A stretch of DNA of 52,765 bases from an uncultured Pelagibacteraceae bacterium. GTDB taxonomy: Bacteria > Pseudomonadota > Alphaproteobacteria > Pelagibacterales > Pelagibacteraceae. The notes under the pieces were generated by a model. The model saw nothing but the letters and a program-made list of their open reading frames with translations. It did no database searches and had not been told where the DNA came from. The stretch is from NCBI GenBank assembly GCA_902624635.1, contig CACNYD010000001.1:1-52765 (forward strand), in the 5' to 3' direction. The position numbers were made by a program, and so were the translations under genes. Shown here piece after piece: positions 1 to 52,765 of this stretch (within the stretch, counting starts at the first letter, position 1; each line of letters starts with the position of its first letter).

Positions 1-403
1 CGATTGTAGCAATTATTATTCCAAATACCCCAAATAAATTTAGTTTATCTTTTAAAATTATATATTCAAAAATAGCAATTTGAATTACTTCTGTTTTACT
101 TAAGGATGTACCAACTACAAAATTTGAAAATCTAAAAAGATACAATAACGTTATTGTGAAAGTTATTTGAATAACAGACCCTAGAAAAGTATAATAAAAA
201 AAATTAGACTGATTCAAAACAATTGAAATGGTATCAAAATTTTCAAAATTAAAAAAAAACACTATTAATGCGAAAGGTAATGCAAAAGCAAACCTAACGT
301 AAGTTGAGGCAACTATTGAAAGATTTTTATTTAATTTTTTTTGTAATGATGTTCTTAGATTTTGAAAAAAAGCTGCCAAAACTGCAAAAATTGCCCAAAC
401 CAT
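1..403 (-). CDS. EamA/DMT-family transporter, N-terminal part (cut by window start)
   Basis: A minus-strand reading frame opens with ATG at 403-401 and runs without a stop to the window edge (134 codons seen). The visible part begins MVWAIFAVLAAFFQNLRTSL and contains four hydrophobic stretches separated by short Lys-rich loops. The pattern, including the SLSKTEVIQ-type segment and the following membrane helix, is that of the EamA/drug-metabolite transporter superfamily, whose full members have about ten helices and 280-300 residues. It would sit in the inner membrane and probably exports or imports a small metabolite; the substrate cannot be read from sequence. The C-terminal half lies outside the window. 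A second, unrelated-in-position EamA gene occurs at 32999-33904. Confidence 0.72.
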   Translation of the reverse strand, partial: MVWAIFAVLAAFFQNLRTSLQKKLNKNLSIVASTYVRFAFALPFALIVFFFNFENFDTISIVLNQSNFFYYTFLGSVIQITFTITLLYLFRFSNFVVGTSLSKTEVIQIAIFEYIILKDKLNLFGVFGIIIATI

Positions 404-456
404 AAAATTTCAATTAACTCAAATTTTTAAAACAAAAAAATAACTCTATTAAAAAG

Positions 457-1518
457 TTATTTATTCTCCATTAACCACAGATTATCGTTTGCTAAAAGAT
501 AAATTTTTCCACTTACAGGGTGAACTTGTATATCTCTAATTCGTCCAATTTTACCTTTAAAAATTATTTCTTCCTCAACCTCTTTAGTATTTTTAAAAAT
601 TAGTTTTCTAAGAGATTTATCCTTTAATGAGGTTATTAATGCATGCCCATTCCATTCTTTAAATTCTTTGCCATTGTATATGGTAATGGCACTTGTGGCG
701 ATTGATGGAACCCAATAATGTATCGCTTTAGTAAATCCAGGTTTCCATTTTGGACCAATTTTAGTACCAGTATAGTTGGTTCCACCCCACCCAAGTATTT
801 TCCAACCATAATTCTCACCTTTTTTAACTTCTCCAAACCAATCACCACCTTTTGCTCCATGGTTACTCATATAAATTTTTCCATCAAAAGGTGATAAAGT
901 TAATCCTTGGGGATTCCTTACACCGATTTGGTAAATTTCAGGCAACCAATTAGATTTGCCCTCATATTTGGGATTATCTTCAGGAATACTACCATTTAAA
1001 TAAATCCTTATAATACTTCCAGGATGTTTAGATGGGTCTTGTGCAATCATACCTTTGCCTCTTTCTCCTGCAGACGCAAAAAGATAGTCGTCTTTAATCG
1101 CAAGCCTTGATCCAAAATGATAACCTGAGTCTATTGGTGGATTTGCCTGAAAAATATTTTTAAAATTTAAATATTGATTATTAAATTTTGATTTTGCAAT
1201 AGATGTACTTGTTTTCCAATTTCCTCTATTTTCTGAATAAGATACATAAATATAATTATTGTAATAAAGTATATCAAGTAAACCACCTTGACCATGTTCT
1301 AGAATATTCAAATTATGTTCTAAACTAGTAATCTTTTTTGATTTGATATTAAATAATTTTATTGAGCCATTTTTTTCTGTTATGATTAAATTATTTTCAT
1401 CAACAAAAGTTGAACCCCAAGGATCCTTTAAGTTTACTAGTTTTTGAAATTCATAATTCGCGTAAGAAATATTTTGAAAAAAAACTATAAAAAAAAATAA
1501 TATGAAAATTCTTTTCAT
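457..1518 (-). CDS. Secreted PQQ-type sugar dehydrogenase-like beta-propeller (YliI/Asd family)
   Basis: The 353-residue protein starts with a signal peptide (about 1-20, ending SYA) and is predicted to be periplasmic. Family landmarks of soluble aldose sugar dehydrogenases are visible: GQGGLLDI (77-84), the HFGSRLA block (134-140) where the catalytic His lies, GVRNPQGL (199-206) and HGAKGGDWFGE followed by GENYGW (220-239), which form the PQQ and calcium site in the glucose/sorbosone dehydrogenase family. Known members oxidise aldoses to lactones with PQQ as cofactor. Length is normal for the family. No PQQ biosynthesis genes are in the window, so the cofactor would have to be made elsewhere or scavenged. 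The gene sits 5 bp downstream of the ABM gene on the same strand and is likely co-transcribed with it and the SDR gene. Confidence 0.8.
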   Translation of the reverse strand: MKRIFILFFFIVFFQNISYANYEFQKLVNLKDPWGSTFVDENNLIITEKNGSIKLFNIKSKKITSLEHNLNILEHGQGGLLDILYYNNYIYVSYSENRGNWKTSTSIAKSKFNNQYLNFKNIFQANPPIDSGYHFGSRLAIKDDYLFASAGERGKGMIAQDPSKHPGSIIRIYLNGSIPEDNPKYEGKSNWLPEIYQIGVRNPQGLTLSPFDGKIYMSNHGAKGGDWFGEVKKGENYGWKILGWGGTNYTGTKIGPKWKPGFTKAIHYWVPSIATSAITIYNGKEFKEWNGHALITSLKDKSLRKLIFKNTKEVEEEIIFKGKIGRIRDIQVHPVSGKIYLLANDNLWLMENK

Positions 1519-1523
1519 ATTAA

Positions 1524-1826
1524 TTAGAATACTACGTCAAAACCCTCAAAGTCCGGGGGGCCTAAATATAAATCCCTATGCTGAGCAGCATTTTTATGGG
1601 CAAGTCTAAAAGCTTCAGATTTTGTCCAATTTATAAAATCTTCTTTTGAATCCCATGTGCTATGAGATGAATATAAAGAATATTCTTCATTTGTATCACC
1701 TTTAATTAAGTTAAAGTTTTTGAAACCTTTTACTCCATCAAGATGTGTATCTCTATTTTTCCAAACATCTTCAAATTCTTTTTCTTTACCCAAAACAATT
1801 TTAAATCTATTCATTGCAATAAACAT
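1524..1826 (-). CDS. Antibiotic-biosynthesis-monooxygenase (ABM) domain protein
   Basis: This is a 100-residue single-domain cytosolic protein starting MFIAMNRFKI. The pattern of a short first strand, a GKEKEFEDVWKNR helix, a GFKNFNLIKG strand, a YSLYSSHSTWDSKEDFINW segment and a final SEAFRLAH helix is that of the dimeric alpha+beta barrel ABM/HmoA-like fold. Family members include cofactor-free oxygenases and haem-degrading enzymes, but many have no known role. I see no basis here for choosing between them. The gene lies 6 bp from the SDR gene upstream and 5 bp from the beta-propeller gene downstream, so the three probably form one transcript. Confidence 0.7.
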   Translation of the reverse strand: MFIAMNRFKIVLGKEKEFEDVWKNRDTHLDGVKGFKNFNLIKGDTNEEYSLYSSHSTWDSKEDFINWTKSEAFRLAHKNAAQHRDLYLGPPDFEGFDVVF

Positions 1827-1832
1827 AATTTC

Positions 1833-2543
1833 CTAAGATAATTTCGATCTCCCTCCGTCCACAGCTATAATCTGTCCAGTAACCCAAGAGCTATCATCTG
1901 AGATAAGAAATCTAGCCAAAGAAGCAGAATCTTTCCCCTCTCCTAATCTTTTTAGGGGATGAGCTTTAGCAATTCCCTCTGCGAGAGCTTTATTTTTCAA
2001 CATAGGCTCGGCGATTTTAGAATTTGTTAAACTCGGTGCAATACAATTTACTCTGATATGTGGAGCGAATTCAGCAGCTAAAGAAACCGTCAATCCTTCA
2101 ACAGCGGCTTTTGCAGATGCAATTATTGCATGATTTGTAAAACCTCTTTGCGCAGCAACTGTAGAAAATAAAACTACTGAACCTTTATTCTTTTTTAAAC
2201 TATCTTGATAGCCTTTTATAATCTCGACTGCTGAATAAAGATTTAATTTCATACACTTATTAAAATCTTGTTCACTTACCATTCTTAAAGGTTTTAAATC
2301 AATTGAACCCACACAATAAGCAAAACCTTTTATGTCTGAAATATCATTTTTAACTTTCTCAATAAATCCATCTTGTAAAACGTCAGCTATTGTGAAATTA
2401 CAACCTAATCTTTCAGAAATATTTTTAGTATCACTTTCATTTCTACCGACTAAATGAACTGAATTTCCTGAATTTACTAATTGTTCAGCTAAACTAGATC
2501 CGATTGATCCTGTCGCACCAAAAATAAGATATTTTTCTGACAT
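1833..2543 (-). CDS. SDR-family protein lacking the catalytic tyrosine
   Basis: The 236-residue protein has a classical short-chain dehydrogenase fold. A Rossmann GATGSIG motif lies at 9-15, a catalytic-type Ser at 127 in LFSTVAA, an AEFAPHIRVNCIAP segment and a C-terminal WVTGQIIAVDGG motif. The YxxxK signature is altered: Lys145 is present in IIASAKAAVEG, but the position four before it is Ile141 instead of Tyr. In characterised SDR enzymes that Tyr is the acid/base, so ordinary reductase activity is doubtful. It is divergent from the photolyase gene with only 27 bp between the two ATGs, and it heads a likely three-gene operon with the ABM and beta-propeller genes. Confidence 0.83.
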   Translation of the reverse strand: MSEKYLIFGATGSIGSSLAEQLVNSGNSVHLVGRNESDTKNISERLGCNFTIADVLQDGFIEKVKNDISDIKGFAYCVGSIDLKPLRMVSEQDFNKCMKLNLYSAVEIIKGYQDSLKKNKGSVVLFSTVAAQRGFTNHAIIASAKAAVEGLTVSLAAEFAPHIRVNCIAPSLTNSKIAEPMLKNKALAEGIAKAHPLKRLGEGKDSASLARFLISDDSSWVTGQIIAVDGGRSKLS

Positions 2544-2570
2544 AAAAAATTTAATTAGTTATATTTAATT

Positions 2571-4061
2571 ATGAAGTTATTTTTTATACTGGGTAATCAA
2601 TTATTTCCATCAAAATACTTGGACCGCTTCAAAAAAGACCACCTATTTTTTATGGCAGAAGATTATCAATTATGTACTTATGAAAAACATCATAAAAATA
2701 AAATCCTTCTCTTTTTATCATCAATGCGTTCACATGCAGAAACCCTTAAAAAGGATAAGTTTAAATTAGAGTATTTTAAAATTGAGGATAAGGAATTTAA
2801 AGATGACTATTTAAAGAAATTAAAAAAAATAATTAATTCGAAAAAAATAAAAGAGATTTCTAGTTTTGAAGTTGAGGATAAATTTTTTGAAAAAAAAATT
2901 GATCAATTCATTAAAAAAGAAAAAATTAAATGGAACATTGTTCAAACTCCAATGTTTTTAAACTCCAGAAATGAATTTAAACAATATCTGTCTAAATCAA
3001 AAAAACCTTTCATGGCAACTTTTTATAAGGAAGTGAGAAAAAAATCTGGAATATTGATGGGTTCCGATGGAAATCCTATTGGAGGTAAATGGAGTTTTGA
3101 TGAGGATAATAGAAATAAGTTACCCAAAAATATCTCTATTCCAAAATTTCCAAAAATAAATGAAACTAATCATACTAAAAAATTAAAACCTATTATTGAA
3201 AAACTATTTAAAGATCATCCAGGAACAACTAAAAATTTCTGGCTTGCTACAGAATATAATGATGTGGTCAAATTATTAAATTTTTTCATTAAAGAAAAAT
3301 CTAACTTATTTGGTGATTATGAAGATGCAGTTGATCAAAAAGATAATATTTTATTTCACAGTGCTTTAAGTCCTTATATTAACTTAGGTTTAATCACACC
3401 TGAATTTATTATCAAAAAAGTTTTAGATTTCCATAAAAGTAAAAAAATTAGAATAAATTCTCTAGAAGGTTATGTGCGTCAGGTTATTGGATGGAGAGAG
3501 TTTATGAGAGGAATTTATCAAAGTTACTCAAATGAAATGGAAACTGGAAATTTTTTTAAACAAAATCGTAAAATGAAAAAGTCATGGTATGAAGGTACAA
3601 CTGGTTTACCTCCACTAGATTATGCAATTAAAAATGCTTTAAACCATGGATGGTCTCATCACATTGAAAGATTAATGATTTTATCTAACATCATGAATCT
3701 TTGCGAAATAAAACCTACCATTGTTTACAAATGGTTTATGGAAATGTTTGTAGACTCCTCTGATTGGGTAATGGTGCCTAATGTTTATGGTATGGGATTA
3801 TTTAGTGATGGAGGAATATTTGCTACGAAACCATATATTTGCGGATCAAGTTATTTTATGAAAATGATGGATTTTAAAAAAGGTGATTGGTGCAACATAA
3901 TGGATGGGTTGTATTGGAGATTTATTGACCGAAATAGAAACTTTTTTTTGAAAAATCCAAGGCTATCCATGATGGTAAGAATTTTTGATAAAATGAAAAA
4001 AGAGAGAAAAAAAATTATATTAGCAGAAGCTGATAAGTTTATTACACAGAATACATTTTGA
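2571..4061 (+). CDS. Cryptochrome/photolyase (PhrB/FeS-BCP-related branch)
   Basis: The 496-residue protein has the N-terminal DUF523/deoxyribodipyrimidine-photolyase-related domain (FILGNQLF onward) and a C-terminal FAD-binding domain. That domain shows EGYVRQVIGWREFMRGIY (299-316), HHIERLMILSN (363-373), the DWVMVPNVYGM segment (398-408) and GLYWRFIDRN (446-455). This is the layout of prokaryotic (6-4) photolyases that normally bind a 4Fe-4S cluster through four Cys. Here only Cys441 appears to align with a ligand; the PhrB ligand positions equivalent to C350, C438 and C441 are Pro, Lys and a deleted or charged stretch (see findings). It would use light and FADH- to repair UV lesions or act as a photoreceptor. 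It is convergent with the glycosyltransferase at 4067. Confidence 0.85.
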   Translation: MKLFFILGNQLFPSKYLDRFKKDHLFFMAEDYQLCTYEKHHKNKILLFLSSMRSHAETLKKDKFKLEYFKIEDKEFKDDYLKKLKKIINSKKIKEISSFEVEDKFFEKKIDQFIKKEKIKWNIVQTPMFLNSRNEFKQYLSKSKKPFMATFYKEVRKKSGILMGSDGNPIGGKWSFDEDNRNKLPKNISIPKFPKINETNHTKKLKPIIEKLFKDHPGTTKNFWLATEYNDVVKLLNFFIKEKSNLFGDYEDAVDQKDNILFHSALSPYINLGLITPEFIIKKVLDFHKSKKIRINSLEGYVRQVIGWREFMRGIYQSYSNEMETGNFFKQNRKMKKSWYEGTTGLPPLDYAIKNALNHGWSHHIERLMILSNIMNLCEIKPTIVYKWFMEMFVDSSDWVMVPNVYGMGLFSDGGIFATKPYICGSSYFMKMMDFKKGDWCNIMDGLYWRFIDRNRNFFLKNPRLSMMVRIFDKMKKERKKIILAEADKFITQNTF

Positions 4062-4066
4062 TAATA

Positions 4067-4774
4067 TTATTTTTTAAAGATATAGATCAAAAGATTTATT
4101 AAAGTTCTTAATATTTCTAATTTAGGAATTTTTGAAATACCTTTTTCCCTATCTGCAAAAGTGATAGGTATCTCTTTGATATTGAAATTTCTCTTATCAA
4201 TTTCAAATACAGTGCCCATAAAAAAACTATAACCACTTTCTTTCACATGATTAAGATGAAATCCTTTTAGTTTATTTATATTAAAACCTCTATAGGATGT
4301 GGTAAATTCATTACAGTCAATTTTTGAGAAAAATTTAATTACCAGATTTCCTAATTTGCTCATTAAGAGTCTTGAGCCTGTCATTAAACATTTTCCACCT
4401 TTAATATATCTTGACCCGATTACAAATGAACTTTTTTCAAGATTTTGAGTAAAATTTATTAATTCCTTTGGATCATGAGATAGATCTGCATCCATAGTAA
4501 TCAGATAATTAAATTTTTGTTCGACCGCAAATTCATAGGCTAGTTTATGAGCTGTATCTAATCCCATTTTTTTTTCTCTAACAATTAGGTTAATTTGGTT
4601 TATCTCTTTTTTTAATTCTATTATTTTTTGTTGTGTTTTGTCGGGTGAATTGTCGTCAATAATTAATATTGAGGATGATGGTAGGCACTTTTTTATACCC
4701 TTTATGAGTTTCTCAATATTTTCAGCTTCATTATAACATGCCGTAAAAATTAATATTTCTTTTTCATCAATCAT
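4067..4774 (-). CDS. Family 2 glycosyltransferase, polyprenol-phosphate mannosyltransferase-like
   Basis: This is a 235-residue cytosolic GT-A protein. It shows the N-terminal TACYNEAENI motif (11-20), LIIDDNSPD (37-45), TMDADLSHDP (93-102) with the metal-binding DxD-type site, and the GSRY motif near 140. These are the hallmarks of DPM1-like enzymes that transfer a hexose from a nucleotide sugar to a polyprenol phosphate carrier. Length is that of the short DPM1 class with no C-terminal membrane helices, although the last residues (LINLLIYIF) are hydrophobic. It is divergent from the polytopic membrane protein at 4820, a natural candidate for an acceptor or sugar-transferring partner. The sugar is not predictable. 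Confidence 0.82.
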   Translation of the reverse strand: MIDEKEILIFTACYNEAENIEKLIKGIKKCLPSSSILIIDDNSPDKTQQKIIELKKEINQINLIVREKKMGLDTAHKLAYEFAVEQKFNYLITMDADLSHDPKELINFTQNLEKSSFVIGSRYIKGGKCLMTGSRLLMSKLGNLVIKFFSKIDCNEFTTSYRGFNINKLKGFHLNHVKESGYSFFMGTVFEIDKRNFNIKEIPITFADREKGISKIPKLEILRTLINLLIYIFKK

Positions 4775-4819
4775 TTGTTATTGGATCTAATAGTGTATTT
4801 AAGATTAAGATATAAATAA

Positions 4820-6016
4820 ATGGAAAAAAAACTTAACAAATATCTGTTTTTTTATCTGACTGTTTTGTTAGGTTTTTCATATTTTTTTTTATCTATAAAG
4901 TATCAAGTTGGAAATGACTCAACAATCTCTGAATGGCTAATAAATTATGAGGGAGGGTTCACTAAGAGAGGTATTATAGGTCAATCAGCAATTGAATTTT
5001 CAAGATTTTTTAATTCAGAATTAAGATGGACAATATTTTTAATGCAGTGCTTCACATATTCATTGTATTTTTTTCTTTTATATAATTTCTTAAAAAATTT
5101 AAAATATGAAAGAGTTGTTATTTTATCTATTTTTACCCCAATATTTATTTTGTATCCAATTGCTGAAATTGAGGTATTAGCTCGTAAGGAAATTATTGTA
5201 TTTTCATTCTTTATAATTTACTCATTCGTGCCAAGGGTAAACCAATTTAAAAAAATCGCTTTTGTTATTTTTACTGTTTTTAGTGTTTTAGTTTGGGAAC
5301 CAATTATATTTTTTTTCCCAATAATTTTAGTTTTTGAAATTATTGATAACAAAATCGAAAAAATTGATTTGAATTTTGCGAGAATACTATTTTCTTTTTT
5401 ACCAAGTGTAATAATTGCGATTATTTTTATATTAGATCCTTTAACAAAAGAGGAACATAGATTAATGGGATCGACATTATTAAATGAGTTTGGAGAAAAA
5501 TGTTATATGTCTTGTGCTTTACTTGGATCAAAATCTACAATTTTACAACAATTTGAGGGCAACTTTGGAAAATATTCATTTGAAGTATTTTTAAGATATT
5601 TTTTAATTATATTAATAGGCTTTTTTCCACTATTTACATTGATTAGAAATTCTTATTTAAAAAATAATAATTTATTATTTGTAAAATATTTTAAAAATCC
5701 ACTAAACTTATTTTTAATCTGTTTGTCACCAGTGCCTGTACTTTTTGCTATGGCATACGATTGGGGTCGATGGGTTAACATAACCTATGTAATTCTAGCA
5801 TTGATTTATTTTAAATTATTAATAGATAATCAATTCTTATTAAATTTTGAAAAATTAAATAATTGTTTATTTTACAAAATAAAAGGTAAATTCTTTATAT
5901 TTTTTTTTGTTATATTTTGTTTTGGATGGAATCCCAAAACAGTAATTACAGGTGATGTAGCTTCTTTTCCAGGATATAGAGTCCCATATAAAGTATTTAA
6001 AATCTTATCAAATTGA
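4820..6016 (+). CDS. Polytopic inner-membrane protein, possibly glycan related
   Basis: I do not recognise a named family. The 398-residue protein has about nine or ten hydrophobic helices and a conserved-looking NYEGGFTKRGIIG segment near residues 43-55, reminiscent of the EGGxxRRGLxG motif seen in membrane proteins of polysaccharide clusters. A short polar insert holding two Cys (CYMSC, about residues 228-232) lies between helices. Position next to a divergently read DPM1-like glycosyltransferase suggests a role in transferring or polymerising a lipid-linked sugar, which is inference. Its stop TGA overlaps the TTG start of the DUF2256 gene, so translational coupling is likely. Confidence 0.6.
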   Translation: MEKKLNKYLFFYLTVLLGFSYFFLSIKYQVGNDSTISEWLINYEGGFTKRGIIGQSAIEFSRFFNSELRWTIFLMQCFTYSLYFFLLYNFLKNLKYERVVILSIFTPIFILYPIAEIEVLARKEIIVFSFFIIYSFVPRVNQFKKIAFVIFTVFSVLVWEPIIFFFPIILVFEIIDNKIEKIDLNFARILFSFLPSVIIAIIFILDPLTKEEHRLMGSTLLNEFGEKCYMSCALLGSKSTILQQFEGNFGKYSFEVFLRYFLIILIGFFPLFTLIRNSYLKNNNLLFVKYFKNPLNLFLICLSPVPVLFAMAYDWGRWVNITYVILALIYFKLLIDNQFLLNFEKLNNCLFYKIKGKFFIFFFVIFCFGWNPKTVITGDVASFPGYRVPYKVFKILSN

Positions 6017-6144
6017 CAAAAAAAAACCTTCCCTCAAAAATTTGTCCAGCTTGTAAAAGACCCTTTATTTGGCGAAGAAAATGGAAGTTAAATTGGGAAA
6101 AAGTTAAATATTGCTCCAAGAGATGTTCTAGCAAAAAAATATGA
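6013..6144 (+). CDS. DUF2256 zinc-ribbon-like small protein
   Basis: This is a 43-residue protein with a TTG start at 6013. Four Cys form two pairs: KICPAC (11, 14) and KYCSKRC (34, 38), separated by the conserved PFIWRRKW-LNWEKV core. That is the full DUF2256 signature, so I am confident of the family despite the small size and non-ATG start. The spacing suggests a bound zinc. The function is unknown, but DUF2256 genes are often found near cryptochrome/photolyase genes, as here (photolyase at 2571). Both ends overlap neighbours: TTGA with the membrane protein and ATGA with the DUF4174-like gene. Confidence 0.86.
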   Translation: MTKKNLPSKICPACKRPFIWRRKWKLNWEKVKYCSKRCSSKKI

Positions 6145-6674
6145 GTTTAGGAAAATATAAATGGAAAAGTAGAATCTTACTTGTTTCTACTCCAAATTAT
6201 AAAGATAGAATTTATTTAGAGGCGAAAAAAATCTATCAAGACAAAATAAAAGATTTTCATAAAAGATATGTAAAGTTAATTTGTAAAATTAATAAGAGGG
6301 AAAAATCTTCGGTTAATCTAATTGGTTTCGATGGAAAATCTAAAAAAATGATGAATAAACTCAATTATAAAATAGTGTTTAGAATCATAGACAAAATGCC
6401 ACTAAGTAAAAAATCTAAACCTCTAAATTTATCGCTTTATTCAGATTATAATCCTAAAACTACTACTCAAGGGTTAGGATTTAAAAACAAGGAAAAAGCT
6501 CTTTACACAATTAAAACTATTAAAAAACGTTCAATTAAGTATCAGGTAAATGTCATCGCGACCATGATGGGTAGGGCAAAGAACCATCCTAATAAAACTG
6601 GGAATATGAGGGATGCTATAAAGATATTTGATGATTGGATGAAAAAATATAAAAGTAAAAAAAATGAAAATTAA
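6141..6674 (+). CDS. DUF4174-like domain protein with unassigned C-terminal domain
   Basis: The 177-residue protein has no signal peptide or membrane helix. Residues about 3-92 resemble DUF4174: a YKWKSRILLVSTP opening, a VNLIGFDGKSKKM core (family form LIGKDGGVK) and a closing FRIIDKMPLSK (family form LIDAMPMRR). The last 80 or so residues, from about KPLNLSLYSDYNP to DDWMKKYK, form a second, basic segment that I cannot assign. The DUF4174 function is unknown. ATG at 6141 overlaps the DUF2256 stop, and the 3' end overlaps the next gene by 11 bp, so the three are probably one translationally coupled unit. Confidence 0.6.
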   Translation: MSLGKYKWKSRILLVSTPNYKDRIYLEAKKIYQDKIKDFHKRYVKLICKINKREKSSVNLIGFDGKSKKMMNKLNYKIVFRIIDKMPLSKKSKPLNLSLYSDYNPKTTTQGLGFKNKEKALYTIKTIKKRSIKYQVNVIATMMGRAKNHPNKTGNMRDAIKIFDDWMKKYKSKKNEN

Positions 6675-8109
6675 GATAAATAAATATTTAAAAAAAATAT
6701 TAGTTTTATTTTTTCTATTTACCCCAAATGCTCTGTATGCTGATTTTTTTGAGGATATTACAAACCAAATTGTTGATAATCCCAAAAGACTTAGTTATGG
6801 AGTTTCAGTAACCGACGTAAACCAAGATGGAAATTTTGATTTTGTAGTCACAGGTTTTGGTTATCTTAATCTCGCTTTATCTTACAAAGACGGAAAATTA
6901 ATTAATATTGTAAATCAAAAAAAGTTTACAGATGAGTTTAGAAGAACAATTGGTGTAGCAGCATGTGATATAGATAAAGATGGATACGAAGAAATATATT
7001 TTCTTAACACTGATACTTATAGTGGTACAAAAAAATATTCAGATAGATTTATAGATTTAGAAAAAGATGAATATATAGATTTATTTGAAATTGAAAAAAA
7101 CCAGAGGGACCTTAATTTAACTGCTGGCAGGTCAGTTGTTTGTGTGGATAGAAAAGGCGATGGAAATTACGGGGTTTATGTTGCTAATTATGGAGGACCA
7201 ACAAGGTTTTATGAATATACTGATGACATAATAGTAGATAAATCTGAACAACTTAATCTTGCAAAGATTACCGGTGGTCGAGCAGTCGTTGCTGGACATA
7301 TTATTTCTAATAAGATTGATGTGTTCGCCGCTAATGAGAGAGGAGCAAATTTTTTATATAAAAATAATGATGGTAAATTCTTAGATGTTGCGAATGAATA
7401 TAGAGTACAAGACATTCTTCAAAATGGTAGAGGAACTGCTTTAACTGATATTTATTATAGAGGACGATTGGATATTTTAAATGGAAATTGGGGAGGATTT
7501 CACAGAGCTTATGTACTTAAGGGTAATATTTTCGAAGATATAGCCAAACCACCTTTTGATGAGCCATCGAGAATAAGAACCGTCATTTCAGCTGATTTTG
7601 ATAATGATGGTTACGACGAAGTATTCATGAATAATATCGGTGAACCAAACAAACTTTTTAAAATTTTAGATAATGGTTTTATAGAGCAAATACCATTAGA
7701 GGTTGGCTTAGAGCCAAATGGATACGGAACTGGCGCAGCAGTTGCTGATATAGATAATGACGGTGTGCTAGAGTTGTTAGTTTCTCATGGGGAAAGTTTT
7801 GATCAGCCATTGTCGTTGTATAAAGCAAAAGTAAACCCAAAAAATAAATATTTAAGAATTAAACCTTTAAATAAATATGGTGCACCTGCAAGAGGAGCAA
7901 CAGTTACATTAATTTCAAATTTAAGAAAACATTCTAAAACAATTGACTCTGGATCTGGTTATCTTTGCCAAATGGAACCAGTGGCTCATTTTGGAATTAG
8001 AAAAAATGAAAAAAATATAAAAGTTCAAGTTAAGTGGACAAATGGTAAAACAGAAACAATTTCTGTTAAAAAATTAAATAAAACAATTACCTTGAATCAA
8101 TCAAACTAA
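6664..8109 (+). CDS. Secreted FG-GAP/ASPIC-UnbV (CRTAC1-like) beta-propeller protein
   Basis: The 481-residue protein starts with a signal peptide (about 1-27, ending LYAD). It carries repeated FG-GAP-type calcium-binding motifs of the DxNxDGxxD kind: DVNQDGNFD (about 51-59), DIDKDGYEE, DFDNDGYDE and DIDNDGVLE, giving a likely seven-bladed propeller. The C-terminal region RGATVTLIS...GSGYLCQMEPVAHFGI...VKVQVKWTNG-type sequence is an ASPIC/UnbV domain. Such proteins are extracytoplasmic and usually presumed to bind carbohydrate or protein; no enzyme activity is evident. The gene overlaps the upstream DUF4174-like gene by 11 bp and the convergent fasciclin gene by 4 bp. Confidence 0.82.
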   Translation: MKIKINKYLKKILVLFFLFTPNALYADFFEDITNQIVDNPKRLSYGVSVTDVNQDGNFDFVVTGFGYLNLALSYKDGKLINIVNQKKFTDEFRRTIGVAACDIDKDGYEEIYFLNTDTYSGTKKYSDRFIDLEKDEYIDLFEIEKNQRDLNLTAGRSVVCVDRKGDGNYGVYVANYGGPTRFYEYTDDIIVDKSEQLNLAKITGGRAVVAGHIISNKIDVFAANERGANFLYKNNDGKFLDVANEYRVQDILQNGRGTALTDIYYRGRLDILNGNWGGFHRAYVLKGNIFEDIAKPPFDEPSRIRTVISADFDNDGYDEVFMNNIGEPNKLFKILDNGFIEQIPLEVGLEPNGYGTGAAVADIDNDGVLELLVSHGESFDQPLSLYKAKVNPKNKYLRIKPLNKYGAPARGATVTLISNLRKHSKTIDSGSGYLCQMEPVAHFGIRKNEKNIKVQVKWTNGKTETISVKKLNKTITLNQSN

Positions 8110-8579
8110 TTTAAAGGTTGAAGAACTCTATTTATAAAATGGATTACACCATTTGAGGCTTCAATATCAGCTGTTACAACTTCAGCTTCATTTATATAAA
8201 CTATACCATTAACTTTTTTGATTGTTATTTCTTCGCCATTAATTGCCTTAAGTTTTATTTCACCATCTATTTCCGAAGAAGTTATTTTTTTTGAAAAGAC
8301 GTGTCTTCCTAGAATATTTACTAGCTTTTGTTTATTCTCTTCTCTTAATAGGCCATAATATGTTTGTGCACTAATTGCAGCAAATGCATCATCTAACGGT
8401 GCAAAAACTGTAAATGGTCCGTTACCTTCTAAATTTTTATCTAATCCTGACTTAGTAAGAGTTTCGTTCAATTTAGTAAATTTTCCAGTCTCATTAAGTT
8501 TATTAATTATATTAGCAGTTGTAATTGTTGGTATTAAAATCATTACCAATAGAGAGATTATTGAAAAAATTTTTTTCAT
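8106..8579 (-). CDS. Secreted fasciclin (FAS1) domain protein
   Basis: This is a 157-residue protein with a signal peptide (about 1-22) followed by a single FAS1 domain. The two conserved boxes are clear: H1 as GPFTVFAPLDDAFAAI (about 54-69) and H2 as the segment ending VVTADIEASNGVIHFINRVLQP. Single-domain bacterial FAS1 proteins are extracytoplasmic adhesion or surface proteins whose exact role is generally unknown. The 154 bp upstream of it (8580-8733), shared with the divergent gene at 8734, is very AT-rich and shows no hairpin or promoter I would defend. Confidence 0.87.
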   Translation of the reverse strand: MKKIFSIISLLVMILIPTITTANIINKLNETGKFTKLNETLTKSGLDKNLEGNGPFTVFAPLDDAFAAISAQTYYGLLREENKQKLVNILGRHVFSKKITSSEIDGEIKLKAINGEEITIKKVNGIVYINEAEVVTADIEASNGVIHFINRVLQPLN

Positions 8580-8733
8580 AGGAACTAATTATATAAAAAT
8601 TAATAATTTAAAAAGTTAATTTGGTGCGACAAATGTTAAATGAAAAACTATAAATTTTCAATATTTTACACTAGAAAATAGCATCTATTAATTTACACTA
8701 AATTAATTATTGGAAAATTCTAATTGTAAATAA

Positions 8734-9435
8734 ATGAGATTTATAAAAAATATTATTAAATTATCAGTTATTTTTACTTTAGTTTTGTCTTTTTCAAATA
8801 TTTCAAGTTCATCAGAAAAAAATTATTATAAAGATTTGATAACTGATTGGTCAAGAATATTTCCTGATAAAAATAGAAACGCTGCAGGTCCAAAATTCTT
8901 TAAATACATAATTGATAAAGATATTACTTACAAAGATTTTATTGAATACAACAAATTATATTGTGCTGTATCTGGGTCATTGATTGATCCTAACAGTGAA
9001 CCTGACTTTATATTTGTTAATGAGAAAGAAACTAAAAAAAAAATTTGTGGTAATTACTACAAATGTTGTATCCCATGTTCATGTGATATCATGAAATACT
9101 CGGAGGTCCAAAAAATAAAACATAAGTTTAGTGATGGCACAAAAGAGTTTTTTGTTTTTACGATTAAAAATCCCTGCAATAAAAAAGATTTTCCTAATAG
9201 AGTAAATAAAGATTATTTTTGCAACGGTGATAAGATTAATGATAAACAGGTTTACAGTATCAATGATCATATAGTTATAGGTTTATTGCATGATGGAAAA
9301 AATTGTGAAAAAGACGAAATTGATTTTGTTAAAAGTCACAAGGTTACTGGTAGATACTGTGAGTTAAGAAATAATACACCTTTAGAAAATTTAAATGCTG
9401 GTATGGGAGATATATTCATTAAATTAGCAAGATAA
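8734..9435 (+). CDS. Cys-rich secreted protein of unknown function
   Basis: I do not recognise this family with certainty. The 233-residue protein has a signal peptide or N-terminal anchor (about 1-27) and ten Cys in the mature part, including a dense KCCIPCSCD cluster near residues 110-118. Other Cys occur in LYCAVSG, KKICGN, NPCNKK, YFCNGD, KNCEKD and GRYCEL. The even number and export signal suggest disulfides or a metal site in the periplasm. It stands between the divergent fasciclin gene and the glutamine amidotransferase gene with 75 bp on its 3' side, so it may be a single-gene transcript. Confidence 0.62.
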   Translation: MRFIKNIIKLSVIFTLVLSFSNISSSSEKNYYKDLITDWSRIFPDKNRNAAGPKFFKYIIDKDITYKDFIEYNKLYCAVSGSLIDPNSEPDFIFVNEKETKKKICGNYYKCCIPCSCDIMKYSEVQKIKHKFSDGTKEFFVFTIKNPCNKKDFPNRVNKDYFCNGDKINDKQVYSINDHIVIGLLHDGKNCEKDEIDFVKSHKVTGRYCELRNNTPLENLNAGMGDIFIKLAR

Positions 9436-9510
9436 ATTTTAAAAATTTTTGTTTTTATTTAATCAGTAAATTATTGTTATAAAAATCTATCTCGGTTAAA
9501 ATATCTAATA

Positions 9511-10230
9511 TTGAACATAATAATTTTACAACACATTAAAATTGAAGATCCAGGTTTTATAAAGGATTTAATGTTAGATGATGGTTTAAACCTTACCACC
9601 ATTGAGTTAGATGAGGGTGAAAAAATTCCTGATGATTTAAAAAAATTTGATGGAATGTTTTGCATGGGTGGACCGATGGATACGTATATGGAAAAAGAGT
9701 ATCCTTGGTTAATTGAAGAAAAAAAGAAAATCAAAGAATTCGTAGTAGATTTAAAAAAACCTTATTTGGGTTTCTGTTTAGGCTGTCAATTGTTAGGTGA
9801 AGTAGTTGGTGGTAAAGTAGTTAAATCAAATCCAGCCGAGATTGGTATCATGGATATAAATTTTACTGAAAATAAAAAAGAAGATACTTTATTTTCAAAA
9901 TTTCCAGATAATATCAAAAGTTTACAATGGCATTCTTATGAGGTCCAAGGAATTGAAAAAAATCCTAATATTACTTTATTAGCATCATCACCTGTAACAA
10001 AGTATCAAATTTTTAAATATCAAAACCATGCTTATGGTATTCAATTCCACATAGAAATCAAAGATACAACAGTTAATGATTGGGGCTGTGTACCAGAATA
10101 TAAAAAGGCACTTGAGGATCAATTAGGTGATGGTGCATTAGAGAAATTTGATAAATCTGCTAAAAATAATATGGAAGATATGAATAATTATTCAAAAATT
10201 TTATATAACAATTTTAAAAAACTCTTGTGA
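9511..10230 (+). CDS. Class I glutamine amidotransferase-like protein
   Basis: This is a 239-residue cytosolic protein with a TTG start at 9511 immediately before NIIILQHI. It has the GATase1 fold of GMP-synthase-like proteins: FDGMFCMGGPMDTY (46-59), the nucleophile elbow PYLGFCLGCQLLGE with Cys89, and the catalytic His in GIQFHIEI near 190. The usual GICLGHQ motif reads GFCLGCQ here, so a second Cys replaces the common His. Stand-alone members may hydrolyse gamma-glutamyl compounds or similar amides; the substrate is unknown. Its TGA overlaps the GTG start of the ArfA-like gene. Confidence 0.8.
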   Translation: MNIIILQHIKIEDPGFIKDLMLDDGLNLTTIELDEGEKIPDDLKKFDGMFCMGGPMDTYMEKEYPWLIEEKKKIKEFVVDLKKPYLGFCLGCQLLGEVVGGKVVKSNPAEIGIMDINFTENKKEDTLFSKFPDNIKSLQWHSYEVQGIEKNPNITLLASSPVTKYQIFKYQNHAYGIQFHIEIKDTTVNDWGCVPEYKKALEDQLGDGALEKFDKSAKNNMEDMNNYSKILYNNFKKLL

Positions 10231-10364
10231 GTAAAAAAAGAAAAAAATTGAAGAAGAAAAATCCAATGGCAAAGTTATTACGTTCTCCAATGTTAAGAAA
10301 TAAAATAGTAAAAAATAAAAAAAAAATTTATAACAGAAAAAAATTTAAATTAGATAATGAATAA
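10227..10364 (+). CDS. arfA: ArfA-like alternative ribosome-rescue peptide
   Basis: A 45-codon frame starts with GTG at 10227, overlapping the amidotransferase stop, and ends with TAA at 10362-10364 inside the next gene. The peptide is very basic. Its core NPMAKLLRSPMLRNKIVKNKKK followed by a Tyr and RKK resembles ArfA, where a DPLFRQRV segment is followed by a Lys-rich tail. ArfA enters the empty mRNA channel of ribosomes stalled on non-stop mRNAs and recruits RF2. The assignment rests on this short motif, so I hold it as probable. I see no terminator or RNase III-type hairpin inside the frame like the one that truncates the E. coli message. Confidence 0.55.
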   Translation: MSKKRKKLKKKNPMAKLLRSPMLRNKIVKNKKKIYNRKKFKLDNE

Positions 10365-10578
10365 CAAAATTTTTGAGTGGGCAGGGGTTATTACAGCAAT
10401 ATTATATTCATTATTTGTAGCCATGAATATTGGTATAGAGTTTTTTGGTTTTTGTTTATTACTTATTTCTGCAATCTCAATTGGAATTTGGGCTTACAGG
10501 GGTGGTCATAGAGGAATATTATTTTTACAATTTTTTTATGCCACTGCAGCAATTATTGGGATGTTTAGGTGGTTCTAA
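10357..10578 (+). CDS. Small inner-membrane protein (73 aa)
   Basis: A 73-residue protein with ATG at 10357, overlapping the ArfA-like stop by 8 bp. Three hydrophobic stretches (about 8-24, 28-46 and 52-70) separated by a short YRGGHRG loop suggest two or three membrane helices. I do not recognise a family or function. Overlap with the preceding frame suggests translational coupling in an amidotransferase - ArfA-like - membrane protein unit. Its 3' end overlaps the convergent photolyase-like gene by 4 bp. Confidence 0.6.
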   Translation: MNNKIFEWAGVITAILYSLFVAMNIGIEFFGFCLLLISAISIGIWAYRGGHRGILFLQFFYATAAIIGMFRWF

Positions 10579-11714
10579 TTGAAAGTTGAGATTATTTTGG
10601 GAATATAATTTTTAAAATTAAAAAAACCTTTATTACAATATTGCCAAGAATATTGGTCAAGTTTTCTATACAAAAAGTCTAATCTTAAACTATTTGAATT
10701 TAAATAATCTAGATTTTCACCAACAGTTGGATATAAAGCAATAACATTATCATCTATATTTTTAATTTCACTTATATCCAATACTTCACAATCTATTGAA
10801 TTACTTTTTAATCTTTTCTTTTGGTCATCAATTAAGAGTGATTTAAATTTTAAAACTTTTTCACTTAGTTTTATTGATCTATTTTCATTTTTATTTGAAA
10901 TCATATAAATTTTTTTAAAATTGTTATTTTTAAAATCACTAGTTTCAAATGATAGATTATTTTCAAAAACTAAAAGATTTCTATCGTTTATGTTCTTATT
11001 ATTAAAATTTTTTTTTATAATTGAATAAGTTTTTTCTGAAATTTTAGGAGGAGCGTTTTCGTTTAATTTAATATTGTTAAATTTATTATTAGTGAATTTT
11101 TTAATATTCCACTCGCTCGCTAAATAATGTTTTCCTTGTGTTTGAACTCCAGCTACCCATCTCCATCCAAGAGTATTTGATGCAGCATCACCATCATAAA
11201 GATGTTTCATAAAAAATTCTGCCCCTAGTTGCCAAGGTAGTTCTAAAGTAAAAATCCAAATACTAGCAAACCACATTCTTGTATGGTTATGTAAATAGTT
11301 ATTTTCTTTAAGCTCAGTCACCCATTGATCAAAACATTCAATATTAGTTTTTCCATCAATTGCGTTTATGTAATTTTGATTATTATTAAAATCTTCTCGA
11401 ATTTTATTTAACTCTACGAGATAATCTGTCCAAACGTTTGGTCGTAATTCCAACCAACCTTTCCAATACGTTCGCCATAATACTTCTTGAATAAATTTTT
11501 CATTTTTAGAAAAAGAAAATTTGTTAAGTGATTTTTCAATTACCTCTTTTTCGTTAACTACCCCATGTGAGATGTACGGAGATAAACCAGAAATATTAGT
11601 TCTATTTTCTGGCCCAAAATCAAAATTTCTTAACTTAGAATATTCGAAAAGATTATTTTCTACAAAATTATTTAATCTGTTTAAGGCCGCAACCTTAGAG
11701 GCTTCAAATTTCAT
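10575..11714 (-). CDS. Photolyase-like FAD-binding protein with reversed domain order
   Basis: Residues 1 to about 215 of this 379-residue protein match the FAD-binding domain of photolyases/cryptochromes: NISGLSPYISHGVV (40-53), EVLWRTYWKGWLELRP (77-92), LHNHTRMWFASIW (141-153) and DGDAASNTLGWRWVAG (174-189). There is no N-terminal antenna domain. Instead, residues about 245-340 look like an alpha/beta region (strands around NLLVFEN, KKIYMIS, CEVLDI and VIALYP), which could be the antenna-type domain moved to the C-terminus. The last residues (FFNFKNYIPKII) are aromatic. It may repair DNA, sense light or do neither. The gene is followed on the same strand side by psiE upstream (6 bp gap). 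Confidence 0.78.
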   Translation of the reverse strand: MKFEASKVAALNRLNNFVENNLFEYSKLRNFDFGPENRTNISGLSPYISHGVVNEKEVIEKSLNKFSFSKNEKFIQEVLWRTYWKGWLELRPNVWTDYLVELNKIREDFNNNQNYINAIDGKTNIECFDQWVTELKENNYLHNHTRMWFASIWIFTLELPWQLGAEFFMKHLYDGDAASNTLGWRWVAGVQTQGKHYLASEWNIKKFTNNKFNNIKLNENAPPKISEKTYSIIKKNFNNKNINDRNLLVFENNLSFETSDFKNNNFKKIYMISNKNENRSIKLSEKVLKFKSLLIDDQKKRLKSNSIDCEVLDISEIKNIDDNVIALYPTVGENLDYLNSNSLRLDFLYRKLDQYSWQYCNKGFFNFKNYIPKIISTFN

Positions 11715-11720
11715 TTTTGA

Positions 11721-12101
11721 CTATTTTGATTTTTTTTTCTTTAGACCCAACTTGTCACTGTGTCTTAATCTTAAGATTACAATTGCTCCAGCAATAAGGA
11801 CTATAGCAACAGCCTCATAAACAAGCGCCGCAGGATCCATTTCTTTTCCTTGAAGAATAATAAATCGGGCTAGAGCTGTAATTGCGATCAATAGAGGCAA
11901 CGTAATACTTATAGATTGCTGATCCCAAAAAACTCTTACCATTGCTAACACTTCCAGGTATAGAAACATTAACAGTAGATCTGCTAGAGTTACTGATTGA
12001 TCTACAAACATTTTTTTTATCTCTATTCCAACAGCAATCACCGTGCTAACTAAAATAATGCACATTAGAATCAGTTGTAAATTTTTTGTTATATTTTGCA
12101 T
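11721..12101 (-). CDS. PsiE-family membrane protein
   Basis: This is a 126-residue integral membrane protein with four hydrophobic helices. The central LADLLLMFLYLEVLAMVRVFWD segment and the following ALARFIIL helix match the phosphate-starvation-inducible PsiE family. Function in the family is unresolved, although E. coli psiE responds to phosphate starvation and cAMP-CRP. Its ATG shares one base with the stop of the upstream membrane-protein gene (TAATG), so the two are probably co-translated. No Pho box was recognised upstream. Confidence 0.75.
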   Translation of the reverse strand: MQNITKNLQLILMCIILVSTVIAVGIEIKKMFVDQSVTLADLLLMFLYLEVLAMVRVFWDQQSISITLPLLIAITALARFIILQGKEMDPAALVYEAVAIVLIAGAIVILRLRHSDKLGLKKKKSK

Positions 12102-12559
12102 TACTTATCCTTACTGAATGGTAGCCATTTTTCAAATACTGATTTTGAAGAACCGTCATATGGAATTGAATATGAATACGGATTTGGACTTGTTAATACT
12201 TCAATTCCTTTTGAAAAAACAAATATAAATACGATCACAAAAACAAGAACCATTATTTTGAAAGGGTCAAAATTTTTTGTTTTAAAAACACTAGCTGAAT
12301 TTTCCTCAGCTCTGTGAAAATGTTTAAAAGTCATGTATACAGCAAATATCAAACCAATGTGAGCTAAAAAAAGTCCCGTCCAACCAAAAACAAAAGTTGT
12401 ATATGAAAAAACATATAAACTAAAAACTGTGGTCCAAATAAAGCTTAAGACTAGTAAGATTTGTAACCTAACGGTTTTAGGAAGAGAACGGAGATCATTT
12501 TTACTATCATCAAACAAAATGTTTGCCGTGTCTCTCATCCAATTTTTTAATGATTCCAT
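12101..12559 (-). CDS. Conserved-looking membrane protein, unknown function
   Basis: This is a 152-residue protein with three hydrophobic helices (about 31-53, 58-78 and 98-118) and soluble ends. I do not recognise a family. The N-terminal part is charged and may lie in the cytoplasm; the tail after the third helix (SPNPYSYSIPYDGSS) is polar and probably periplasmic. It overlaps the psiE-family gene by one base, which suggests a shared role in the membrane. A 63-bp AT-rich gap separates it from argG on the same strand. Confidence 0.6.
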   Translation of the reverse strand: MESLKNWMRDTANILFDDSKNDLRSLPKTVRLQILLVLSFIWTTVFSLYVFSYTTFVFGWTGLFLAHIGLIFAVYMTFKHFHRAEENSASVFKTKNFDPFKIMVLVFVIVFIFVFSKGIEVLTSPNPYSYSIPYDGSSKSVFEKWLPFSKDK

Positions 12560-12622
12560 GGTTCTAAGATATAGCTTAAAATAAATTTAACAAACTATAA
12601 ATTGTCCTAAAACTTATTAATA

Positions 12623-13804
12623 TTACAGTTTTTTCTTGTGATAATTAATAAATCTTTCAACATTAGATTTATTAAATGTTTTATTTTCTTCAAATGAAAC
12701 TTTTTTCATAGAGTATGCATTACTTTTTGTAATTCTTGATTGGATAGTAATGTTTCCTTTATAAAGTTTAAGTTTCACAGATCCATTTACTTTATTTCTT
12801 TTTTGGTCAATTATTTTTTGTAATTTAAATCTTTCTTTAGAGTACCAATAACCATTATAAATTAATTCAGCATATTTAGGCATGATCGAGTCTTTTTTGT
12901 GCATTGTATCCTTATCTAATGTTACTGACTCAATAGCTCTGTGAGCATGAATCAAAAGTGTTCCACCTGGCGTCTCATAAACTCCTCTTGATTTTATTCC
13001 AAGAAATCTATTTTCAACTAGGTCAACCCTTCCTATACCGTTTTTTCCAGCAATTAAATTCAATTTAGTTAGAATTTTCTCAGGATTTAATTTTTTTCCA
13101 TTAATTCCAATAGGATCACCATTTTTAAAATTGATTGAAATAAAAGTTGGTTTGCCTGGTGCTTTTTCAGGAGAGGTTGTTCTTTGGAAAATAAATTCTG
13201 GAGCTGAGTTTTTTGGATTCTCTAAAATTTTACCCTCAGTTGAAGTATGAAATAAATTATCATCGACTGAAAAAGGTGGTGCACCTTTTTTATCTTTAGG
13301 AATAGATATTCCATGTTTTTTTGCATAATTGATCAAATCACTTCTAGATTTTAATTTCCAAATTCTCCAAGGAGCAACAACTTTTATTTTAGGACCAAAA
13401 TAGTGATAACCAAGCTCAAATCTTACCTGATCATTTCCTTTTCCAGTTGCACCATGAGACACTGCGTATGCTTTAAATTTTTTTGCTACTCTTATTTGGT
13501 CTTTCGCAATTAATGGTCTCGCTATGGAAGTTCCTAATAAATAAACACCTTCATAAATTGCATTACCCCTCATCATTGGAAAGACATAATCTTTTACAAA
13601 AAGATTTTTTAAATCCTTAATTATTATCTTTTTAACACCAAATTTTTTGGCATTATTAATTATTTGTTTTCGATTAATCTCTTGACCTATATCTGCAGTG
13701 TAACAAATGACTTCTGCGTTATAATTTTCTTGAAGCCATTTTAGAATTATAGATGTATCTAACCCACCTGAATAAGCTAAAACAATTCTTTTTTTTGATT
13801 TCAT
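12623..13804 (-). CDS. argG: Argininosuccinate synthase
   Basis: The enzyme joins citrulline and aspartate with ATP to give argininosuccinate, the seventh step of arginine synthesis, in the cytosol. The 393-residue protein opens with the N-type ATP pyrophosphatase motif AYSGGLDTSI (10-19). It contains the GTSIARPLIAK segment and HGATGKGNDQVRFE, the citrulline/aspartate-binding family signature. Length matches the usual 395-410. No argH is adjacent, so the pathway is dispersed. It lies 3 bp downstream of the IalB-family gene on the same strand and may be expressed with it. Confidence 0.96.
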   Translation of the reverse strand: MKSKKRIVLAYSGGLDTSIILKWLQENYNAEVICYTADIGQEINRKQIINNAKKFGVKKIIIKDLKNLFVKDYVFPMMRGNAIYEGVYLLGTSIARPLIAKDQIRVAKKFKAYAVSHGATGKGNDQVRFELGYHYFGPKIKVVAPWRIWKLKSRSDLINYAKKHGISIPKDKKGAPPFSVDDNLFHTSTEGKILENPKNSAPEFIFQRTTSPEKAPGKPTFISINFKNGDPIGINGKKLNPEKILTKLNLIAGKNGIGRVDLVENRFLGIKSRGVYETPGGTLLIHAHRAIESVTLDKDTMHKKDSIMPKYAELIYNGYWYSKERFKLQKIIDQKRNKVNGSVKLKLYKGNITIQSRITKSNAYSMKKVSFEENKTFNKSNVERFINYHKKKL

Positions 13805-13807
13805 TAA

Positions 13808-14314
13808 TTAACTGCAAGCTTTTTTTGCAGAATTATAAGCTTTTGTGAATCCTAATAATGAATAATGATCAATGGTTTGTGATCCTTTTTCATTGTAGCC
13901 GGTAACCATAATTCTTGATCCTTTTTTCATTACTTTAACCATTATTTTTTCTTTTTTATTACTTGTCATCCAAGCAAATCCCTGTTGTTTAATATCAAAT
14001 TTAAACTTGTTATTTCCAGAGGTTGCCAAGACAGTATTATTCTTGTTAAACTCATATCCAGCCGTTGCACTTATCTCATTAGAAATTTTTTCATTCGGTC
14101 TGAAAGTAACAAATAATCTAGCATCTCTTTTATTTGTTTTCGGTGCTTGTAAAACTGGAATAGATTGAGCAAAACAAACTTTTCCAGAACTTTCTTGGAT
14201 TACTAACGTTTCCCAATCTTTAAATTTACCAACCTTTTTAATATCTGCTAAACTAACCGTAATTGGAATGATTAATAATAAAAACGTAAAGATAATTTTC
14301 TTAATCATGGACAT
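13808..14314 (-). CDS. Invasion-associated locus B (IalB) family periplasmic protein
   Basis: This is a 168-residue protein with a signal peptide (about 1-23) and the IalB fold features: FKDWETLVI near the mature N-terminus, CFAQSIP, LFVTFRP, the FAWMTSNKKE segment and a C-terminal TKAYNSAKKAC. Two Cys (about 47 and 167) could form a disulfide. IalB proteins are common in free-living alphaproteobacteria and their role is unknown; the name comes from Bartonella. The 5' end overlaps the 3' end of the aldo/keto reductase gene by 10 bp. Confidence 0.8.
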   Translation of the reverse strand: MSMIKKIIFTFLLLIIPITVSLADIKKVGKFKDWETLVIQESSGKVCFAQSIPVLQAPKTNKRDARLFVTFRPNEKISNEISATAGYEFNKNNTVLATSGNNKFKFDIKQQGFAWMTSNKKEKIMVKVMKKGSRIMVTGYNEKGSQTIDHYSLLGFTKAYNSAKKACS

Positions 14315-15345
14315 GGATTAGGGTATTTTTTTTGAATTTTATTAATGTCATTTATTATATCATTGTTTAAATTTACATTTACACTTTCTATATTTGTTTT
14401 CAACTGTTCCATTGTCGTTGCTCCTATAATAACACTCGTTGTGAAATGTTGAATTTCACAGAATTTTAAGGACATTTGAGTGAAATCTAAATTATATTTT
14501 TTTGAAATCTTGTAGTATTCATCAATAGCTTTTTGGCCATTTTCATTTTTATATCTATTAAAATTTTTAAATAATTGCATTCTCGATTTTACTGGTAATT
14601 TATTATTTCTATATTTTCCTGTTAAATATCCAAATGCTAATGGAGAGTATGCTAACAAGCCACTTTGTTCTCTAACAGAAATTTCCGCTAAACCAACTTC
14701 ATACGTTCTATTAAGTAAATTATAAGGATTTTGGACAGACATCATTTTTGGTAGGCCTTTCATTTTTGAAAGTTCAAGGAATTTAGATAGACCCCAAGCA
14801 GTTTCATTCGACAAACCCACATATCTAATTTTACCCTGGTCAATAAATTTTTTTAAACTTTCTAAAATTTCTTCAAAAGGTGTCCAATTTTTATCGTGTT
14901 CATCATGTTCATAACCATAATCACCAAAAAAATTTGTACTTCTTTCAGGCCAATGAAGTTGATATAAATCAATATAGTCTGTTTTTAATCTCTTTAAACT
15001 TTTATCTAAAGCTTCTGCGATCTTTTTTTTTCCAAAGCTATTTCCACCTCCCCTTATATATTTGTTAGATGTATTTCCACATACTTTTGTAGCAAGAACA
15101 ATGTCATTTCTCTTTTTTGTTTTCTGAAACCAATTACCAATTATTCTCTCAGTTTCACCATAGGTTTCTTCTCTCATTGGAATTGAATATATTTCAGCTG
15201 TATCCCAAAAATTTACTCCTTGGCTCAAAGCAAAGTCCATTTGTTCAAAACCTTCTTTCTCTGAATTTTGTTCACCCCAGGTCATTGTACCGAGACAAAT
15301 TGTACTTACATTTAGATCAGTATTTCCTAATTTTTTGTAATTCAT
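14305..15345 (-). CDS. Aldo/keto reductase (Tas-like)
   Basis: This is a 346-residue NADPH-dependent (beta/alpha)8 oxidoreductase. Catalytic-tetrad residues are visible: Asp and Tyr in FWDTAEIYS (about 51-59), Lys in VLATKVCG (near 86) and His in LYQLHWPERS (near 130). The opening KLGNTDLNVSTICLGTMTWGEQN is that of the Tas subgroup. The physiological carbonyl substrate is unknown. It is the first gene of a probable aldo/keto reductase - IalB - argG minus-strand unit and is divergent from the Bax-inhibitor gene, with 78 AT-rich bp between them. Confidence 0.9.
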   Translation of the reverse strand: MNYKKLGNTDLNVSTICLGTMTWGEQNSEKEGFEQMDFALSQGVNFWDTAEIYSIPMREETYGETERIIGNWFQKTKKRNDIVLATKVCGNTSNKYIRGGGNSFGKKKIAEALDKSLKRLKTDYIDLYQLHWPERSTNFFGDYGYEHDEHDKNWTPFEEILESLKKFIDQGKIRYVGLSNETAWGLSKFLELSKMKGLPKMMSVQNPYNLLNRTYEVGLAEISVREQSGLLAYSPLAFGYLTGKYRNNKLPVKSRMQLFKNFNRYKNENGQKAIDEYYKISKKYNLDFTQMSLKFCEIQHFTTSVIIGATTMEQLKTNIESVNVNLNNDIINDINKIQKKYPNPCP

Positions 15346-15423
15346 CAGTATTTCACAATTAAAGTCATTTATTGTTTTTTTTGATATCTTGAATAATTAG
15401 CAAAAGATTATATATGTTACAGC

Positions 15424-16194
15424 ATGGAATTTAATAAAAAAGGTATTTTAGGAAGAGCAAAAGCTGCCCAACAATCTGCAGCGATAACAGATGAAGGCTT
15501 AAGAGCCTACATGCTCAAAGTTTACAATTATATGGCATCAGGAATATTATTAACTGGTGTATTTTCAATTTTATTTTTCAATCTTTCTGGTGGTTACAAT
15601 ATTCAATTCAGTTCAGCAGGAATTTCAGGTCTATCCTCAATTGGTTACGCAATTTATGCTTCGCCGTTAAAATGGGTAGTAATGTTAGCGCCATTAGGAA
15701 TTGTTTTTTACATGAGTTTCGGAATAAACAAAATGAGTGCAGCTAAAGCTCAAACTGTATTTTGGGTTTTTGCAGCTTTAATGGGGATTTCTTTATCTTC
15801 AATTTTTTTAATGTATACAGGTGGAAGTATAGCCAGGGTATTTTTTATTACTTCAGGTACTTTTGGTGCAATGAGTATCTATGGATACACAACAAAAAGA
15901 GATTTAACTAAATTAGGTTCATTTTTAATGATGGGTTTAATCGGGATTATCATAGCTTCACTGGTAAATCTTTTTCTTAAATCACCACAAATGTATTACA
16001 TAATTTCTATTTTAGGAGTTTTAATTTTTGTAGGACTTACAGCTTACGACACTCAAAAAATTAAGAACATGTATGCTGCAAGCGACACAGGTGAGTTGAT
16101 GGGTAAAAAAGCTGTGATGGGCGCGTTGACGCTTTATTTAGACTTTATTAATTTGTTTATTATGTTGCTAAGACTTTTTGGTCAAAGAAGATAA
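15424..16194 (+). CDS. Bax inhibitor-1/YccA family membrane protein
   Basis: This is a 256-residue protein with a charged N-terminal segment and seven hydrophobic helices, the size and shape of bacterial BI-1 (YccA/YbhL, TMBIM) proteins. The family's C-terminal pair of acidic residues can be seen in LTAYDTQKIK and LYLDFINLFIMLLRLFG. Bacterial homologues conduct calcium or protons or modulate FtsH. Its stop lies one base from the stop of the convergent DUF2794 gene, leaving no room for a separate terminator. Confidence 0.9.
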   Translation: MEFNKKGILGRAKAAQQSAAITDEGLRAYMLKVYNYMASGILLTGVFSILFFNLSGGYNIQFSSAGISGLSSIGYAIYASPLKWVVMLAPLGIVFYMSFGINKMSAAKAQTVFWVFAALMGISLSSIFLMYTGGSIARVFFITSGTFGAMSIYGYTTKRDLTKLGSFLMMGLIGIIIASLVNLFLKSPQMYYIISILGVLIFVGLTAYDTQKIKNMYAASDTGELMGKKAVMGALTLYLDFINLFIMLLRLFGQRR

Positions 16195-16195
16195 T

Positions 16196-16537
16196 CTAAA
16201 GTTTTTTCCAATTAATATTTTTTAACAAACTATTCAACTCAGAAGAGTTTCTGAATATTTTTCCATTAGCATCAGTAATTAAGTATTTAAGATTTTTATT
16301 TTTTGGCTTAAAATTTTTGCAAATCTTATATAAAGCATTTTCTGTAGTATTTTTAAAAACACTAAAACCGACTTGTTTACTTGATATATTAAGCCCGTAA
16401 TCTTTCCATGATCCCTCGGAGACCATTTTTGCATACAGGTCTAAAATAATCTTTAATTCATCTTTCTCAAAAAAATGTTTCTCTTCAATATTTTTTTTAT
16501 TAACATTATCGATTATTAGACGTAAATTATTATTCAT
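16196..16537 (-). CDS. DUF2794 protein
   Basis: This is a 113-residue soluble protein matching DUF2794, a family largely restricted to alphaproteobacteria. The landmarks are FEKDELKIILDLYAKMVSEGSWKDYGL (family form FdRrELnaILNlYGrmVAaGeWRDYa), VGFSVFKNTTENALYKICK, and a C-terminal DANGKIFRNSSELNSLL. Function is unknown. It starts inside the last codons of the ispZ gene (8-bp overlap), so the two are likely co-translated. Confidence 0.82.
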   Translation of the reverse strand: MNNNLRLIIDNVNKKNIEEKHFFEKDELKIILDLYAKMVSEGSWKDYGLNISSKQVGFSVFKNTTENALYKICKNFKPKNKNLKYLITDANGKIFRNSSELNSLLKNINWKKL

Positions 16538-17081
16538 TTGTTTTATATTTATTTATTAAACTTATTTGAAAAACGGTAAATATAAATGTGATTGGTAATA
16601 ATCCCCACACTTTAAAGTTAACCCAAAATTCCTCAGATTGAGTTCTCCAAACAATCTCGTTAAGTATTGCAAGACCAAAAAAGAAATATATCCATCTTTT
16701 ATTCATTACTTCCCACCCTTCATTAGTTAGTGAGATAGATCCACCCATTAATTTTTTTAAAACAGGCTCATTTGTAAAGTATTTTCCAAATATTAAAGCA
16801 AATGCAAAGAGAATATTAATAATTGTTGGTTTAATATAAATAAAAATTGGATTATCAAAGTAAATTGTTAAGCCACCAAAAAAAGTTATTAAAACACCAC
16901 TTAGCAAAGGTACTTTTGGTATTTTTTTTTCTAAAAACCAAACAATTGCCAATGCAATTATTGTCGCAACTATAAATGGAGGAATGGCAATTTTTAAGTC
17001 TTTTCCACTATCGTAGTAGTAGTAAAAAAAAATTACTAGAGGTCCAAAATCTGTTAGAAACTTTAAAAAAGATTTGTTCAC
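16530..17081 (-). CDS. ispZ: Inner membrane-spanning septation protein YciB/IspZ
   Basis: This is a 183-residue polytopic membrane protein beginning FLKFLTDFGPLVIFFYYYY. Family landmarks include PLLSGVLITFFGGLTIYFDNPIFIYIKPTI, the LNEIVWRTQSEEFWVNFKVWGLLPITFIF segment, and about five helices. YciB/IspZ is needed for normal septation in Shigella and for envelope integrity in E. coli. Length is normal. It is divergent from hspQ across 88 bp, and DUF2794 follows with an overlap. Confidence 0.9.
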   Translation of the reverse strand: MNKSFLKFLTDFGPLVIFFYYYYDSGKDLKIAIPPFIVATIIALAIVWFLEKKIPKVPLLSGVLITFFGGLTIYFDNPIFIYIKPTIINILFAFALIFGKYFTNEPVLKKLMGGSISLTNEGWEVMNKRWIYFFFGLAILNEIVWRTQSEEFWVNFKVWGLLPITFIFTVFQISLINKYKTNE

Positions 17082-17169
17082 AGGTAAGATATTAACATAA
17101 ATAATATTTTCGTAAAAACTTTTAATTTTTCTTATTGATTTTTGTTTTTAAATACCCATACTAAACTCA

Positions 17170-17490
17170 ATGGCAATTCAAAAAGCTAAATTTTCAATTG
17201 GTGACATAGTGAAACATAAACACTTCGACTTTAGGGGTGTGATTTACGATGTTGATTTTGAATTTAATAACTCAGAAGAGTGGTATCAATCCATTCCAAA
17301 AAATGTAAGACCTAGAAAAGATCAGCCTTTTTATCATCTGTTAGCTGAGAATGATGAAATCACTTATGAGGCATACGTATCTGAGCAAAATCTATTAGTG
17401 GATGACTCAGATGAACCAATAAAACATCCTCTGATTGAGGAAATTTTCTCTGGAAAAAAAGGATCAAGTTATTTCAAGCTATCTAATTAA
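17170..17490 (+). CDS. hspQ: Heat shock protein HspQ
   Basis: This is a 106-residue cytosolic protein (YccV/HspQ family). Visible landmarks are KFSIGDIVKHKHFDFRGVIYDVD near the start, PFYHLLAENDE, and YVSEQNLLVDDS, which are conserved through the family. In E. coli HspQ is a specificity-enhancing factor for Lon and binds hemimethylated oriC DNA. The upstream 88 bp, shared with ispZ, is AT-rich; a CCCAT element near 17154 is reminiscent of a heat-shock -10 box but I could not pair it with a good -35 box. Confidence 0.9.
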   Translation: MAIQKAKFSIGDIVKHKHFDFRGVIYDVDFEFNNSEEWYQSIPKNVRPRKDQPFYHLLAENDEITYEAYVSEQNLLVDDSDEPIKHPLIEEIFSGKKGSSYFKLSN

Positions 17491-17525
17491 ATAAATCACT
17501 TTTTTAACACATTTAGTTCAAACCT

Positions 17526-17554
17526 TTGACACAGCAATGTGCTTTTCTTAGGTT
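17526..17554 (+). promoter_or_regulatory. Putative promoter of the hspQ-ccmC small RNA
   Basis: A perfect -35 hexamer TTGACA (17526-17531) is followed after 17 bp by TAGGTT (17549-17554), a weak -10 box. A short inverted repeat CACA-GCAA-TGTG (17530-17541) overlaps the -35 box and spacer and could be an operator. Transcription would start near 17560, at the first bases of the long hairpin. Confidence 0.42.
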
Positions 17555-17558
17555 AATT

Positions 17559-17630
17559 CTGATCAAGGGTGCTACTAATTTACCCTTCGTTATTATCTCC
17601 CTCTAGCATTCTTGATCAGGCAGTTTTTTC
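17559..17630 (+). ncRNA. Candidate small RNA: 16-bp hairpin with CU-rich loop and T-run
   Basis: The arms CTGATCAAGGGTGCTA (17559-17574) and TAGCATTCTTGATCAG (17604-17619) pair over 16 positions, 14 Watson-Crick and two G-U. The 29-nt loop contains TCTCCCTC (17596-17603), complementary to purine-rich Shine-Dalgarno sequences. The stem is followed by GCAG and six T (17624-17629). With the promoter-like boxes just upstream this fits a 70-nt independent RNA; it could equally be only the hspQ terminator, although the loop is longer than usual. An alternative inner pairing AAGGGT/ACCCTT (17565-17570 with 17582-17587) excludes part of the long stem. Confidence 0.5.
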
Positions 17631-17651
17631 ATAATAAAAATAATCTCATAT

Positions 17652-18359
17652 ATGTTTAAATATTTTGAACCAAGTAAAATTTTTTCAATAACATCGAAAG
17701 CTCCTAAGTATGTTTTATTTTTATTTATTGTCATTCTTTCGATAGGATTAACAGAGGCATTAATATTATCTCCTGAAGATTACAAACAAAGTCATTCTGT
17801 CAGAATTATGTATGTTCATGTTCCAGCAGCTTGGATTTCACTCGGAATTTTTTCTGCTATTACTTTTTTATCTATAGTTGGATACATATTTAAGATAAGA
17901 AATTTTTTTTTAATTGCAAAAAGTTTAGCACCCTCCGGATTAGTATTTAATATAATAGCTCTGGTGACTGGCTCAATATGGGGTAAACCTACTTGGGGAA
18001 CATGGTGGGCTTGGGATGCAAGAATAACTTCAATGTTAATATTAGTATTGTTTTACATCATGTATCTTATTGCATGGAGAATCTTTGAAGATAATGACAA
18101 AGTGTTTAAAGTCACTTCAGTTATTACAATTTTAGGAATAATTAATGTTCCAATAATAAAGTATTCGGTAGACTGGTGGAATACATTGCATCAACCCGCT
18201 TCAATTAATATACTCTCGAAGTCGTCAATTCACATATCAATGCTCTTTCCTTTATTGACAATGACTGCGGCATTTGCCCTATTTTCTCTACTGATTTTTT
18301 TAATGAAATATAATACAGAACTGATAAAAATTAAAAATAAAGGGTTAGATAGATTATGA
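17652..18359 (+). CDS. ccmC: Haem exporter / cytochrome c biogenesis protein CcmC
   Basis: This 235-residue, six-helix inner-membrane protein belongs to System I cytochrome c maturation and loads haem onto CcmE at the periplasmic face. The tryptophan-rich WWD domain WGKPTWGTWWAWDAR is at 110-124, with flanking His residues such as His56 in YVHVPAAW and another in LHQPAS. Length is typical. The ATG at 17652 opens a six-gene run ccmCDEFGH, in which the stop overlaps the ccmD start by 4 bp. The ABC-type genes ccmA and ccmB, which often precede ccmC, are not in the window. Confidence 0.96.
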   Translation: MFKYFEPSKIFSITSKAPKYVLFLFIVILSIGLTEALILSPEDYKQSHSVRIMYVHVPAAWISLGIFSAITFLSIVGYIFKIRNFFLIAKSLAPSGLVFNIIALVTGSIWGKPTWGTWWAWDARITSMLILVLFYIMYLIAWRIFEDNDKVFKVTSVITILGIINVPIIKYSVDWWNTLHQPASINILSKSSIHISMLFPLLTMTAAFALFSLLIFLMKYNTELIKIKNKGLDRL

Positions 18360-18583
18360 TTGAAAATTTATTTTTTATGAATGGATACGGACTGTATGTT
18401 TGGTCAGCATTTTCATTTACTTTATTAAGTTTTTTGACACTTTTTTTAATTATTAAAATTCAATACAACAAAGAAAAAAATAAATTTATAGCAAAATTTG
18501 GAACATTAGATACTGAGAGAGCAGCTTTTGCAAAATCTCAAAGTATAAATAAAGAAATTTTGTCAAATACCTCAAACATTTAA
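18356..18583 (+). CDS. ccmD: Haem exporter protein CcmD
   Basis: This is a 75-residue protein with a MNGYGLYVWSAFSFTLLSFL opening, a single membrane helix and a charged tail with a DTERAAFAK stretch. CcmD is a poorly conserved small subunit that releases holo-CcmE from CcmABC. The identification relies on the GYGxYVWSAF motif plus its fixed place between ccmC and ccmE. It overlaps ccmC by 4 bp. Confidence 0.85.
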   Translation: MIENLFFMNGYGLYVWSAFSFTLLSFLTLFLIIKIQYNKEKNKFIAKFGTLDTERAAFAKSQSINKEILSNTSNI

Positions 18584-18593
18584 CTTTTGAAAC

Positions 18594-19013
18594 ATGTATG
18601 GGCGAAAGGTTAAATTAAGATTTTTTTTCATATTATTAATATTAGCAACCTTAGCATTATCCATATTTTTATTAATTAAGTCTTTAGAGGAAAATGTTAT
18701 TTTTTTTAAGTCTCCAACAGAAATTAAAACTTTGAGTGAAATAGGTAAGCAAAAAATTAGAATAGGTGGAATGGTTAAAAAAGACTCTATAACTATAATT
18801 TCGAAGGAAATAAAATTTATTATTACAGATTTTAAAAATGAGATAAATGTTGTTTATTCTGGAGTTGTGCCGAATCTCTTTGCTGAGGAGAAAGGCGTTG
18901 TAGCTGAAGGATACTTAAAAGATAAAAATTTTTTTTTTGCTACAAAAATTTTAGCTAAACATGACGAAAATTATATGCCACCAGAAGTTAAGGCTGCATT
19001 AGAGGAGAAATAA
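18594..19013 (+). CDS. ccmE: Cytochrome c-type biogenesis haem chaperone CcmE
   Basis: This is a 139-residue periplasmic haem chaperone anchored by an N-terminal helix (about 9-28). The OB-fold core includes [11 protein letters not shown] and [20 protein letters not shown]. The covalent haem-binding His is His123 in [11 protein letters not shown], with Tyr127 as axial ligand, the form expected for classical HxxxY CcmE. It lies 10 bp after ccmD and 2 bp before ccmF. Confidence 0.95.
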
Positions 19014-19015
19014 AT

Positions 19016-20893
19016 TTGGCTAGTTTAATAGGTTCTTATTCATTAGGTTTTGGACTTTTTTTTTCAGTTTTTATTATTTTATTTTCAGTAAGAAATTTAA
19101 GAGACACTGAAATTTTAGATAAAAAGATAGTATCTTTTACATTTATTCAATTTTTTTTTGTGGTCATAAGTTTCTTTGGATTAATTATATCTTTTATCAA
19201 CTCAGATTTTAGTAACGAAACTGTTTTCAACCACTCTCATACGACCAAACCATTATTTTATAAAATCTCAGGAACTTGGGGCAATCATGAAGGCAGTTTA
19301 TTGTTATGGTTACTAGTATTAACTCTGTTTATTTCAATTTTTTTATTCAAATCTAATCATCAGCCAAAAAGATACAGAATTTTTACTCTATTGTTTCAAC
19401 AAATAATAATTATAGGTTTTTTTATTTTTTTGATTAAAAATTCAAGTCCATTTAATTATATTTTTCCAACTCCTAATGAGGGTTTAGGCCTGAACCCAAT
19501 CTTACAAGATCCTGCTTTAGCAATACACCCGCCAGTTTTATATTTAGGTTATGTTGGTTCTTCGATAATTTTCTCATCAGCTCTCGCTGCTATGGTCACA
19601 TCATATGTAACAAAAGAATGGGCAAAGCATATTAAGCAATGGGTTTTAGCATCTTGGGTTTTTCTTACATTAGGAATTTTACTTGGATCTATTTGGGCAT
19701 ATTATGAATTAGGTTGGGGAGGTTTTTGGTTTTGGGATCCAGTTGAAAATGTATCTTTAATGCCATGGTTTGCACTAACAACTTTACTTCATTGTATATT
19801 AGTCTTGGAGAAGAAGAAAATATTAACTTCATGGGCCATGATACTGTCTATCGCGACTTTTGCTCTGAGTATGAGTGGTACTTTTTTAGTTAGATCTGGA
19901 ATTTTAAATTCAGTTCATACATTTGCTAATGATCCAGAAAGAGGTTTATTTATTTTAATTTTTCTTTTTACACTTATTTTTTTATCTATTTTTATTTTCA
20001 TCTTTTTTCATTCAGACAAAGAAAAAATAGAAAATAATTTTTTTTGGTTAAGTAAAGAAACATCTATCTTAGTAAATAATTGGTTTATGATGTACTTTTT
20101 ATCGGTAATCTTAATAGGAACAATTTATCCAATTTTTTTAGAGGTTATAACTGCAAATAAGATATCTGTTGGACCACCTTTTTATAATAAACTTATATTG
20201 CCTTTCTTAATCCCATTTTTACTTGCTATGGCAATTGGACCAAATTTAAATTGGATTAAATCAGAATTAAAAGACAAGTTTTATATGATCATATTTTTAA
20301 TCATATCGTTTTTGTTGTCAGCATTTATAATTAAACAATTTAATATAAATTTTCTGATTAATACGATTTTGGTTTCTTCTGCTTTTTTTTTATTTTTTTC
20401 TACTTTGAGAGAATTTTTTGCGAAAAGATTTAAAAATTTATCTCAGAACATTGCTCATTTTGGTTTTAGCTTACTAATTTTAAGTATTTTATTTAATAAT
20501 ATTTTCTCTAATGAGGTTATTACAAATTTAAAAATTGGTGAAACGTTTAAGACTGAGAAATTTACAATAAATTTTGAAAATATTGACCAAGAAGATGAAA
20601 AAAATTTCAAGGCAATTAAAGGTAAATTTAAAATTCAATATTTGGATGGATCATCAGATATCCTCAATCCTGAGTTAAGAATATATAATCAACCAAATAT
20701 AATTACGAGTGAGGCTGATATTAAAACGAATTTACTCACTGATAAATTCATGACAATGAACTATGTTCAGAATCAGGAATATTTCAATGTTAGATATCAA
20801 GTTAAACCTTTTATGATATGGATATGGATTTCAGTAATATTAATAAGTTTTGGTGGTTTTTTAAGTTTTTTTAAAAAAAGATATGAAATCTAA
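19016..20893 (+). CDS. ccmF: Cytochrome c haem lyase subunit CcmF
   Basis: This 625-residue polytopic membrane protein starts with TTG at 19016. The WWD domain WGGFWFWDPVENVSLMPW lies at 234-251, preceded by LQDPALAIHPPVLYLGYVG (164-182), both diagnostic of CcmF. It takes haem from CcmE and, with CcmH, attaches it to apocytochrome CxxCH motifs. A periplasmic domain before the last helix is present. The TTG start is supported by the immediate LIGSYSLGFGLFF segment and by the 2-bp gap to ccmE. The 3' end overlaps ccmG by 11 bp. Confidence 0.95.
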   Translation: MASLIGSYSLGFGLFFSVFIILFSVRNLRDTEILDKKIVSFTFIQFFFVVISFFGLIISFINSDFSNETVFNHSHTTKPLFYKISGTWGNHEGSLLLWLLVLTLFISIFLFKSNHQPKRYRIFTLLFQQIIIIGFFIFLIKNSSPFNYIFPTPNEGLGLNPILQDPALAIHPPVLYLGYVGSSIIFSSALAAMVTSYVTKEWAKHIKQWVLASWVFLTLGILLGSIWAYYELGWGGFWFWDPVENVSLMPWFALTTLLHCILVLEKKKILTSWAMILSIATFALSMSGTFLVRSGILNSVHTFANDPERGLFILIFLFTLIFLSIFIFIFFHSDKEKIENNFFWLSKETSILVNNWFMMYFLSVILIGTIYPIFLEVITANKISVGPPFYNKLILPFLIPFLLAMAIGPNLNWIKSELKDKFYMIIFLIISFLLSAFIIKQFNINFLINTILVSSAFFLFFSTLREFFAKRFKNLSQNIAHFGFSLLILSILFNNIFSNEVITNLKIGETFKTEKFTINFENIDQEDEKNFKAIKGKFKIQYLDGSSDILNPELRIYNQPNIITSEADIKTNLLTDKFMTMNYVQNQEYFNVRYQVKPFMIWIWISVILISFGGFLSFFKKRYEI

Positions 20894-21401
20894 ACTTCTT
20901 CCACTTATTTTAGTTTTAACTTTTTTAATTATTTTTGTAATTTTTTTTAAAAGTTTAAAAAGTTCAAATATTTATACTCCCAACACCACTCTGGAAAAAA
21001 AAATTCCATCATTTGACTTAAAATCTTTTGAAAATAATTCTATTATTATTTCAGAAAAAATTTTTAAGGATAACGAGTATTATTTTATGAACATTTGGGC
21101 ATCGTGGTGCATCCCTTGTAAAGAAGAACATAAATTTTTAATGGAATTAAAAAAGGGTGGAAAAATAAAGTTAATAGGACTAAACTATAAAGATAATTTT
21201 AAAAACGCCTCAAATTTTTTAAAAGATTTGGGAAATCCATATAATATAATTGTTTCAGATAATGATGGCACCGGGTCAATTGAGTGGGGTGCTTATGGGG
21301 TGCCAGAAAGTTTTTTAGTATATCAAAATAAAATTATAAAAAGATTTATTGGACCAATTAGTAACGAGGATTTATTAGAAATTCAGAAAATAATTAAATG
21401 A
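20883..21401 (+). CDS. ccmG: Thiol:disulfide interchange protein CcmG/DsbE
   Basis: This is a 172-residue membrane-anchored periplasmic thioredoxin. An N-terminal helix (about 5-22) is followed by a thioredoxin fold with the active site WASWCIPCK (Cys76, Cys79). A conserved acidic insert region and the cis-Pro loop GVPESFLV lie further on. It reduces the apocytochrome or CcmH disulfide before haem ligation. It overlaps ccmF by 11 bp and ccmH by 4 bp. Confidence 0.94.
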   Translation: MKSKLLPLILVLTFLIIFVIFFKSLKSSNIYTPNTTLEKKIPSFDLKSFENNSIIISEKIFKDNEYYFMNIWASWCIPCKEEHKFLMELKKGGKIKLIGLNYKDNFKNASNFLKDLGNPYNIIVSDNDGTGSIEWGAYGVPESFLVYQNKIIKRFIGPISNEDLLEIQKIIK

Positions 21402-21760
21402 AATTTATTTATATATTTTTGATTATAAGTGTTATTTTAAATTTTAATTTCTTAAAAGCAGATGAAATTAAAACTGAAAATAAGATAGCAAAAAATTTGA
21501 GGTGTTTAATTTGTCAGGGTCAATCTGTGTATGACTCAGATTCGGAATTTGCAATAAGTCTAAAATTAATGATTAAAAATAAAATTCAACAAGGTATGAG
21601 TGAACAACAAATATATAGTTTTTTAAAAATGAAATATGGAGAATGGATATTGTATGATCCAGTTTTCAACAGAAATACCTATTTTTTATGGCTATTGCCT
21701 ATCTTGATATTCTTAGCTGGTGGTGCCATAATCATTAAAAGGTTTTATAATAAAAAATAA
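21398..21760 (+). CDS. ccmH: Cytochrome c-type biogenesis protein CcmH (CycL-type)
   Basis: This is a 120-residue protein with a signal peptide, the redox motif LRCLICQGQS (Cys36, Cys39), the helical MSEQQIYSFLKMKYGEWILYDP segment and a C-terminal membrane helix (about 95-115). It is the short CcmH form without the TPR domain; the CcmI part is not encoded next to it. It handles the apocytochrome thiols with CcmG. It is the last ccm gene in the run. Confidence 0.94.
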   Translation: MKFIYIFLIISVILNFNFLKADEIKTENKIAKNLRCLICQGQSVYDSDSEFAISLKLMIKNKIQQGMSEQQIYSFLKMKYGEWILYDPVFNRNTYFLWLLPILIFLAGGAIIIKRFYNKK

Positions 21761-21775
21761 TCTAAATTATTTATT

Positions 21776-22285
21776 ATGATTTTAAAAAAAATTTTTTTAA
21801 TTTTTTTAATTTTGACTTTACCCTCAAAATTATTTGGGGATACTAATATTGATGATAATAATCATCAGTTTAATCTATACTTTGGAAATTTTGATTTTAG
21901 TGACGATAAACAAAAAGCAACGTTGCTAGGTTTCCAGCATCAAAATGAAGACTTAAATAGAAATACATTTTTAGGAAATATTTCGCCTGTTACTGGAGGT
22001 TTCATAACCGAAAATTCCGCTGCATATATTTATACAGGTGTAGAGTGGAATATGGACATGGGCCCATTTTTTTTCACTCCAAGCTTTACTCCCGGACTTT
22101 ACCATGAAGGGGATGGAAAGGATCTTGGGCACGTTCTTGAGTTTAAGTCAGAATTGCAGCTTTCATATAAAACTACAGATACAACAAATTTTGCTGTATC
22201 TTATAATCATGTGTCTAATGCAAGTCTAGGTGATAAAAATCCTGGGGCAAATAGTTATATGTTTAATTTCCTCAAAAAGTTTTAA
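21776..22285 (+). CDS. PagL-like lipid A deacylase / acyloxyacyl hydrolase family protein
   Basis: This is a 169-residue protein with a signal peptide (about 1-21) and an amphipathic beta-strand pattern fitting an eight-stranded outer-membrane barrel. The C-terminal motif YNHVSNASLGDKNPGANSY contains the His145 and Ser147 that act as catalytic residues in PagL, and the chain ends in Phe as expected for BAM substrates. The PagL catalytic Glu, twelve residues after the Ser, corresponds to Asn159 here, so activity is uncertain. It lies 15 bp after ccmH and 8 bp before the first hydroxyacid oxidase gene. Confidence 0.68.
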   Translation: MILKKIFLIFLILTLPSKLFGDTNIDDNNHQFNLYFGNFDFSDDKQKATLLGFQHQNEDLNRNTFLGNISPVTGGFITENSAAYIYTGVEWNMDMGPFFFTPSFTPGLYHEGDGKDLGHVLEFKSELQLSYKTTDTTNFAVSYNHVSNASLGDKNPGANSYMFNFLKKF

Positions 22286-22293
22286 AAAAAAAT

Positions 22294-23445
22294 ATGAATT
22301 TAAAAGATTGTCACAACTTTGGTGATTTTAGAAAGTTAGCTCAAAAAAAGCTTCCATCACCTATCTTCCATTATATTGACGGAGCGGCAGATGATGAAAT
22401 TACATATGCTAGAAATACCAGCGCATTTGACGATGTAGATTTAGTTCCTAATGTTTTGAGAGGGGTTGAAGAAGTTGATTTATCTACTACGATATTTGGA
22501 AAAAAATTAGATTTACCTTTTTACTTATCACCAACAGCTTTACAAAGACTTTTCCATTACGATGGAGAAAGAGCAGTTGGAAAAGCCGCAAAAAAATTTA
22601 ATACTATGTTTGGTGTTTCTGCTTTAGCCACAGTCAGTGTTGAGGAAATTTCCTCAATGATTGATACACCCAAAATGTTCCAATTTTATTTTCACAAAGA
22701 TAGAGGTTTAAACGACTCTTGTCTGGAAAGAGCAAAGGCAGCAAAATTTGATGTTATGGCGCTAACTGTAGATACAATTACTGGAGGAAATAGAGAAAGA
22801 GACTTAAGAACAGGATTTACCTCTCCACCAAAGTTAACTTTAGCAAGTTTATTTAGTTTTGCTACTAAACCGATGTGGGGAATTAATTATCTAACAAAAG
22901 GTAAGTTTGAATTACCTCATTTACAAGATTTTGTGAAAGAAGGTACCGATGTTAACTCATCAATTGGAAATTATTTTTCAACTATGTTAGATCAATCTAT
23001 GAATTGGAAAGACGCTGAAAATCTTTGTTCTAAATGGGGAGGTCATTTCGCTCTCAAAGGAGTTATGAGTGTAGAAGATGCAAAAAGAGCAGTAGACATA
23101 GGATGTACAGGTATAATGGTATCAAATCATGGCGGAAGGCAGTTAGATGGATCTAGAGCGCCTTTTGATCAACTTGCAGAAATTGTTGATGCAGTTGGTG
23201 ATAAATTAGACGTGATCTGTGAAGGCGGAATTCATAGAGGCACGCACATGCTTAAAGCATTATCATTAGGTGCCAAGGCTTGTTCAGGGGGAAGATTATA
23301 TCTTTATGCTTTAGCAGCTGGAGGTCAAGCAGGTGTCGAAAGAGCTTTAGAAAAATATAAAGCAGAATTAGTGCGTGATATGAAACTTATGGGATGTACT
23401 AAAATCAGTGATTTGAATAGAAGTAATTTAAGATTCAGAAAATAG
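22294..23445 (+). CDS. FMN-dependent alpha-hydroxyacid oxidase/dehydrogenase, copy 1
   Basis: This 383-residue TIM-barrel flavoprotein is of the L-lactate dehydrogenase/glycolate oxidase family. It shows FHYIDGAADDE (25-35), Tyr132 in MFQFYFH, LTVDT (157-161), Lys255 in ALKGVMS and the catalytic His279 in SNHGGRQLDG. It would oxidise an L-2-hydroxyacid to the 2-oxo acid. The FMN-phosphate loop, usually DGGxRRG, reads EGGIHRG (310-316), a double change absent from the second copy. It ends at the base where the GTG of copy 2 begins. The substrate could be lactate, glycolate or a longer hydroxyacid. Confidence 0.9.
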   Translation: MNLKDCHNFGDFRKLAQKKLPSPIFHYIDGAADDEITYARNTSAFDDVDLVPNVLRGVEEVDLSTTIFGKKLDLPFYLSPTALQRLFHYDGERAVGKAAKKFNTMFGVSALATVSVEEISSMIDTPKMFQFYFHKDRGLNDSCLERAKAAKFDVMALTVDTITGGNRERDLRTGFTSPPKLTLASLFSFATKPMWGINYLTKGKFELPHLQDFVKEGTDVNSSIGNYFSTMLDQSMNWKDAENLCSKWGGHFALKGVMSVEDAKRAVDIGCTGIMVSNHGGRQLDGSRAPFDQLAEIVDAVGDKLDVICEGGIHRGTHMLKALSLGAKACSGGRLYLYALAAGGQAGVERALEKYKAELVRDMKLMGCTKISDLNRSNLRFRK

Positions 23446-24596
23446 TGGATTTAAAAGATTGCTATAATTTTAATGATTTTAGAAATTTAGCAAAAAAAAA
23501 ACTTCCCTCACCAATTTTTCATTACATTGATGGTGGCGCTGATGATGAGATGACTTTAAAAAGAAACACTGAAGCTTTTAATCAATGTGATTTAGTTCCA
23601 AACATCTTAGCAAGTGTAGGTAAGCCAGACTTATCAACCACGATACTGGGAAAAAAAATTGATATGCCAATTTTTTTATCTCCTTGCGCGATGCAGAGAT
23701 TATATCACCATGATGGTGACAAAGCTTCAGCTAGAGCAGCTGAAAAATTTGGAACTTTTTATAGTATGTCAACAATGGCAAATAATACTATAGAGGAAAT
23801 TTCAAATATATCTGGTGGACCAAAATTATTTCAACTTTACGTCCATAAAGATCAATCAATAACAGATGATTTAATAGATAGATGTAAAAGATCAGGATTT
23901 AATGGAATGTGTTTAACTGTTGATACATTAGTTGCAGGAAATAGAGAAAGAGATCATAGAACTGGATTTACAACACCACCCAAATTAACTTTGCAAAGTT
24001 TGATGAGTTTTGCAATGCATCCTATTTGGGTCTTTAATTATCTAACACATGGAAAATTTAAACTAGCTAATGTGGCGTCAAAAACTGACAAAGGAACTAA
24101 CATTGCTAAATCTGTTATAGAGTATATTAATGAGCAATATGATCCCTCAATGAATTGGAAAGATGCAGAGTACTGTATAAAAAAATGGAACGGTCCTTTT
24201 GCGTTAAAAGGAGTTATGAGTGTCGATGATGCAAAAAGGGCGGTTGATATTGGGTGTACTGCAATTATGATTTCAAATCATGGAGGTCGTCAGCTAGATG
24301 GATCTCGATCGCCTTTTGATCAAATAAAGGCAATTTCAGATGCAGTAGGAGATAAGGTAGAAATAATCTTAGACGGTGGAGTAAGAAGAGGGACACATGT
24401 ACTTAAAGCCTTAGCAGCCGGAGCTAAAGCATGCAGTTTTGGTAAGATGTTTTTGTTCTCTTTAGCCGCAGGAGGTCAACAAGGTGTTGAACATTTATTA
24501 AAAAACATGCACGATGAGATTGAAAGAAATATGGTTTTAATGGGCTGTACAAACTTAAAAGAGTTGAATAGTTCAAAATTAATTTATAGAAATTAA
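23445..24596 (+). CDS. FMN-dependent alpha-hydroxyacid oxidase/dehydrogenase, copy 2
   Basis: This is a 383-residue paralogue of the preceding gene, of identical length, starting with GTG that shares one base with the upstream TAG. It keeps the complete family motifs, including FHYIDGGADDE, LFQLYVH, ALKGVMS, SNHGGRQLDG and the canonical DGGVRRGTHVLKAL. The sequence of the middle region (SLMSFAMHPIWVFNYLTHGKF) is clearly homologous to copy 1. The pair probably arose by tandem duplication followed by divergence, so that the two either act on different 2-hydroxyacids or assemble together. An AAAAGGA Shine-Dalgarno for the following aminotransferase lies in the 28-bp gap downstream. Confidence 0.9.
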   Translation: MDLKDCYNFNDFRNLAKKKLPSPIFHYIDGGADDEMTLKRNTEAFNQCDLVPNILASVGKPDLSTTILGKKIDMPIFLSPCAMQRLYHHDGDKASARAAEKFGTFYSMSTMANNTIEEISNISGGPKLFQLYVHKDQSITDDLIDRCKRSGFNGMCLTVDTLVAGNRERDHRTGFTTPPKLTLQSLMSFAMHPIWVFNYLTHGKFKLANVASKTDKGTNIAKSVIEYINEQYDPSMNWKDAEYCIKKWNGPFALKGVMSVDDAKRAVDIGCTAIMISNHGGRQLDGSRSPFDQIKAISDAVGDKVEIILDGGVRRGTHVLKALAAGAKACSFGKMFLFSLAAGGQQGVEHLLKNMHDEIERNMVLMGCTNLKELNSSKLIYRN

Positions 24597-24624
24597 CAAA
24601 AAAATATAAAAAAAGGATTTTGTC

Positions 24625-25791
24625 ATGGAATTAGCTAAAAGTTTAAATAGATTAGGAACTGAAACAGCATTCTCAGTTCTTGCTGAAGCAAAAAAATTAG
24701 AGGCCCAAGGTAACCCAATGATACATTTGGGATTAGGTCAACCAGACTTTAAAACACCAAAACATGTTGTTGAGGCAGCAAAAAAAGCTTTGGACGATGG
24801 CCATCACGGCTATGTAATGTCAAACGGAATTCCAGAATGCAGACAAGCTGTAACAAGATGGATTAAAAAACGTTATAGCGTCGATGTTGATTTTGAGAGA
24901 ATTTTAATTATGCCAGGTGGAAAACCAACTATGACATATGCAATCCAATGTTTTGGAGAGCCTGGAGCAGAGATAATTCATCCTACACCTGCATTCCCAA
25001 TATACGAGTCAATGATTAACTATACTGGTTCAACTGCAGTTCCTTATGATTTAACTGAGGATAAGGATCTAAAATTTAATCCTGAGAAAATTCTATCGTT
25101 GATTACTGATAAAACTAGATTGTTAATATTGATTAATCCAAATAATCCAACAGGAAGTTTTGTCGACAAGGCTGACATAGATGTATTAGCAGAAGGATTA
25201 AAAAAACATCCACATGTAACAATTTTGAGTGATGAAATTTATAGTAGACAAATCTTCGATGATAAAGAAATGCCTTCATTTTTCCACTATCCAGAATTAA
25301 GAGAGAGATTAATTGTACTTGAGGGTTGGAGTAAAGCTTATTCAATGACTGGATGGAGATTAGGTTGGAGCTTTTGGCCTAAAAATTTAGTAGAACACGT
25401 TAATAAACTTTTGATAAATAGTGTCTCTTGTGTAAACGCTGCAGCACAATTTGCTGGTATTGCTGCTTTAGATGGTCCAGATGACTCAATTAATGAAATG
25501 ATGGTTAAATTTACTCAAAGAAGAGATTTGATCCATAAAGGATTAAATGAACTTCCAGGTGTAGAATGTAGTTTACCAGGTGGAGCTTTTTATGCTTTCC
25601 CAAAAGTAATCGGAACTGGTATGAACGGTGCAGAATTTTGTAAGAAAGCAATGCATGAGGCAGGAGTTGCAATAGTTCCTGGAACAGCATTTGGAAAAAC
25701 TTGTAATGATTATGTTAGATTTAGTTTTGCAGCATCAAGAGATAATATTTCTCAAGCTTTAGAAAATATTAAGAAAATGCTAACTAAATAA
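24625..25791 (+). CDS. PLP-dependent class I/II aminotransferase
   Basis: This is a 388-residue cytosolic fold-type I aminotransferase. Landmarks are the IHLGLGQPDFKTP opening (33-46), NPNNPTGSF (171-179), DEIYSRQIF (203-211) and the Schiff-base Lys237 in EGWSKAYSMTGWRLGW (233-248). The family (AspAT Ib and relatives) uses many amino/keto acid pairs and the substrate cannot be told. Its place between hydroxyacid oxidases and dehydrogenases suggests it handles the 2-oxo acid they make. An AAAAGGA ribosome-binding site lies upstream, with ATG at 24625. Confidence 0.9.
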   Translation: MELAKSLNRLGTETAFSVLAEAKKLEAQGNPMIHLGLGQPDFKTPKHVVEAAKKALDDGHHGYVMSNGIPECRQAVTRWIKKRYSVDVDFERILIMPGGKPTMTYAIQCFGEPGAEIIHPTPAFPIYESMINYTGSTAVPYDLTEDKDLKFNPEKILSLITDKTRLLILINPNNPTGSFVDKADIDVLAEGLKKHPHVTILSDEIYSRQIFDDKEMPSFFHYPELRERLIVLEGWSKAYSMTGWRLGWSFWPKNLVEHVNKLLINSVSCVNAAAQFAGIAALDGPDDSINEMMVKFTQRRDLIHKGLNELPGVECSLPGGAFYAFPKVIGTGMNGAEFCKKAMHEAGVAIVPGTAFGKTCNDYVRFSFAASRDNISQALENIKKMLTK

Positions 25792-25829
25792 GCTGTATTT
25801 TTGTTTGAATTTTTATTAATATTCTTTCA

Positions 25830-27203
25830 ATGAATGAACAAGTACAAGCGGAATTAAAAAAAATATTCAACGGAAGATTTTCAACATCAATTTCAACAAG
25901 AACAAATTATGCAAGAGGGGAGGATACTTACGACCCTATCATGTCCAAAGCAGTTATTTTTCCCGAGACAAATGAGGAAGTGTCTAGGATATTAAATATC
26001 TGTAATAAAAATAAAATACCAGTTGTTCCATTTGGAACGGGAACATCATTAGAGGGTAATGTTGTAGGTAATGAAAAAGGAATAACCATCAGCCTTGAGA
26101 AAATGAATAAAATTTTAAGTGTCAATGCAGAGGATTTTGATTGTAGGGTTCAGGCCTGTGTTACAAAAGAGCAATTAAATGAATATTTGAGAGAGGACGG
26201 CGTTTTTTTTCCAATTGATCCAGGTGCAAATGCAGCAATTGGAGGTATGGCCTCCACTTCAGCTTCTGGGACAATGGCTGTAAAGTACGGTACGATGAAA
26301 ACTGTAATTACCGGTCTAACTGTTGTTTTACCTAATGGTGATATTATTAACACGGGAGGCAGAACAAAAAAAACTTCAGCAGGCTATAATTTAACCAATT
26401 TATTTATTGGTTCCGAGGGAACCTTAGGGGTTATAACGGAAGTTCAATTGAGACTTTCTCCTATACCAGAGAGTATAATGTCGGCTGTTTGTCACTTCCC
26501 AACTTTGGAAAAAGCGGTACAAACTGCGCAACAAGTTATTCAGTATGGTGTCCCAATCGCAAGGATTGAAATGCTAAATAAAGATCAAATGGGAATAAGT
26601 ATAAATTATTCAAAATTAAAAGATATTGAGGAAACGCCCACGTTATTTTTTGAATTTCATGGATCAGAATTATCTAACAAAGAAAATATAAAAATAGTTG
26701 AGGAGATATCTAAAGATAATAATGGTAGCTCTTTTAAATGGGCAAAAGATTTAGAAGAAAGAAATAAACTTTGGCAAGCAAGATGGGATGTTTATTATTC
26801 TGTCAAAGCTCTGATAAATAATGGCAGGGTTTACACAACAGATGTATGTCTACCTATTTCGAATATAACAGAGTGTGTGAATTATGCAGAAGAACAAGCA
26901 AAAAAATTTGGACTTAGAGCGCCAATGGTTGGACACTTAGGTGACGGAAACTTTCATGTATTATTACCTTTTGATCCTGAAAAAAAAGAAATGTATAAAA
27001 AAATAAGAGAGTTTAATGACACATTAATTAAAAAGGCTTTAGAACTTAACGGAACTGTTACCGGAGAACATGGTGTTGGTCTTCATAAAAAAGAATATCT
27101 TTTAAAGGAACATGGAGATAATATTCCTATTATGAAATTGATTAAAAGAAGTATTGACCAAAACAATATAATGAATCCAGGCAAGATATTTGATCTTAAC
27201 TAA
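25830..27203 (+). CDS. FAD-linked oxidase, D-lactate dehydrogenase/GlcD type
   Basis: This is a 457-residue flavoprotein of the VAO/PCMH fold. The FAD-binding half shows PVVPFGTGTSLEGN (about 68-81), PIDPGANAAIGGMASTSASG and NLFIGSEGTLGVITE. The C-terminal half ends in the family motifs GHLGDGNFHVL and GEHGVGLHKKEYL, then NIMNPGKIFD. Members oxidise D-lactate, glycolate or D-2-hydroxyglutarate and pass electrons to cytochrome or quinone. Length is right for the single-chain Dld form rather than the three-subunit GlcDEF. Together with the FMN enzymes it could cover both enantiomers of a 2-hydroxyacid. Confidence 0.9.
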   Translation: MNEQVQAELKKIFNGRFSTSISTRTNYARGEDTYDPIMSKAVIFPETNEEVSRILNICNKNKIPVVPFGTGTSLEGNVVGNEKGITISLEKMNKILSVNAEDFDCRVQACVTKEQLNEYLREDGVFFPIDPGANAAIGGMASTSASGTMAVKYGTMKTVITGLTVVLPNGDIINTGGRTKKTSAGYNLTNLFIGSEGTLGVITEVQLRLSPIPESIMSAVCHFPTLEKAVQTAQQVIQYGVPIARIEMLNKDQMGISINYSKLKDIEETPTLFFEFHGSELSNKENIKIVEEISKDNNGSSFKWAKDLEERNKLWQARWDVYYSVKALINNGRVYTTDVCLPISNITECVNYAEEQAKKFGLRAPMVGHLGDGNFHVLLPFDPEKKEMYKKIREFNDTLIKKALELNGTVTGEHGVGLHKKEYLLKEHGDNIPIMKLIKRSIDQNNIMNPGKIFDLN

Positions 27204-27215
27204 TAGGTATATTTT

Positions 27216-28169
27216 ATGAAAAAAATTTTGATTACAAGAAAATTAATTAAAGAGAGTGAAGATAAAGCTTCTAAAACATTTAATCCAATATTCAATTCTA
27301 ATGATGAGCTATACTCGCAATCAAAAGTTATAGAGATGAGCCAAGGTTGTGATGGTATTTTATCTTCACTTACAGATAAGATGGATAAAGAAACAATAAA
27401 CAAATTACCAGATACTGTGAAAATTATTTCAAATTTTGCAGTTGGTTTTGGAAATATAGATTTAGAAGCAGCAAAAAAAAGAGGAATTGCAGTTACTAAT
27501 ACTCCCGAGGTTTTATCAGATGCAACAGCAGAAATTGGTATTTTGTTAATATTAGGGGCCTGTAGAAGAGCTGCTGAGGGAATTGAGTCAGCTAGAGAGG
27601 GTGGATGGAAATGGTCTGCAGATTATCTAGTTGGAAAACAATTGACCGGAACAAGACTTGGAGTTTTGGGGATGGGTAGAATCGGTCAAAAAATCGCAAG
27701 GATTGCTAAATCATTAGGAATGATTATTCACTACCATAACCGATCAAAACTAAATGAAGAAAAAGAGCAAGGTGCTATTTACCATGATAGTTTAAAAAGT
27801 CTTTTTTCGGTATCTGATGTTTTATCTATTTGTTGTCCAGCAACAAAAGAAACTGAAAATATGATTAATAAAGAGACAGTTGAATATTTCCCTAAAGGAG
27901 CAGTAATTACCAATGTTGCAAGAGGTGATATTGTTGATGATGATGCATTAATAGATGCACTTAATAGAAGAAAAATTTATGCTGTAGGACTTGATGTTTA
28001 TAAAAATGAACCAAATTTAAATCCAGGTTATTTAAAGATTAAATCAGCTTTTATTTTACCTCACTTAGGCAGCGCAACTAAAGACACCAGAATTGCGATG
28101 GCAAACCTTGCGATTGACAACATTGATGAATTTTTTAAGACAGGAAATTGCATTAACAAAGTTAATTAA
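27216..28169 (+). CDS. D-2-hydroxyacid dehydrogenase (glyoxylate/hydroxypyruvate reductase-like)
   Basis: This is a 317-residue NAD(P)-dependent enzyme. The Rossmann motif GVLGMGRIGQKIA lies at 149-161 and the catalytic set is Arg236 (NVARGDIVDD), Glu265 (KNEPN) and His283 (LPHLGSAT). An Asn-Arg-Ser after the second strand (HYHNRSK) suggests NADPH preference, as in glyoxylate reductases. It would interconvert glyoxylate, hydroxypyruvate or another 2-oxo acid with the D-hydroxyacid. It starts 12 bp after the FAD oxidase gene and is the last enzyme before the TRAP transporter. Confidence 0.9.
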   Translation: MKKILITRKLIKESEDKASKTFNPIFNSNDELYSQSKVIEMSQGCDGILSSLTDKMDKETINKLPDTVKIISNFAVGFGNIDLEAAKKRGIAVTNTPEVLSDATAEIGILLILGACRRAAEGIESAREGGWKWSADYLVGKQLTGTRLGVLGMGRIGQKIARIAKSLGMIIHYHNRSKLNEEKEQGAIYHDSLKSLFSVSDVLSICCPATKETENMINKETVEYFPKGAVITNVARGDIVDDDALIDALNRRKIYAVGLDVYKNEPNLNPGYLKIKSAFILPHLGSATKDTRIAMANLAIDNIDEFFKTGNCINKVN

Positions 28170-28220
28170 TTCTACTTCAGATTGAAATTTATTTTAATTC
28201 TGCGACAACTACCCCATTTT

Positions 28221-28282
28221 TTGGAAAGACTCTAAATTGATTCTATGCTTAAAATGCCAGAGTTAATTAACTTTAATAGGAG
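28221..28282 (+). promoter_or_regulatory. Probable dctP promoter, operator-like palindrome and strong RBS
   Basis: TTGGAA (28221-28226) and TATGCT (28244-28249) are separated by 17 bp and predict a start near 28256. Just downstream a perfect 12-bp palindrome AGTTAATTAACT (28261-28272) lies where a repressor could block transcription, and AGGAG (28278-28282) is a strong ribosome-binding site five bases before the ATG at 28288. A CCCCAT sequence at 28212-28217 resembles a heat-shock -10 box but lacks a spaced -35 box. The 118-bp gap before dctP is the largest in this locus, which supports separate regulation. Confidence 0.45.
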
Positions 28283-28287
28283 TAATA

Positions 28288-29442
28288 ATGACGAAAGAAA
28301 ATAAATCATTGAAGATTAAAACATCTTCAAGACGTAAGTTCTTTAAAACTGCCGCTAAGACTGGTGCTATAGCTGCAGCCGCTGTTGCAATGCCATATGT
28401 AAAAGCAAATGCAGCAACTACTTTAAAGATGCAAGCTGCATGGCCAAGTGGAGCTAACATCTTTTTTGAAATGGCTGGCGACTATTGCAACATGGTAAAA
28501 GAAATGTCTGGAGGTTCACTTCAGATCGATCTTCAACCGGTTGGTGCAGTTGTAAAGACTTCAGAAATCGGACAAGCAGTTAGTTCTGGTGTAGTAGATA
28601 TGGGTCACTGGGTGACAGCATATTGGTATGGTAAAAATCCAGCTGCATCATTATTTGGAACTGGTCCTTCATACGGTATGTCATCTCAAGAAGTAATGGG
28701 ATGGATGGAGTATGGTGGAGGAAGAAAACTATATGACGAAACTCTTGCAAAAGTAGGTTTCGACTACATTGGTTTTTTCCATATGCCAATGCCTGCACAG
28801 CCTTTTGGTTGGTTCAAAAAGAACGTAACTAAAGTATCTGATGTTAAAGGTATGAAGTACAGAACAGTTGGTCTAGCGACTAACGTTTTAACTGCAATGG
28901 GAATGGTAGTTAGACAATTACCAGGTGGTGAAATTCAGCCAGCTATGAAAACTGGTTTGATTGAGGCTGCTGAGTTTAACAACCCAACTTCAGACTCTCA
29001 ATTTGGTATGCAAGACGTTTCTAAGCACTATCACTTAGGAAGCTTCCACCAATCTCAAGAGATGTTTGAAATACCAGTTAATAAAAAAACATATAATGGT
29101 TTATCACCTGCACACCAAGCAATATTGAAAAATGCTGCTTACGCTGCAAACAGTGATAACTACTTTAAAGCTTTAGTAAGATACTCAGCTGACCTAGCTA
29201 AGTTGATGAATGAGCATAAAGTAAATGTTTACCAAACTTCAGATGAAATTTTGGCTCAACAATTAAAAGGTTGGGACAAAGTAATTGGTGACTTTAATAA
29301 GAAAGATCCTTTCTTTAAAAAAGTTGTTGATTCTCAAAAAGCTTATGCGAAGAGAGTAATGAAGTACTTGCTGATGAATCAGCCTAATTACAAACTTGCA
29401 TATGAAAATGAGTTTGGTCCAATTGCAAAAGTTAAGATATAA
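28288..29442 (+). CDS. dctP: TRAP transporter solute-binding protein DctP (TakP-like)
   Basis: This 384-residue periplasmic binding protein has a twin-arginine-type signal (SSRRKFFKTAAKTGA at about 14-28). The mature part resembles TakP, the 2-oxo acid binding protein: GMKYRTVGLATNVLTAMG carries the conserved Arg, PGGEIQPAMKTGLIEAAEF matches the family block ahead of the ligand-contact Glu, and an FHQSQEMFEI region follows. The likely ligands are 2-oxo monocarboxylates or related acids, consistent with the hydroxyacid enzymes upstream; this is inference. GC content and codon choice look higher than in neighbours, as expected for a highly expressed gene, and a terminator follows immediately. 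Confidence 0.88.
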   Translation: MTKENKSLKIKTSSRRKFFKTAAKTGAIAAAAVAMPYVKANAATTLKMQAAWPSGANIFFEMAGDYCNMVKEMSGGSLQIDLQPVGAVVKTSEIGQAVSSGVVDMGHWVTAYWYGKNPAASLFGTGPSYGMSSQEVMGWMEYGGGRKLYDETLAKVGFDYIGFFHMPMPAQPFGWFKKNVTKVSDVKGMKYRTVGLATNVLTAMGMVVRQLPGGEIQPAMKTGLIEAAEFNNPTSDSQFGMQDVSKHYHLGSFHQSQEMFEIPVNKKTYNGLSPAHQAILKNAAYAANSDNYFKALVRYSADLAKLMNEHKVNVYQTSDEILAQQLKGWDKVIGDFNKKDPFFKKVVDSQKAYAKRVMKYLLMNQPNYKLAYENEFGPIAKVKI

Positions 29443-29463
29443 TTAACTTTTATAAATTTTATT

Positions 29464-29490
29464 AAGGGGGCCTCGGCCCCCTTTTTATTT
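29464..29490 (+). terminator. Rho-independent terminator after dctP
   Basis: AAGGGGGC (29464-29471) and GCCCCCTT (29476-29483) form an 8-bp GC-rich stem around a CTCG tetraloop, followed by TTT and an AT-rich tract. It lies between dctP and dctQ, so it would leave most transcripts ending after the binding-protein gene and let a fraction read through to the membrane subunits. Confidence 0.88.
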
Positions 29491-29526
29491 GATTAATTTA
29501 TAACAATTCAATAAGAGTCTATATCT

Positions 29527-30120
29527 ATGATGAGATCTTACATTAAATTCGCTGATCGATTGAGTGTCTCAATGGGAAAAGCATTCTCATGGTGCATAGT
29601 AATTTTAATGGGTGGAACTTGTTATGAAGTTTTTATGGCGTATGCTTTGAATGCTCCAACCCTATGGAATTTCGATTTTAGTCTTCAAATGTATGGAGCA
29701 ATTTTTATGATGGCAGGTGCATACACTTTATGCACTGAAGCACATGTAAGAGGAGATGTAATATACAGATTATTCTCTCAAAGAACACAAGCTTGGATAG
29801 ATGTGGTTTTATATTTTATTTTCTTTTTCCCAGGAGTTATTGCTTTAGCTTTTTACGGTTACGAGTATGCAGCATTAGCTTGGAAAATAAAAGAAACAAG
29901 CTGGAATAGTCCAGCTCAAATACAAATTTATATGGCAAAATCTTTGATACCATTGTCAGGAACTCTTTTAACTCTTCAAGGAATTGGAGAGGTATTTAGA
30001 TGTGTAATATGTATTCAGACAGGTAGTTGGCCTGAAAGATCAACAGAGGGTGATGCCGAAGAAACAGAAAAAGTTTTAATGAGAACTTCACAAGAGGGAA
30101 ATAAAGAAGATGCTTTTTAG
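29527..30120 (+). CDS. dctQ: TRAP transporter small permease DctQ
   Basis: This is a 197-residue membrane protein with four hydrophobic helices, the size of DctQ. A conserved segment YGAIFMMAGAYTLCTEAHVRGDVIYRLFSQR (about 58-88) matches the family's helix 2-3 region with the HVRxD motif. It pairs with DctM in the sodium-driven TRAP permease. Its 3' end overlaps dctM by 11 bp. A polar, acidic tail (about 175-197) is unusual only in length. Confidence 0.9.
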   Translation: MMRSYIKFADRLSVSMGKAFSWCIVILMGGTCYEVFMAYALNAPTLWNFDFSLQMYGAIFMMAGAYTLCTEAHVRGDVIYRLFSQRTQAWIDVVLYFIFFFPGVIALAFYGYEYAALAWKIKETSWNSPAQIQIYMAKSLIPLSGTLLTLQGIGEVFRCVICIQTGSWPERSTEGDAEETEKVLMRTSQEGNKEDAF

Positions 30121-31471
30121 TCTTACCAATCCAGAAGTAGCAATTATGATGATGGGAATATTCTTATTTGCTGTCCTATTAGGTTTCCCAATTGCATTCA
30201 CTTTGATGGCTATGGGTTTAGGTTTTGGATACTATGCTTACTTTGATCCTACTAAAATGGAGCACCTATTTGACAATAGGATATTCCAACTTTTTGTTCA
30301 AAATACTTACACTGTAATGGATAATAATGTGTTGACTGCAGTCCCCCTCTTTTTATTCATGGGATATTTAGTTGAAAGGGCTGGTATTGTAGCTAAATTA
30401 TTTTTTGCAATTAGATTAGCGTCTCACAAGCTTCCAGCTTCAATGGCAGTAGCTGCGTTAATTACCTGCGCGTTATTCTCAACTGCAACAGGTATCATAG
30501 GAGCAGTAGTAACATTAATGGGTCTTCTTGCTTGGCCAGCAATGATTAAAGCTGGTTATGATAAAAAATTTGCATCTGGAATTATTTGCTCAGGTGGTTG
30601 TTTAGGAATTTTAATTCCACCTAGCATCATGTTAATTGTTTACTCCGTAATTGCACAATTATCACCTTTAAGATTATTCGCAGCTGCAATTTTTCCAGGA
30701 TTAATGTTAGCAGGACTTTACATAGCTTATGCAGTATTTAGAGCATGGTTAAACCCATCTATCGCTCCCAAACCTGCTGCTGAGGAGATACCACCAACTG
30801 CCGTTATATTAAAAGAGGTTCTCATTTCTTTTTTACCTTTGTTCTCATTAATAATTTTAGTTTTAGGAACAATTCTTGCTGGTATTGCAACGCCTGCTGA
30901 AGCTGCAGCCGTTGGAGCATTTGGATCATTGGTGCTCTCATATTTTTATAAAACTTTAAAATGGAAAAATTTTAAAGAGTCTGTGTTCCTAACAGCAAAA
31001 ACTACAGCAATGATTATGTGGTTATTTATTGGTTCTTGGACATTTGCCTCGGTTTTTTCATATCTTGGTGGTCACGAAGTTTTTGAACATTTCTTTAAAT
31101 CTTTAAATTTACAGCCTTGGCAGTTTTTAGTAATCACCCAATTAATTATATTTTTATTGGGATGGCCTCTAGAATGGACAGAGATATTAATCATATTTGT
31201 ACCAATCTTTTTACCACTAGTTGAGTTTTTTGGAGTAAATCCATATTTTTTTGCAATGTTAATTGCATTAAATTTACAAACTTCATTTCTGACACCACCC
31301 ATGGCAATGTCAGCATATTACTTAAAAGGTGTACAATCAAAGAATGTAGAACTAATGCAAATCTTTAGTGGAATAATGCCGTTTTTAGGAATTGTGATTT
31401 TAGCTATGGTTTTAATGTACCTTTTTCCAGGAATAGCACTTTGGTTACCCGAAACATTATTTGCAAATTAA
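30110..31471 (+). CDS. dctM: TRAP transporter large permease DctM
   Basis: This is a 453-residue polytopic inner-membrane protein of the ion-transporter superfamily, with about twelve helices. Typical DctM blocks are AVPLFLFMGYLVERAGI (about 77-93), SGGCLGILIPPSIMLIVYSVIAQ, ATPAEAAAVGAFGSL and the C-terminal LQTSFLTPPMAMSAYYLKGV, which is characteristic of the TakP-type/mannitol-annotated branch. It imports the DctP ligand with sodium. It overlaps dctQ and lies 5 bp before the amidase gene. Confidence 0.93.
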   Translation: MLFSLTNPEVAIMMMGIFLFAVLLGFPIAFTLMAMGLGFGYYAYFDPTKMEHLFDNRIFQLFVQNTYTVMDNNVLTAVPLFLFMGYLVERAGIVAKLFFAIRLASHKLPASMAVAALITCALFSTATGIIGAVVTLMGLLAWPAMIKAGYDKKFASGIICSGGCLGILIPPSIMLIVYSVIAQLSPLRLFAAAIFPGLMLAGLYIAYAVFRAWLNPSIAPKPAAEEIPPTAVILKEVLISFLPLFSLIILVLGTILAGIATPAEAAAVGAFGSLVLSYFYKTLKWKNFKESVFLTAKTTAMIMWLFIGSWTFASVFSYLGGHEVFEHFFKSLNLQPWQFLVITQLIIFLLGWPLEWTEILIIFVPIFLPLVEFFGVNPYFFAMLIALNLQTSFLTPPMAMSAYYLKGVQSKNVELMQIFSGIMPFLGIVILAMVLMYLFPGIALWLPETLFAN

Positions 31472-31476
31472 TTTAA

Positions 31477-32805
31477 ATGACAGACATATTTTCTTTAAGT
31501 TTAGAGGAACTAGCAAATAAAATTAAAAGTGCCCAACTTACCTCAGTTGAAGTTTGTGAAAAGTATGTTGAGAGAGTAAATAAGTTTGAAAAAGATGTAA
31601 AAGCATGGGCTCATTTCGATAAAAAAGTTTTTTTAGAGAAAGCATCTGAAGCTGATGATCATAGAAGATCTGGGAAGCCAGTGGGTCCTTTGCATGGAGT
31701 ACCAATAGCAATTAAAGATATAATAGGAACTGTTGATATGCCAACTGAGTGTGGGACAGTTATTAGGAAAGGCAAATCTTATTCTCAAAATGCTGAAATA
31801 GTAGATTTGTTGCATGCAGCAGGAGCAATTGTGATGGGAAAAACTGCAACTTCAGAACTTGCTTATTTAGGACCTCCAGCAACAACTAATCCACATGACA
31901 AAACTAGGACGCCTGGAGGTTCATCTAGTGGATCTGCTGCATCTGTAGCATCTTATATGGCTCCGGCCTCTATTGGTTCTCAAACTGGTGGATCTGTAAT
32001 TAGACCAGCCTCTTACTGTGGTGTTGTAGGATATAAACCAAGTTATGGACTTATTTCAAGAAACGGAGTTTTAAGAACCTCATATAGCCTTGATCAAATT
32101 GGTATGTTTGGTCGTAAAGTAGAGGACGTAGCTATGTTAGCAAAAGTGTTAATAAAAAAGGATAAATATGACCCTGCAACAATTCATTATTCAACAGAAA
32201 ATATTTTGTCAGAAACAAAAAAAGGCCCTTTATTTGAGCCAAAATTTATATTTTATAAAACTGATCATTGGAAAATAATTGATAAAAAATCTCGAGAATC
32301 TTTTGAATATTTTATTAAATCTTTTAAGAAAAATATCGAGGTTTTTGATACTCCCTCTTATTTTAAAGATATTCATAAATATCATCAAATAATCCACGAG
32401 ACAGATTTAGCTAATAATTTTTCTGTATATTACAAAAAGTTTAAAAAAAAACTTTCTAAATATATGTTGGATGCTATTTCAAATGGAAACAAGCACTCCG
32501 CTAAAGAATATGCTGAGGCGATTGATTTTATGAAAAGAAGTTATGAGTCTTACGAGGAAGTATTTGAAGACTACCATGGAGTGCTATCTCCATCTTCACC
32601 AGGTGTTGCACCTAAAGGATTGAAAAGCACTGGTACTGCTGAATTTAATAAAGTTTGGTCTTATCTTGGAACACCTTGTATTTCATTACCTTTACTTGAG
32701 GGTGAAAATAATTTACCATTAGGAATACAATTAATTGGTAACAAATATGATGATCATAGGTTTTTAGGTGTTGCCAAATGGTTAGAAAAAGAATGTGAGG
32801 AGTAA
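31477..32805 (+). CDS. Amidase signature-family hydrolase
   Basis: This is a 442-residue cytosolic enzyme with the Ser-cisSer-Lys triad: Lys80 in PIAIKDIIG, the cis-Ser at 149-150 in GGSSSGSAAS, and the nucleophile Ser173 in GSQTGGSVIRPA. It hydrolyses a carboxamide to acid and ammonia. It is shorter than GatA and no gatB or gatC is nearby, so I take it as a catabolic amidase. Its position right behind the TRAP permease suggests the imported compound, or a product, is an amide; the actual substrate is unknown. Confidence 0.87.
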   Translation: MTDIFSLSLEELANKIKSAQLTSVEVCEKYVERVNKFEKDVKAWAHFDKKVFLEKASEADDHRRSGKPVGPLHGVPIAIKDIIGTVDMPTECGTVIRKGKSYSQNAEIVDLLHAAGAIVMGKTATSELAYLGPPATTNPHDKTRTPGGSSSGSAASVASYMAPASIGSQTGGSVIRPASYCGVVGYKPSYGLISRNGVLRTSYSLDQIGMFGRKVEDVAMLAKVLIKKDKYDPATIHYSTENILSETKKGPLFEPKFIFYKTDHWKIIDKKSRESFEYFIKSFKKNIEVFDTPSYFKDIHKYHQIIHETDLANNFSVYYKKFKKKLSKYMLDAISNGNKHSAKEYAEAIDFMKRSYESYEEVFEDYHGVLSPSSPGVAPKGLKSTGTAEFNKVWSYLGTPCISLPLLEGENNLPLGIQLIGNKYDDHRFLGVAKWLEKECEE

Positions 32806-32809
32806 TTAA

Positions 32810-32986
32810 ATGAATAAGATTACAACTATAATTGGTTTATCATTTGCGGTTTTCTTTTTAATTGGATTAGCTACTACTTTAACAAGATCAATGATGATTG
32901 GATTTATAGATGTTATTCCAGTTTATCTATTAATGGGTGCAGCTATCGTAATGATGATATACGAAGCCTTTTTTGATAAAAGTTAA
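32810..32986 (+). CDS. Small membrane protein (58 aa)
   Basis: A 58-codon frame runs from ATG at 32810 to TAA at 32984-32986, four bases after the amidase stop. Two hydrophobic helices (about 5-22 and 32-51) separated by RSMMIGFID suggest a hairpin membrane protein. GAGGAG-like bases overlapping the amidase stop (GTGAGGAGTAA) could serve as its ribosome-binding site. I do not recognise a family. It fills a gap between amidase and EamA genes that otherwise has no gene. Confidence 0.6.
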   Translation: MNKITTIIGLSFAVFFLIGLATTLTRSMMIGFIDVIPVYLLMGAAIVMMIYEAFFDKS

Positions 32987-32998
32987 CTTTTACAAAAA

Positions 32999-33904
32999 TT
33001 GAGAAATCTTAACGTCAATATTTTTCCGCTTTCTCTTTTATTTATTCAACCAATTTTTATGGCGAGCAACTTAGTAGTAGCGCGTGGAGGTGTAGAATTT
33101 GTTCCACCTATTTCATTAGCTTTTTGGAGATGGACACTGGTTTTTTTAATATTACTCCCATTTACATATGTAAGCTTAAAAAAAAATTTTAAGATTATTA
33201 AGAAAGAATACAAAAAATTATTTTTTTTAGGGTCCATGGGGTGTGGTGTTTGTGGCGCTTTCCCTTTTTTAGCTGGCAAAACTACAACAGTAACAAATAT
33301 GGGAATTATATATACGTCATCTCCTGTATTTATAATTTTGATTTCATATTTTTTCTTCAATGAAAAGATTAATTTTACTAAAATAATTGGATTGATTGCA
33401 TGTTTAATAGGGGTATTCACGATTATAGTTAAAGGCAATTTAGAATTTTTAATTAATTTAGAATTCACAATTGGTGATTTATGGATGTTAGCCGCTGCAA
33501 TGGGATGGGCCTTATATTCAATTTATTTATTTTATTGGAATTCCAAACTTAAAATTTTTGAAAGATTTACTTTAATAACATTTTTTGGAGCATTAAGTTT
33601 ACTACCTTTTTATATTGGTGAGGAAATATTCTATAAGCAAACGGATTTTGTATCTGAATTTTACTTATGGGTAACCTTTGCAGCTGTTTCACCTGGAATA
33701 ATTGCTTTTACTCTTTATACAATCGCTCAAAAAAAATTAGGTGCATCTTTAACTGGATTTACACTTTACGTATTTACAGTTTATGGTGCAATCTATGGAT
33801 ATTTTTTATTCGATGAAAAATTTGAAAATTATCATTTCATTGGAACAACTTTAGTATTTTTTGGAATATACTTCGCGAAAAAGAATAATGTTAAAAAAGT
33901 TTAA
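32999..33904 (+). CDS. EamA/DMT-family transporter
   Basis: This is a 301-residue membrane protein with ten hydrophobic helices and two repeated EamA halves. Family marks are the VPPISLAFWRWTLVFLIL segment (35-52), KTTTVTNMGIIYTSSPVFIILISYFFFNEKI (about 93-124) and, in the second half, AAVSPGIIAFTLYTIAQKKLGAS. The substrate is not predictable. It starts with TTG at 32999, 12 bp after the small membrane protein gene. Its 3' end overlaps the alpha/beta hydrolase gene. Confidence 0.9.
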   Translation: MRNLNVNIFPLSLLFIQPIFMASNLVVARGGVEFVPPISLAFWRWTLVFLILLPFTYVSLKKNFKIIKKEYKKLFFLGSMGCGVCGAFPFLAGKTTTVTNMGIIYTSSPVFIILISYFFFNEKINFTKIIGLIACLIGVFTIIVKGNLEFLINLEFTIGDLWMLAAAMGWALYSIYLFYWNSKLKIFERFTLITFFGALSLLPFYIGEEIFYKQTDFVSEFYLWVTFAAVSPGIIAFTLYTIAQKKLGASLTGFTLYVFTVYGAIYGYFLFDEKFENYHFIGTTLVFFGIYFAKKNNVKKV

Positions 33905-34706
33905 GGATAATTTGTTCTCATTTTTACAAATAATTATTGTAGTTTATATTTTAGTTTTGGTTTTTTTATATTTCTATCAGAGAAATTTATTGTACCACCC
34001 AAATGAAAATAATTACTCTAATGATCAGATATCTGTAACAATTGAAAAGGTGAAAATAAAAACTTCAGACAATATTGATTTGTTAGGCTGGTATCATGAA
34101 AAAGATCTAAAGAAATATAAAACCATTCTTTATTTTCATGGAAACGCAGGTTCATTAGAAAATCGAATTCATAAGTTAAACCATTTTAGTGAGATGGATG
34201 TTAACTTTTTAATAATTGCCTGGAGAGGCTTTAGTGGGAATCAGGGAAAACCATCTGAGAAAGGTCTTTATGAAGATGGAAGAAGTGGAATAAATTGGCT
34301 AATCAACAAAGGTGTTAAAGAGGAAAATATTATTATTTATGGTGAATCATTAGGGACAGGCGTTGCAACGCATTTATCACAAAAAAAAAATTTTGCTGGC
34401 GTTATATTAGAGACACCATTTACCTCTATGGTTGATGCAGCTAAAACATTTTATCCCTACATACCCGTAAATCTATTATTAAAAGACAAATTTGATAACA
34501 AAAGTAAGATTAATAATATAAAAGCTCCTATTTTAATAATGCATGGTGAGGCTGACCAGATAGTTCCATTCTTTATGGGGAAAAAGATTTATGAAATAGC
34601 CAATGAACCAAAATATTCTTATTTCACAAAACATGACAATCATATGATGGAGTTTGATAAAAACCTTGTTGAAGCTCTTAAATCTTTTTTAAAAAGTTTA
34701 AATTAA
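33888..34706 (+). CDS. Membrane-anchored alpha/beta hydrolase (BEM46/ABHD17-like)
   Basis: I place the start at ATG 33888, giving MLKKFKDNLFSFLQ and an N-terminal membrane helix, rather than at the earlier TTG (33861). The fold shows LYFHGNAGSLENR (oxyanion hole), the nucleophile elbow IIYGESLGTG, an acid in MHGEADQIVP and the catalytic His in KHDNHMME, in the correct order. BEM46-like hydrolases are serine esterases or thioesterases of largely unknown substrate. The gene overlaps the EamA gene by 17 bp, which suggests coupling. Confidence 0.85.
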   Translation: MLKKFKDNLFSFLQIIIVVYILVLVFLYFYQRNLLYHPNENNYSNDQISVTIEKVKIKTSDNIDLLGWYHEKDLKKYKTILYFHGNAGSLENRIHKLNHFSEMDVNFLIIAWRGFSGNQGKPSEKGLYEDGRSGINWLINKGVKEENIIIYGESLGTGVATHLSQKKNFAGVILETPFTSMVDAAKTFYPYIPVNLLLKDKFDNKSKINNIKAPILIMHGEADQIVPFFMGKKIYEIANEPKYSYFTKHDNHMMEFDKNLVEALKSFLKSLN

Positions 34707-34755
34707 GCCACAATCTCAACAAATATACTTCAGAATTATAATTTATTAAAAGATA

Positions 34756-35319
34756 ATGAAAAAATTATCTTTTTTATTTATTGCAGTCTTTATTTTTATT
34801 ACCAATGCATATTCGCAAGATGAATTTTTTCAACTAGATGATTTATTTCATATAGATCATATGGACTCACATAACAAAGAGTTTAGCTTATATTTTAAAG
34901 GTAGAGAAAAATCTATTTTAGCTAGAGGCGAAAATCATAATTATATTAATGACTATCCAAAAGACCTTTATATTTTTAATCATTTAACAAAGTCCTCATC
35001 ACCTTTAATTTCTTATGAGTGGTTTCCTTCACAAGCTAAATATTTTTTACAAGAGTATGATTTTCCAGTCTTTCCAGATGATTTTGCATATTATTTATTA
35101 AAAGATGATAAAACACTAGTAATGATTAGTGCTGTAAAAAGTTTAAATGCTAATTTTAAATATGACATCAGTAGTAAAAAACTAGAACTTTATCCCACCA
35201 CTGGTAAATTTGATTTTATAATTTCTTCATTCTCTAAAGATTGTGGTCATTATAAATTTGATGACAATTATAAATGTAATATCTACAAACCTTTGATCTC
35301 TAGTAATTTAATTAATTAA
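34756..35319 (+). CDS. Secreted protein of unknown function (187 aa)
   Basis: I do not recognise a family. The 187-residue protein has a signal peptide (about 1-20, ending AYSQ) and an otherwise soluble, aromatic- and Asp-rich sequence with beta-like alternation. Two late Cys (CGHYKFDDNYKC) are spaced for a possible disulfide. There are no membrane helices after the signal. The gene is 49 bp downstream of the alpha/beta hydrolase and overlaps the convergent ftsY by 8 bp. Confidence 0.55.
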   Translation: MKKLSFLFIAVFIFITNAYSQDEFFQLDDLFHIDHMDSHNKEFSLYFKGREKSILARGENHNYINDYPKDLYIFNHLTKSSSPLISYEWFPSQAKYFLQEYDFPVFPDDFAYYLLKDDKTLVMISAVKSLNANFKYDISSKKLELYPTTGKFDFIISSFSKDCGHYKFDDNYKCNIYKPLISSNLIN

Positions 35320-36229
35320 TTTGAGTAAAAGCTTCGGCAAATTTTTCTGCTTCAAATAACTTTAGGTCGTCTTCTTTTTCACCTAAACCCAGTGCAATAA
35401 TTGGAATCTCATATTTTTTTGCTAGCGCTAACAAAATTCCTCCCTTGGCTGTGCCATCTAATTTTGTCATCACGATACCTGTTATCGGGATAATTTTATT
35501 AAATTCTTCAACTTGATTTAATACATTTTGTCCTGAGGTCGCATCTAAAATTAAGATAACATTATGAGGTGCATTGGGATCTATTTTTTTGATGACATTT
35601 GCTATCTTCTTATATTCTTCCATTAAATTTTTTTTATTTTGAAGTCTACCAGCTGTATCTATTAAAACTTGATCAAAATTATTTTTAATAGCTTCATCCA
35701 CAGCCTTAAAAGCAACTGAAGCTGGATCAGCTCCTTGTGATGATTTTACTATTTGAACATCTACTTTACTTGCCCAATTTTCTAGTTGTTCAATTGCAGC
35801 AGCACGAAATGTATCTGAAGCTGCAAACATGACTTTACTACCGTTAGTCTTCAATATTTTTCCAATTTTACCGATAGTTGTTGTTTTCCCAACGCCGTTC
35901 ACACCAGAAATTAACGTTGCATTAAGCTTTTCTTTTTTTTCAAAAAAGGATTTATTTTCCAAGGGTTTCATCAAAGAAATTATATATTCTCTTAAAATAG
36001 AGTTTATCTCGTTAGATAGATCTTTATTTGGATCAATTTTTTTTCTAGAAATTATTTCTTTTATTTCAGATGCAGCCTCAACTCCCACATCTGATTGAAT
36101 TAAAAATTCCTCAATCTTATCTAAATTTTCGTCATTAAGTTCTTTTTTGACAATTATTTCTTTAAGTCCAGATGTAAACGCTGATGCACTTTTCTTAAAT
36201 CCGATTTTAAATTTATCAAAGATACCCAT
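35312..36229 (-). CDS. ftsY: Signal recognition particle receptor FtsY
   Basis: This is a 305-residue SRP GTPase that docks ribosome-SRP complexes at the inner membrane. An N domain (about 10-95) precedes the G domain: P-loop SGVNGVGKTTTIGKIG (108-123), ASDTFRAAAIEQL, the DTAGR motif, and MTKLDGTAKGG with the nucleotide-specificity and closing loops. The acidic A domain is almost absent, as in many alphaproteobacteria, so membrane targeting relies on the basic N-terminal helix (KFKIGFKKS). The start codon overlaps the dapF stop by one base. Confidence 0.96.
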   Translation of the reverse strand: MGIFDKFKIGFKKSASAFTSGLKEIIVKKELNDENLDKIEEFLIQSDVGVEAASEIKEIISRKKIDPNKDLSNEINSILREYIISLMKPLENKSFFEKKEKLNATLISGVNGVGKTTTIGKIGKILKTNGSKVMFAASDTFRAAAIEQLENWASKVDVQIVKSSQGADPASVAFKAVDEAIKNNFDQVLIDTAGRLQNKKNLMEEYKKIANVIKKIDPNAPHNVILILDATSGQNVLNQVEEFNKIIPITGIVMTKLDGTAKGGILLALAKKYEIPIIALGLGEKEDDLKLFEAEKFAEAFTQIN

Positions 36230-37053
36230 TATAGTTTTATCTTTATTTCTTTAATATCTGAAACAGGTCCTTTCATGTGAATAGAATTATTTTCATCTAT
36301 TGAAATTGATAATTTTCCAGTTGCAAACTCTATATCAGTTTTATTTTCTGTAAGATTATTTAATTTACCTGCATATGCTGTAGCACACGCTGCAGTTCCA
36401 CAAGCTTTAGTAAGACCAGCTCCTCTTTCCCAAACTTTTACTTTGATCAAATTTTTATTAAAAATTTGTGCAATTGTTACGTTACATTTCTCTAGGAAGA
36501 TTTCGTGATTTTCTATCTCAGGGCCAATTTTTTCTATACTGAAATCCTCAATCCTTTTAACAAAAAAAACAATATGTGGGTTACCCACATTAATTGCAGT
36601 GCCACCTAAGTACTCATTTTTATTTGTATCAATAATTTTGATATTTAAGTTCTTTGTATCCATTTCTTTTGATAAAGGTATTTCATCCCATTTTAACTTT
36701 GCTTTACCTATTTCAGTTGTAACAATTTTTTTTTCTAAAATTTCAGATTTTAATTTTCCAGATAGCGTATTTAAAATTATAGAATTACTATTTTTTTCTT
36801 TTGAAATCAAATTTGCAGCACATCTAGTTCCATTTCCACATGCCCCAGACTCTCCTCCATCTGAATTAAAAAATCTTAAACTTGCATCTGCAGAACTATC
36901 TGGCTCAATAAATATTAGTTGATCACAGCCAATAAAATTTCTGTCACAAATTTTAACTATCTGGTCCTTCGTCAAATTGGTAATTTTTTCTCTATTATCG
37001 ATTATCACAAAATCATTACCCAATCCGTCCATTTTAAAAGCTTTGATGTCCAT
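36229..37053 (-). CDS. dapF: Diaminopimelate epimerase
   Basis: This is a 274-residue cofactor-independent racemase that converts LL- to meso-diaminopimelate for lysine and peptidoglycan synthesis. The two catalytic Cys are in the paired motifs GACGNGTRC (Cys72) and KACGTAACA (Cys218). FKMDGLGNDFVIID opens the protein, as is standard. It is directly followed by ftsY; the tRNA-modification gene mtaB, which often separates the two in alphaproteobacteria, is not there. The divergent 161-bp gap to ffh holds the structured RNA. Confidence 0.97.
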   Translation of the reverse strand: MDIKAFKMDGLGNDFVIIDNREKITNLTKDQIVKICDRNFIGCDQLIFIEPDSSADASLRFFNSDGGESGACGNGTRCAANLISKEKNSNSIILNTLSGKLKSEILEKKIVTTEIGKAKLKWDEIPLSKEMDTKNLNIKIIDTNKNEYLGGTAINVGNPHIVFFVKRIEDFSIEKIGPEIENHEIFLEKCNVTIAQIFNKNLIKVKVWERGAGLTKACGTAACATAYAGKLNNLTENKTDIEFATGKLSISIDENNSIHMKGPVSDIKEIKIKL

Positions 37054-37075
37054 ATATAGTTATTTAACTTATTTA

Positions 37076-37101
37076 TTGACTTTTTGAACCTCTATTATAG
37101 T
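37076..37101 (+). promoter_or_regulatory. Possible ffh promoter
   Basis: TTGACT (37076-37081) matches a -35 box at 5 of 6 positions and TATAGT (37096-37101) a -10 box at 5 of 6, but the spacer is 14 bp, shorter than the usual 16-18. The predicted start near 37107 coincides with the first paired bases of the leader RNA. TATTAT (37093-37098) overlaps the -10 box as an alternative. Confidence 0.35.
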
Positions 37102-37105
37102 TTGT

Positions 37106-37201
37106 GGCAGTTTCCGCAAAAACATTAAATTTGCGGTGTCTTTGGAAACAAAGAGATCGACACTAGTCAGCGAGGGTTCGCCCACTAGTGCGATTACTGC
37201 T
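37106..37201 (+). ncRNA. Structured leader RNA upstream of ffh (four-way junction)
   Basis: Four stems can be drawn without conflict. P1 pairs GGCAGT (37106-37111) with ACTGCT (37196-37201). P2 pairs CCGCAAA (37114-37120) with TTTGCGG (37130-37136). P3 pairs TCTTTG (37139-37144) with CAAAGA (37149-37154) around a GAAA tetraloop. P4 pairs ATCG+CACTAGT+GGG with CCC+ACTAGTG+CGAT (37156-37194), capped by TTCG, with a one-base A bulge and a six-base CAGCGA bulge. P1 closes a junction of three hairpins and ends 13 bases before the ffh ATG. No SRP RNA, tmRNA, RNase P or tRNA signature is present. It could be a riboswitch-like or autoregulatory leader. Confidence 0.6.
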
Positions 37202-37214
37202 GTGTGTAATAAAT

Positions 37215-38573
37215 ATGTTTGAAAATTTGACAAATAAATTCGAGGAAGTTTTTTCCTCTTTAAAAAAAGCTCCATCACTTGATGAAAATCAGGTTGATGA
37301 AGGGCTAAGAGGTATCAGACAAGCTTTATTAGAAGCTGATGTGTCTCTTGAAGTTGCTAAAGATTTTATTGAAAAAGTTAAACCAAAAGCCTTAGGCCAA
37401 GAAATTATTAGGTCAACATCTCCTGGGGATATGGTCGTAAAGATTGTTTATGATGAGTTAGTAAATTTTTTAGGGGAAAAAAATAATGAAGTAAATTTAA
37501 ATGCTGTTCCACCAGTACCAATGATGCTAGTTGGCTTACAAGGTTCTGGTAAAACTACCACAACAGCTAAACTTGCAAGATATTTAGAAAATACAAAAAA
37601 AAAGAAAGTAATGATGGTCAGTTTAGATATTTATAGACCAGCTGCTCAAGAACAATTAAAATTTTTAGGTGAACAAAATAATATTTTAACTCTTCCAATA
37701 ATCGAAGGCCAACAACCTGGTGATATTTGCCAAAGAGCAATTAGTGCAGCAAATTTAAATGGTGCTGATATTATCTTATTTGATACTGCCGGTAGAACAC
37801 AAATAGATTTGCAGATGATGAGCGAAATTAAACAAATCGAAAATACAATTAAACCTGCAGAGACTTTTTTAGTTGCAGACTCACTTACTGGGCAAGTAGC
37901 TGCATCAGTAGCAAAAGAGTTTAATAATACGGTTAATTTGTCAGGAATTATTTTAACAAGAGCAGATGGTGATGCCAGAGGTGGAGCTGCTGTAAGTATG
38001 AAATTTGTTTCACAGGTCCCAATAAAATTTTTAGGTATCGGTGAAAAAATTGAAAACCTTGAAGTTTTTCATCCAGACAGAATTGCAAATAGAATTCTTG
38101 GGATGGGAGATATTGTTTCTCTTGTTGAAAAAGCAGCCCAAGATCTAGGAGAAGAAAATATAAAAAAAACAGAGGAAAATTTAAAAAAAGGACAATTCTC
38201 AATGCAAGATTATTTAACCCAACTGAGACAAATGAAAAAAATGGGTGGTATTGAGGGCATTATGTCTTTCATGCCAGGCGTCTCAAAAGTAAAATCTCAA
38301 ATGGATGCAGCCGGAATTGATGAGAGTGTTATTACAAAAAACGAGGCTATAATTTTATCAATGACAAGAAAAGAGAGAGAGAACCCAAAAATAATTGACG
38401 GTTCTAGGAAAAAAAGAATTGCTAATGGTTCAGGAACTGATCCAGCCACTATCAATAAATTGTTGAAACAATTTAAAATGATGTCTGAAATGATGAAGAA
38501 GATGTCAAAAGGAAATCTGAAAGGTATGTCTGACAAAGGAATACCTCCAGAATTATTTAATCAATTAAAATAA
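37215..38573 (+). CDS. ffh: Signal recognition particle protein Ffh
   Basis: This is the SRP54 GTPase, which with 4.5S RNA recognises signal sequences on nascent chains. I start it at ATG 37215 (MFENLTNKFEEVF), the universal Ffh opening, rather than at an in-frame GTG at 37188 that lies inside the leader hairpin. The 452-residue protein has an N domain, the P-loop MLVGLQGSGKTTTTAKLA, DTAGRTQIDL, TRADGDARGGAA, and a Met-rich M domain with IEGIMSFMPG and the RNA-binding segment ending RIANGSGT. No clear Shine-Dalgarno precedes the ATG, and the P1 strand of the leader lies just upstream. Confidence 0.97.
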   Translation: MFENLTNKFEEVFSSLKKAPSLDENQVDEGLRGIRQALLEADVSLEVAKDFIEKVKPKALGQEIIRSTSPGDMVVKIVYDELVNFLGEKNNEVNLNAVPPVPMMLVGLQGSGKTTTTAKLARYLENTKKKKVMMVSLDIYRPAAQEQLKFLGEQNNILTLPIIEGQQPGDICQRAISAANLNGADIILFDTAGRTQIDLQMMSEIKQIENTIKPAETFLVADSLTGQVAASVAKEFNNTVNLSGIILTRADGDARGGAAVSMKFVSQVPIKFLGIGEKIENLEVFHPDRIANRILGMGDIVSLVEKAAQDLGEENIKKTEENLKKGQFSMQDYLTQLRQMKKMGGIEGIMSFMPGVSKVKSQMDAAGIDESVITKNEAIILSMTRKERENPKIIDGSRKKRIANGSGTDPATINKLLKQFKMMSEMMKKMSKGNLKGMSDKGIPPELFNQLK

Positions 38574-38585
38574 AAAGGAGAGTAA

Positions 38586-39020
38586 ATGTTAAAACTAAGA
38601 TTATCTAGGGGTGGTACAAAAAAAAGGCCCGTTTATAAAGTTGTTGTAGCTGATAGTCGATTTGCAAGAGACGGCAGATTTATTGAAAAAGTTGGTTTTT
38701 TTAACCCGCTATTACCAAAAGAAAAAAAAGAAAGAATTGGATTAGAGGCTGAGAGAATAAAATATTGGTTGGGTCAAGGTGCACAACCTACAACAAGAGT
38801 AGCTAGAATTTTAGGTGAGAATGAACTAATGCCCATGCCTGCTAATGGCAATAACCCCCAGAAAGCAATTCCAAAAAAAGATAGAAAAAAAGAAGGTTCA
38901 GAAGAAGCTCCAAAAGCAGAAGCTCCAAAAGCAGAAGCTAAAAAAGAGGAAGCTCCAAAAGCAGAAGCTCCAAAAGCAGAAGCTAAAAAAGCGGAAGCTA
39001 AAAAAGAGGAAAAGAAATAA
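38586..39020 (+). CDS. rpsP: 30S ribosomal protein S16 with long KAEAP-rich tail
   Basis: Residues 1-82 are a normal S16 (MLKLRLSRGGTKKRPVYKVVVADSR, RDGRFIEKVGFFNP, YWLGQGAQPT). The protein then continues to residue 144 with a basic linker and, from 107, repeats built from [10 protein letters not shown] and similar units. The tail is low-complexity, helical-prone and highly charged. It is preceded by a good ribosome-binding site (AAAGGAG). It lies 12 bp after ffh and 14 bp before trmD; rimM is missing between rpsP and trmD. Confidence 0.95.
   Translation: MLKLRLSRGGTKKRPVYKVVVADSRFARDGRFIEKVGFFNPLLPKEKKERIGLEAERIKYWLGQGAQPTTRVARILGENELMPMPANGNNPQKAIPKKDRKKEGSEEAPKAEAPKAEAKKEEAPKAEAPKAEAKKAEAKKEEKK
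38904..39008 (+). repeat. 45-bp tandem repeat encoding the S16 tail
   Basis: A 45-bp unit beginning GAAGCTCCAAAAGCA (38904-38948) is repeated at 38949-38993 with a single base change near its end (GAG to GCG) and followed by a partial 15-bp copy (38994-39008). The unit is itself built of 15-bp subrepeats. Near-identity at DNA level points to recent slippage or unequal exchange; copy number probably varies between strains. Confidence 0.9.
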
Positions 39021-39034
39021 ACCGAAGGCTATTA

Positions 39035-39721
39035 ATGTTGCAAGCTCAAGTATTTACACTTTATCCAGATATATTTCCTGGACCTTTAGCTAAAGGACTT
39101 TACGGGAAAGCAATGTCTAAAAAATTGTGGAGTTTGAACGTGATAAATATAAGAGATGCAGCAACAGATAAACACAAAACAGTTGATGATACTCCTTATG
39201 GCGGTGGAACAGGCATGTTATTAAAACCAGACGTCTTAGCAAATTCTATCGATCAAAACGTAAATAAAGGAGAAAGGATTTTGTATCTTTCACCAAAAGG
39301 AAAAGTATTTAATCAAAAACTTGCTCAAGATCTATCATTAGAAAAATCTTTTTCTTTAATTTGTGGTCATTTTGAAGGAGTTGATGAGAGAGTATTATCT
39401 ACAAGAAATATTGAAGAGATAAGTATAGGAGACTATATATTGTCCGGTGGAGAAACCGCTGCGCTTGTTGTGATTGATAGTGTATTAAGACTGTTGCCTG
39501 GAGTTTTAGGGAATGACAATTCAGCTTCAGAAGAAACATTTGAAAATGGCCTTTTGGAGTATCCACAATATACAAAACCCCAGATTTGGGAGGAAAAATC
39601 AGTTCCAGAGGTGTTATTATCTGGTGATCATGCTAAAATTAAAGACTGGCGTTTGTCTCAATCAGAGGCTATAACTCGCGACCGAAGACCAGATTTGTGG
39701 CATAAATATAAGAAGAATTAA
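39035..39721 (+). CDS. trmD: tRNA (guanine-37-N1)-methyltransferase TrmD
   Basis: This 228-residue SPOUT-class enzyme methylates G37 of tRNAs and prevents frameshifting. Landmarks are [22 protein letters not shown] at the N-terminus, [29 protein letters not shown], the knotted AdoMet-binding [30 protein letters not shown] and the C-terminal [11 protein letters not shown]. Length is normal. It is 16 bp from the rplS start. Confidence 0.97.
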
Positions 39722-39737
39722 TTTGATAAATATTAAA

Positions 39738-40313
39738 ATGAAAACAATTGAAGAAATAAACCAAAACAACGTTAAAAAAATTCTTTCAGAAAAAAAGATT
39801 CCTGATTTTTTTCCTGGCGATGTTGTTAAAGTTGGTGTTAGAATTACCGAAGGAAAGAAAGAGAGAATTCAATATTTCGAGGGTGTTTGTATAGCTAAAA
39901 AAAGTAGAGATATTAATTCATCTTTTACAGTAAGAAAAATATCTTTTGGAGAAGGTGTAGAAAGAACTTTTCCATTGTACGGAACCGTAATCGACTCAAT
40001 CAAAGTAATTCGTTCAGGAAAAGTAAGAAGAGCAAAACTTTATTATTTAAGAGATAGAACTGGTAAATCTGCAAGGATTGCTGAAAAGATTAGAAAAAAA
40101 ATTGGTATTGAAATTGACGTTAAGCCCGAGACTGTTACCGAGGAGAATTTAGCACCAGTTGAAAAAGAAAATGCGCCAGAGTCTGTAAAAGAGGCTACTT
40201 CCACAGCTGAGCCTAAAAAAGATGAAGCTCCAAAGACAGAAATGAAGAAAGAAGCCCCTAAGGCCGAAGCTAAAACTGAAAAAAAACTTGAAAATTTACA
40301 AGAAAAAAAATAA
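39738..40313 (+). CDS. rplS: 50S ribosomal protein L19 with charged C-terminal extension
   Basis: I start it at ATG 39738 ([15 protein letters not shown]), the standard L19 opening, not at the TTG 15 bases earlier. Residues 1 to about 120 are L19 ([60 protein letters not shown]). Another 70 residues follow, rich in Glu, Lys, Ala and Pro ([23 protein letters not shown]), similar in composition to the S16 tail in the same operon. The 3' end is 11 bp before leuC. Confidence 0.95.
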
Positions 40314-40324
40314 TTTTTTTCTAA

Positions 40325-41728
40325 ATGCCCAATACTCTTTACGATAAAATTTGGAACGAGCACTTGGTTCATCAGCAAGAAGATGGAACAGCGTTATTGT
40401 TTGTAGACAGACATTTAGTCCATGAAGTCACTAGTCCTCAAGCCTTTGAAGGATTAAGAAATTCTAAACGTAAGGTAAGACACCCAAAATTAACATTAGC
40501 AGTTGCAGATCATAATGTTCCGACAACTGATAGGTCAAAGGGTATTTCAGATAATGAATCTAAAATTCAAGTAGAAACCTTAGAGGCAAATTGTAAAGAA
40601 TTCGGTATTAAACTTTTTGGAATGGGTGATAAAAGACAAGGAATTGTTCATGTTACTGGTCCTGAACAGGGCTTTACTCAACCAGGTACGGTTATTGTAT
40701 GTGGCGATAGTCATACTGCAACACATGGGGCATTTGGAGCTTTGGCATTTGGTATTGGGACTTCAGAGGTAGAGCATGTTTTGGCAACTCAAACATTAGT
40801 TCAAAAGAAAGCAAAGAATTTTAGAATTAACGTCAACGGCAAACTTCCGTTAGGTGTTACATCTAAGGATGTAATTCTTCAAATAATAGGAAAAATTGGT
40901 ACTGCTGGAGGAACAGGATGTGTAATTGAATATGCAGGCGATCTAATTAAATCTTTAAGTGTTGAGAATAGAATGACAATTTGCAATATGACGATTGAGG
41001 GAGGAGCAAGAGCAGGATTAATAGCTCCAGATGAAAAAATATTTAAATATTTAGAAGGAAGGCCAATGTCTCCTAAAGGAAATGATTGGAATAAAGCTTT
41101 AGAAAATTGGAAAAATTTAAATACTGATGAGGGTGCCACGTTTGATAAAGAAGTAAACTTAACTGCTAGTGAAATTTCACCAATGATTACTTGGGGAACA
41201 TCACCTCAAGATGTTATTACAATAGACGAAAGGGTACCAAATCCAAATAATGAGAAAGACGAGGATAGAAAAAATTCTTTAGAGAGAGCATTAAATTATA
41301 TGGGTTTGAAACCAGATATGGCAGCTAAAGACATCAAAATTGACAAAGTTTTCATTGGAAGCTGCACTAATGGTAGAATTGAGGACTTAAGAGAAGCTGC
41401 AAAAATCTTAAAAGATAAAAAAATTGCATCTCATGTTCATGCTATGGTTGTCCCTGGTTCAGGGTTGGTTAAAGAACAAGCAGAGCAAGAGGGATTAGAT
41501 AAAATTTTTGTAAAGTCTGGATTTGAGTGGAGAGAGCCAGGATGTTCAATGTGTTTAGCAATGAACGCAGATAAATTAAAACCAGAGGAGAGATGTGCTT
41601 CAACATCAAATAGAAATTTTGAAGGTAGACAAGGGAGAGGTGGAAGAACTCATTTAGTGAGCCCGGGTATGGCTGCAGCAGCAGCAATTTCTGGAAACCT
41701 TGATGATGTAAGGAAATACCAAAATTAA
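40325..41728 (+). CDS. leuC: 3-isopropylmalate dehydratase large subunit LeuC
   Basis: The 467-residue aconitase-family subunit isomerises 2- to 3-isopropylmalate in leucine synthesis with LeuD. The 4Fe-4S ligands sit in [13 protein letters not shown] and in GCSMCLAMN; other marks are [32 protein letters not shown] and [12 protein letters not shown]. Length is that of the bacterial (long) LeuC rather than the archaeal form. It begins 11 bp after rplS and ends 1 bp before leuD. Confidence 0.97.
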
Positions 41729-41729
41729 T

Positions 41730-42335
41730 ATGCAAAAATTTAACACTTTAAAAAGTATACCAGCATATCTGCCAATAGTTAATATTGATACAGATATGAT
41801 CATTCCAAAACAATTTTTAAAAACGATTAAAAGAACTGGGTTGGGCAAAAATTTATTTTTTGAAATGAGATATGATGACAATGGCAAAGAAATAAATGAT
41901 TTTATTTTGAATAAAGATCCTTACATAAATTCAAAAATTTTAATCGCTGGAAAAAATTTTGGATGTGGCTCTTCAAGAGAACACGCTCCATGGGCATTAT
42001 TAGATTTCGGCATTACTTGTGTGATTAGCTCAAGTTTTGCTGATATTTTTTATAATAATTGTTTTAAAAACGGAATCTTACCAATAATTTTAGATGATGA
42101 TAAAATCAAAGAGTTATCAGAATACGCAAAAAGGAAAGAAGAAATTTTCATAGATCTTAATGAGGAGAAAGTTATTTTTGGAAACAATGAGACAAAATTT
42201 AAAGTAGACTCATTTAAAAAAAAGTGTTTATTGGAAGGATTAGACGACATAGCTCTATCACTAAAAAAATCTGATAAAATAGAAATTTTTGAAAAAGATT
42301 TAAAGGCTAAGAAGCCTTGGGTATTTAATGATTAA
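41730..42335 (+). CDS. leuD: 3-isopropylmalate dehydratase small subunit LeuD
   Basis: This is a 201-residue swivel-domain partner of LeuC. Landmarks are [22 protein letters not shown] near the N-terminus, the substrate-binding [17 protein letters not shown] (about 74-90), and [15 protein letters not shown]. Length is typical. It is one base from leuC and overlaps leuB by 8 bp, forming leuCDB. Confidence 0.97.
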
Positions 42336-43434
42336 AGTTAAAAAAAGAAAAGTATTATTGCTCCCAGGTGATGGAATTGGCCCTGAAGTTACTGCGGAAG
42401 TTAAAAAAGTAATCAATTGGTTTAACGATAAAAAATCTTTAGATTTTGAGATTGATGAGGATTTAGTTGGTGGAAGTTCTTTTGATAAGCATGGAACACC
42501 TCTTACTGATGAAGTTTTTTATAAAGCATTAGAGAGTGCTGTAATAATGCTTGGTGCGGTCGGTGGACCAAAGTGGGACGGTGTCGAATTTTCAAAAAAA
42601 CCTGAAAGAGCTCTATTAAAATTAAGAAAAGAATTAAAACTTTTCGCAAATTTAAGACCAGCAATATGTTTTGAACAATTGGTGAATGCTTCAACTTTGA
42701 AACCAGAAATTGTTTCGGGTTTAGATATTTTAATAGTTAGAGAATTAACTGGTGGAGTATATTTTGGTGAGCCAAGAGGGATTAAACCGATAGAAAATGG
42801 AGAAAGAAAAGGAGTAAATACACATACTTATACAAGTAGTGAAATTATAAGAGTTGCTAGAATTGCTTTTGACTTAGCAAAAAAAAGATCAAATAGAGTT
42901 ATATCTTGTGAAAAATCTAATGTCATGGAGGCAGGCCAACTTTGGAAAGAAGAAGTGCAATCATTACATGATAAAGATTATAAAGATGTTGAACTGAGTC
43001 ATATGCTAGCTGATAATTGTGCAATGCAACTAGTAAGAAACCCGAAACAATTTGATGTTATTCTAACAGATAACTTGTTTGGTGATATGTTATCAGATGA
43101 GGCATCTATGTTAACAGGCTCTCTTGGATTATTACCCTCCGCATCATTAGGCGCAAAAAATAAAGATGGTGAAATGAGAGCTATGTATGAACCGATTCAT
43201 GGTTCGGCTCCAGATATTGCTGGTAAGGGAGTTGCGAATCCTATCGCTTCAATTTTGAGCTTTGCTATGGCACTGAGATACTCTTTAGATTTAGATAAAG
43301 AGGCAGAAGCCTTAGAAAAAGCTGTTCAAGAGGCACTTAATGATGGATTAAGGACAAAAGATATTATGTCTGATAAAATGAAAGAAGTGTCTACTTCTCA
43401 AATGGGTGATGCGATCATTTCAAAATTGCAATAA
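42328..43434 (+). CDS. leuB: 3-isopropylmalate dehydrogenase
   Basis: This 368-residue NAD-dependent enzyme oxidatively decarboxylates 3-isopropylmalate in the leucine pathway. It has [11 protein letters not shown] (11-21), RLxxxLR-type substrate residues in [18 protein letters not shown], and the signature [27 protein letters not shown], followed by [21 protein letters not shown]. It is preceded by an 8-bp overlap with leuD and followed by 26 bp and the dmdC gene, the longest gap in the whole plus-strand run after rpsP. Confidence 0.97.
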
Positions 43435-43460
43435 TTAATTAATTATCTTAAAATCATATT

Positions 43461-45224
43461 ATGCCTACTTATACCGCTCCTGTTGACGATATGATGTTTC
43501 TATTTGAGAAACTCAGAAATAATCAAAAATACAATGAGTTAGAAAAATATAAAGAAGTTACTTCTGATTTAGTAAAAGATATTTTACAAGAAGCAGCAAA
43601 GATTAATCAAAATTTAATTTTACCACTAGCTAAGACTGGTGATGAAAATCCTGCAGTTTTAGAAAATGGAGTCGTGAGAACTCCACCAGGTTATAAGGAA
43701 GCTTACAAAAAATATATCGAGGATGGGTGGACTTCACTTTCTTGTGATCCAAAATATGGAGGTCAAGGTATGCCAAAAACTGTGAGTGCATTTTTTGATG
43801 AAATGCTCTCCTCAGCTAGCTTGTCTTTTAAATTGTATAGTGAATTAAGTATAGGCGCATATAATTGTATTAATCATCATGCTACAGATGAAATAAAGAA
43901 TAAATATTTACCAAAAATAGTCGAAGGAAAATGGAGTGGTACTATGTGTTTAACTGAGCCAGTATGTGGTACCGATTTAGGTTTGCTAAGAACAAAAGCT
44001 AAAAAACAAACTGATGGAACTTACAAAATAAGTGGTCAAAAAATTTTTATTACATCTGGAGATCACGATTTGACTGAAAATATCATTCATCTGGTTTTAG
44101 CAAGAGCAGAAGACTCTCCAGCAGGCACAAAAGGAATAAGTTTATTTTTAGTTCCAAAATTCGTGGTCAAAGATGATGGAACAGTTGGGCCAAGAAACGG
44201 CATATCAACAGGATCTATTGAGACCAAAATGGGAATAAAGGGATCAGCCACTTGTGTATTAAATTTTGATGATGCCACTGGCTATATGATAGGCGCTAAA
44301 GAAAAAGGACTAAGTGCTATGTTTACTATGATGAATCTTGAGAGAATAGTTGTAGGCATCCAAGGTTTGGGTATTTCAGAAATTGCTTATCAAAATTCTC
44401 TTACTTATGCAAAAGAGAGAAAACAAGGAAAGTCGAACAATTCCAAGTCTAAAAATGGAGCAGATTTTATAATTGAACATGCCGACATAAGAAGAACCTT
44501 ATTAAATATGAAATCAATTATTGAGGGTGAAAGAGCTTTGTGTTTTTGGTTGTCACAACAAACTGAAGTTAGTTTAAATCATCCAGATAAAAAAACTCGT
44601 CAAGAAGCCTCTGACTATGTTTCTCTTATGACCCCTGTTGTAAAATCCTTGTTTACAGACTTAGCGATGGAAATTACTAGTGATGCTATGCAAATTCATG
44701 GAGGATATGGATATACTAAAGACCAAGGTATAGAACAATTATATAGAGATAATAGAATTACACCTATTTATGAAGGCACAAATTCTGTTCAAGCATCAGA
44801 TTTAGTTTTCAGAAAACTATCAAATAAAAATGGCAATATAATAAATAAATTTTTAGATCAGGTTAGGTCCGAGTGCGATACAGATAATGAAAAAATTAAA
44901 CCATTTCTGTCGGAATTTAATAATTATTTGGACACATTAAAGAAATTTAGTGATTGGATGACTAACAAAGCTAATACAGAAAAAGATGACGTTAGCGCAG
45001 CGGCTAATGATTACCTAAAAACTTTGGGTTACGTATCTATTGCATATGCATGGATTAAAGTTTTAGAGGTGAGTTTTAAAGATTATGAAGAAAATAAAAA
45101 ATTTTATAACGATAAAATAGATACAGCTAGATTTTATTTTGACAAAGTATTACCTAGAGCAGAACTTCACTATAAGTCTGCAATTTCTGGAAGTTCAAAT
45201 ATAATGAATTTCAAGTTTAATTAA
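43461..45224 (+). CDS. dmdC: Methylmercaptopropionyl-CoA dehydrogenase (acyl-CoA dehydrogenase)
   Basis: The 587-residue FAD enzyme is of the long acyl-CoA dehydrogenase class that includes DmdC. It shows GTMCLTEPVCGTDLGLLRTKA (the FAD/substrate loop), MQIHGGYGYTKDQGIEQLYRD and the catalytic Glu region ITPIYEGTNSVQASDLVFRKL, followed by a C-terminal extension found in this subgroup. DmdC oxidises 3-methylmercaptopropionyl-CoA to methylthioacryloyl-CoA in DMSP demethylation. The assignment leans on the gene neighbourhood with dmdB and dmdA. It abuts dmdB without a gap. Confidence 0.88.
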   Translation: MPTYTAPVDDMMFLFEKLRNNQKYNELEKYKEVTSDLVKDILQEAAKINQNLILPLAKTGDENPAVLENGVVRTPPGYKEAYKKYIEDGWTSLSCDPKYGGQGMPKTVSAFFDEMLSSASLSFKLYSELSIGAYNCINHHATDEIKNKYLPKIVEGKWSGTMCLTEPVCGTDLGLLRTKAKKQTDGTYKISGQKIFITSGDHDLTENIIHLVLARAEDSPAGTKGISLFLVPKFVVKDDGTVGPRNGISTGSIETKMGIKGSATCVLNFDDATGYMIGAKEKGLSAMFTMMNLERIVVGIQGLGISEIAYQNSLTYAKERKQGKSNNSKSKNGADFIIEHADIRRTLLNMKSIIEGERALCFWLSQQTEVSLNHPDKKTRQEASDYVSLMTPVVKSLFTDLAMEITSDAMQIHGGYGYTKDQGIEQLYRDNRITPIYEGTNSVQASDLVFRKLSNKNGNIINKFLDQVRSECDTDNEKIKPFLSEFNNYLDTLKKFSDWMTNKANTEKDDVSAAANDYLKTLGYVSIAYAWIKVLEVSFKDYEENKKFYNDKIDTARFYFDKVLPRAELHYKSAISGSSNIMNFKFN

Positions 45225-46841
45225 ATGAGTCATTACGAAACTAATCTAGATAAAAATGATGCTAATTATGTTCCATTAACGCCTTTAACTTTTCTAAAAA
45301 GAGCTTATGAAATTTACCCTAATTACGAAGCAGTTATTTATGAAGATAGGAAATATACTTGGAGTCAAGTTTATAAACGAACTGTAAAATTTGCTAGTGC
45401 ACTAAACAAAATTGGAGTTGGTAAGGGTGATACTGTTTCATTTTTAGCTTTTAATACCCCTGAAATTTTTGAAGGACATTATTCCGTTCCAATGGCAGGT
45501 GCAGTTTTAAATACGATTAACATAAGGTTGGATGCTAAAACAATTGCGTATATTTTGGAACATAGTGATGCAAAAGTTCTAGTTGTAGATAGACAACTTC
45601 ATGTTGAAGTAAAAAAGGCTTTAAGCACCTTTAAAAGAAAAATCACAATAATTGACATTAATGATGAATTCGCAGATCAATCTAAGTGCGAAAAAATTGG
45701 TGAATTAGAATACGAAAGTTTTTTAAATACTGGTGATGAAAATTATAATTGGAAAATGCCAGAGGATGAATGGCAAGCATTATCACTCAGTTATACTTCA
45801 GGAACTACTGGAAACCCTAAAGGAGTAGTTTATCACCACAGAGGATCATATTTAATGTCAACTGGAAGCGCAGTTGCATGGAATATGCCAAACAGATTAA
45901 ATTTTTTGACTATTGTGCCTATGTTTCATTGCAATGGCTGGGGATACCCATGGACTGTACCCATGTTAAATGGAAGAACTATTTGTTTGAGAAATATTGA
46001 TATAAAAAAAATATTTGAATTAATTGATAAATATAATGTTACCCATTTTGGAGGAGCACCGATCGTATTGAATATGATTACTGGGGCCCCTGAGTCCGAT
46101 AGGAAAAAATTAAAACAAAAAGTATATGTATTAACTGCTGGAGCACCACCACCAAGTATTATATTTAAAAAAATGAAAGCGCTTGGATTTGAGGTTATGC
46201 ATGTTTATGGATTAACAGAAACTTATGGTCATGTTACTCAATGTGCTTGGAATGAATCTTGGAATGAATTTGATGAGGAAAAACAAAATGAAATTAAGGC
46301 AAGACAAGGTGTAAGATATCCTAATACAGAAGGTATCACAGTTATGGACCCTAAAACAATGAAAGAGGTTCCAAAAGATGGAAAAACGATTGGTGAAATT
46401 ATGATTAAAGGGAATGTTGTTATGAAGGGTTACTTCAAAGATAAAGATGCAACAGATAAAGCCATGGATGGTGGATGGTTTCATTCTGGTGATTTGGCAG
46501 TGATGCACTCTGATGGATATGTTAAAATTCAAGATAGGTCGAAAGATATTATTATTTCAGGAGGTGAAAATATTTCCTCAATTGAAATAGAAAACACTTT
46601 AGCAAAGCATCCATCAGTCTCAATTGCAGCAGTTGTGGCAAAACCAGACGAAAAATGGGGTGAAGTTCCATGTGCATTTATTGAGATGGTTCAAGACAAA
46701 CCAGTCACAGAAAAAGAATTAATCAGCTTTTGCAAAGAAACTCTTGCAGGATTTAAAGTACCAAAACAAGTTGTTTTTTGTGAGTTACCAAAAACCTCAA
46801 CAGGCAAAATTCAAAAATTTGAGTTAAGAAAAAAATTTTAG
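45225..46841 (+). CDS. dmdB: 3-methylmercaptopropionate-CoA ligase (acyl-CoA synthetase)
   Basis: This is a 538-residue ANL-superfamily enzyme. The AMP-binding motif SLSYTSGTTGNPKGVVYHHRG (near 189-208), VYGLTETYG (about 326-334), GWFHSGDLAV and the C-terminal lysine motif PKTSTGKIQKFELRK are all intact. DmdB activates methylmercaptopropionate, produced by DmdA, to its CoA thioester. Related medium-chain acyl-CoA ligases look alike, so the specific name depends on the neighbours. It lies between dmdC (0 bp) and the alpha/beta hydrolase gene (8 bp). Confidence 0.88.
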   Translation: MSHYETNLDKNDANYVPLTPLTFLKRAYEIYPNYEAVIYEDRKYTWSQVYKRTVKFASALNKIGVGKGDTVSFLAFNTPEIFEGHYSVPMAGAVLNTINIRLDAKTIAYILEHSDAKVLVVDRQLHVEVKKALSTFKRKITIIDINDEFADQSKCEKIGELEYESFLNTGDENYNWKMPEDEWQALSLSYTSGTTGNPKGVVYHHRGSYLMSTGSAVAWNMPNRLNFLTIVPMFHCNGWGYPWTVPMLNGRTICLRNIDIKKIFELIDKYNVTHFGGAPIVLNMITGAPESDRKKLKQKVYVLTAGAPPPSIIFKKMKALGFEVMHVYGLTETYGHVTQCAWNESWNEFDEEKQNEIKARQGVRYPNTEGITVMDPKTMKEVPKDGKTIGEIMIKGNVVMKGYFKDKDATDKAMDGGWFHSGDLAVMHSDGYVKIQDRSKDIIISGGENISSIEIENTLAKHPSVSIAAVVAKPDEKWGEVPCAFIEMVQDKPVTEKELISFCKETLAGFKVPKQVVFCELPKTSTGKIQKFELRKKF

Positions 46842-46849
46842 GAAAATAA

Positions 46850-47626
46850 TTGATATTTCAATTGGAAAATAAAAATGTTCATGCATCAGACTCTGGTCAA
46901 GGGATAGATAAGAAAAAAGATACTATAGTATTTCTACATGGAAGTGGTCTTTCCCATATTGTTTGGTCACTAGCAGAACAATTTTTTTCATCAAAAAATT
47001 TTAATGTATTGTCTTTAGATTTACCAGGTCATGGTAATTCTGACGGTCCTTGCTTAGATAGCATTGAAAAAATTGCTGATTGGTTGGAGAATGTTTTTGA
47101 TAAATTGAAATTAAAAGATTTAATTTTAATTGGTCATTCTCAAGGTTGTTTAGAAATACTTGAGTATTCCTACAAATATAAAGAGAGACTTAAAAAATTA
47201 GTTTTTATTGGAGGTTCAAATAAAATGCCTGTTCATCCTGATTTAATTGAACTAGCACAAAATGGTCACTCAGATGCTGTTAAATTGATGATGAAATGGG
47301 GTTATGAGGGCTCAAAAAAATTTATTGGTGGTAATCCAGTTGAAAAAATAATTCAATCACCGAGAGATATAAGTGAAATTTTGGCTGTTGATTTAAAAGC
47401 ATGTAATAACTACTCAAATGGTTCCGAAGCTGCTAAAGATATTGACTTTCCTTCGATGCTTATATTGGGAGAATTGGATAAAATGATAAATTTAGAAGCT
47501 GGAAAGAAATTCTCTAATTTGATTAAAAATTCAACTACACATGTAATTAAAGGATGTGGCCATATGATAATGATTGAAAAAGCATTCGAAATGAGAGAAA
47601 AGATTTTGGAATTCTTAAATAAATGA
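46850..47626 (+). CDS. Alpha/beta hydrolase within the dmd operon
   Basis: This is a 258-residue soluble alpha/beta hydrolase with a TTG start at 46850. The oxyanion loop [13 protein letters not shown] (28-40), the nucleophile elbow [10 protein letters not shown] with Ser97, an acid in LGELDKMI and the His in [13 protein letters not shown] near the C-terminus complete the triad. Family members include esterases, thioesterases and C-C hydrolases. Its location between dmdB and dmdA (4-bp overlap with dmdA) suggests a step in DMSP/MMPA breakdown, perhaps on methylthioacryloyl-CoA, but no direct evidence is in the sequence. DmdD, the usual hydratase, is not in the window. Confidence 0.83.
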
Positions 47627-48732
47627 AAAGTTATCCTATAGCTAAGTCAAGAAGAGTGAGAAGCACTCCGTATACTTCACGAATTGAAAATCAAGGCGTG
47701 ACTGCATATACGGTTTATAATCATATGCTTTTACCTGCAGCATTTGGATCTTTGGAAGAATCTTGTGATCATTTAAAAAAGAATGTTCAAGTATGGGATG
47801 TATCAGCAGAAAGACAAGTTGAAATTTTTGGTGAAGATGCTGCTAAACTTGTGCAACTTATGACCTGTAGAGATTTATCTAAATCTAAAATAGGCAGATG
47901 TTATTATTGTCCAATTATTGATGAAAATGGAAATCTAGTAAATGATCCTGTTATTTTAAAACTAGCTGAAGATAGATGGTGGGTATCTATTGCTGATTCT
48001 GATGTAATTTTTTTTGCAAAAGGTTTAGCATCTGGCAATAATTTTAAAGTAAAAATTTTTGAACCTAGTGTTGATATCCTTGCTGTTCAAGGACCAAAAT
48101 CTTTTGATTTAATGGAAAAAATTTTTGGTAAAGAGATAAAGGAGTTAAAATTTTTTGGATTTAATTATTATGTTTTTAAAGGTGTAAAACATTTAATTGC
48201 TAGATCTGGTTGGTCAAAACAAGGAGGTTTTGAGATTTATGTAGAAAATACAAAATCCGGATTAGAACTATATGATCAATTCTTTGAACTAGGAAAAGAA
48301 TTTAATGTAAAAGCTGGTTGTCCAAATTTAATTGAAAGAATAGAAAGCGGATTACTTTCTTATGGAAACGATTTTGACAATAATGACAATCCATTTGAGT
48401 GTGGTTTTGAAAAGTATGTAAACATAGAAGCTGATATAAATTTTTTGGGTAAGGATAAATTGAAACAGATTCAAAAAGATGGAATTAAGCGAAAATTAAT
48501 GGGTGTTCAGATTGATATTAACAAAATAAACTTAACTAAATCTTTGAGCATTAAAGATGAAAAAGGAAATATAATTGGAGATCTGAGATCTGCCTGTTAT
48601 TCACCTCATTTTAAAAAGTCCATAGGTATTGCAATGATAAACGAACCATATTGTAAAGCATCTGCCACTGGATTAATGGAAATTGATGGAAATTCAATAG
48701 CTGTAAAAGTTTGCGATTTGCCTTTCATCTAG
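47623..48732 (+). CDS. dmdA: DMSP demethylase DmdA
   Basis: The 369-residue enzyme is a GcvT-family (glycine cleavage T-like) protein that transfers a methyl group from dimethylsulfoniopropionate to tetrahydrofolate, giving methylmercaptopropionate. The Pelagibacter-type features are plain: [18 protein letters not shown] at the start, [48 protein letters not shown], and [14 protein letters not shown]. Length equals that of known DmdA. The adjacent dmdB and dmdC make an almost complete operon. It is followed by asd after 15 bp. Confidence 0.95.
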
Positions 48733-48747
48733 TATAAAACTTACATC

Positions 48748-49755
48748 ATGAATATTGCAATAGTAGGAGCAACAGGAAATGTTGGTAGAAAAACTTTAGA
48801 AGTTCTAGAGAGAAAAGGACTTCCTATAGATGATCTTTATTTAGTTGCTTCGTCTAAGAGTGCTGGAAAAAAAATTCATTTTCAAGGCAAAGATATCGTA
48901 GTTAGTGAGCTAGAAAATTTTAATTTTTCAAAAGTAAAAATTGCTTTTTTTGCAGCAGGTGGAAGAATTTCTGAAAAATTTGCCGAGAAAGCAGCCAAGC
49001 ATTGTTTGGTAATTGACAATTCAAGTTTTTTTAGAATGGACCCAGATGTTCCTTTAATAGTCCCTCAGGTAAATTCGAACGCTTTAAATCATATAAAAAA
49101 AAATATTATTGCAAATCCTAATTGTTCAACAGCACAATTGGTAATCGCATTAAAACCATTGCATGATTTATTTGTTATTAAAAGAGTAGTTGTTTCAACA
49201 TATCAATCTGTTTCTGGTGCTGGCAAAGCAGCAATGGATGAATTGATAAAACAAACCAAATTAACTTTAGATGGTATAGATACAAAACCTGAAAATTTTA
49301 CAAAACAAATTGCATTTAACGCTATTCCCCATATTGATGTTTTTTCAGAAGATGGCTACACAAAAGAAGAGTTGAAAATGAGCAATGAGACTAAAAAAAT
49401 TTTAGATGAAAAAATTGATCTGACTGCGACATGTGTGAGACTACCAATATCAGTTTCTCATTCAGAGTCGGTAAACGTTCAATTTGAGAAGAATTTTTCT
49501 TTAGAAAAAATAAAGGAGGCATTGAATAGTTTTGATGGTTGCAAAGTAATTGATGAAAGAAGTGATGGAGGTTATTCGACACCATTAGAAGCAGAAGGAA
49601 AAGATGAAACTTTTATTTCGAGGATTAGAGAAGATAAAACAATAAAAAATGGATTAAATTTGTGGATTGTATCCGACAATCTTTTAAGAGGTGCTGCCTT
49701 GAACGCAGTTGAAATAGCCGAAGCATTAATCAAAAATAATTTTTATGGAAAATAA
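48748..49755 (+). CDS. asd: Aspartate-semialdehyde dehydrogenase
   Basis: This is a 335-residue NADPH-dependent enzyme of the aspartate pathway (lysine, threonine, methionine, diaminopimelate). The Rossmann motif IVGATGNVGRKTLEVL opens the protein, and the catalytic Cys126 lies in ANPNCSTAQLV, with SVSGAGKAAMDEL and the LPISVSHSESVNVQF segment following. Length and motifs are standard. It is the link between the dmd and sdh groups, overlapping sdhC by 11 bp. Confidence 0.96.
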   Translation: MNIAIVGATGNVGRKTLEVLERKGLPIDDLYLVASSKSAGKKIHFQGKDIVVSELENFNFSKVKIAFFAAGGRISEKFAEKAAKHCLVIDNSSFFRMDPDVPLIVPQVNSNALNHIKKNIIANPNCSTAQLVIALKPLHDLFVIKRVVVSTYQSVSGAGKAAMDELIKQTKLTLDGIDTKPENFTKQIAFNAIPHIDVFSEDGYTKEELKMSNETKKILDEKIDLTATCVRLPISVSHSESVNVQFEKNFSLEKIKEALNSFDGCKVIDERSDGGYSTPLEAEGKDETFISRIREDKTIKNGLNLWIVSDNLLRGAALNAVEIAEALIKNNFYGK

Positions 49756-50125
49756 ACCTCCTTTGTCACCGCATATTCAAATTTATAGATGGCATATTTC
49801 ATCTTTAGTTTCTATTACACATAGAATTACAGGAATAATAAATATTATCGGCATCACTTTTATTTGCATATGGTCGTGTTTACTGCTTTTAGGTGAAAAT
49901 AATTATGAGATGTTCAATGTATTTTTAAAATCACTATTTGGAAAATTTATTATTTTGGGAATTACATGGTCTTTTTCATTTCAAATTTTAAGTGAAATTA
50001 GACATTTAATAATGGATCTTGGTTATGGTTTTGATCCTAAGATAACTAAGATAACAGGGTTAGTGGTAATATTTGGATCATTAATTTTAACGATTGTTTT
50101 TTTTACTTTAGGAAAAAATTTTTAA
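49745..50125 (+). CDS. sdhC: Succinate dehydrogenase cytochrome b556 subunit
   Basis: This is a 126-residue three-helix inner-membrane subunit of complex II. It opens PPLSPHIQIYRWHISSLVSITHRITG, the SdhC signature, and contains EIRHLIMDLGYGF with the haem-ligand His. It anchors the flavoprotein and iron-sulfur subunits and binds quinone. It overlaps asd by 11 bp and is one base from sdhD. Confidence 0.95.
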   Translation: MENKPPLSPHIQIYRWHISSLVSITHRITGIINIIGITFICIWSCLLLLGENNYEMFNVFLKSLFGKFIILGITWSFSFQILSEIRHLIMDLGYGFDPKITKITGLVVIFGSLILTIVFFTLGKNF

Positions 50126-50126
50126 C

Positions 50127-50450
50127 ATGATCAGCGCAACTAGAAAATGGATTTTTTTGAAGGTGAGTGGAGCTTTATTAGTTCCTTTGATGATATGGTT
50201 TATCTTAAATCTTACAATGATTTATGATGAAGAATATTTGAAATTAATAGACTTTTTTACAAAGCCATTTTCTAAATTTTTGTTTAGTATTTTTATAATT
50301 AATGCTTATTTTTTTTCAGCTTTAAGTATAAGTGAGGTTTTTGAGGATTATATTAAAAATGATAAAATCAAAAGTGTCGCAAATAAGCTTTTATATGCTT
50401 CAGCAGTAGCAATTCCCTTAATTACAATTATATTAATCTCTAGTTTATGA
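50127..50450 (+). CDS. sdhD: Succinate dehydrogenase hydrophobic anchor subunit
   Basis: This is a 107-residue three-helix membrane protein, the second anchor of complex II. Sequence conservation in this family is low; identification comes from size, three helices and the fixed position between sdhC and sdhA. The usual haem/quinone His-Asp motif after the second helix is not clear: the region reads [11 protein letters not shown], with an Asp-Tyr in the expected place. It overlaps sdhA by 4 bp. Confidence 0.86.
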
Positions 50451-52222
50451 GTACATATAAAATAATAGATCATGAATATGACGTAGTAGTTCTTGGTGCT
50501 GGAGGTTCTGGCTTGCGAGCTGCTGTTGGTTTAAGTGAAGCAGGATTAAAAACTGCATGTATCTCAAAAGTATTTCCAACGAGAAGTCATACTTCTGCCG
50601 CACAGGGTGGAATTTCAGCAGCCCTAGGTAATATGGGAGAAGATGATTGGCGTTGGCATATGTACGATACTGTAAAAGGAGCAGATTGGTTAGGAGATCA
50701 AGATAGTATTGAATATCTTTGCAAAGAAGCCCCTAAAGCAGTTATTGAATTAGAAAAATATGGTGTACCTTTTAGCAGAACAGAAGATGGAAAAATTTAT
50801 CAAAGACCTTTTGGTGGTATGACTAAAAATTACGGAAATGGAATAGTTCAAAGAACATGTGCTGCAGCTGATCGGACAGGACACGCAATTTTACATACTT
50901 TATATGGTCAAGCTTTAAAACATAAGACAGAGTTCTTCATTGAGTATTTTGCTCTTGATCTTTTAATGAAAGATGGCGAATGTAAAGGATTGATAGCGTG
51001 GAATTTAAATGATGGAACTATTCATAGATTTAGATCTCATATTGTCATTATAGCCACAGGTGGTTATGGAAAAGTATATTATTCTGCAACATCTGCTCAC
51101 ACATGCACAGGTGATGGAAATGCAATGGTGTTAAGAGCGGGATTACCATTACAAGATATGGAGTTTGTACAATTTCATCCAACAGGTATTTACGGACATG
51201 GTACTTTAATAACAGAGGGTGCAAGAGGTGAAGGAGGTTATCTTACCAACTCTAAAGGTGAAAGGTTTATGGAAAGATATGCACCAAAAGCTAAAGATCT
51301 AGCTTCTAGAGATGTTGTAAGTAGGTCAATGTCAATTGAAATTAATGAAGGCAGAGGAGTTGGAAAAGATCAGGATCATGTTCATTTAAATTTAAGTCAT
51401 TTAGATAAAGAAATTATAGAAAGTAGATTACCGGGCATAACAGATGCAGCAAGATTATTCGCAAATGTAGATGTAACCAAAGAACCAATACCAGTTGTAC
51501 CTACAGTTCACTATAACATGGGGGGTATACCAACTAATTATAAAGCAGAAGTTTTGACAGTAAATGGTTCCGAAAAAACTGTTCCAGGACTTATGGCTAT
51601 TGGAGAGGCAGCTTGTGTTTCAGTTCATGGTGCAAATAGATTAGGATCTAACTCTCTAATAGATCTAGTAGTTTTTGGAAGAGCTGCAGCAAAAAGAGCT
51701 GCTGAATTAATTAAACCTGGTACACCACATGAGGAAATTAACGACTTAGAAACACAAAAATGTTTAGATCGTTTTGATAAGATTAGAAATTCTGATGGAG
51801 ATATTGGCACTGCTGAATTAAGATTATCAATGCAAAAGATAATGCAATCAAAATGTGCAGTATTTAGAACAGAGAAAACTCTCAAAGAGGGTGTTGACGA
51901 AATAAGAAAAACATTTGATGGACTAAACTCTTTATCAGTTAAAGATAAATCATTAATATTTAATACTGATTTGGTTGAAACTTTAGAGTTTGACAATTTA
52001 ATTAGACAAGCAGTTGTGACAGTTGACTCAGCTTATAATAGAAAAGAGAGCAGAGGAGCTCATGCAAGAGAAGATTTTCCTAAAAGAGATGATAACCAAT
52101 TTATGCAACATACATTAGCTTGGTGTGATGGCAAAAAATCGAAAATAAGTTACAGAGATGTTCACAAGTCTACATTAACTAATGAAGTACAGTATTTTCC
52201 ACCTCAGGAGAGAGTTTATTAA
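50447..52222 (+). CDS. sdhA: Succinate dehydrogenase flavoprotein subunit
   Basis: This is the 591-residue catalytic subunit that oxidises succinate to fumarate. The FAD-binding GAGGSGLRA lies at 17-25, His48 in [11 protein letters not shown] is the covalent FAD attachment site, and [22 protein letters not shown] and [18 protein letters not shown] carry active-site residues. Length is normal. Its TAA shares a base with the sdhB ATG (TAATG), so the two subunits are translationally coupled. Confidence 0.97.
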
Positions 52223-52765
52223 TGGTACAAATCAGTTTACCTGAAAAGTCTAAAACAAAAAAAGGTAAATTTTTTAAAGATAAAACTGGCTCAAAAAACA
52301 TAAGAAAAGTAAATGTCTACAGATGGGATCCATCCACAGGTGAAAATCCAAGAATTGATACATATGAAGTTGATATGGATAATTGTCCGTCTAAAGTATT
52401 GGATATTTTAAACAAAATTAAAAATGAAATAGACCCCACTCTTGCTTACAGACGATCATGTGCACATGGTGTTTGTGGATCGTGTGCAATGAATATGGAT
52501 GGTAAGAATGGTCTAGCTTGCACAACTCCACATGAAAATATAGACGGAGATATTGATATCTATCCCTTACCCCACTTAAAAGTTAAAAAAGATTTAATCG
52601 GAGATTTAGATGGATTATACAAACAATATAAATCAATTGAGCCTTGGCTAAAATCGAGTTCAAAATCTGAGGCAGCTGAAATAATTCAGTCAAAAGAAGA
52701 TAGAGCTAAACTTGATGGTGCTTATGAATGTATCATGTGTGCTTGTTGTTCCACCTCTTGCCCGA
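52222..52765 (+). CDS. sdhB: Succinate dehydrogenase iron-sulfur subunit (cut by window end)
   Basis: The frame starts at ATG 52222 and continues past the window edge (181 codons visible of about 255). The 2Fe-2S ligands are Cys80, 85, 88 and 100 in RRSCAHGVCGSCAMNMDGKNGLAC, and the second cluster motif CIMCACCSTSCP (170-181) is reached just before the end. It carries electrons from SdhA to the quinone site in SdhC/SdhD. The C-terminal 3Fe-4S ligands lie outside the window. Confidence 0.97.
   Translation, partial: MVQISLPEKSKTKKGKFFKDKTGSKNIRKVNVYRWDPSTGENPRIDTYEVDMDNCPSKVLDILNKIKNEIDPTLAYRRSCAHGVCGSCAMNMDGKNGLACTTPHENIDGDIDIYPLPHLKVKKDLIGDLDGLYKQYKSIEPWLKSSSKSEAAEIIQSKEDRAKLDGAYECIMCACCSTSCP

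Follow-up and report, generated by a model that had tools for sequence, protein, structure and literature searches.

Can a photolyase carry its antenna domain behind its catalytic domain, and how would such an order come about? The question is raised by an open reading frame (ORF) in a stretch of 52,765 nucleotides from an uncultured Pelagibacteraceae bacterium of the SAR11 order, called the window below, whose features are collected in Table 1. Class I cyclobutane pyrimidine dimer (CPD) photolyases of the E. coli PhrB type are longer and have the antenna domain (PF00875) first; the SAR11 protein lacks an N-terminal antenna domain. The first-pass annotation of the window had proposed that it is a permuted or domain-swapped photolyase, with the FAD domain at the start, an alpha/beta-like region at about residues 245-340 and an aromatic tail. 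The inverted arrangement is already in print under the names NewPHL/SPL and Phr7, and the kind is known. Passages of two papers describe an N-terminal FAD domain, a C-terminal Z-domain and CPD repair in single-stranded DNA (PMC9426592, PMC13274461); NewPHL/SPL is called inverted in one (PMC13274461), and a passage of the other (PMC9426592) speaks of "an atypical, short photolyase domain" for the Z-domain. A literature search for permuted photolyases gave nothing relevant.

Table 1. Features of the inverted photolyase gene and its surroundings, in window coordinates.
Feature	Position	Strand	Basis
Probable NewPHL-type inverted photolyase, 379 aa, ATG start	10575..11714	-	ORF call; domain, profile and fold matches
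Catalytic FAD domain, residues 1-215 (end approximate)	11070..11714	-	Pfam and PDB sequence matches; FAD-site and substrate-site residues conserved
Pfam FAD_binding_7 match, residues 74-198	11121-11495	-	E 1e-17
Interdomain linker, residues 216-244 (approximate)	10983..11069	-	Model confidence low over most of it
C-terminal alpha/beta "Z-domain", antenna-domain-like, residues 245-379	10578..10982	-	Model, profiles, fold searches
Trp-dyad stretch: W161 (11232-11234), W184 (11163-11165)	11163..11234	-	Each in 72 of 72 family sequences
PsiE-family membrane protein encoded immediately upstream, probably in one operon with the photolyase	11721..12101	-	Pfam PF06146, E 1.4e-16
Small membrane protein gene next to the PsiE gene, probably in an operon	12101..12559	-	Conserved position
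DPRP-type photolyase, the other family member of the window	2571..4061	+	PF04244, E 1.2e-64

The catalytic domain lies at the very start of the protein, since class I photolyases (1tez, 1owl, 1dnp), whose FAD domains are its best sequence matches in the PDB and share its catalytic-site residues, align over this domain from residue 3 or 4 to residue 189 or 197 (E 6e-16 to 7e-16). The FAD_binding_7 match agrees with this placement. No photolyase domain precedes it, because the start codon stands six bases past the end (11721) of the PsiE-family gene, its upstream neighbor on that strand. The ORF is not due to chance, since it is kept at 377-382 residues in 80 of the 80 SAR11 loci fetched, with a best-segment identity of 77-92%. 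Behind the FAD domain, AlphaFold2 predicts strands at residues 246-250, 269-273, 309-313, 324-327 and 346-348 with helices between them, followed by a tail (351-379) that is conserved (G363 in 70, F365 in 71 and K368 in 60 of 72 family sequences), though modeled at low confidence (pLDDT 41-49 for these last 29 residues in the full-length model). The domain order described by the first-pass annotation, with the FAD domain first, then an alpha/beta domain and a tail, is confirmed.

Residues of the FAD domain were matched through an alignment with E. coli photolyase, and their conservation was read over 72 family sequences. E77, W80, R81, N143, R146, M147, W161, D174, N180 and W184 are invariant, and D176 and W186 are kept in 69 and 70 sequences, respectively. 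Going by the matching E. coli residues, we take E77, W80, N143, M147 and W186 to belong to the CPD substrate site and the matched tryptophans to be Trp-chain positions. Class I CPD photolyases have a Trp triad. At the third triad position, F109 here, none of the 72 sequences has Trp (17 are gapped); in the loosely aligned column of residue 115, Trp stands in 13 of 72. The family is left with a Trp dyad, and the NewPHL of Dinoroseobacter shibae is likewise credited with "a mere Trp dyad" in a passage of PMC8948257. The only cysteines of the SAR11 protein are the scattered C127, C309 and C360, and by this count the set of four Fe-S cysteines is absent.

On architecture, residues and lineage, the 379-residue protein is best filed as a NewPHL (SPL, Phr7) photolyase, and taking the evidence as a whole this is very probably what it is; D. 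shibae A8LJA9 and Methylobacterium mesophilicum M7YZC8 were compared by description. Like NewPHL/SPL of these two species and Phr7 of Prochlorococcus, it has the FAD domain first, a small C-terminal domain and a Trp dyad. It also belongs with them in lacking the Fe-S cysteine set (stated for Phr7 in a passage of PMC9426592) and in occurring in Alphaproteobacteria, and no difference was found in this comparison by description. Phr4/Phr5 and Phr6 of Synechococcus and Cyanobium share the reverse order, as two genes or as one, but Phr4 and Phr6 carry four Fe-S cysteines; going by the relevant passages of PMC9426592, Phr7 is the type to which these reverse-order enzymes are closest. The FeS-BCP or prokaryotic (6-4) photolyases (PhrB, CryB, 8ijy) are longer, with a different domain order and Fe-S cysteines, whereas the SAR11 protein has neither a PF04244 match nor the four cysteines; in fold, its C-terminal domain comes closest to their N-terminal domain.

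That structural match rests on predicted models. The full-length model, made by AlphaFold2 with 81 SAR11 sequences, has a mean pLDDT of 57.6; its FAD half is poor (29-58 per ten residues over residues 1-160), and its C-terminal core is better (67-88 per ten residues over 241-350). The C-terminal domain predicted alone (66-90) came out much like the same region of the full-length model. With this domain model, photolyases took the first three places of a Foldseek search of the PDB (E 0.014-0.020). In VIA, photolyase N-terminal (antenna) domains took the first nine places, with Z scores of 8.9-7.6, rmsd of 2.8-3.3 and 103-117 residues matched: 8ijy (8.9), 8a1h (8.4), 7ykn (8.3), 3zxs (8.3), 9hnk (8.0), 6dd6 (8.0), 4dja (7.8), 9q8f (7.8) and 5lfa (7.6), which amount to about five distinct proteins. 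Universal stress proteins (USPs; 7.6, 7.3) and shikimate dehydrogenases (7.2) came next. Since a Z below 8 may reflect a mere common arrangement and scores within 1 count as tied, the USPs at 7.6 tie with most of the photolyases. With the full-length model, photolyases again led in VIA (first seven places, Z 8.3-7.2), matched through the C-terminal part, while Foldseek gave a best E of 0.097 and no photolyase among the best 50 of 817 matches. The structure scores thus lend modest support to a predicted antenna-like fold, with photolyases ahead of other folds but by a small margin over USPs.

Sequence profiles were compared for the same C-terminal domain. With full-length profiles (46 family against 23 class I sequences), the first alignment laid FAD domain on FAD domain (E 6e-31), and a second, colinear one laid C-terminal residues 246-371 on class I residues 3-152; the P value of the latter depends on the anchor, being insignificant with the window protein (0.32) and 0.0032 with another family member (L116). 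Profiles of the domains alone, C-terminal against class I N-terminal, gave E 8.7e-5 and a score of 33.6 with 72 sequences and E 6e-4 with the 57 from outside the order; the match emerges only with 57-72 diverse C-terminal domains, sequences under 350 residues, identical sequences and one wrongly cut ORF (L136) being left out. In the 57-sequence profile, the tail fell on the last part of the class I antenna domain. In a shuffle control, which covers the 72-sequence profile, the real score without insert states was 29.6, the maxima of 100 column and 100 block shuffles were 23.5 and 23.7, and none of either hundred reached the real value. The same profile scored 26.6 with DPRP N-terminal domains, 19.9 with USPs and 12.6 with ETF (control profiles from 12, 20 and 26 loci, respectively). 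For reference, class I against its known relative DPRP scored 26.7, and class I against USP 34.0. The Pfam antenna domain PF00875 found no match in 27 family members at E up to 10, in a search whose filters drop most weak matches. The profiles argue moderately for kinship of the C-terminal domain with the class I antenna domain. The structure prediction and fold search that had been suggested as a check returned photolyase N-terminal domains as best matches, not an unrelated fold, and because the profiles moderately agree, a reversed photolyase domain order is supported.

Nine alphaproteobacterial loci (L307-L315) hold an apparent split photolyase. Their FAD-only proteins have 244-303 residues, that of L308 being cut to 250 from a longer frame; L318 (G212), fetched with them, encodes a longer protein and was left out of the set. 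In a tree of 63 sequences, the FAD-only proteins join NewPHL (99/99), apart from class I, in a tree with an unsettled bootstrap, a long outgroup branch and long branches that meet. The NewPHL branch itself, including the NewPHL of the L316 genome (x_L316_3, labeled "other" in the tree), has 100/99. A small ORF follows the FAD-only gene in all nine loci examined; its start lies between 53 bases upstream and 14 bases downstream of that gene's end, and in seven loci the two overlap by 4 or 8 bases. All nine small ORFs are matched by a class I antenna HMM (E 1.1e-5 to 0.0078 among ten sequences); with a NewPHL C-terminal HMM, only two are matched below E 0.01. Their nine-sequence profile, from which an alternative-frame ORF (L309_1) and the first 15 residues of L312_0 were left out, matches the class I N-terminal domain at E 1.2e-7 over 128 columns, the NewPHL C-terminal domain at E 1e-5 over 122 columns (72-sequence profile) or E 0.0015 (57-sequence profile), and USPs at E 1.3e-4 over 35 columns. 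Against NewPHL, the real score of 29.9 was reached by none of the shuffles (best of 100 block shuffles, 27.6); against class I, no column shuffle reached the real 40.1, and two of 100 block shuffles did (40.6, 40.1). The pair of FAD-only gene and small ORF looks like the two-gene form that a passage of PMC9426592 describes for cyanobacteria, here in Alphaproteobacteria. Two of the nine FAD-only proteins, those of L308 and L311, have four cysteines arranged as reported for Phr4, and the context of C127, a residue shared by half or more of the 72 family sequences, resembles by eye that of a cysteine in these two.

The C-terminal domain might still be of another Rossmann-like or USP-like (HUP) kind and have been acquired by a FAD-only photolyase, its likeness to the antenna domain coming from convergence or distant HUP kinship. 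In keeping with this, USPs stand close behind the photolyases in VIA (Z 7.6 and below), class I antenna domains themselves match USPs, Pfam finds no antenna domain, and the profile anchored on the window protein is insignificant. Yet the leading places in VIA and Foldseek belong to photolyases, the C-terminal profile scores higher with both class I and DPRP than with USPs, and the small ORFs, intermediates behind sister FAD genes, match both domains colinearly, which makes a foreign domain distinctly unlikely. A true circular permutation, in which a complete photolyase gene was duplicated in tandem and then lost its outer halves, would likewise leave two photolyase-like domains in reversed order, and within the protein it is indistinguishable from a fusion; but the FAD sequences closest to NewPHL in the tree come from two-gene FAD/antenna pairs that already follow that order, and such a permutation seems unlikely. 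Because these relatives are FAD-only genes followed by an antenna-like ORF (9 of 9), fusion of a FAD/antenna gene pair is a plausible origin of the reversed order, though the change may also have run the other way, by splitting. Hence the reversed order in the original "permuted or domain-swapped" reading has stood up, on fold and profiles, and strict circular permutation has not, as fusion fits the tree and the split pairs at least as well. We give about even odds to a joint reading in which the Z-domain would be a degenerate antenna domain, the inverted photolyases would descend from a translationally coupled FAD-then-antenna gene pair still found in Alphaproteobacteria, the order would have been preset by gene order instead of arising by permutation of a finished photolyase, and C127 would be left over from an Fe-S ligand.

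The protein could also be a cryptochrome-like light sensor without repair activity, a role to which the two other photolyases of the same genome would leave room. Against it, E77, W80, N143, M147 and W186 are kept in 70-72 of the 72 sequences, and a passage of PMC9426592 reports CPD repair by two family members, those of D. shibae and M. mesophilicum; a pure sensor is thus very unlikely. For a NewPHL photolyase, the FAD content, repair activity, substrate and C-terminal role of the SAR11 protein may be proposed by analogy. The N-terminal domain would bind FAD; light-excited reduced FAD would donate an electron to a cyclobutane pyrimidine dimer, the dimer would split, and the electron would return. 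Electrons passed along the two-Trp chain W161-W184 could return oxidized FAD to its reduced state. The C-terminal domain would be a reduced antenna-type (HUP-fold) domain, implying no antenna pigment, that probably lies against the flavin pocket and closes it off; in the work of Emmerich et al. (2020) on NewPHL/SPL, the C-terminal domain reportedly seals the FAD site. If the protein acts like the two NewPHL proteins that were tested, it would repair dimers in single-stranded DNA, alongside the class I and DPRP enzymes of the same genome. The reversed order itself may stem from a FAD-domain gene joined to the antenna-domain gene behind it.

The gene often keeps the same company. In 76 of 96 SAR11 loci, PsiE-family and small membrane protein genes precede it on its own strand, and a DPRP gene lies downstream within the DNA of the locus in 83 of 96, on the opposite strand in 79. 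The gap between the NewPHL and DPRP genes has a median of about 1.1 kb in SAR11 loci (L001-L080, L126-L141), against about 6.5 kb of other genes in the window. The earlier remark that the region holds two very different members of the superfamily is upheld, the gene at 2571-4061 being a DPRP-type photolyase by Pfam. This enzyme lacks the four Fe-S cysteines, having P348, two gaps and N442 at those columns; Cys stands there in 10 of 11 alphaproteobacterial relatives, and the nearest of the eleven (L269, 63%) also lacks them. An Fe-S-less enzyme of the DPRP kind is reported in Prochlorococcus in a passage of PMC9426592. The third photolyase of the genome is of class I, on contig C3, and is the sole PF00875 match in that genome. 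Elsewhere, the L316 locus (G525) holds a NewPHL, a DPRP and a further photolyase/cryptochrome gene within about 7 kb.

SAR11 cells are among the commonest in the sunlit ocean. By hand count (E below 1e-90), the gene is present in 136 of 197 genomes of the order, with 130 of 144 in its own family and 6 of 53 in a sister family, where 1 of the 12 genomes at least 90% complete has it and many others are incomplete. Two of the 136 copies (G044:C7, G168:C40) are interrupted by stops or frame breaks. Across the class, by our own count, 28 of 385 genomes, five of them SAR11, have a match over almost the full length of the model at E below 1e-110, and two families have such matches at E up to 1e-60 in 17 of 61 and 11 of 59 genomes. 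In a phylum sample of 299 genomes, all 11 matches over 200 bits outside SAR11 fall in the same class. Full-length relatives (30.6-33.5% identity over 98-99%) occur in named plasmid records of Rhodobacterales, Hyphomicrobiales and Caulobacterales, in Peteryoungia, Asticcacaulis and Ruegeria, annotated as FAD-binding domain-containing protein. On five named plasmids, the neighbors give no functional answer: a UbiB/AarF kinase is near four, DUF3429 near three, and an FAD or NAD(P) oxidoreductase lies directly upstream in two. A phage collection yielded 10 records with FAD-domain matches only (coverage at most 52%), and the viral contigs scanned gave no relative.

No paper naming NewPHL in SAR11 was found in the part of the NewPHL and photolyase/SAR11 literature covered, a weak negative. 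What the present analysis adds is of moderate value: the distribution of the gene across SAR11, and a connection between the Z-domain and the antenna domain. The inverted photolyase is now placed in most genomes (130 of 144) of one SAR11 family, and the putative route from a split pair to a fusion bears on the statement, in a passage of PMC8948257, that NewPHL is an ancestral photolyase.
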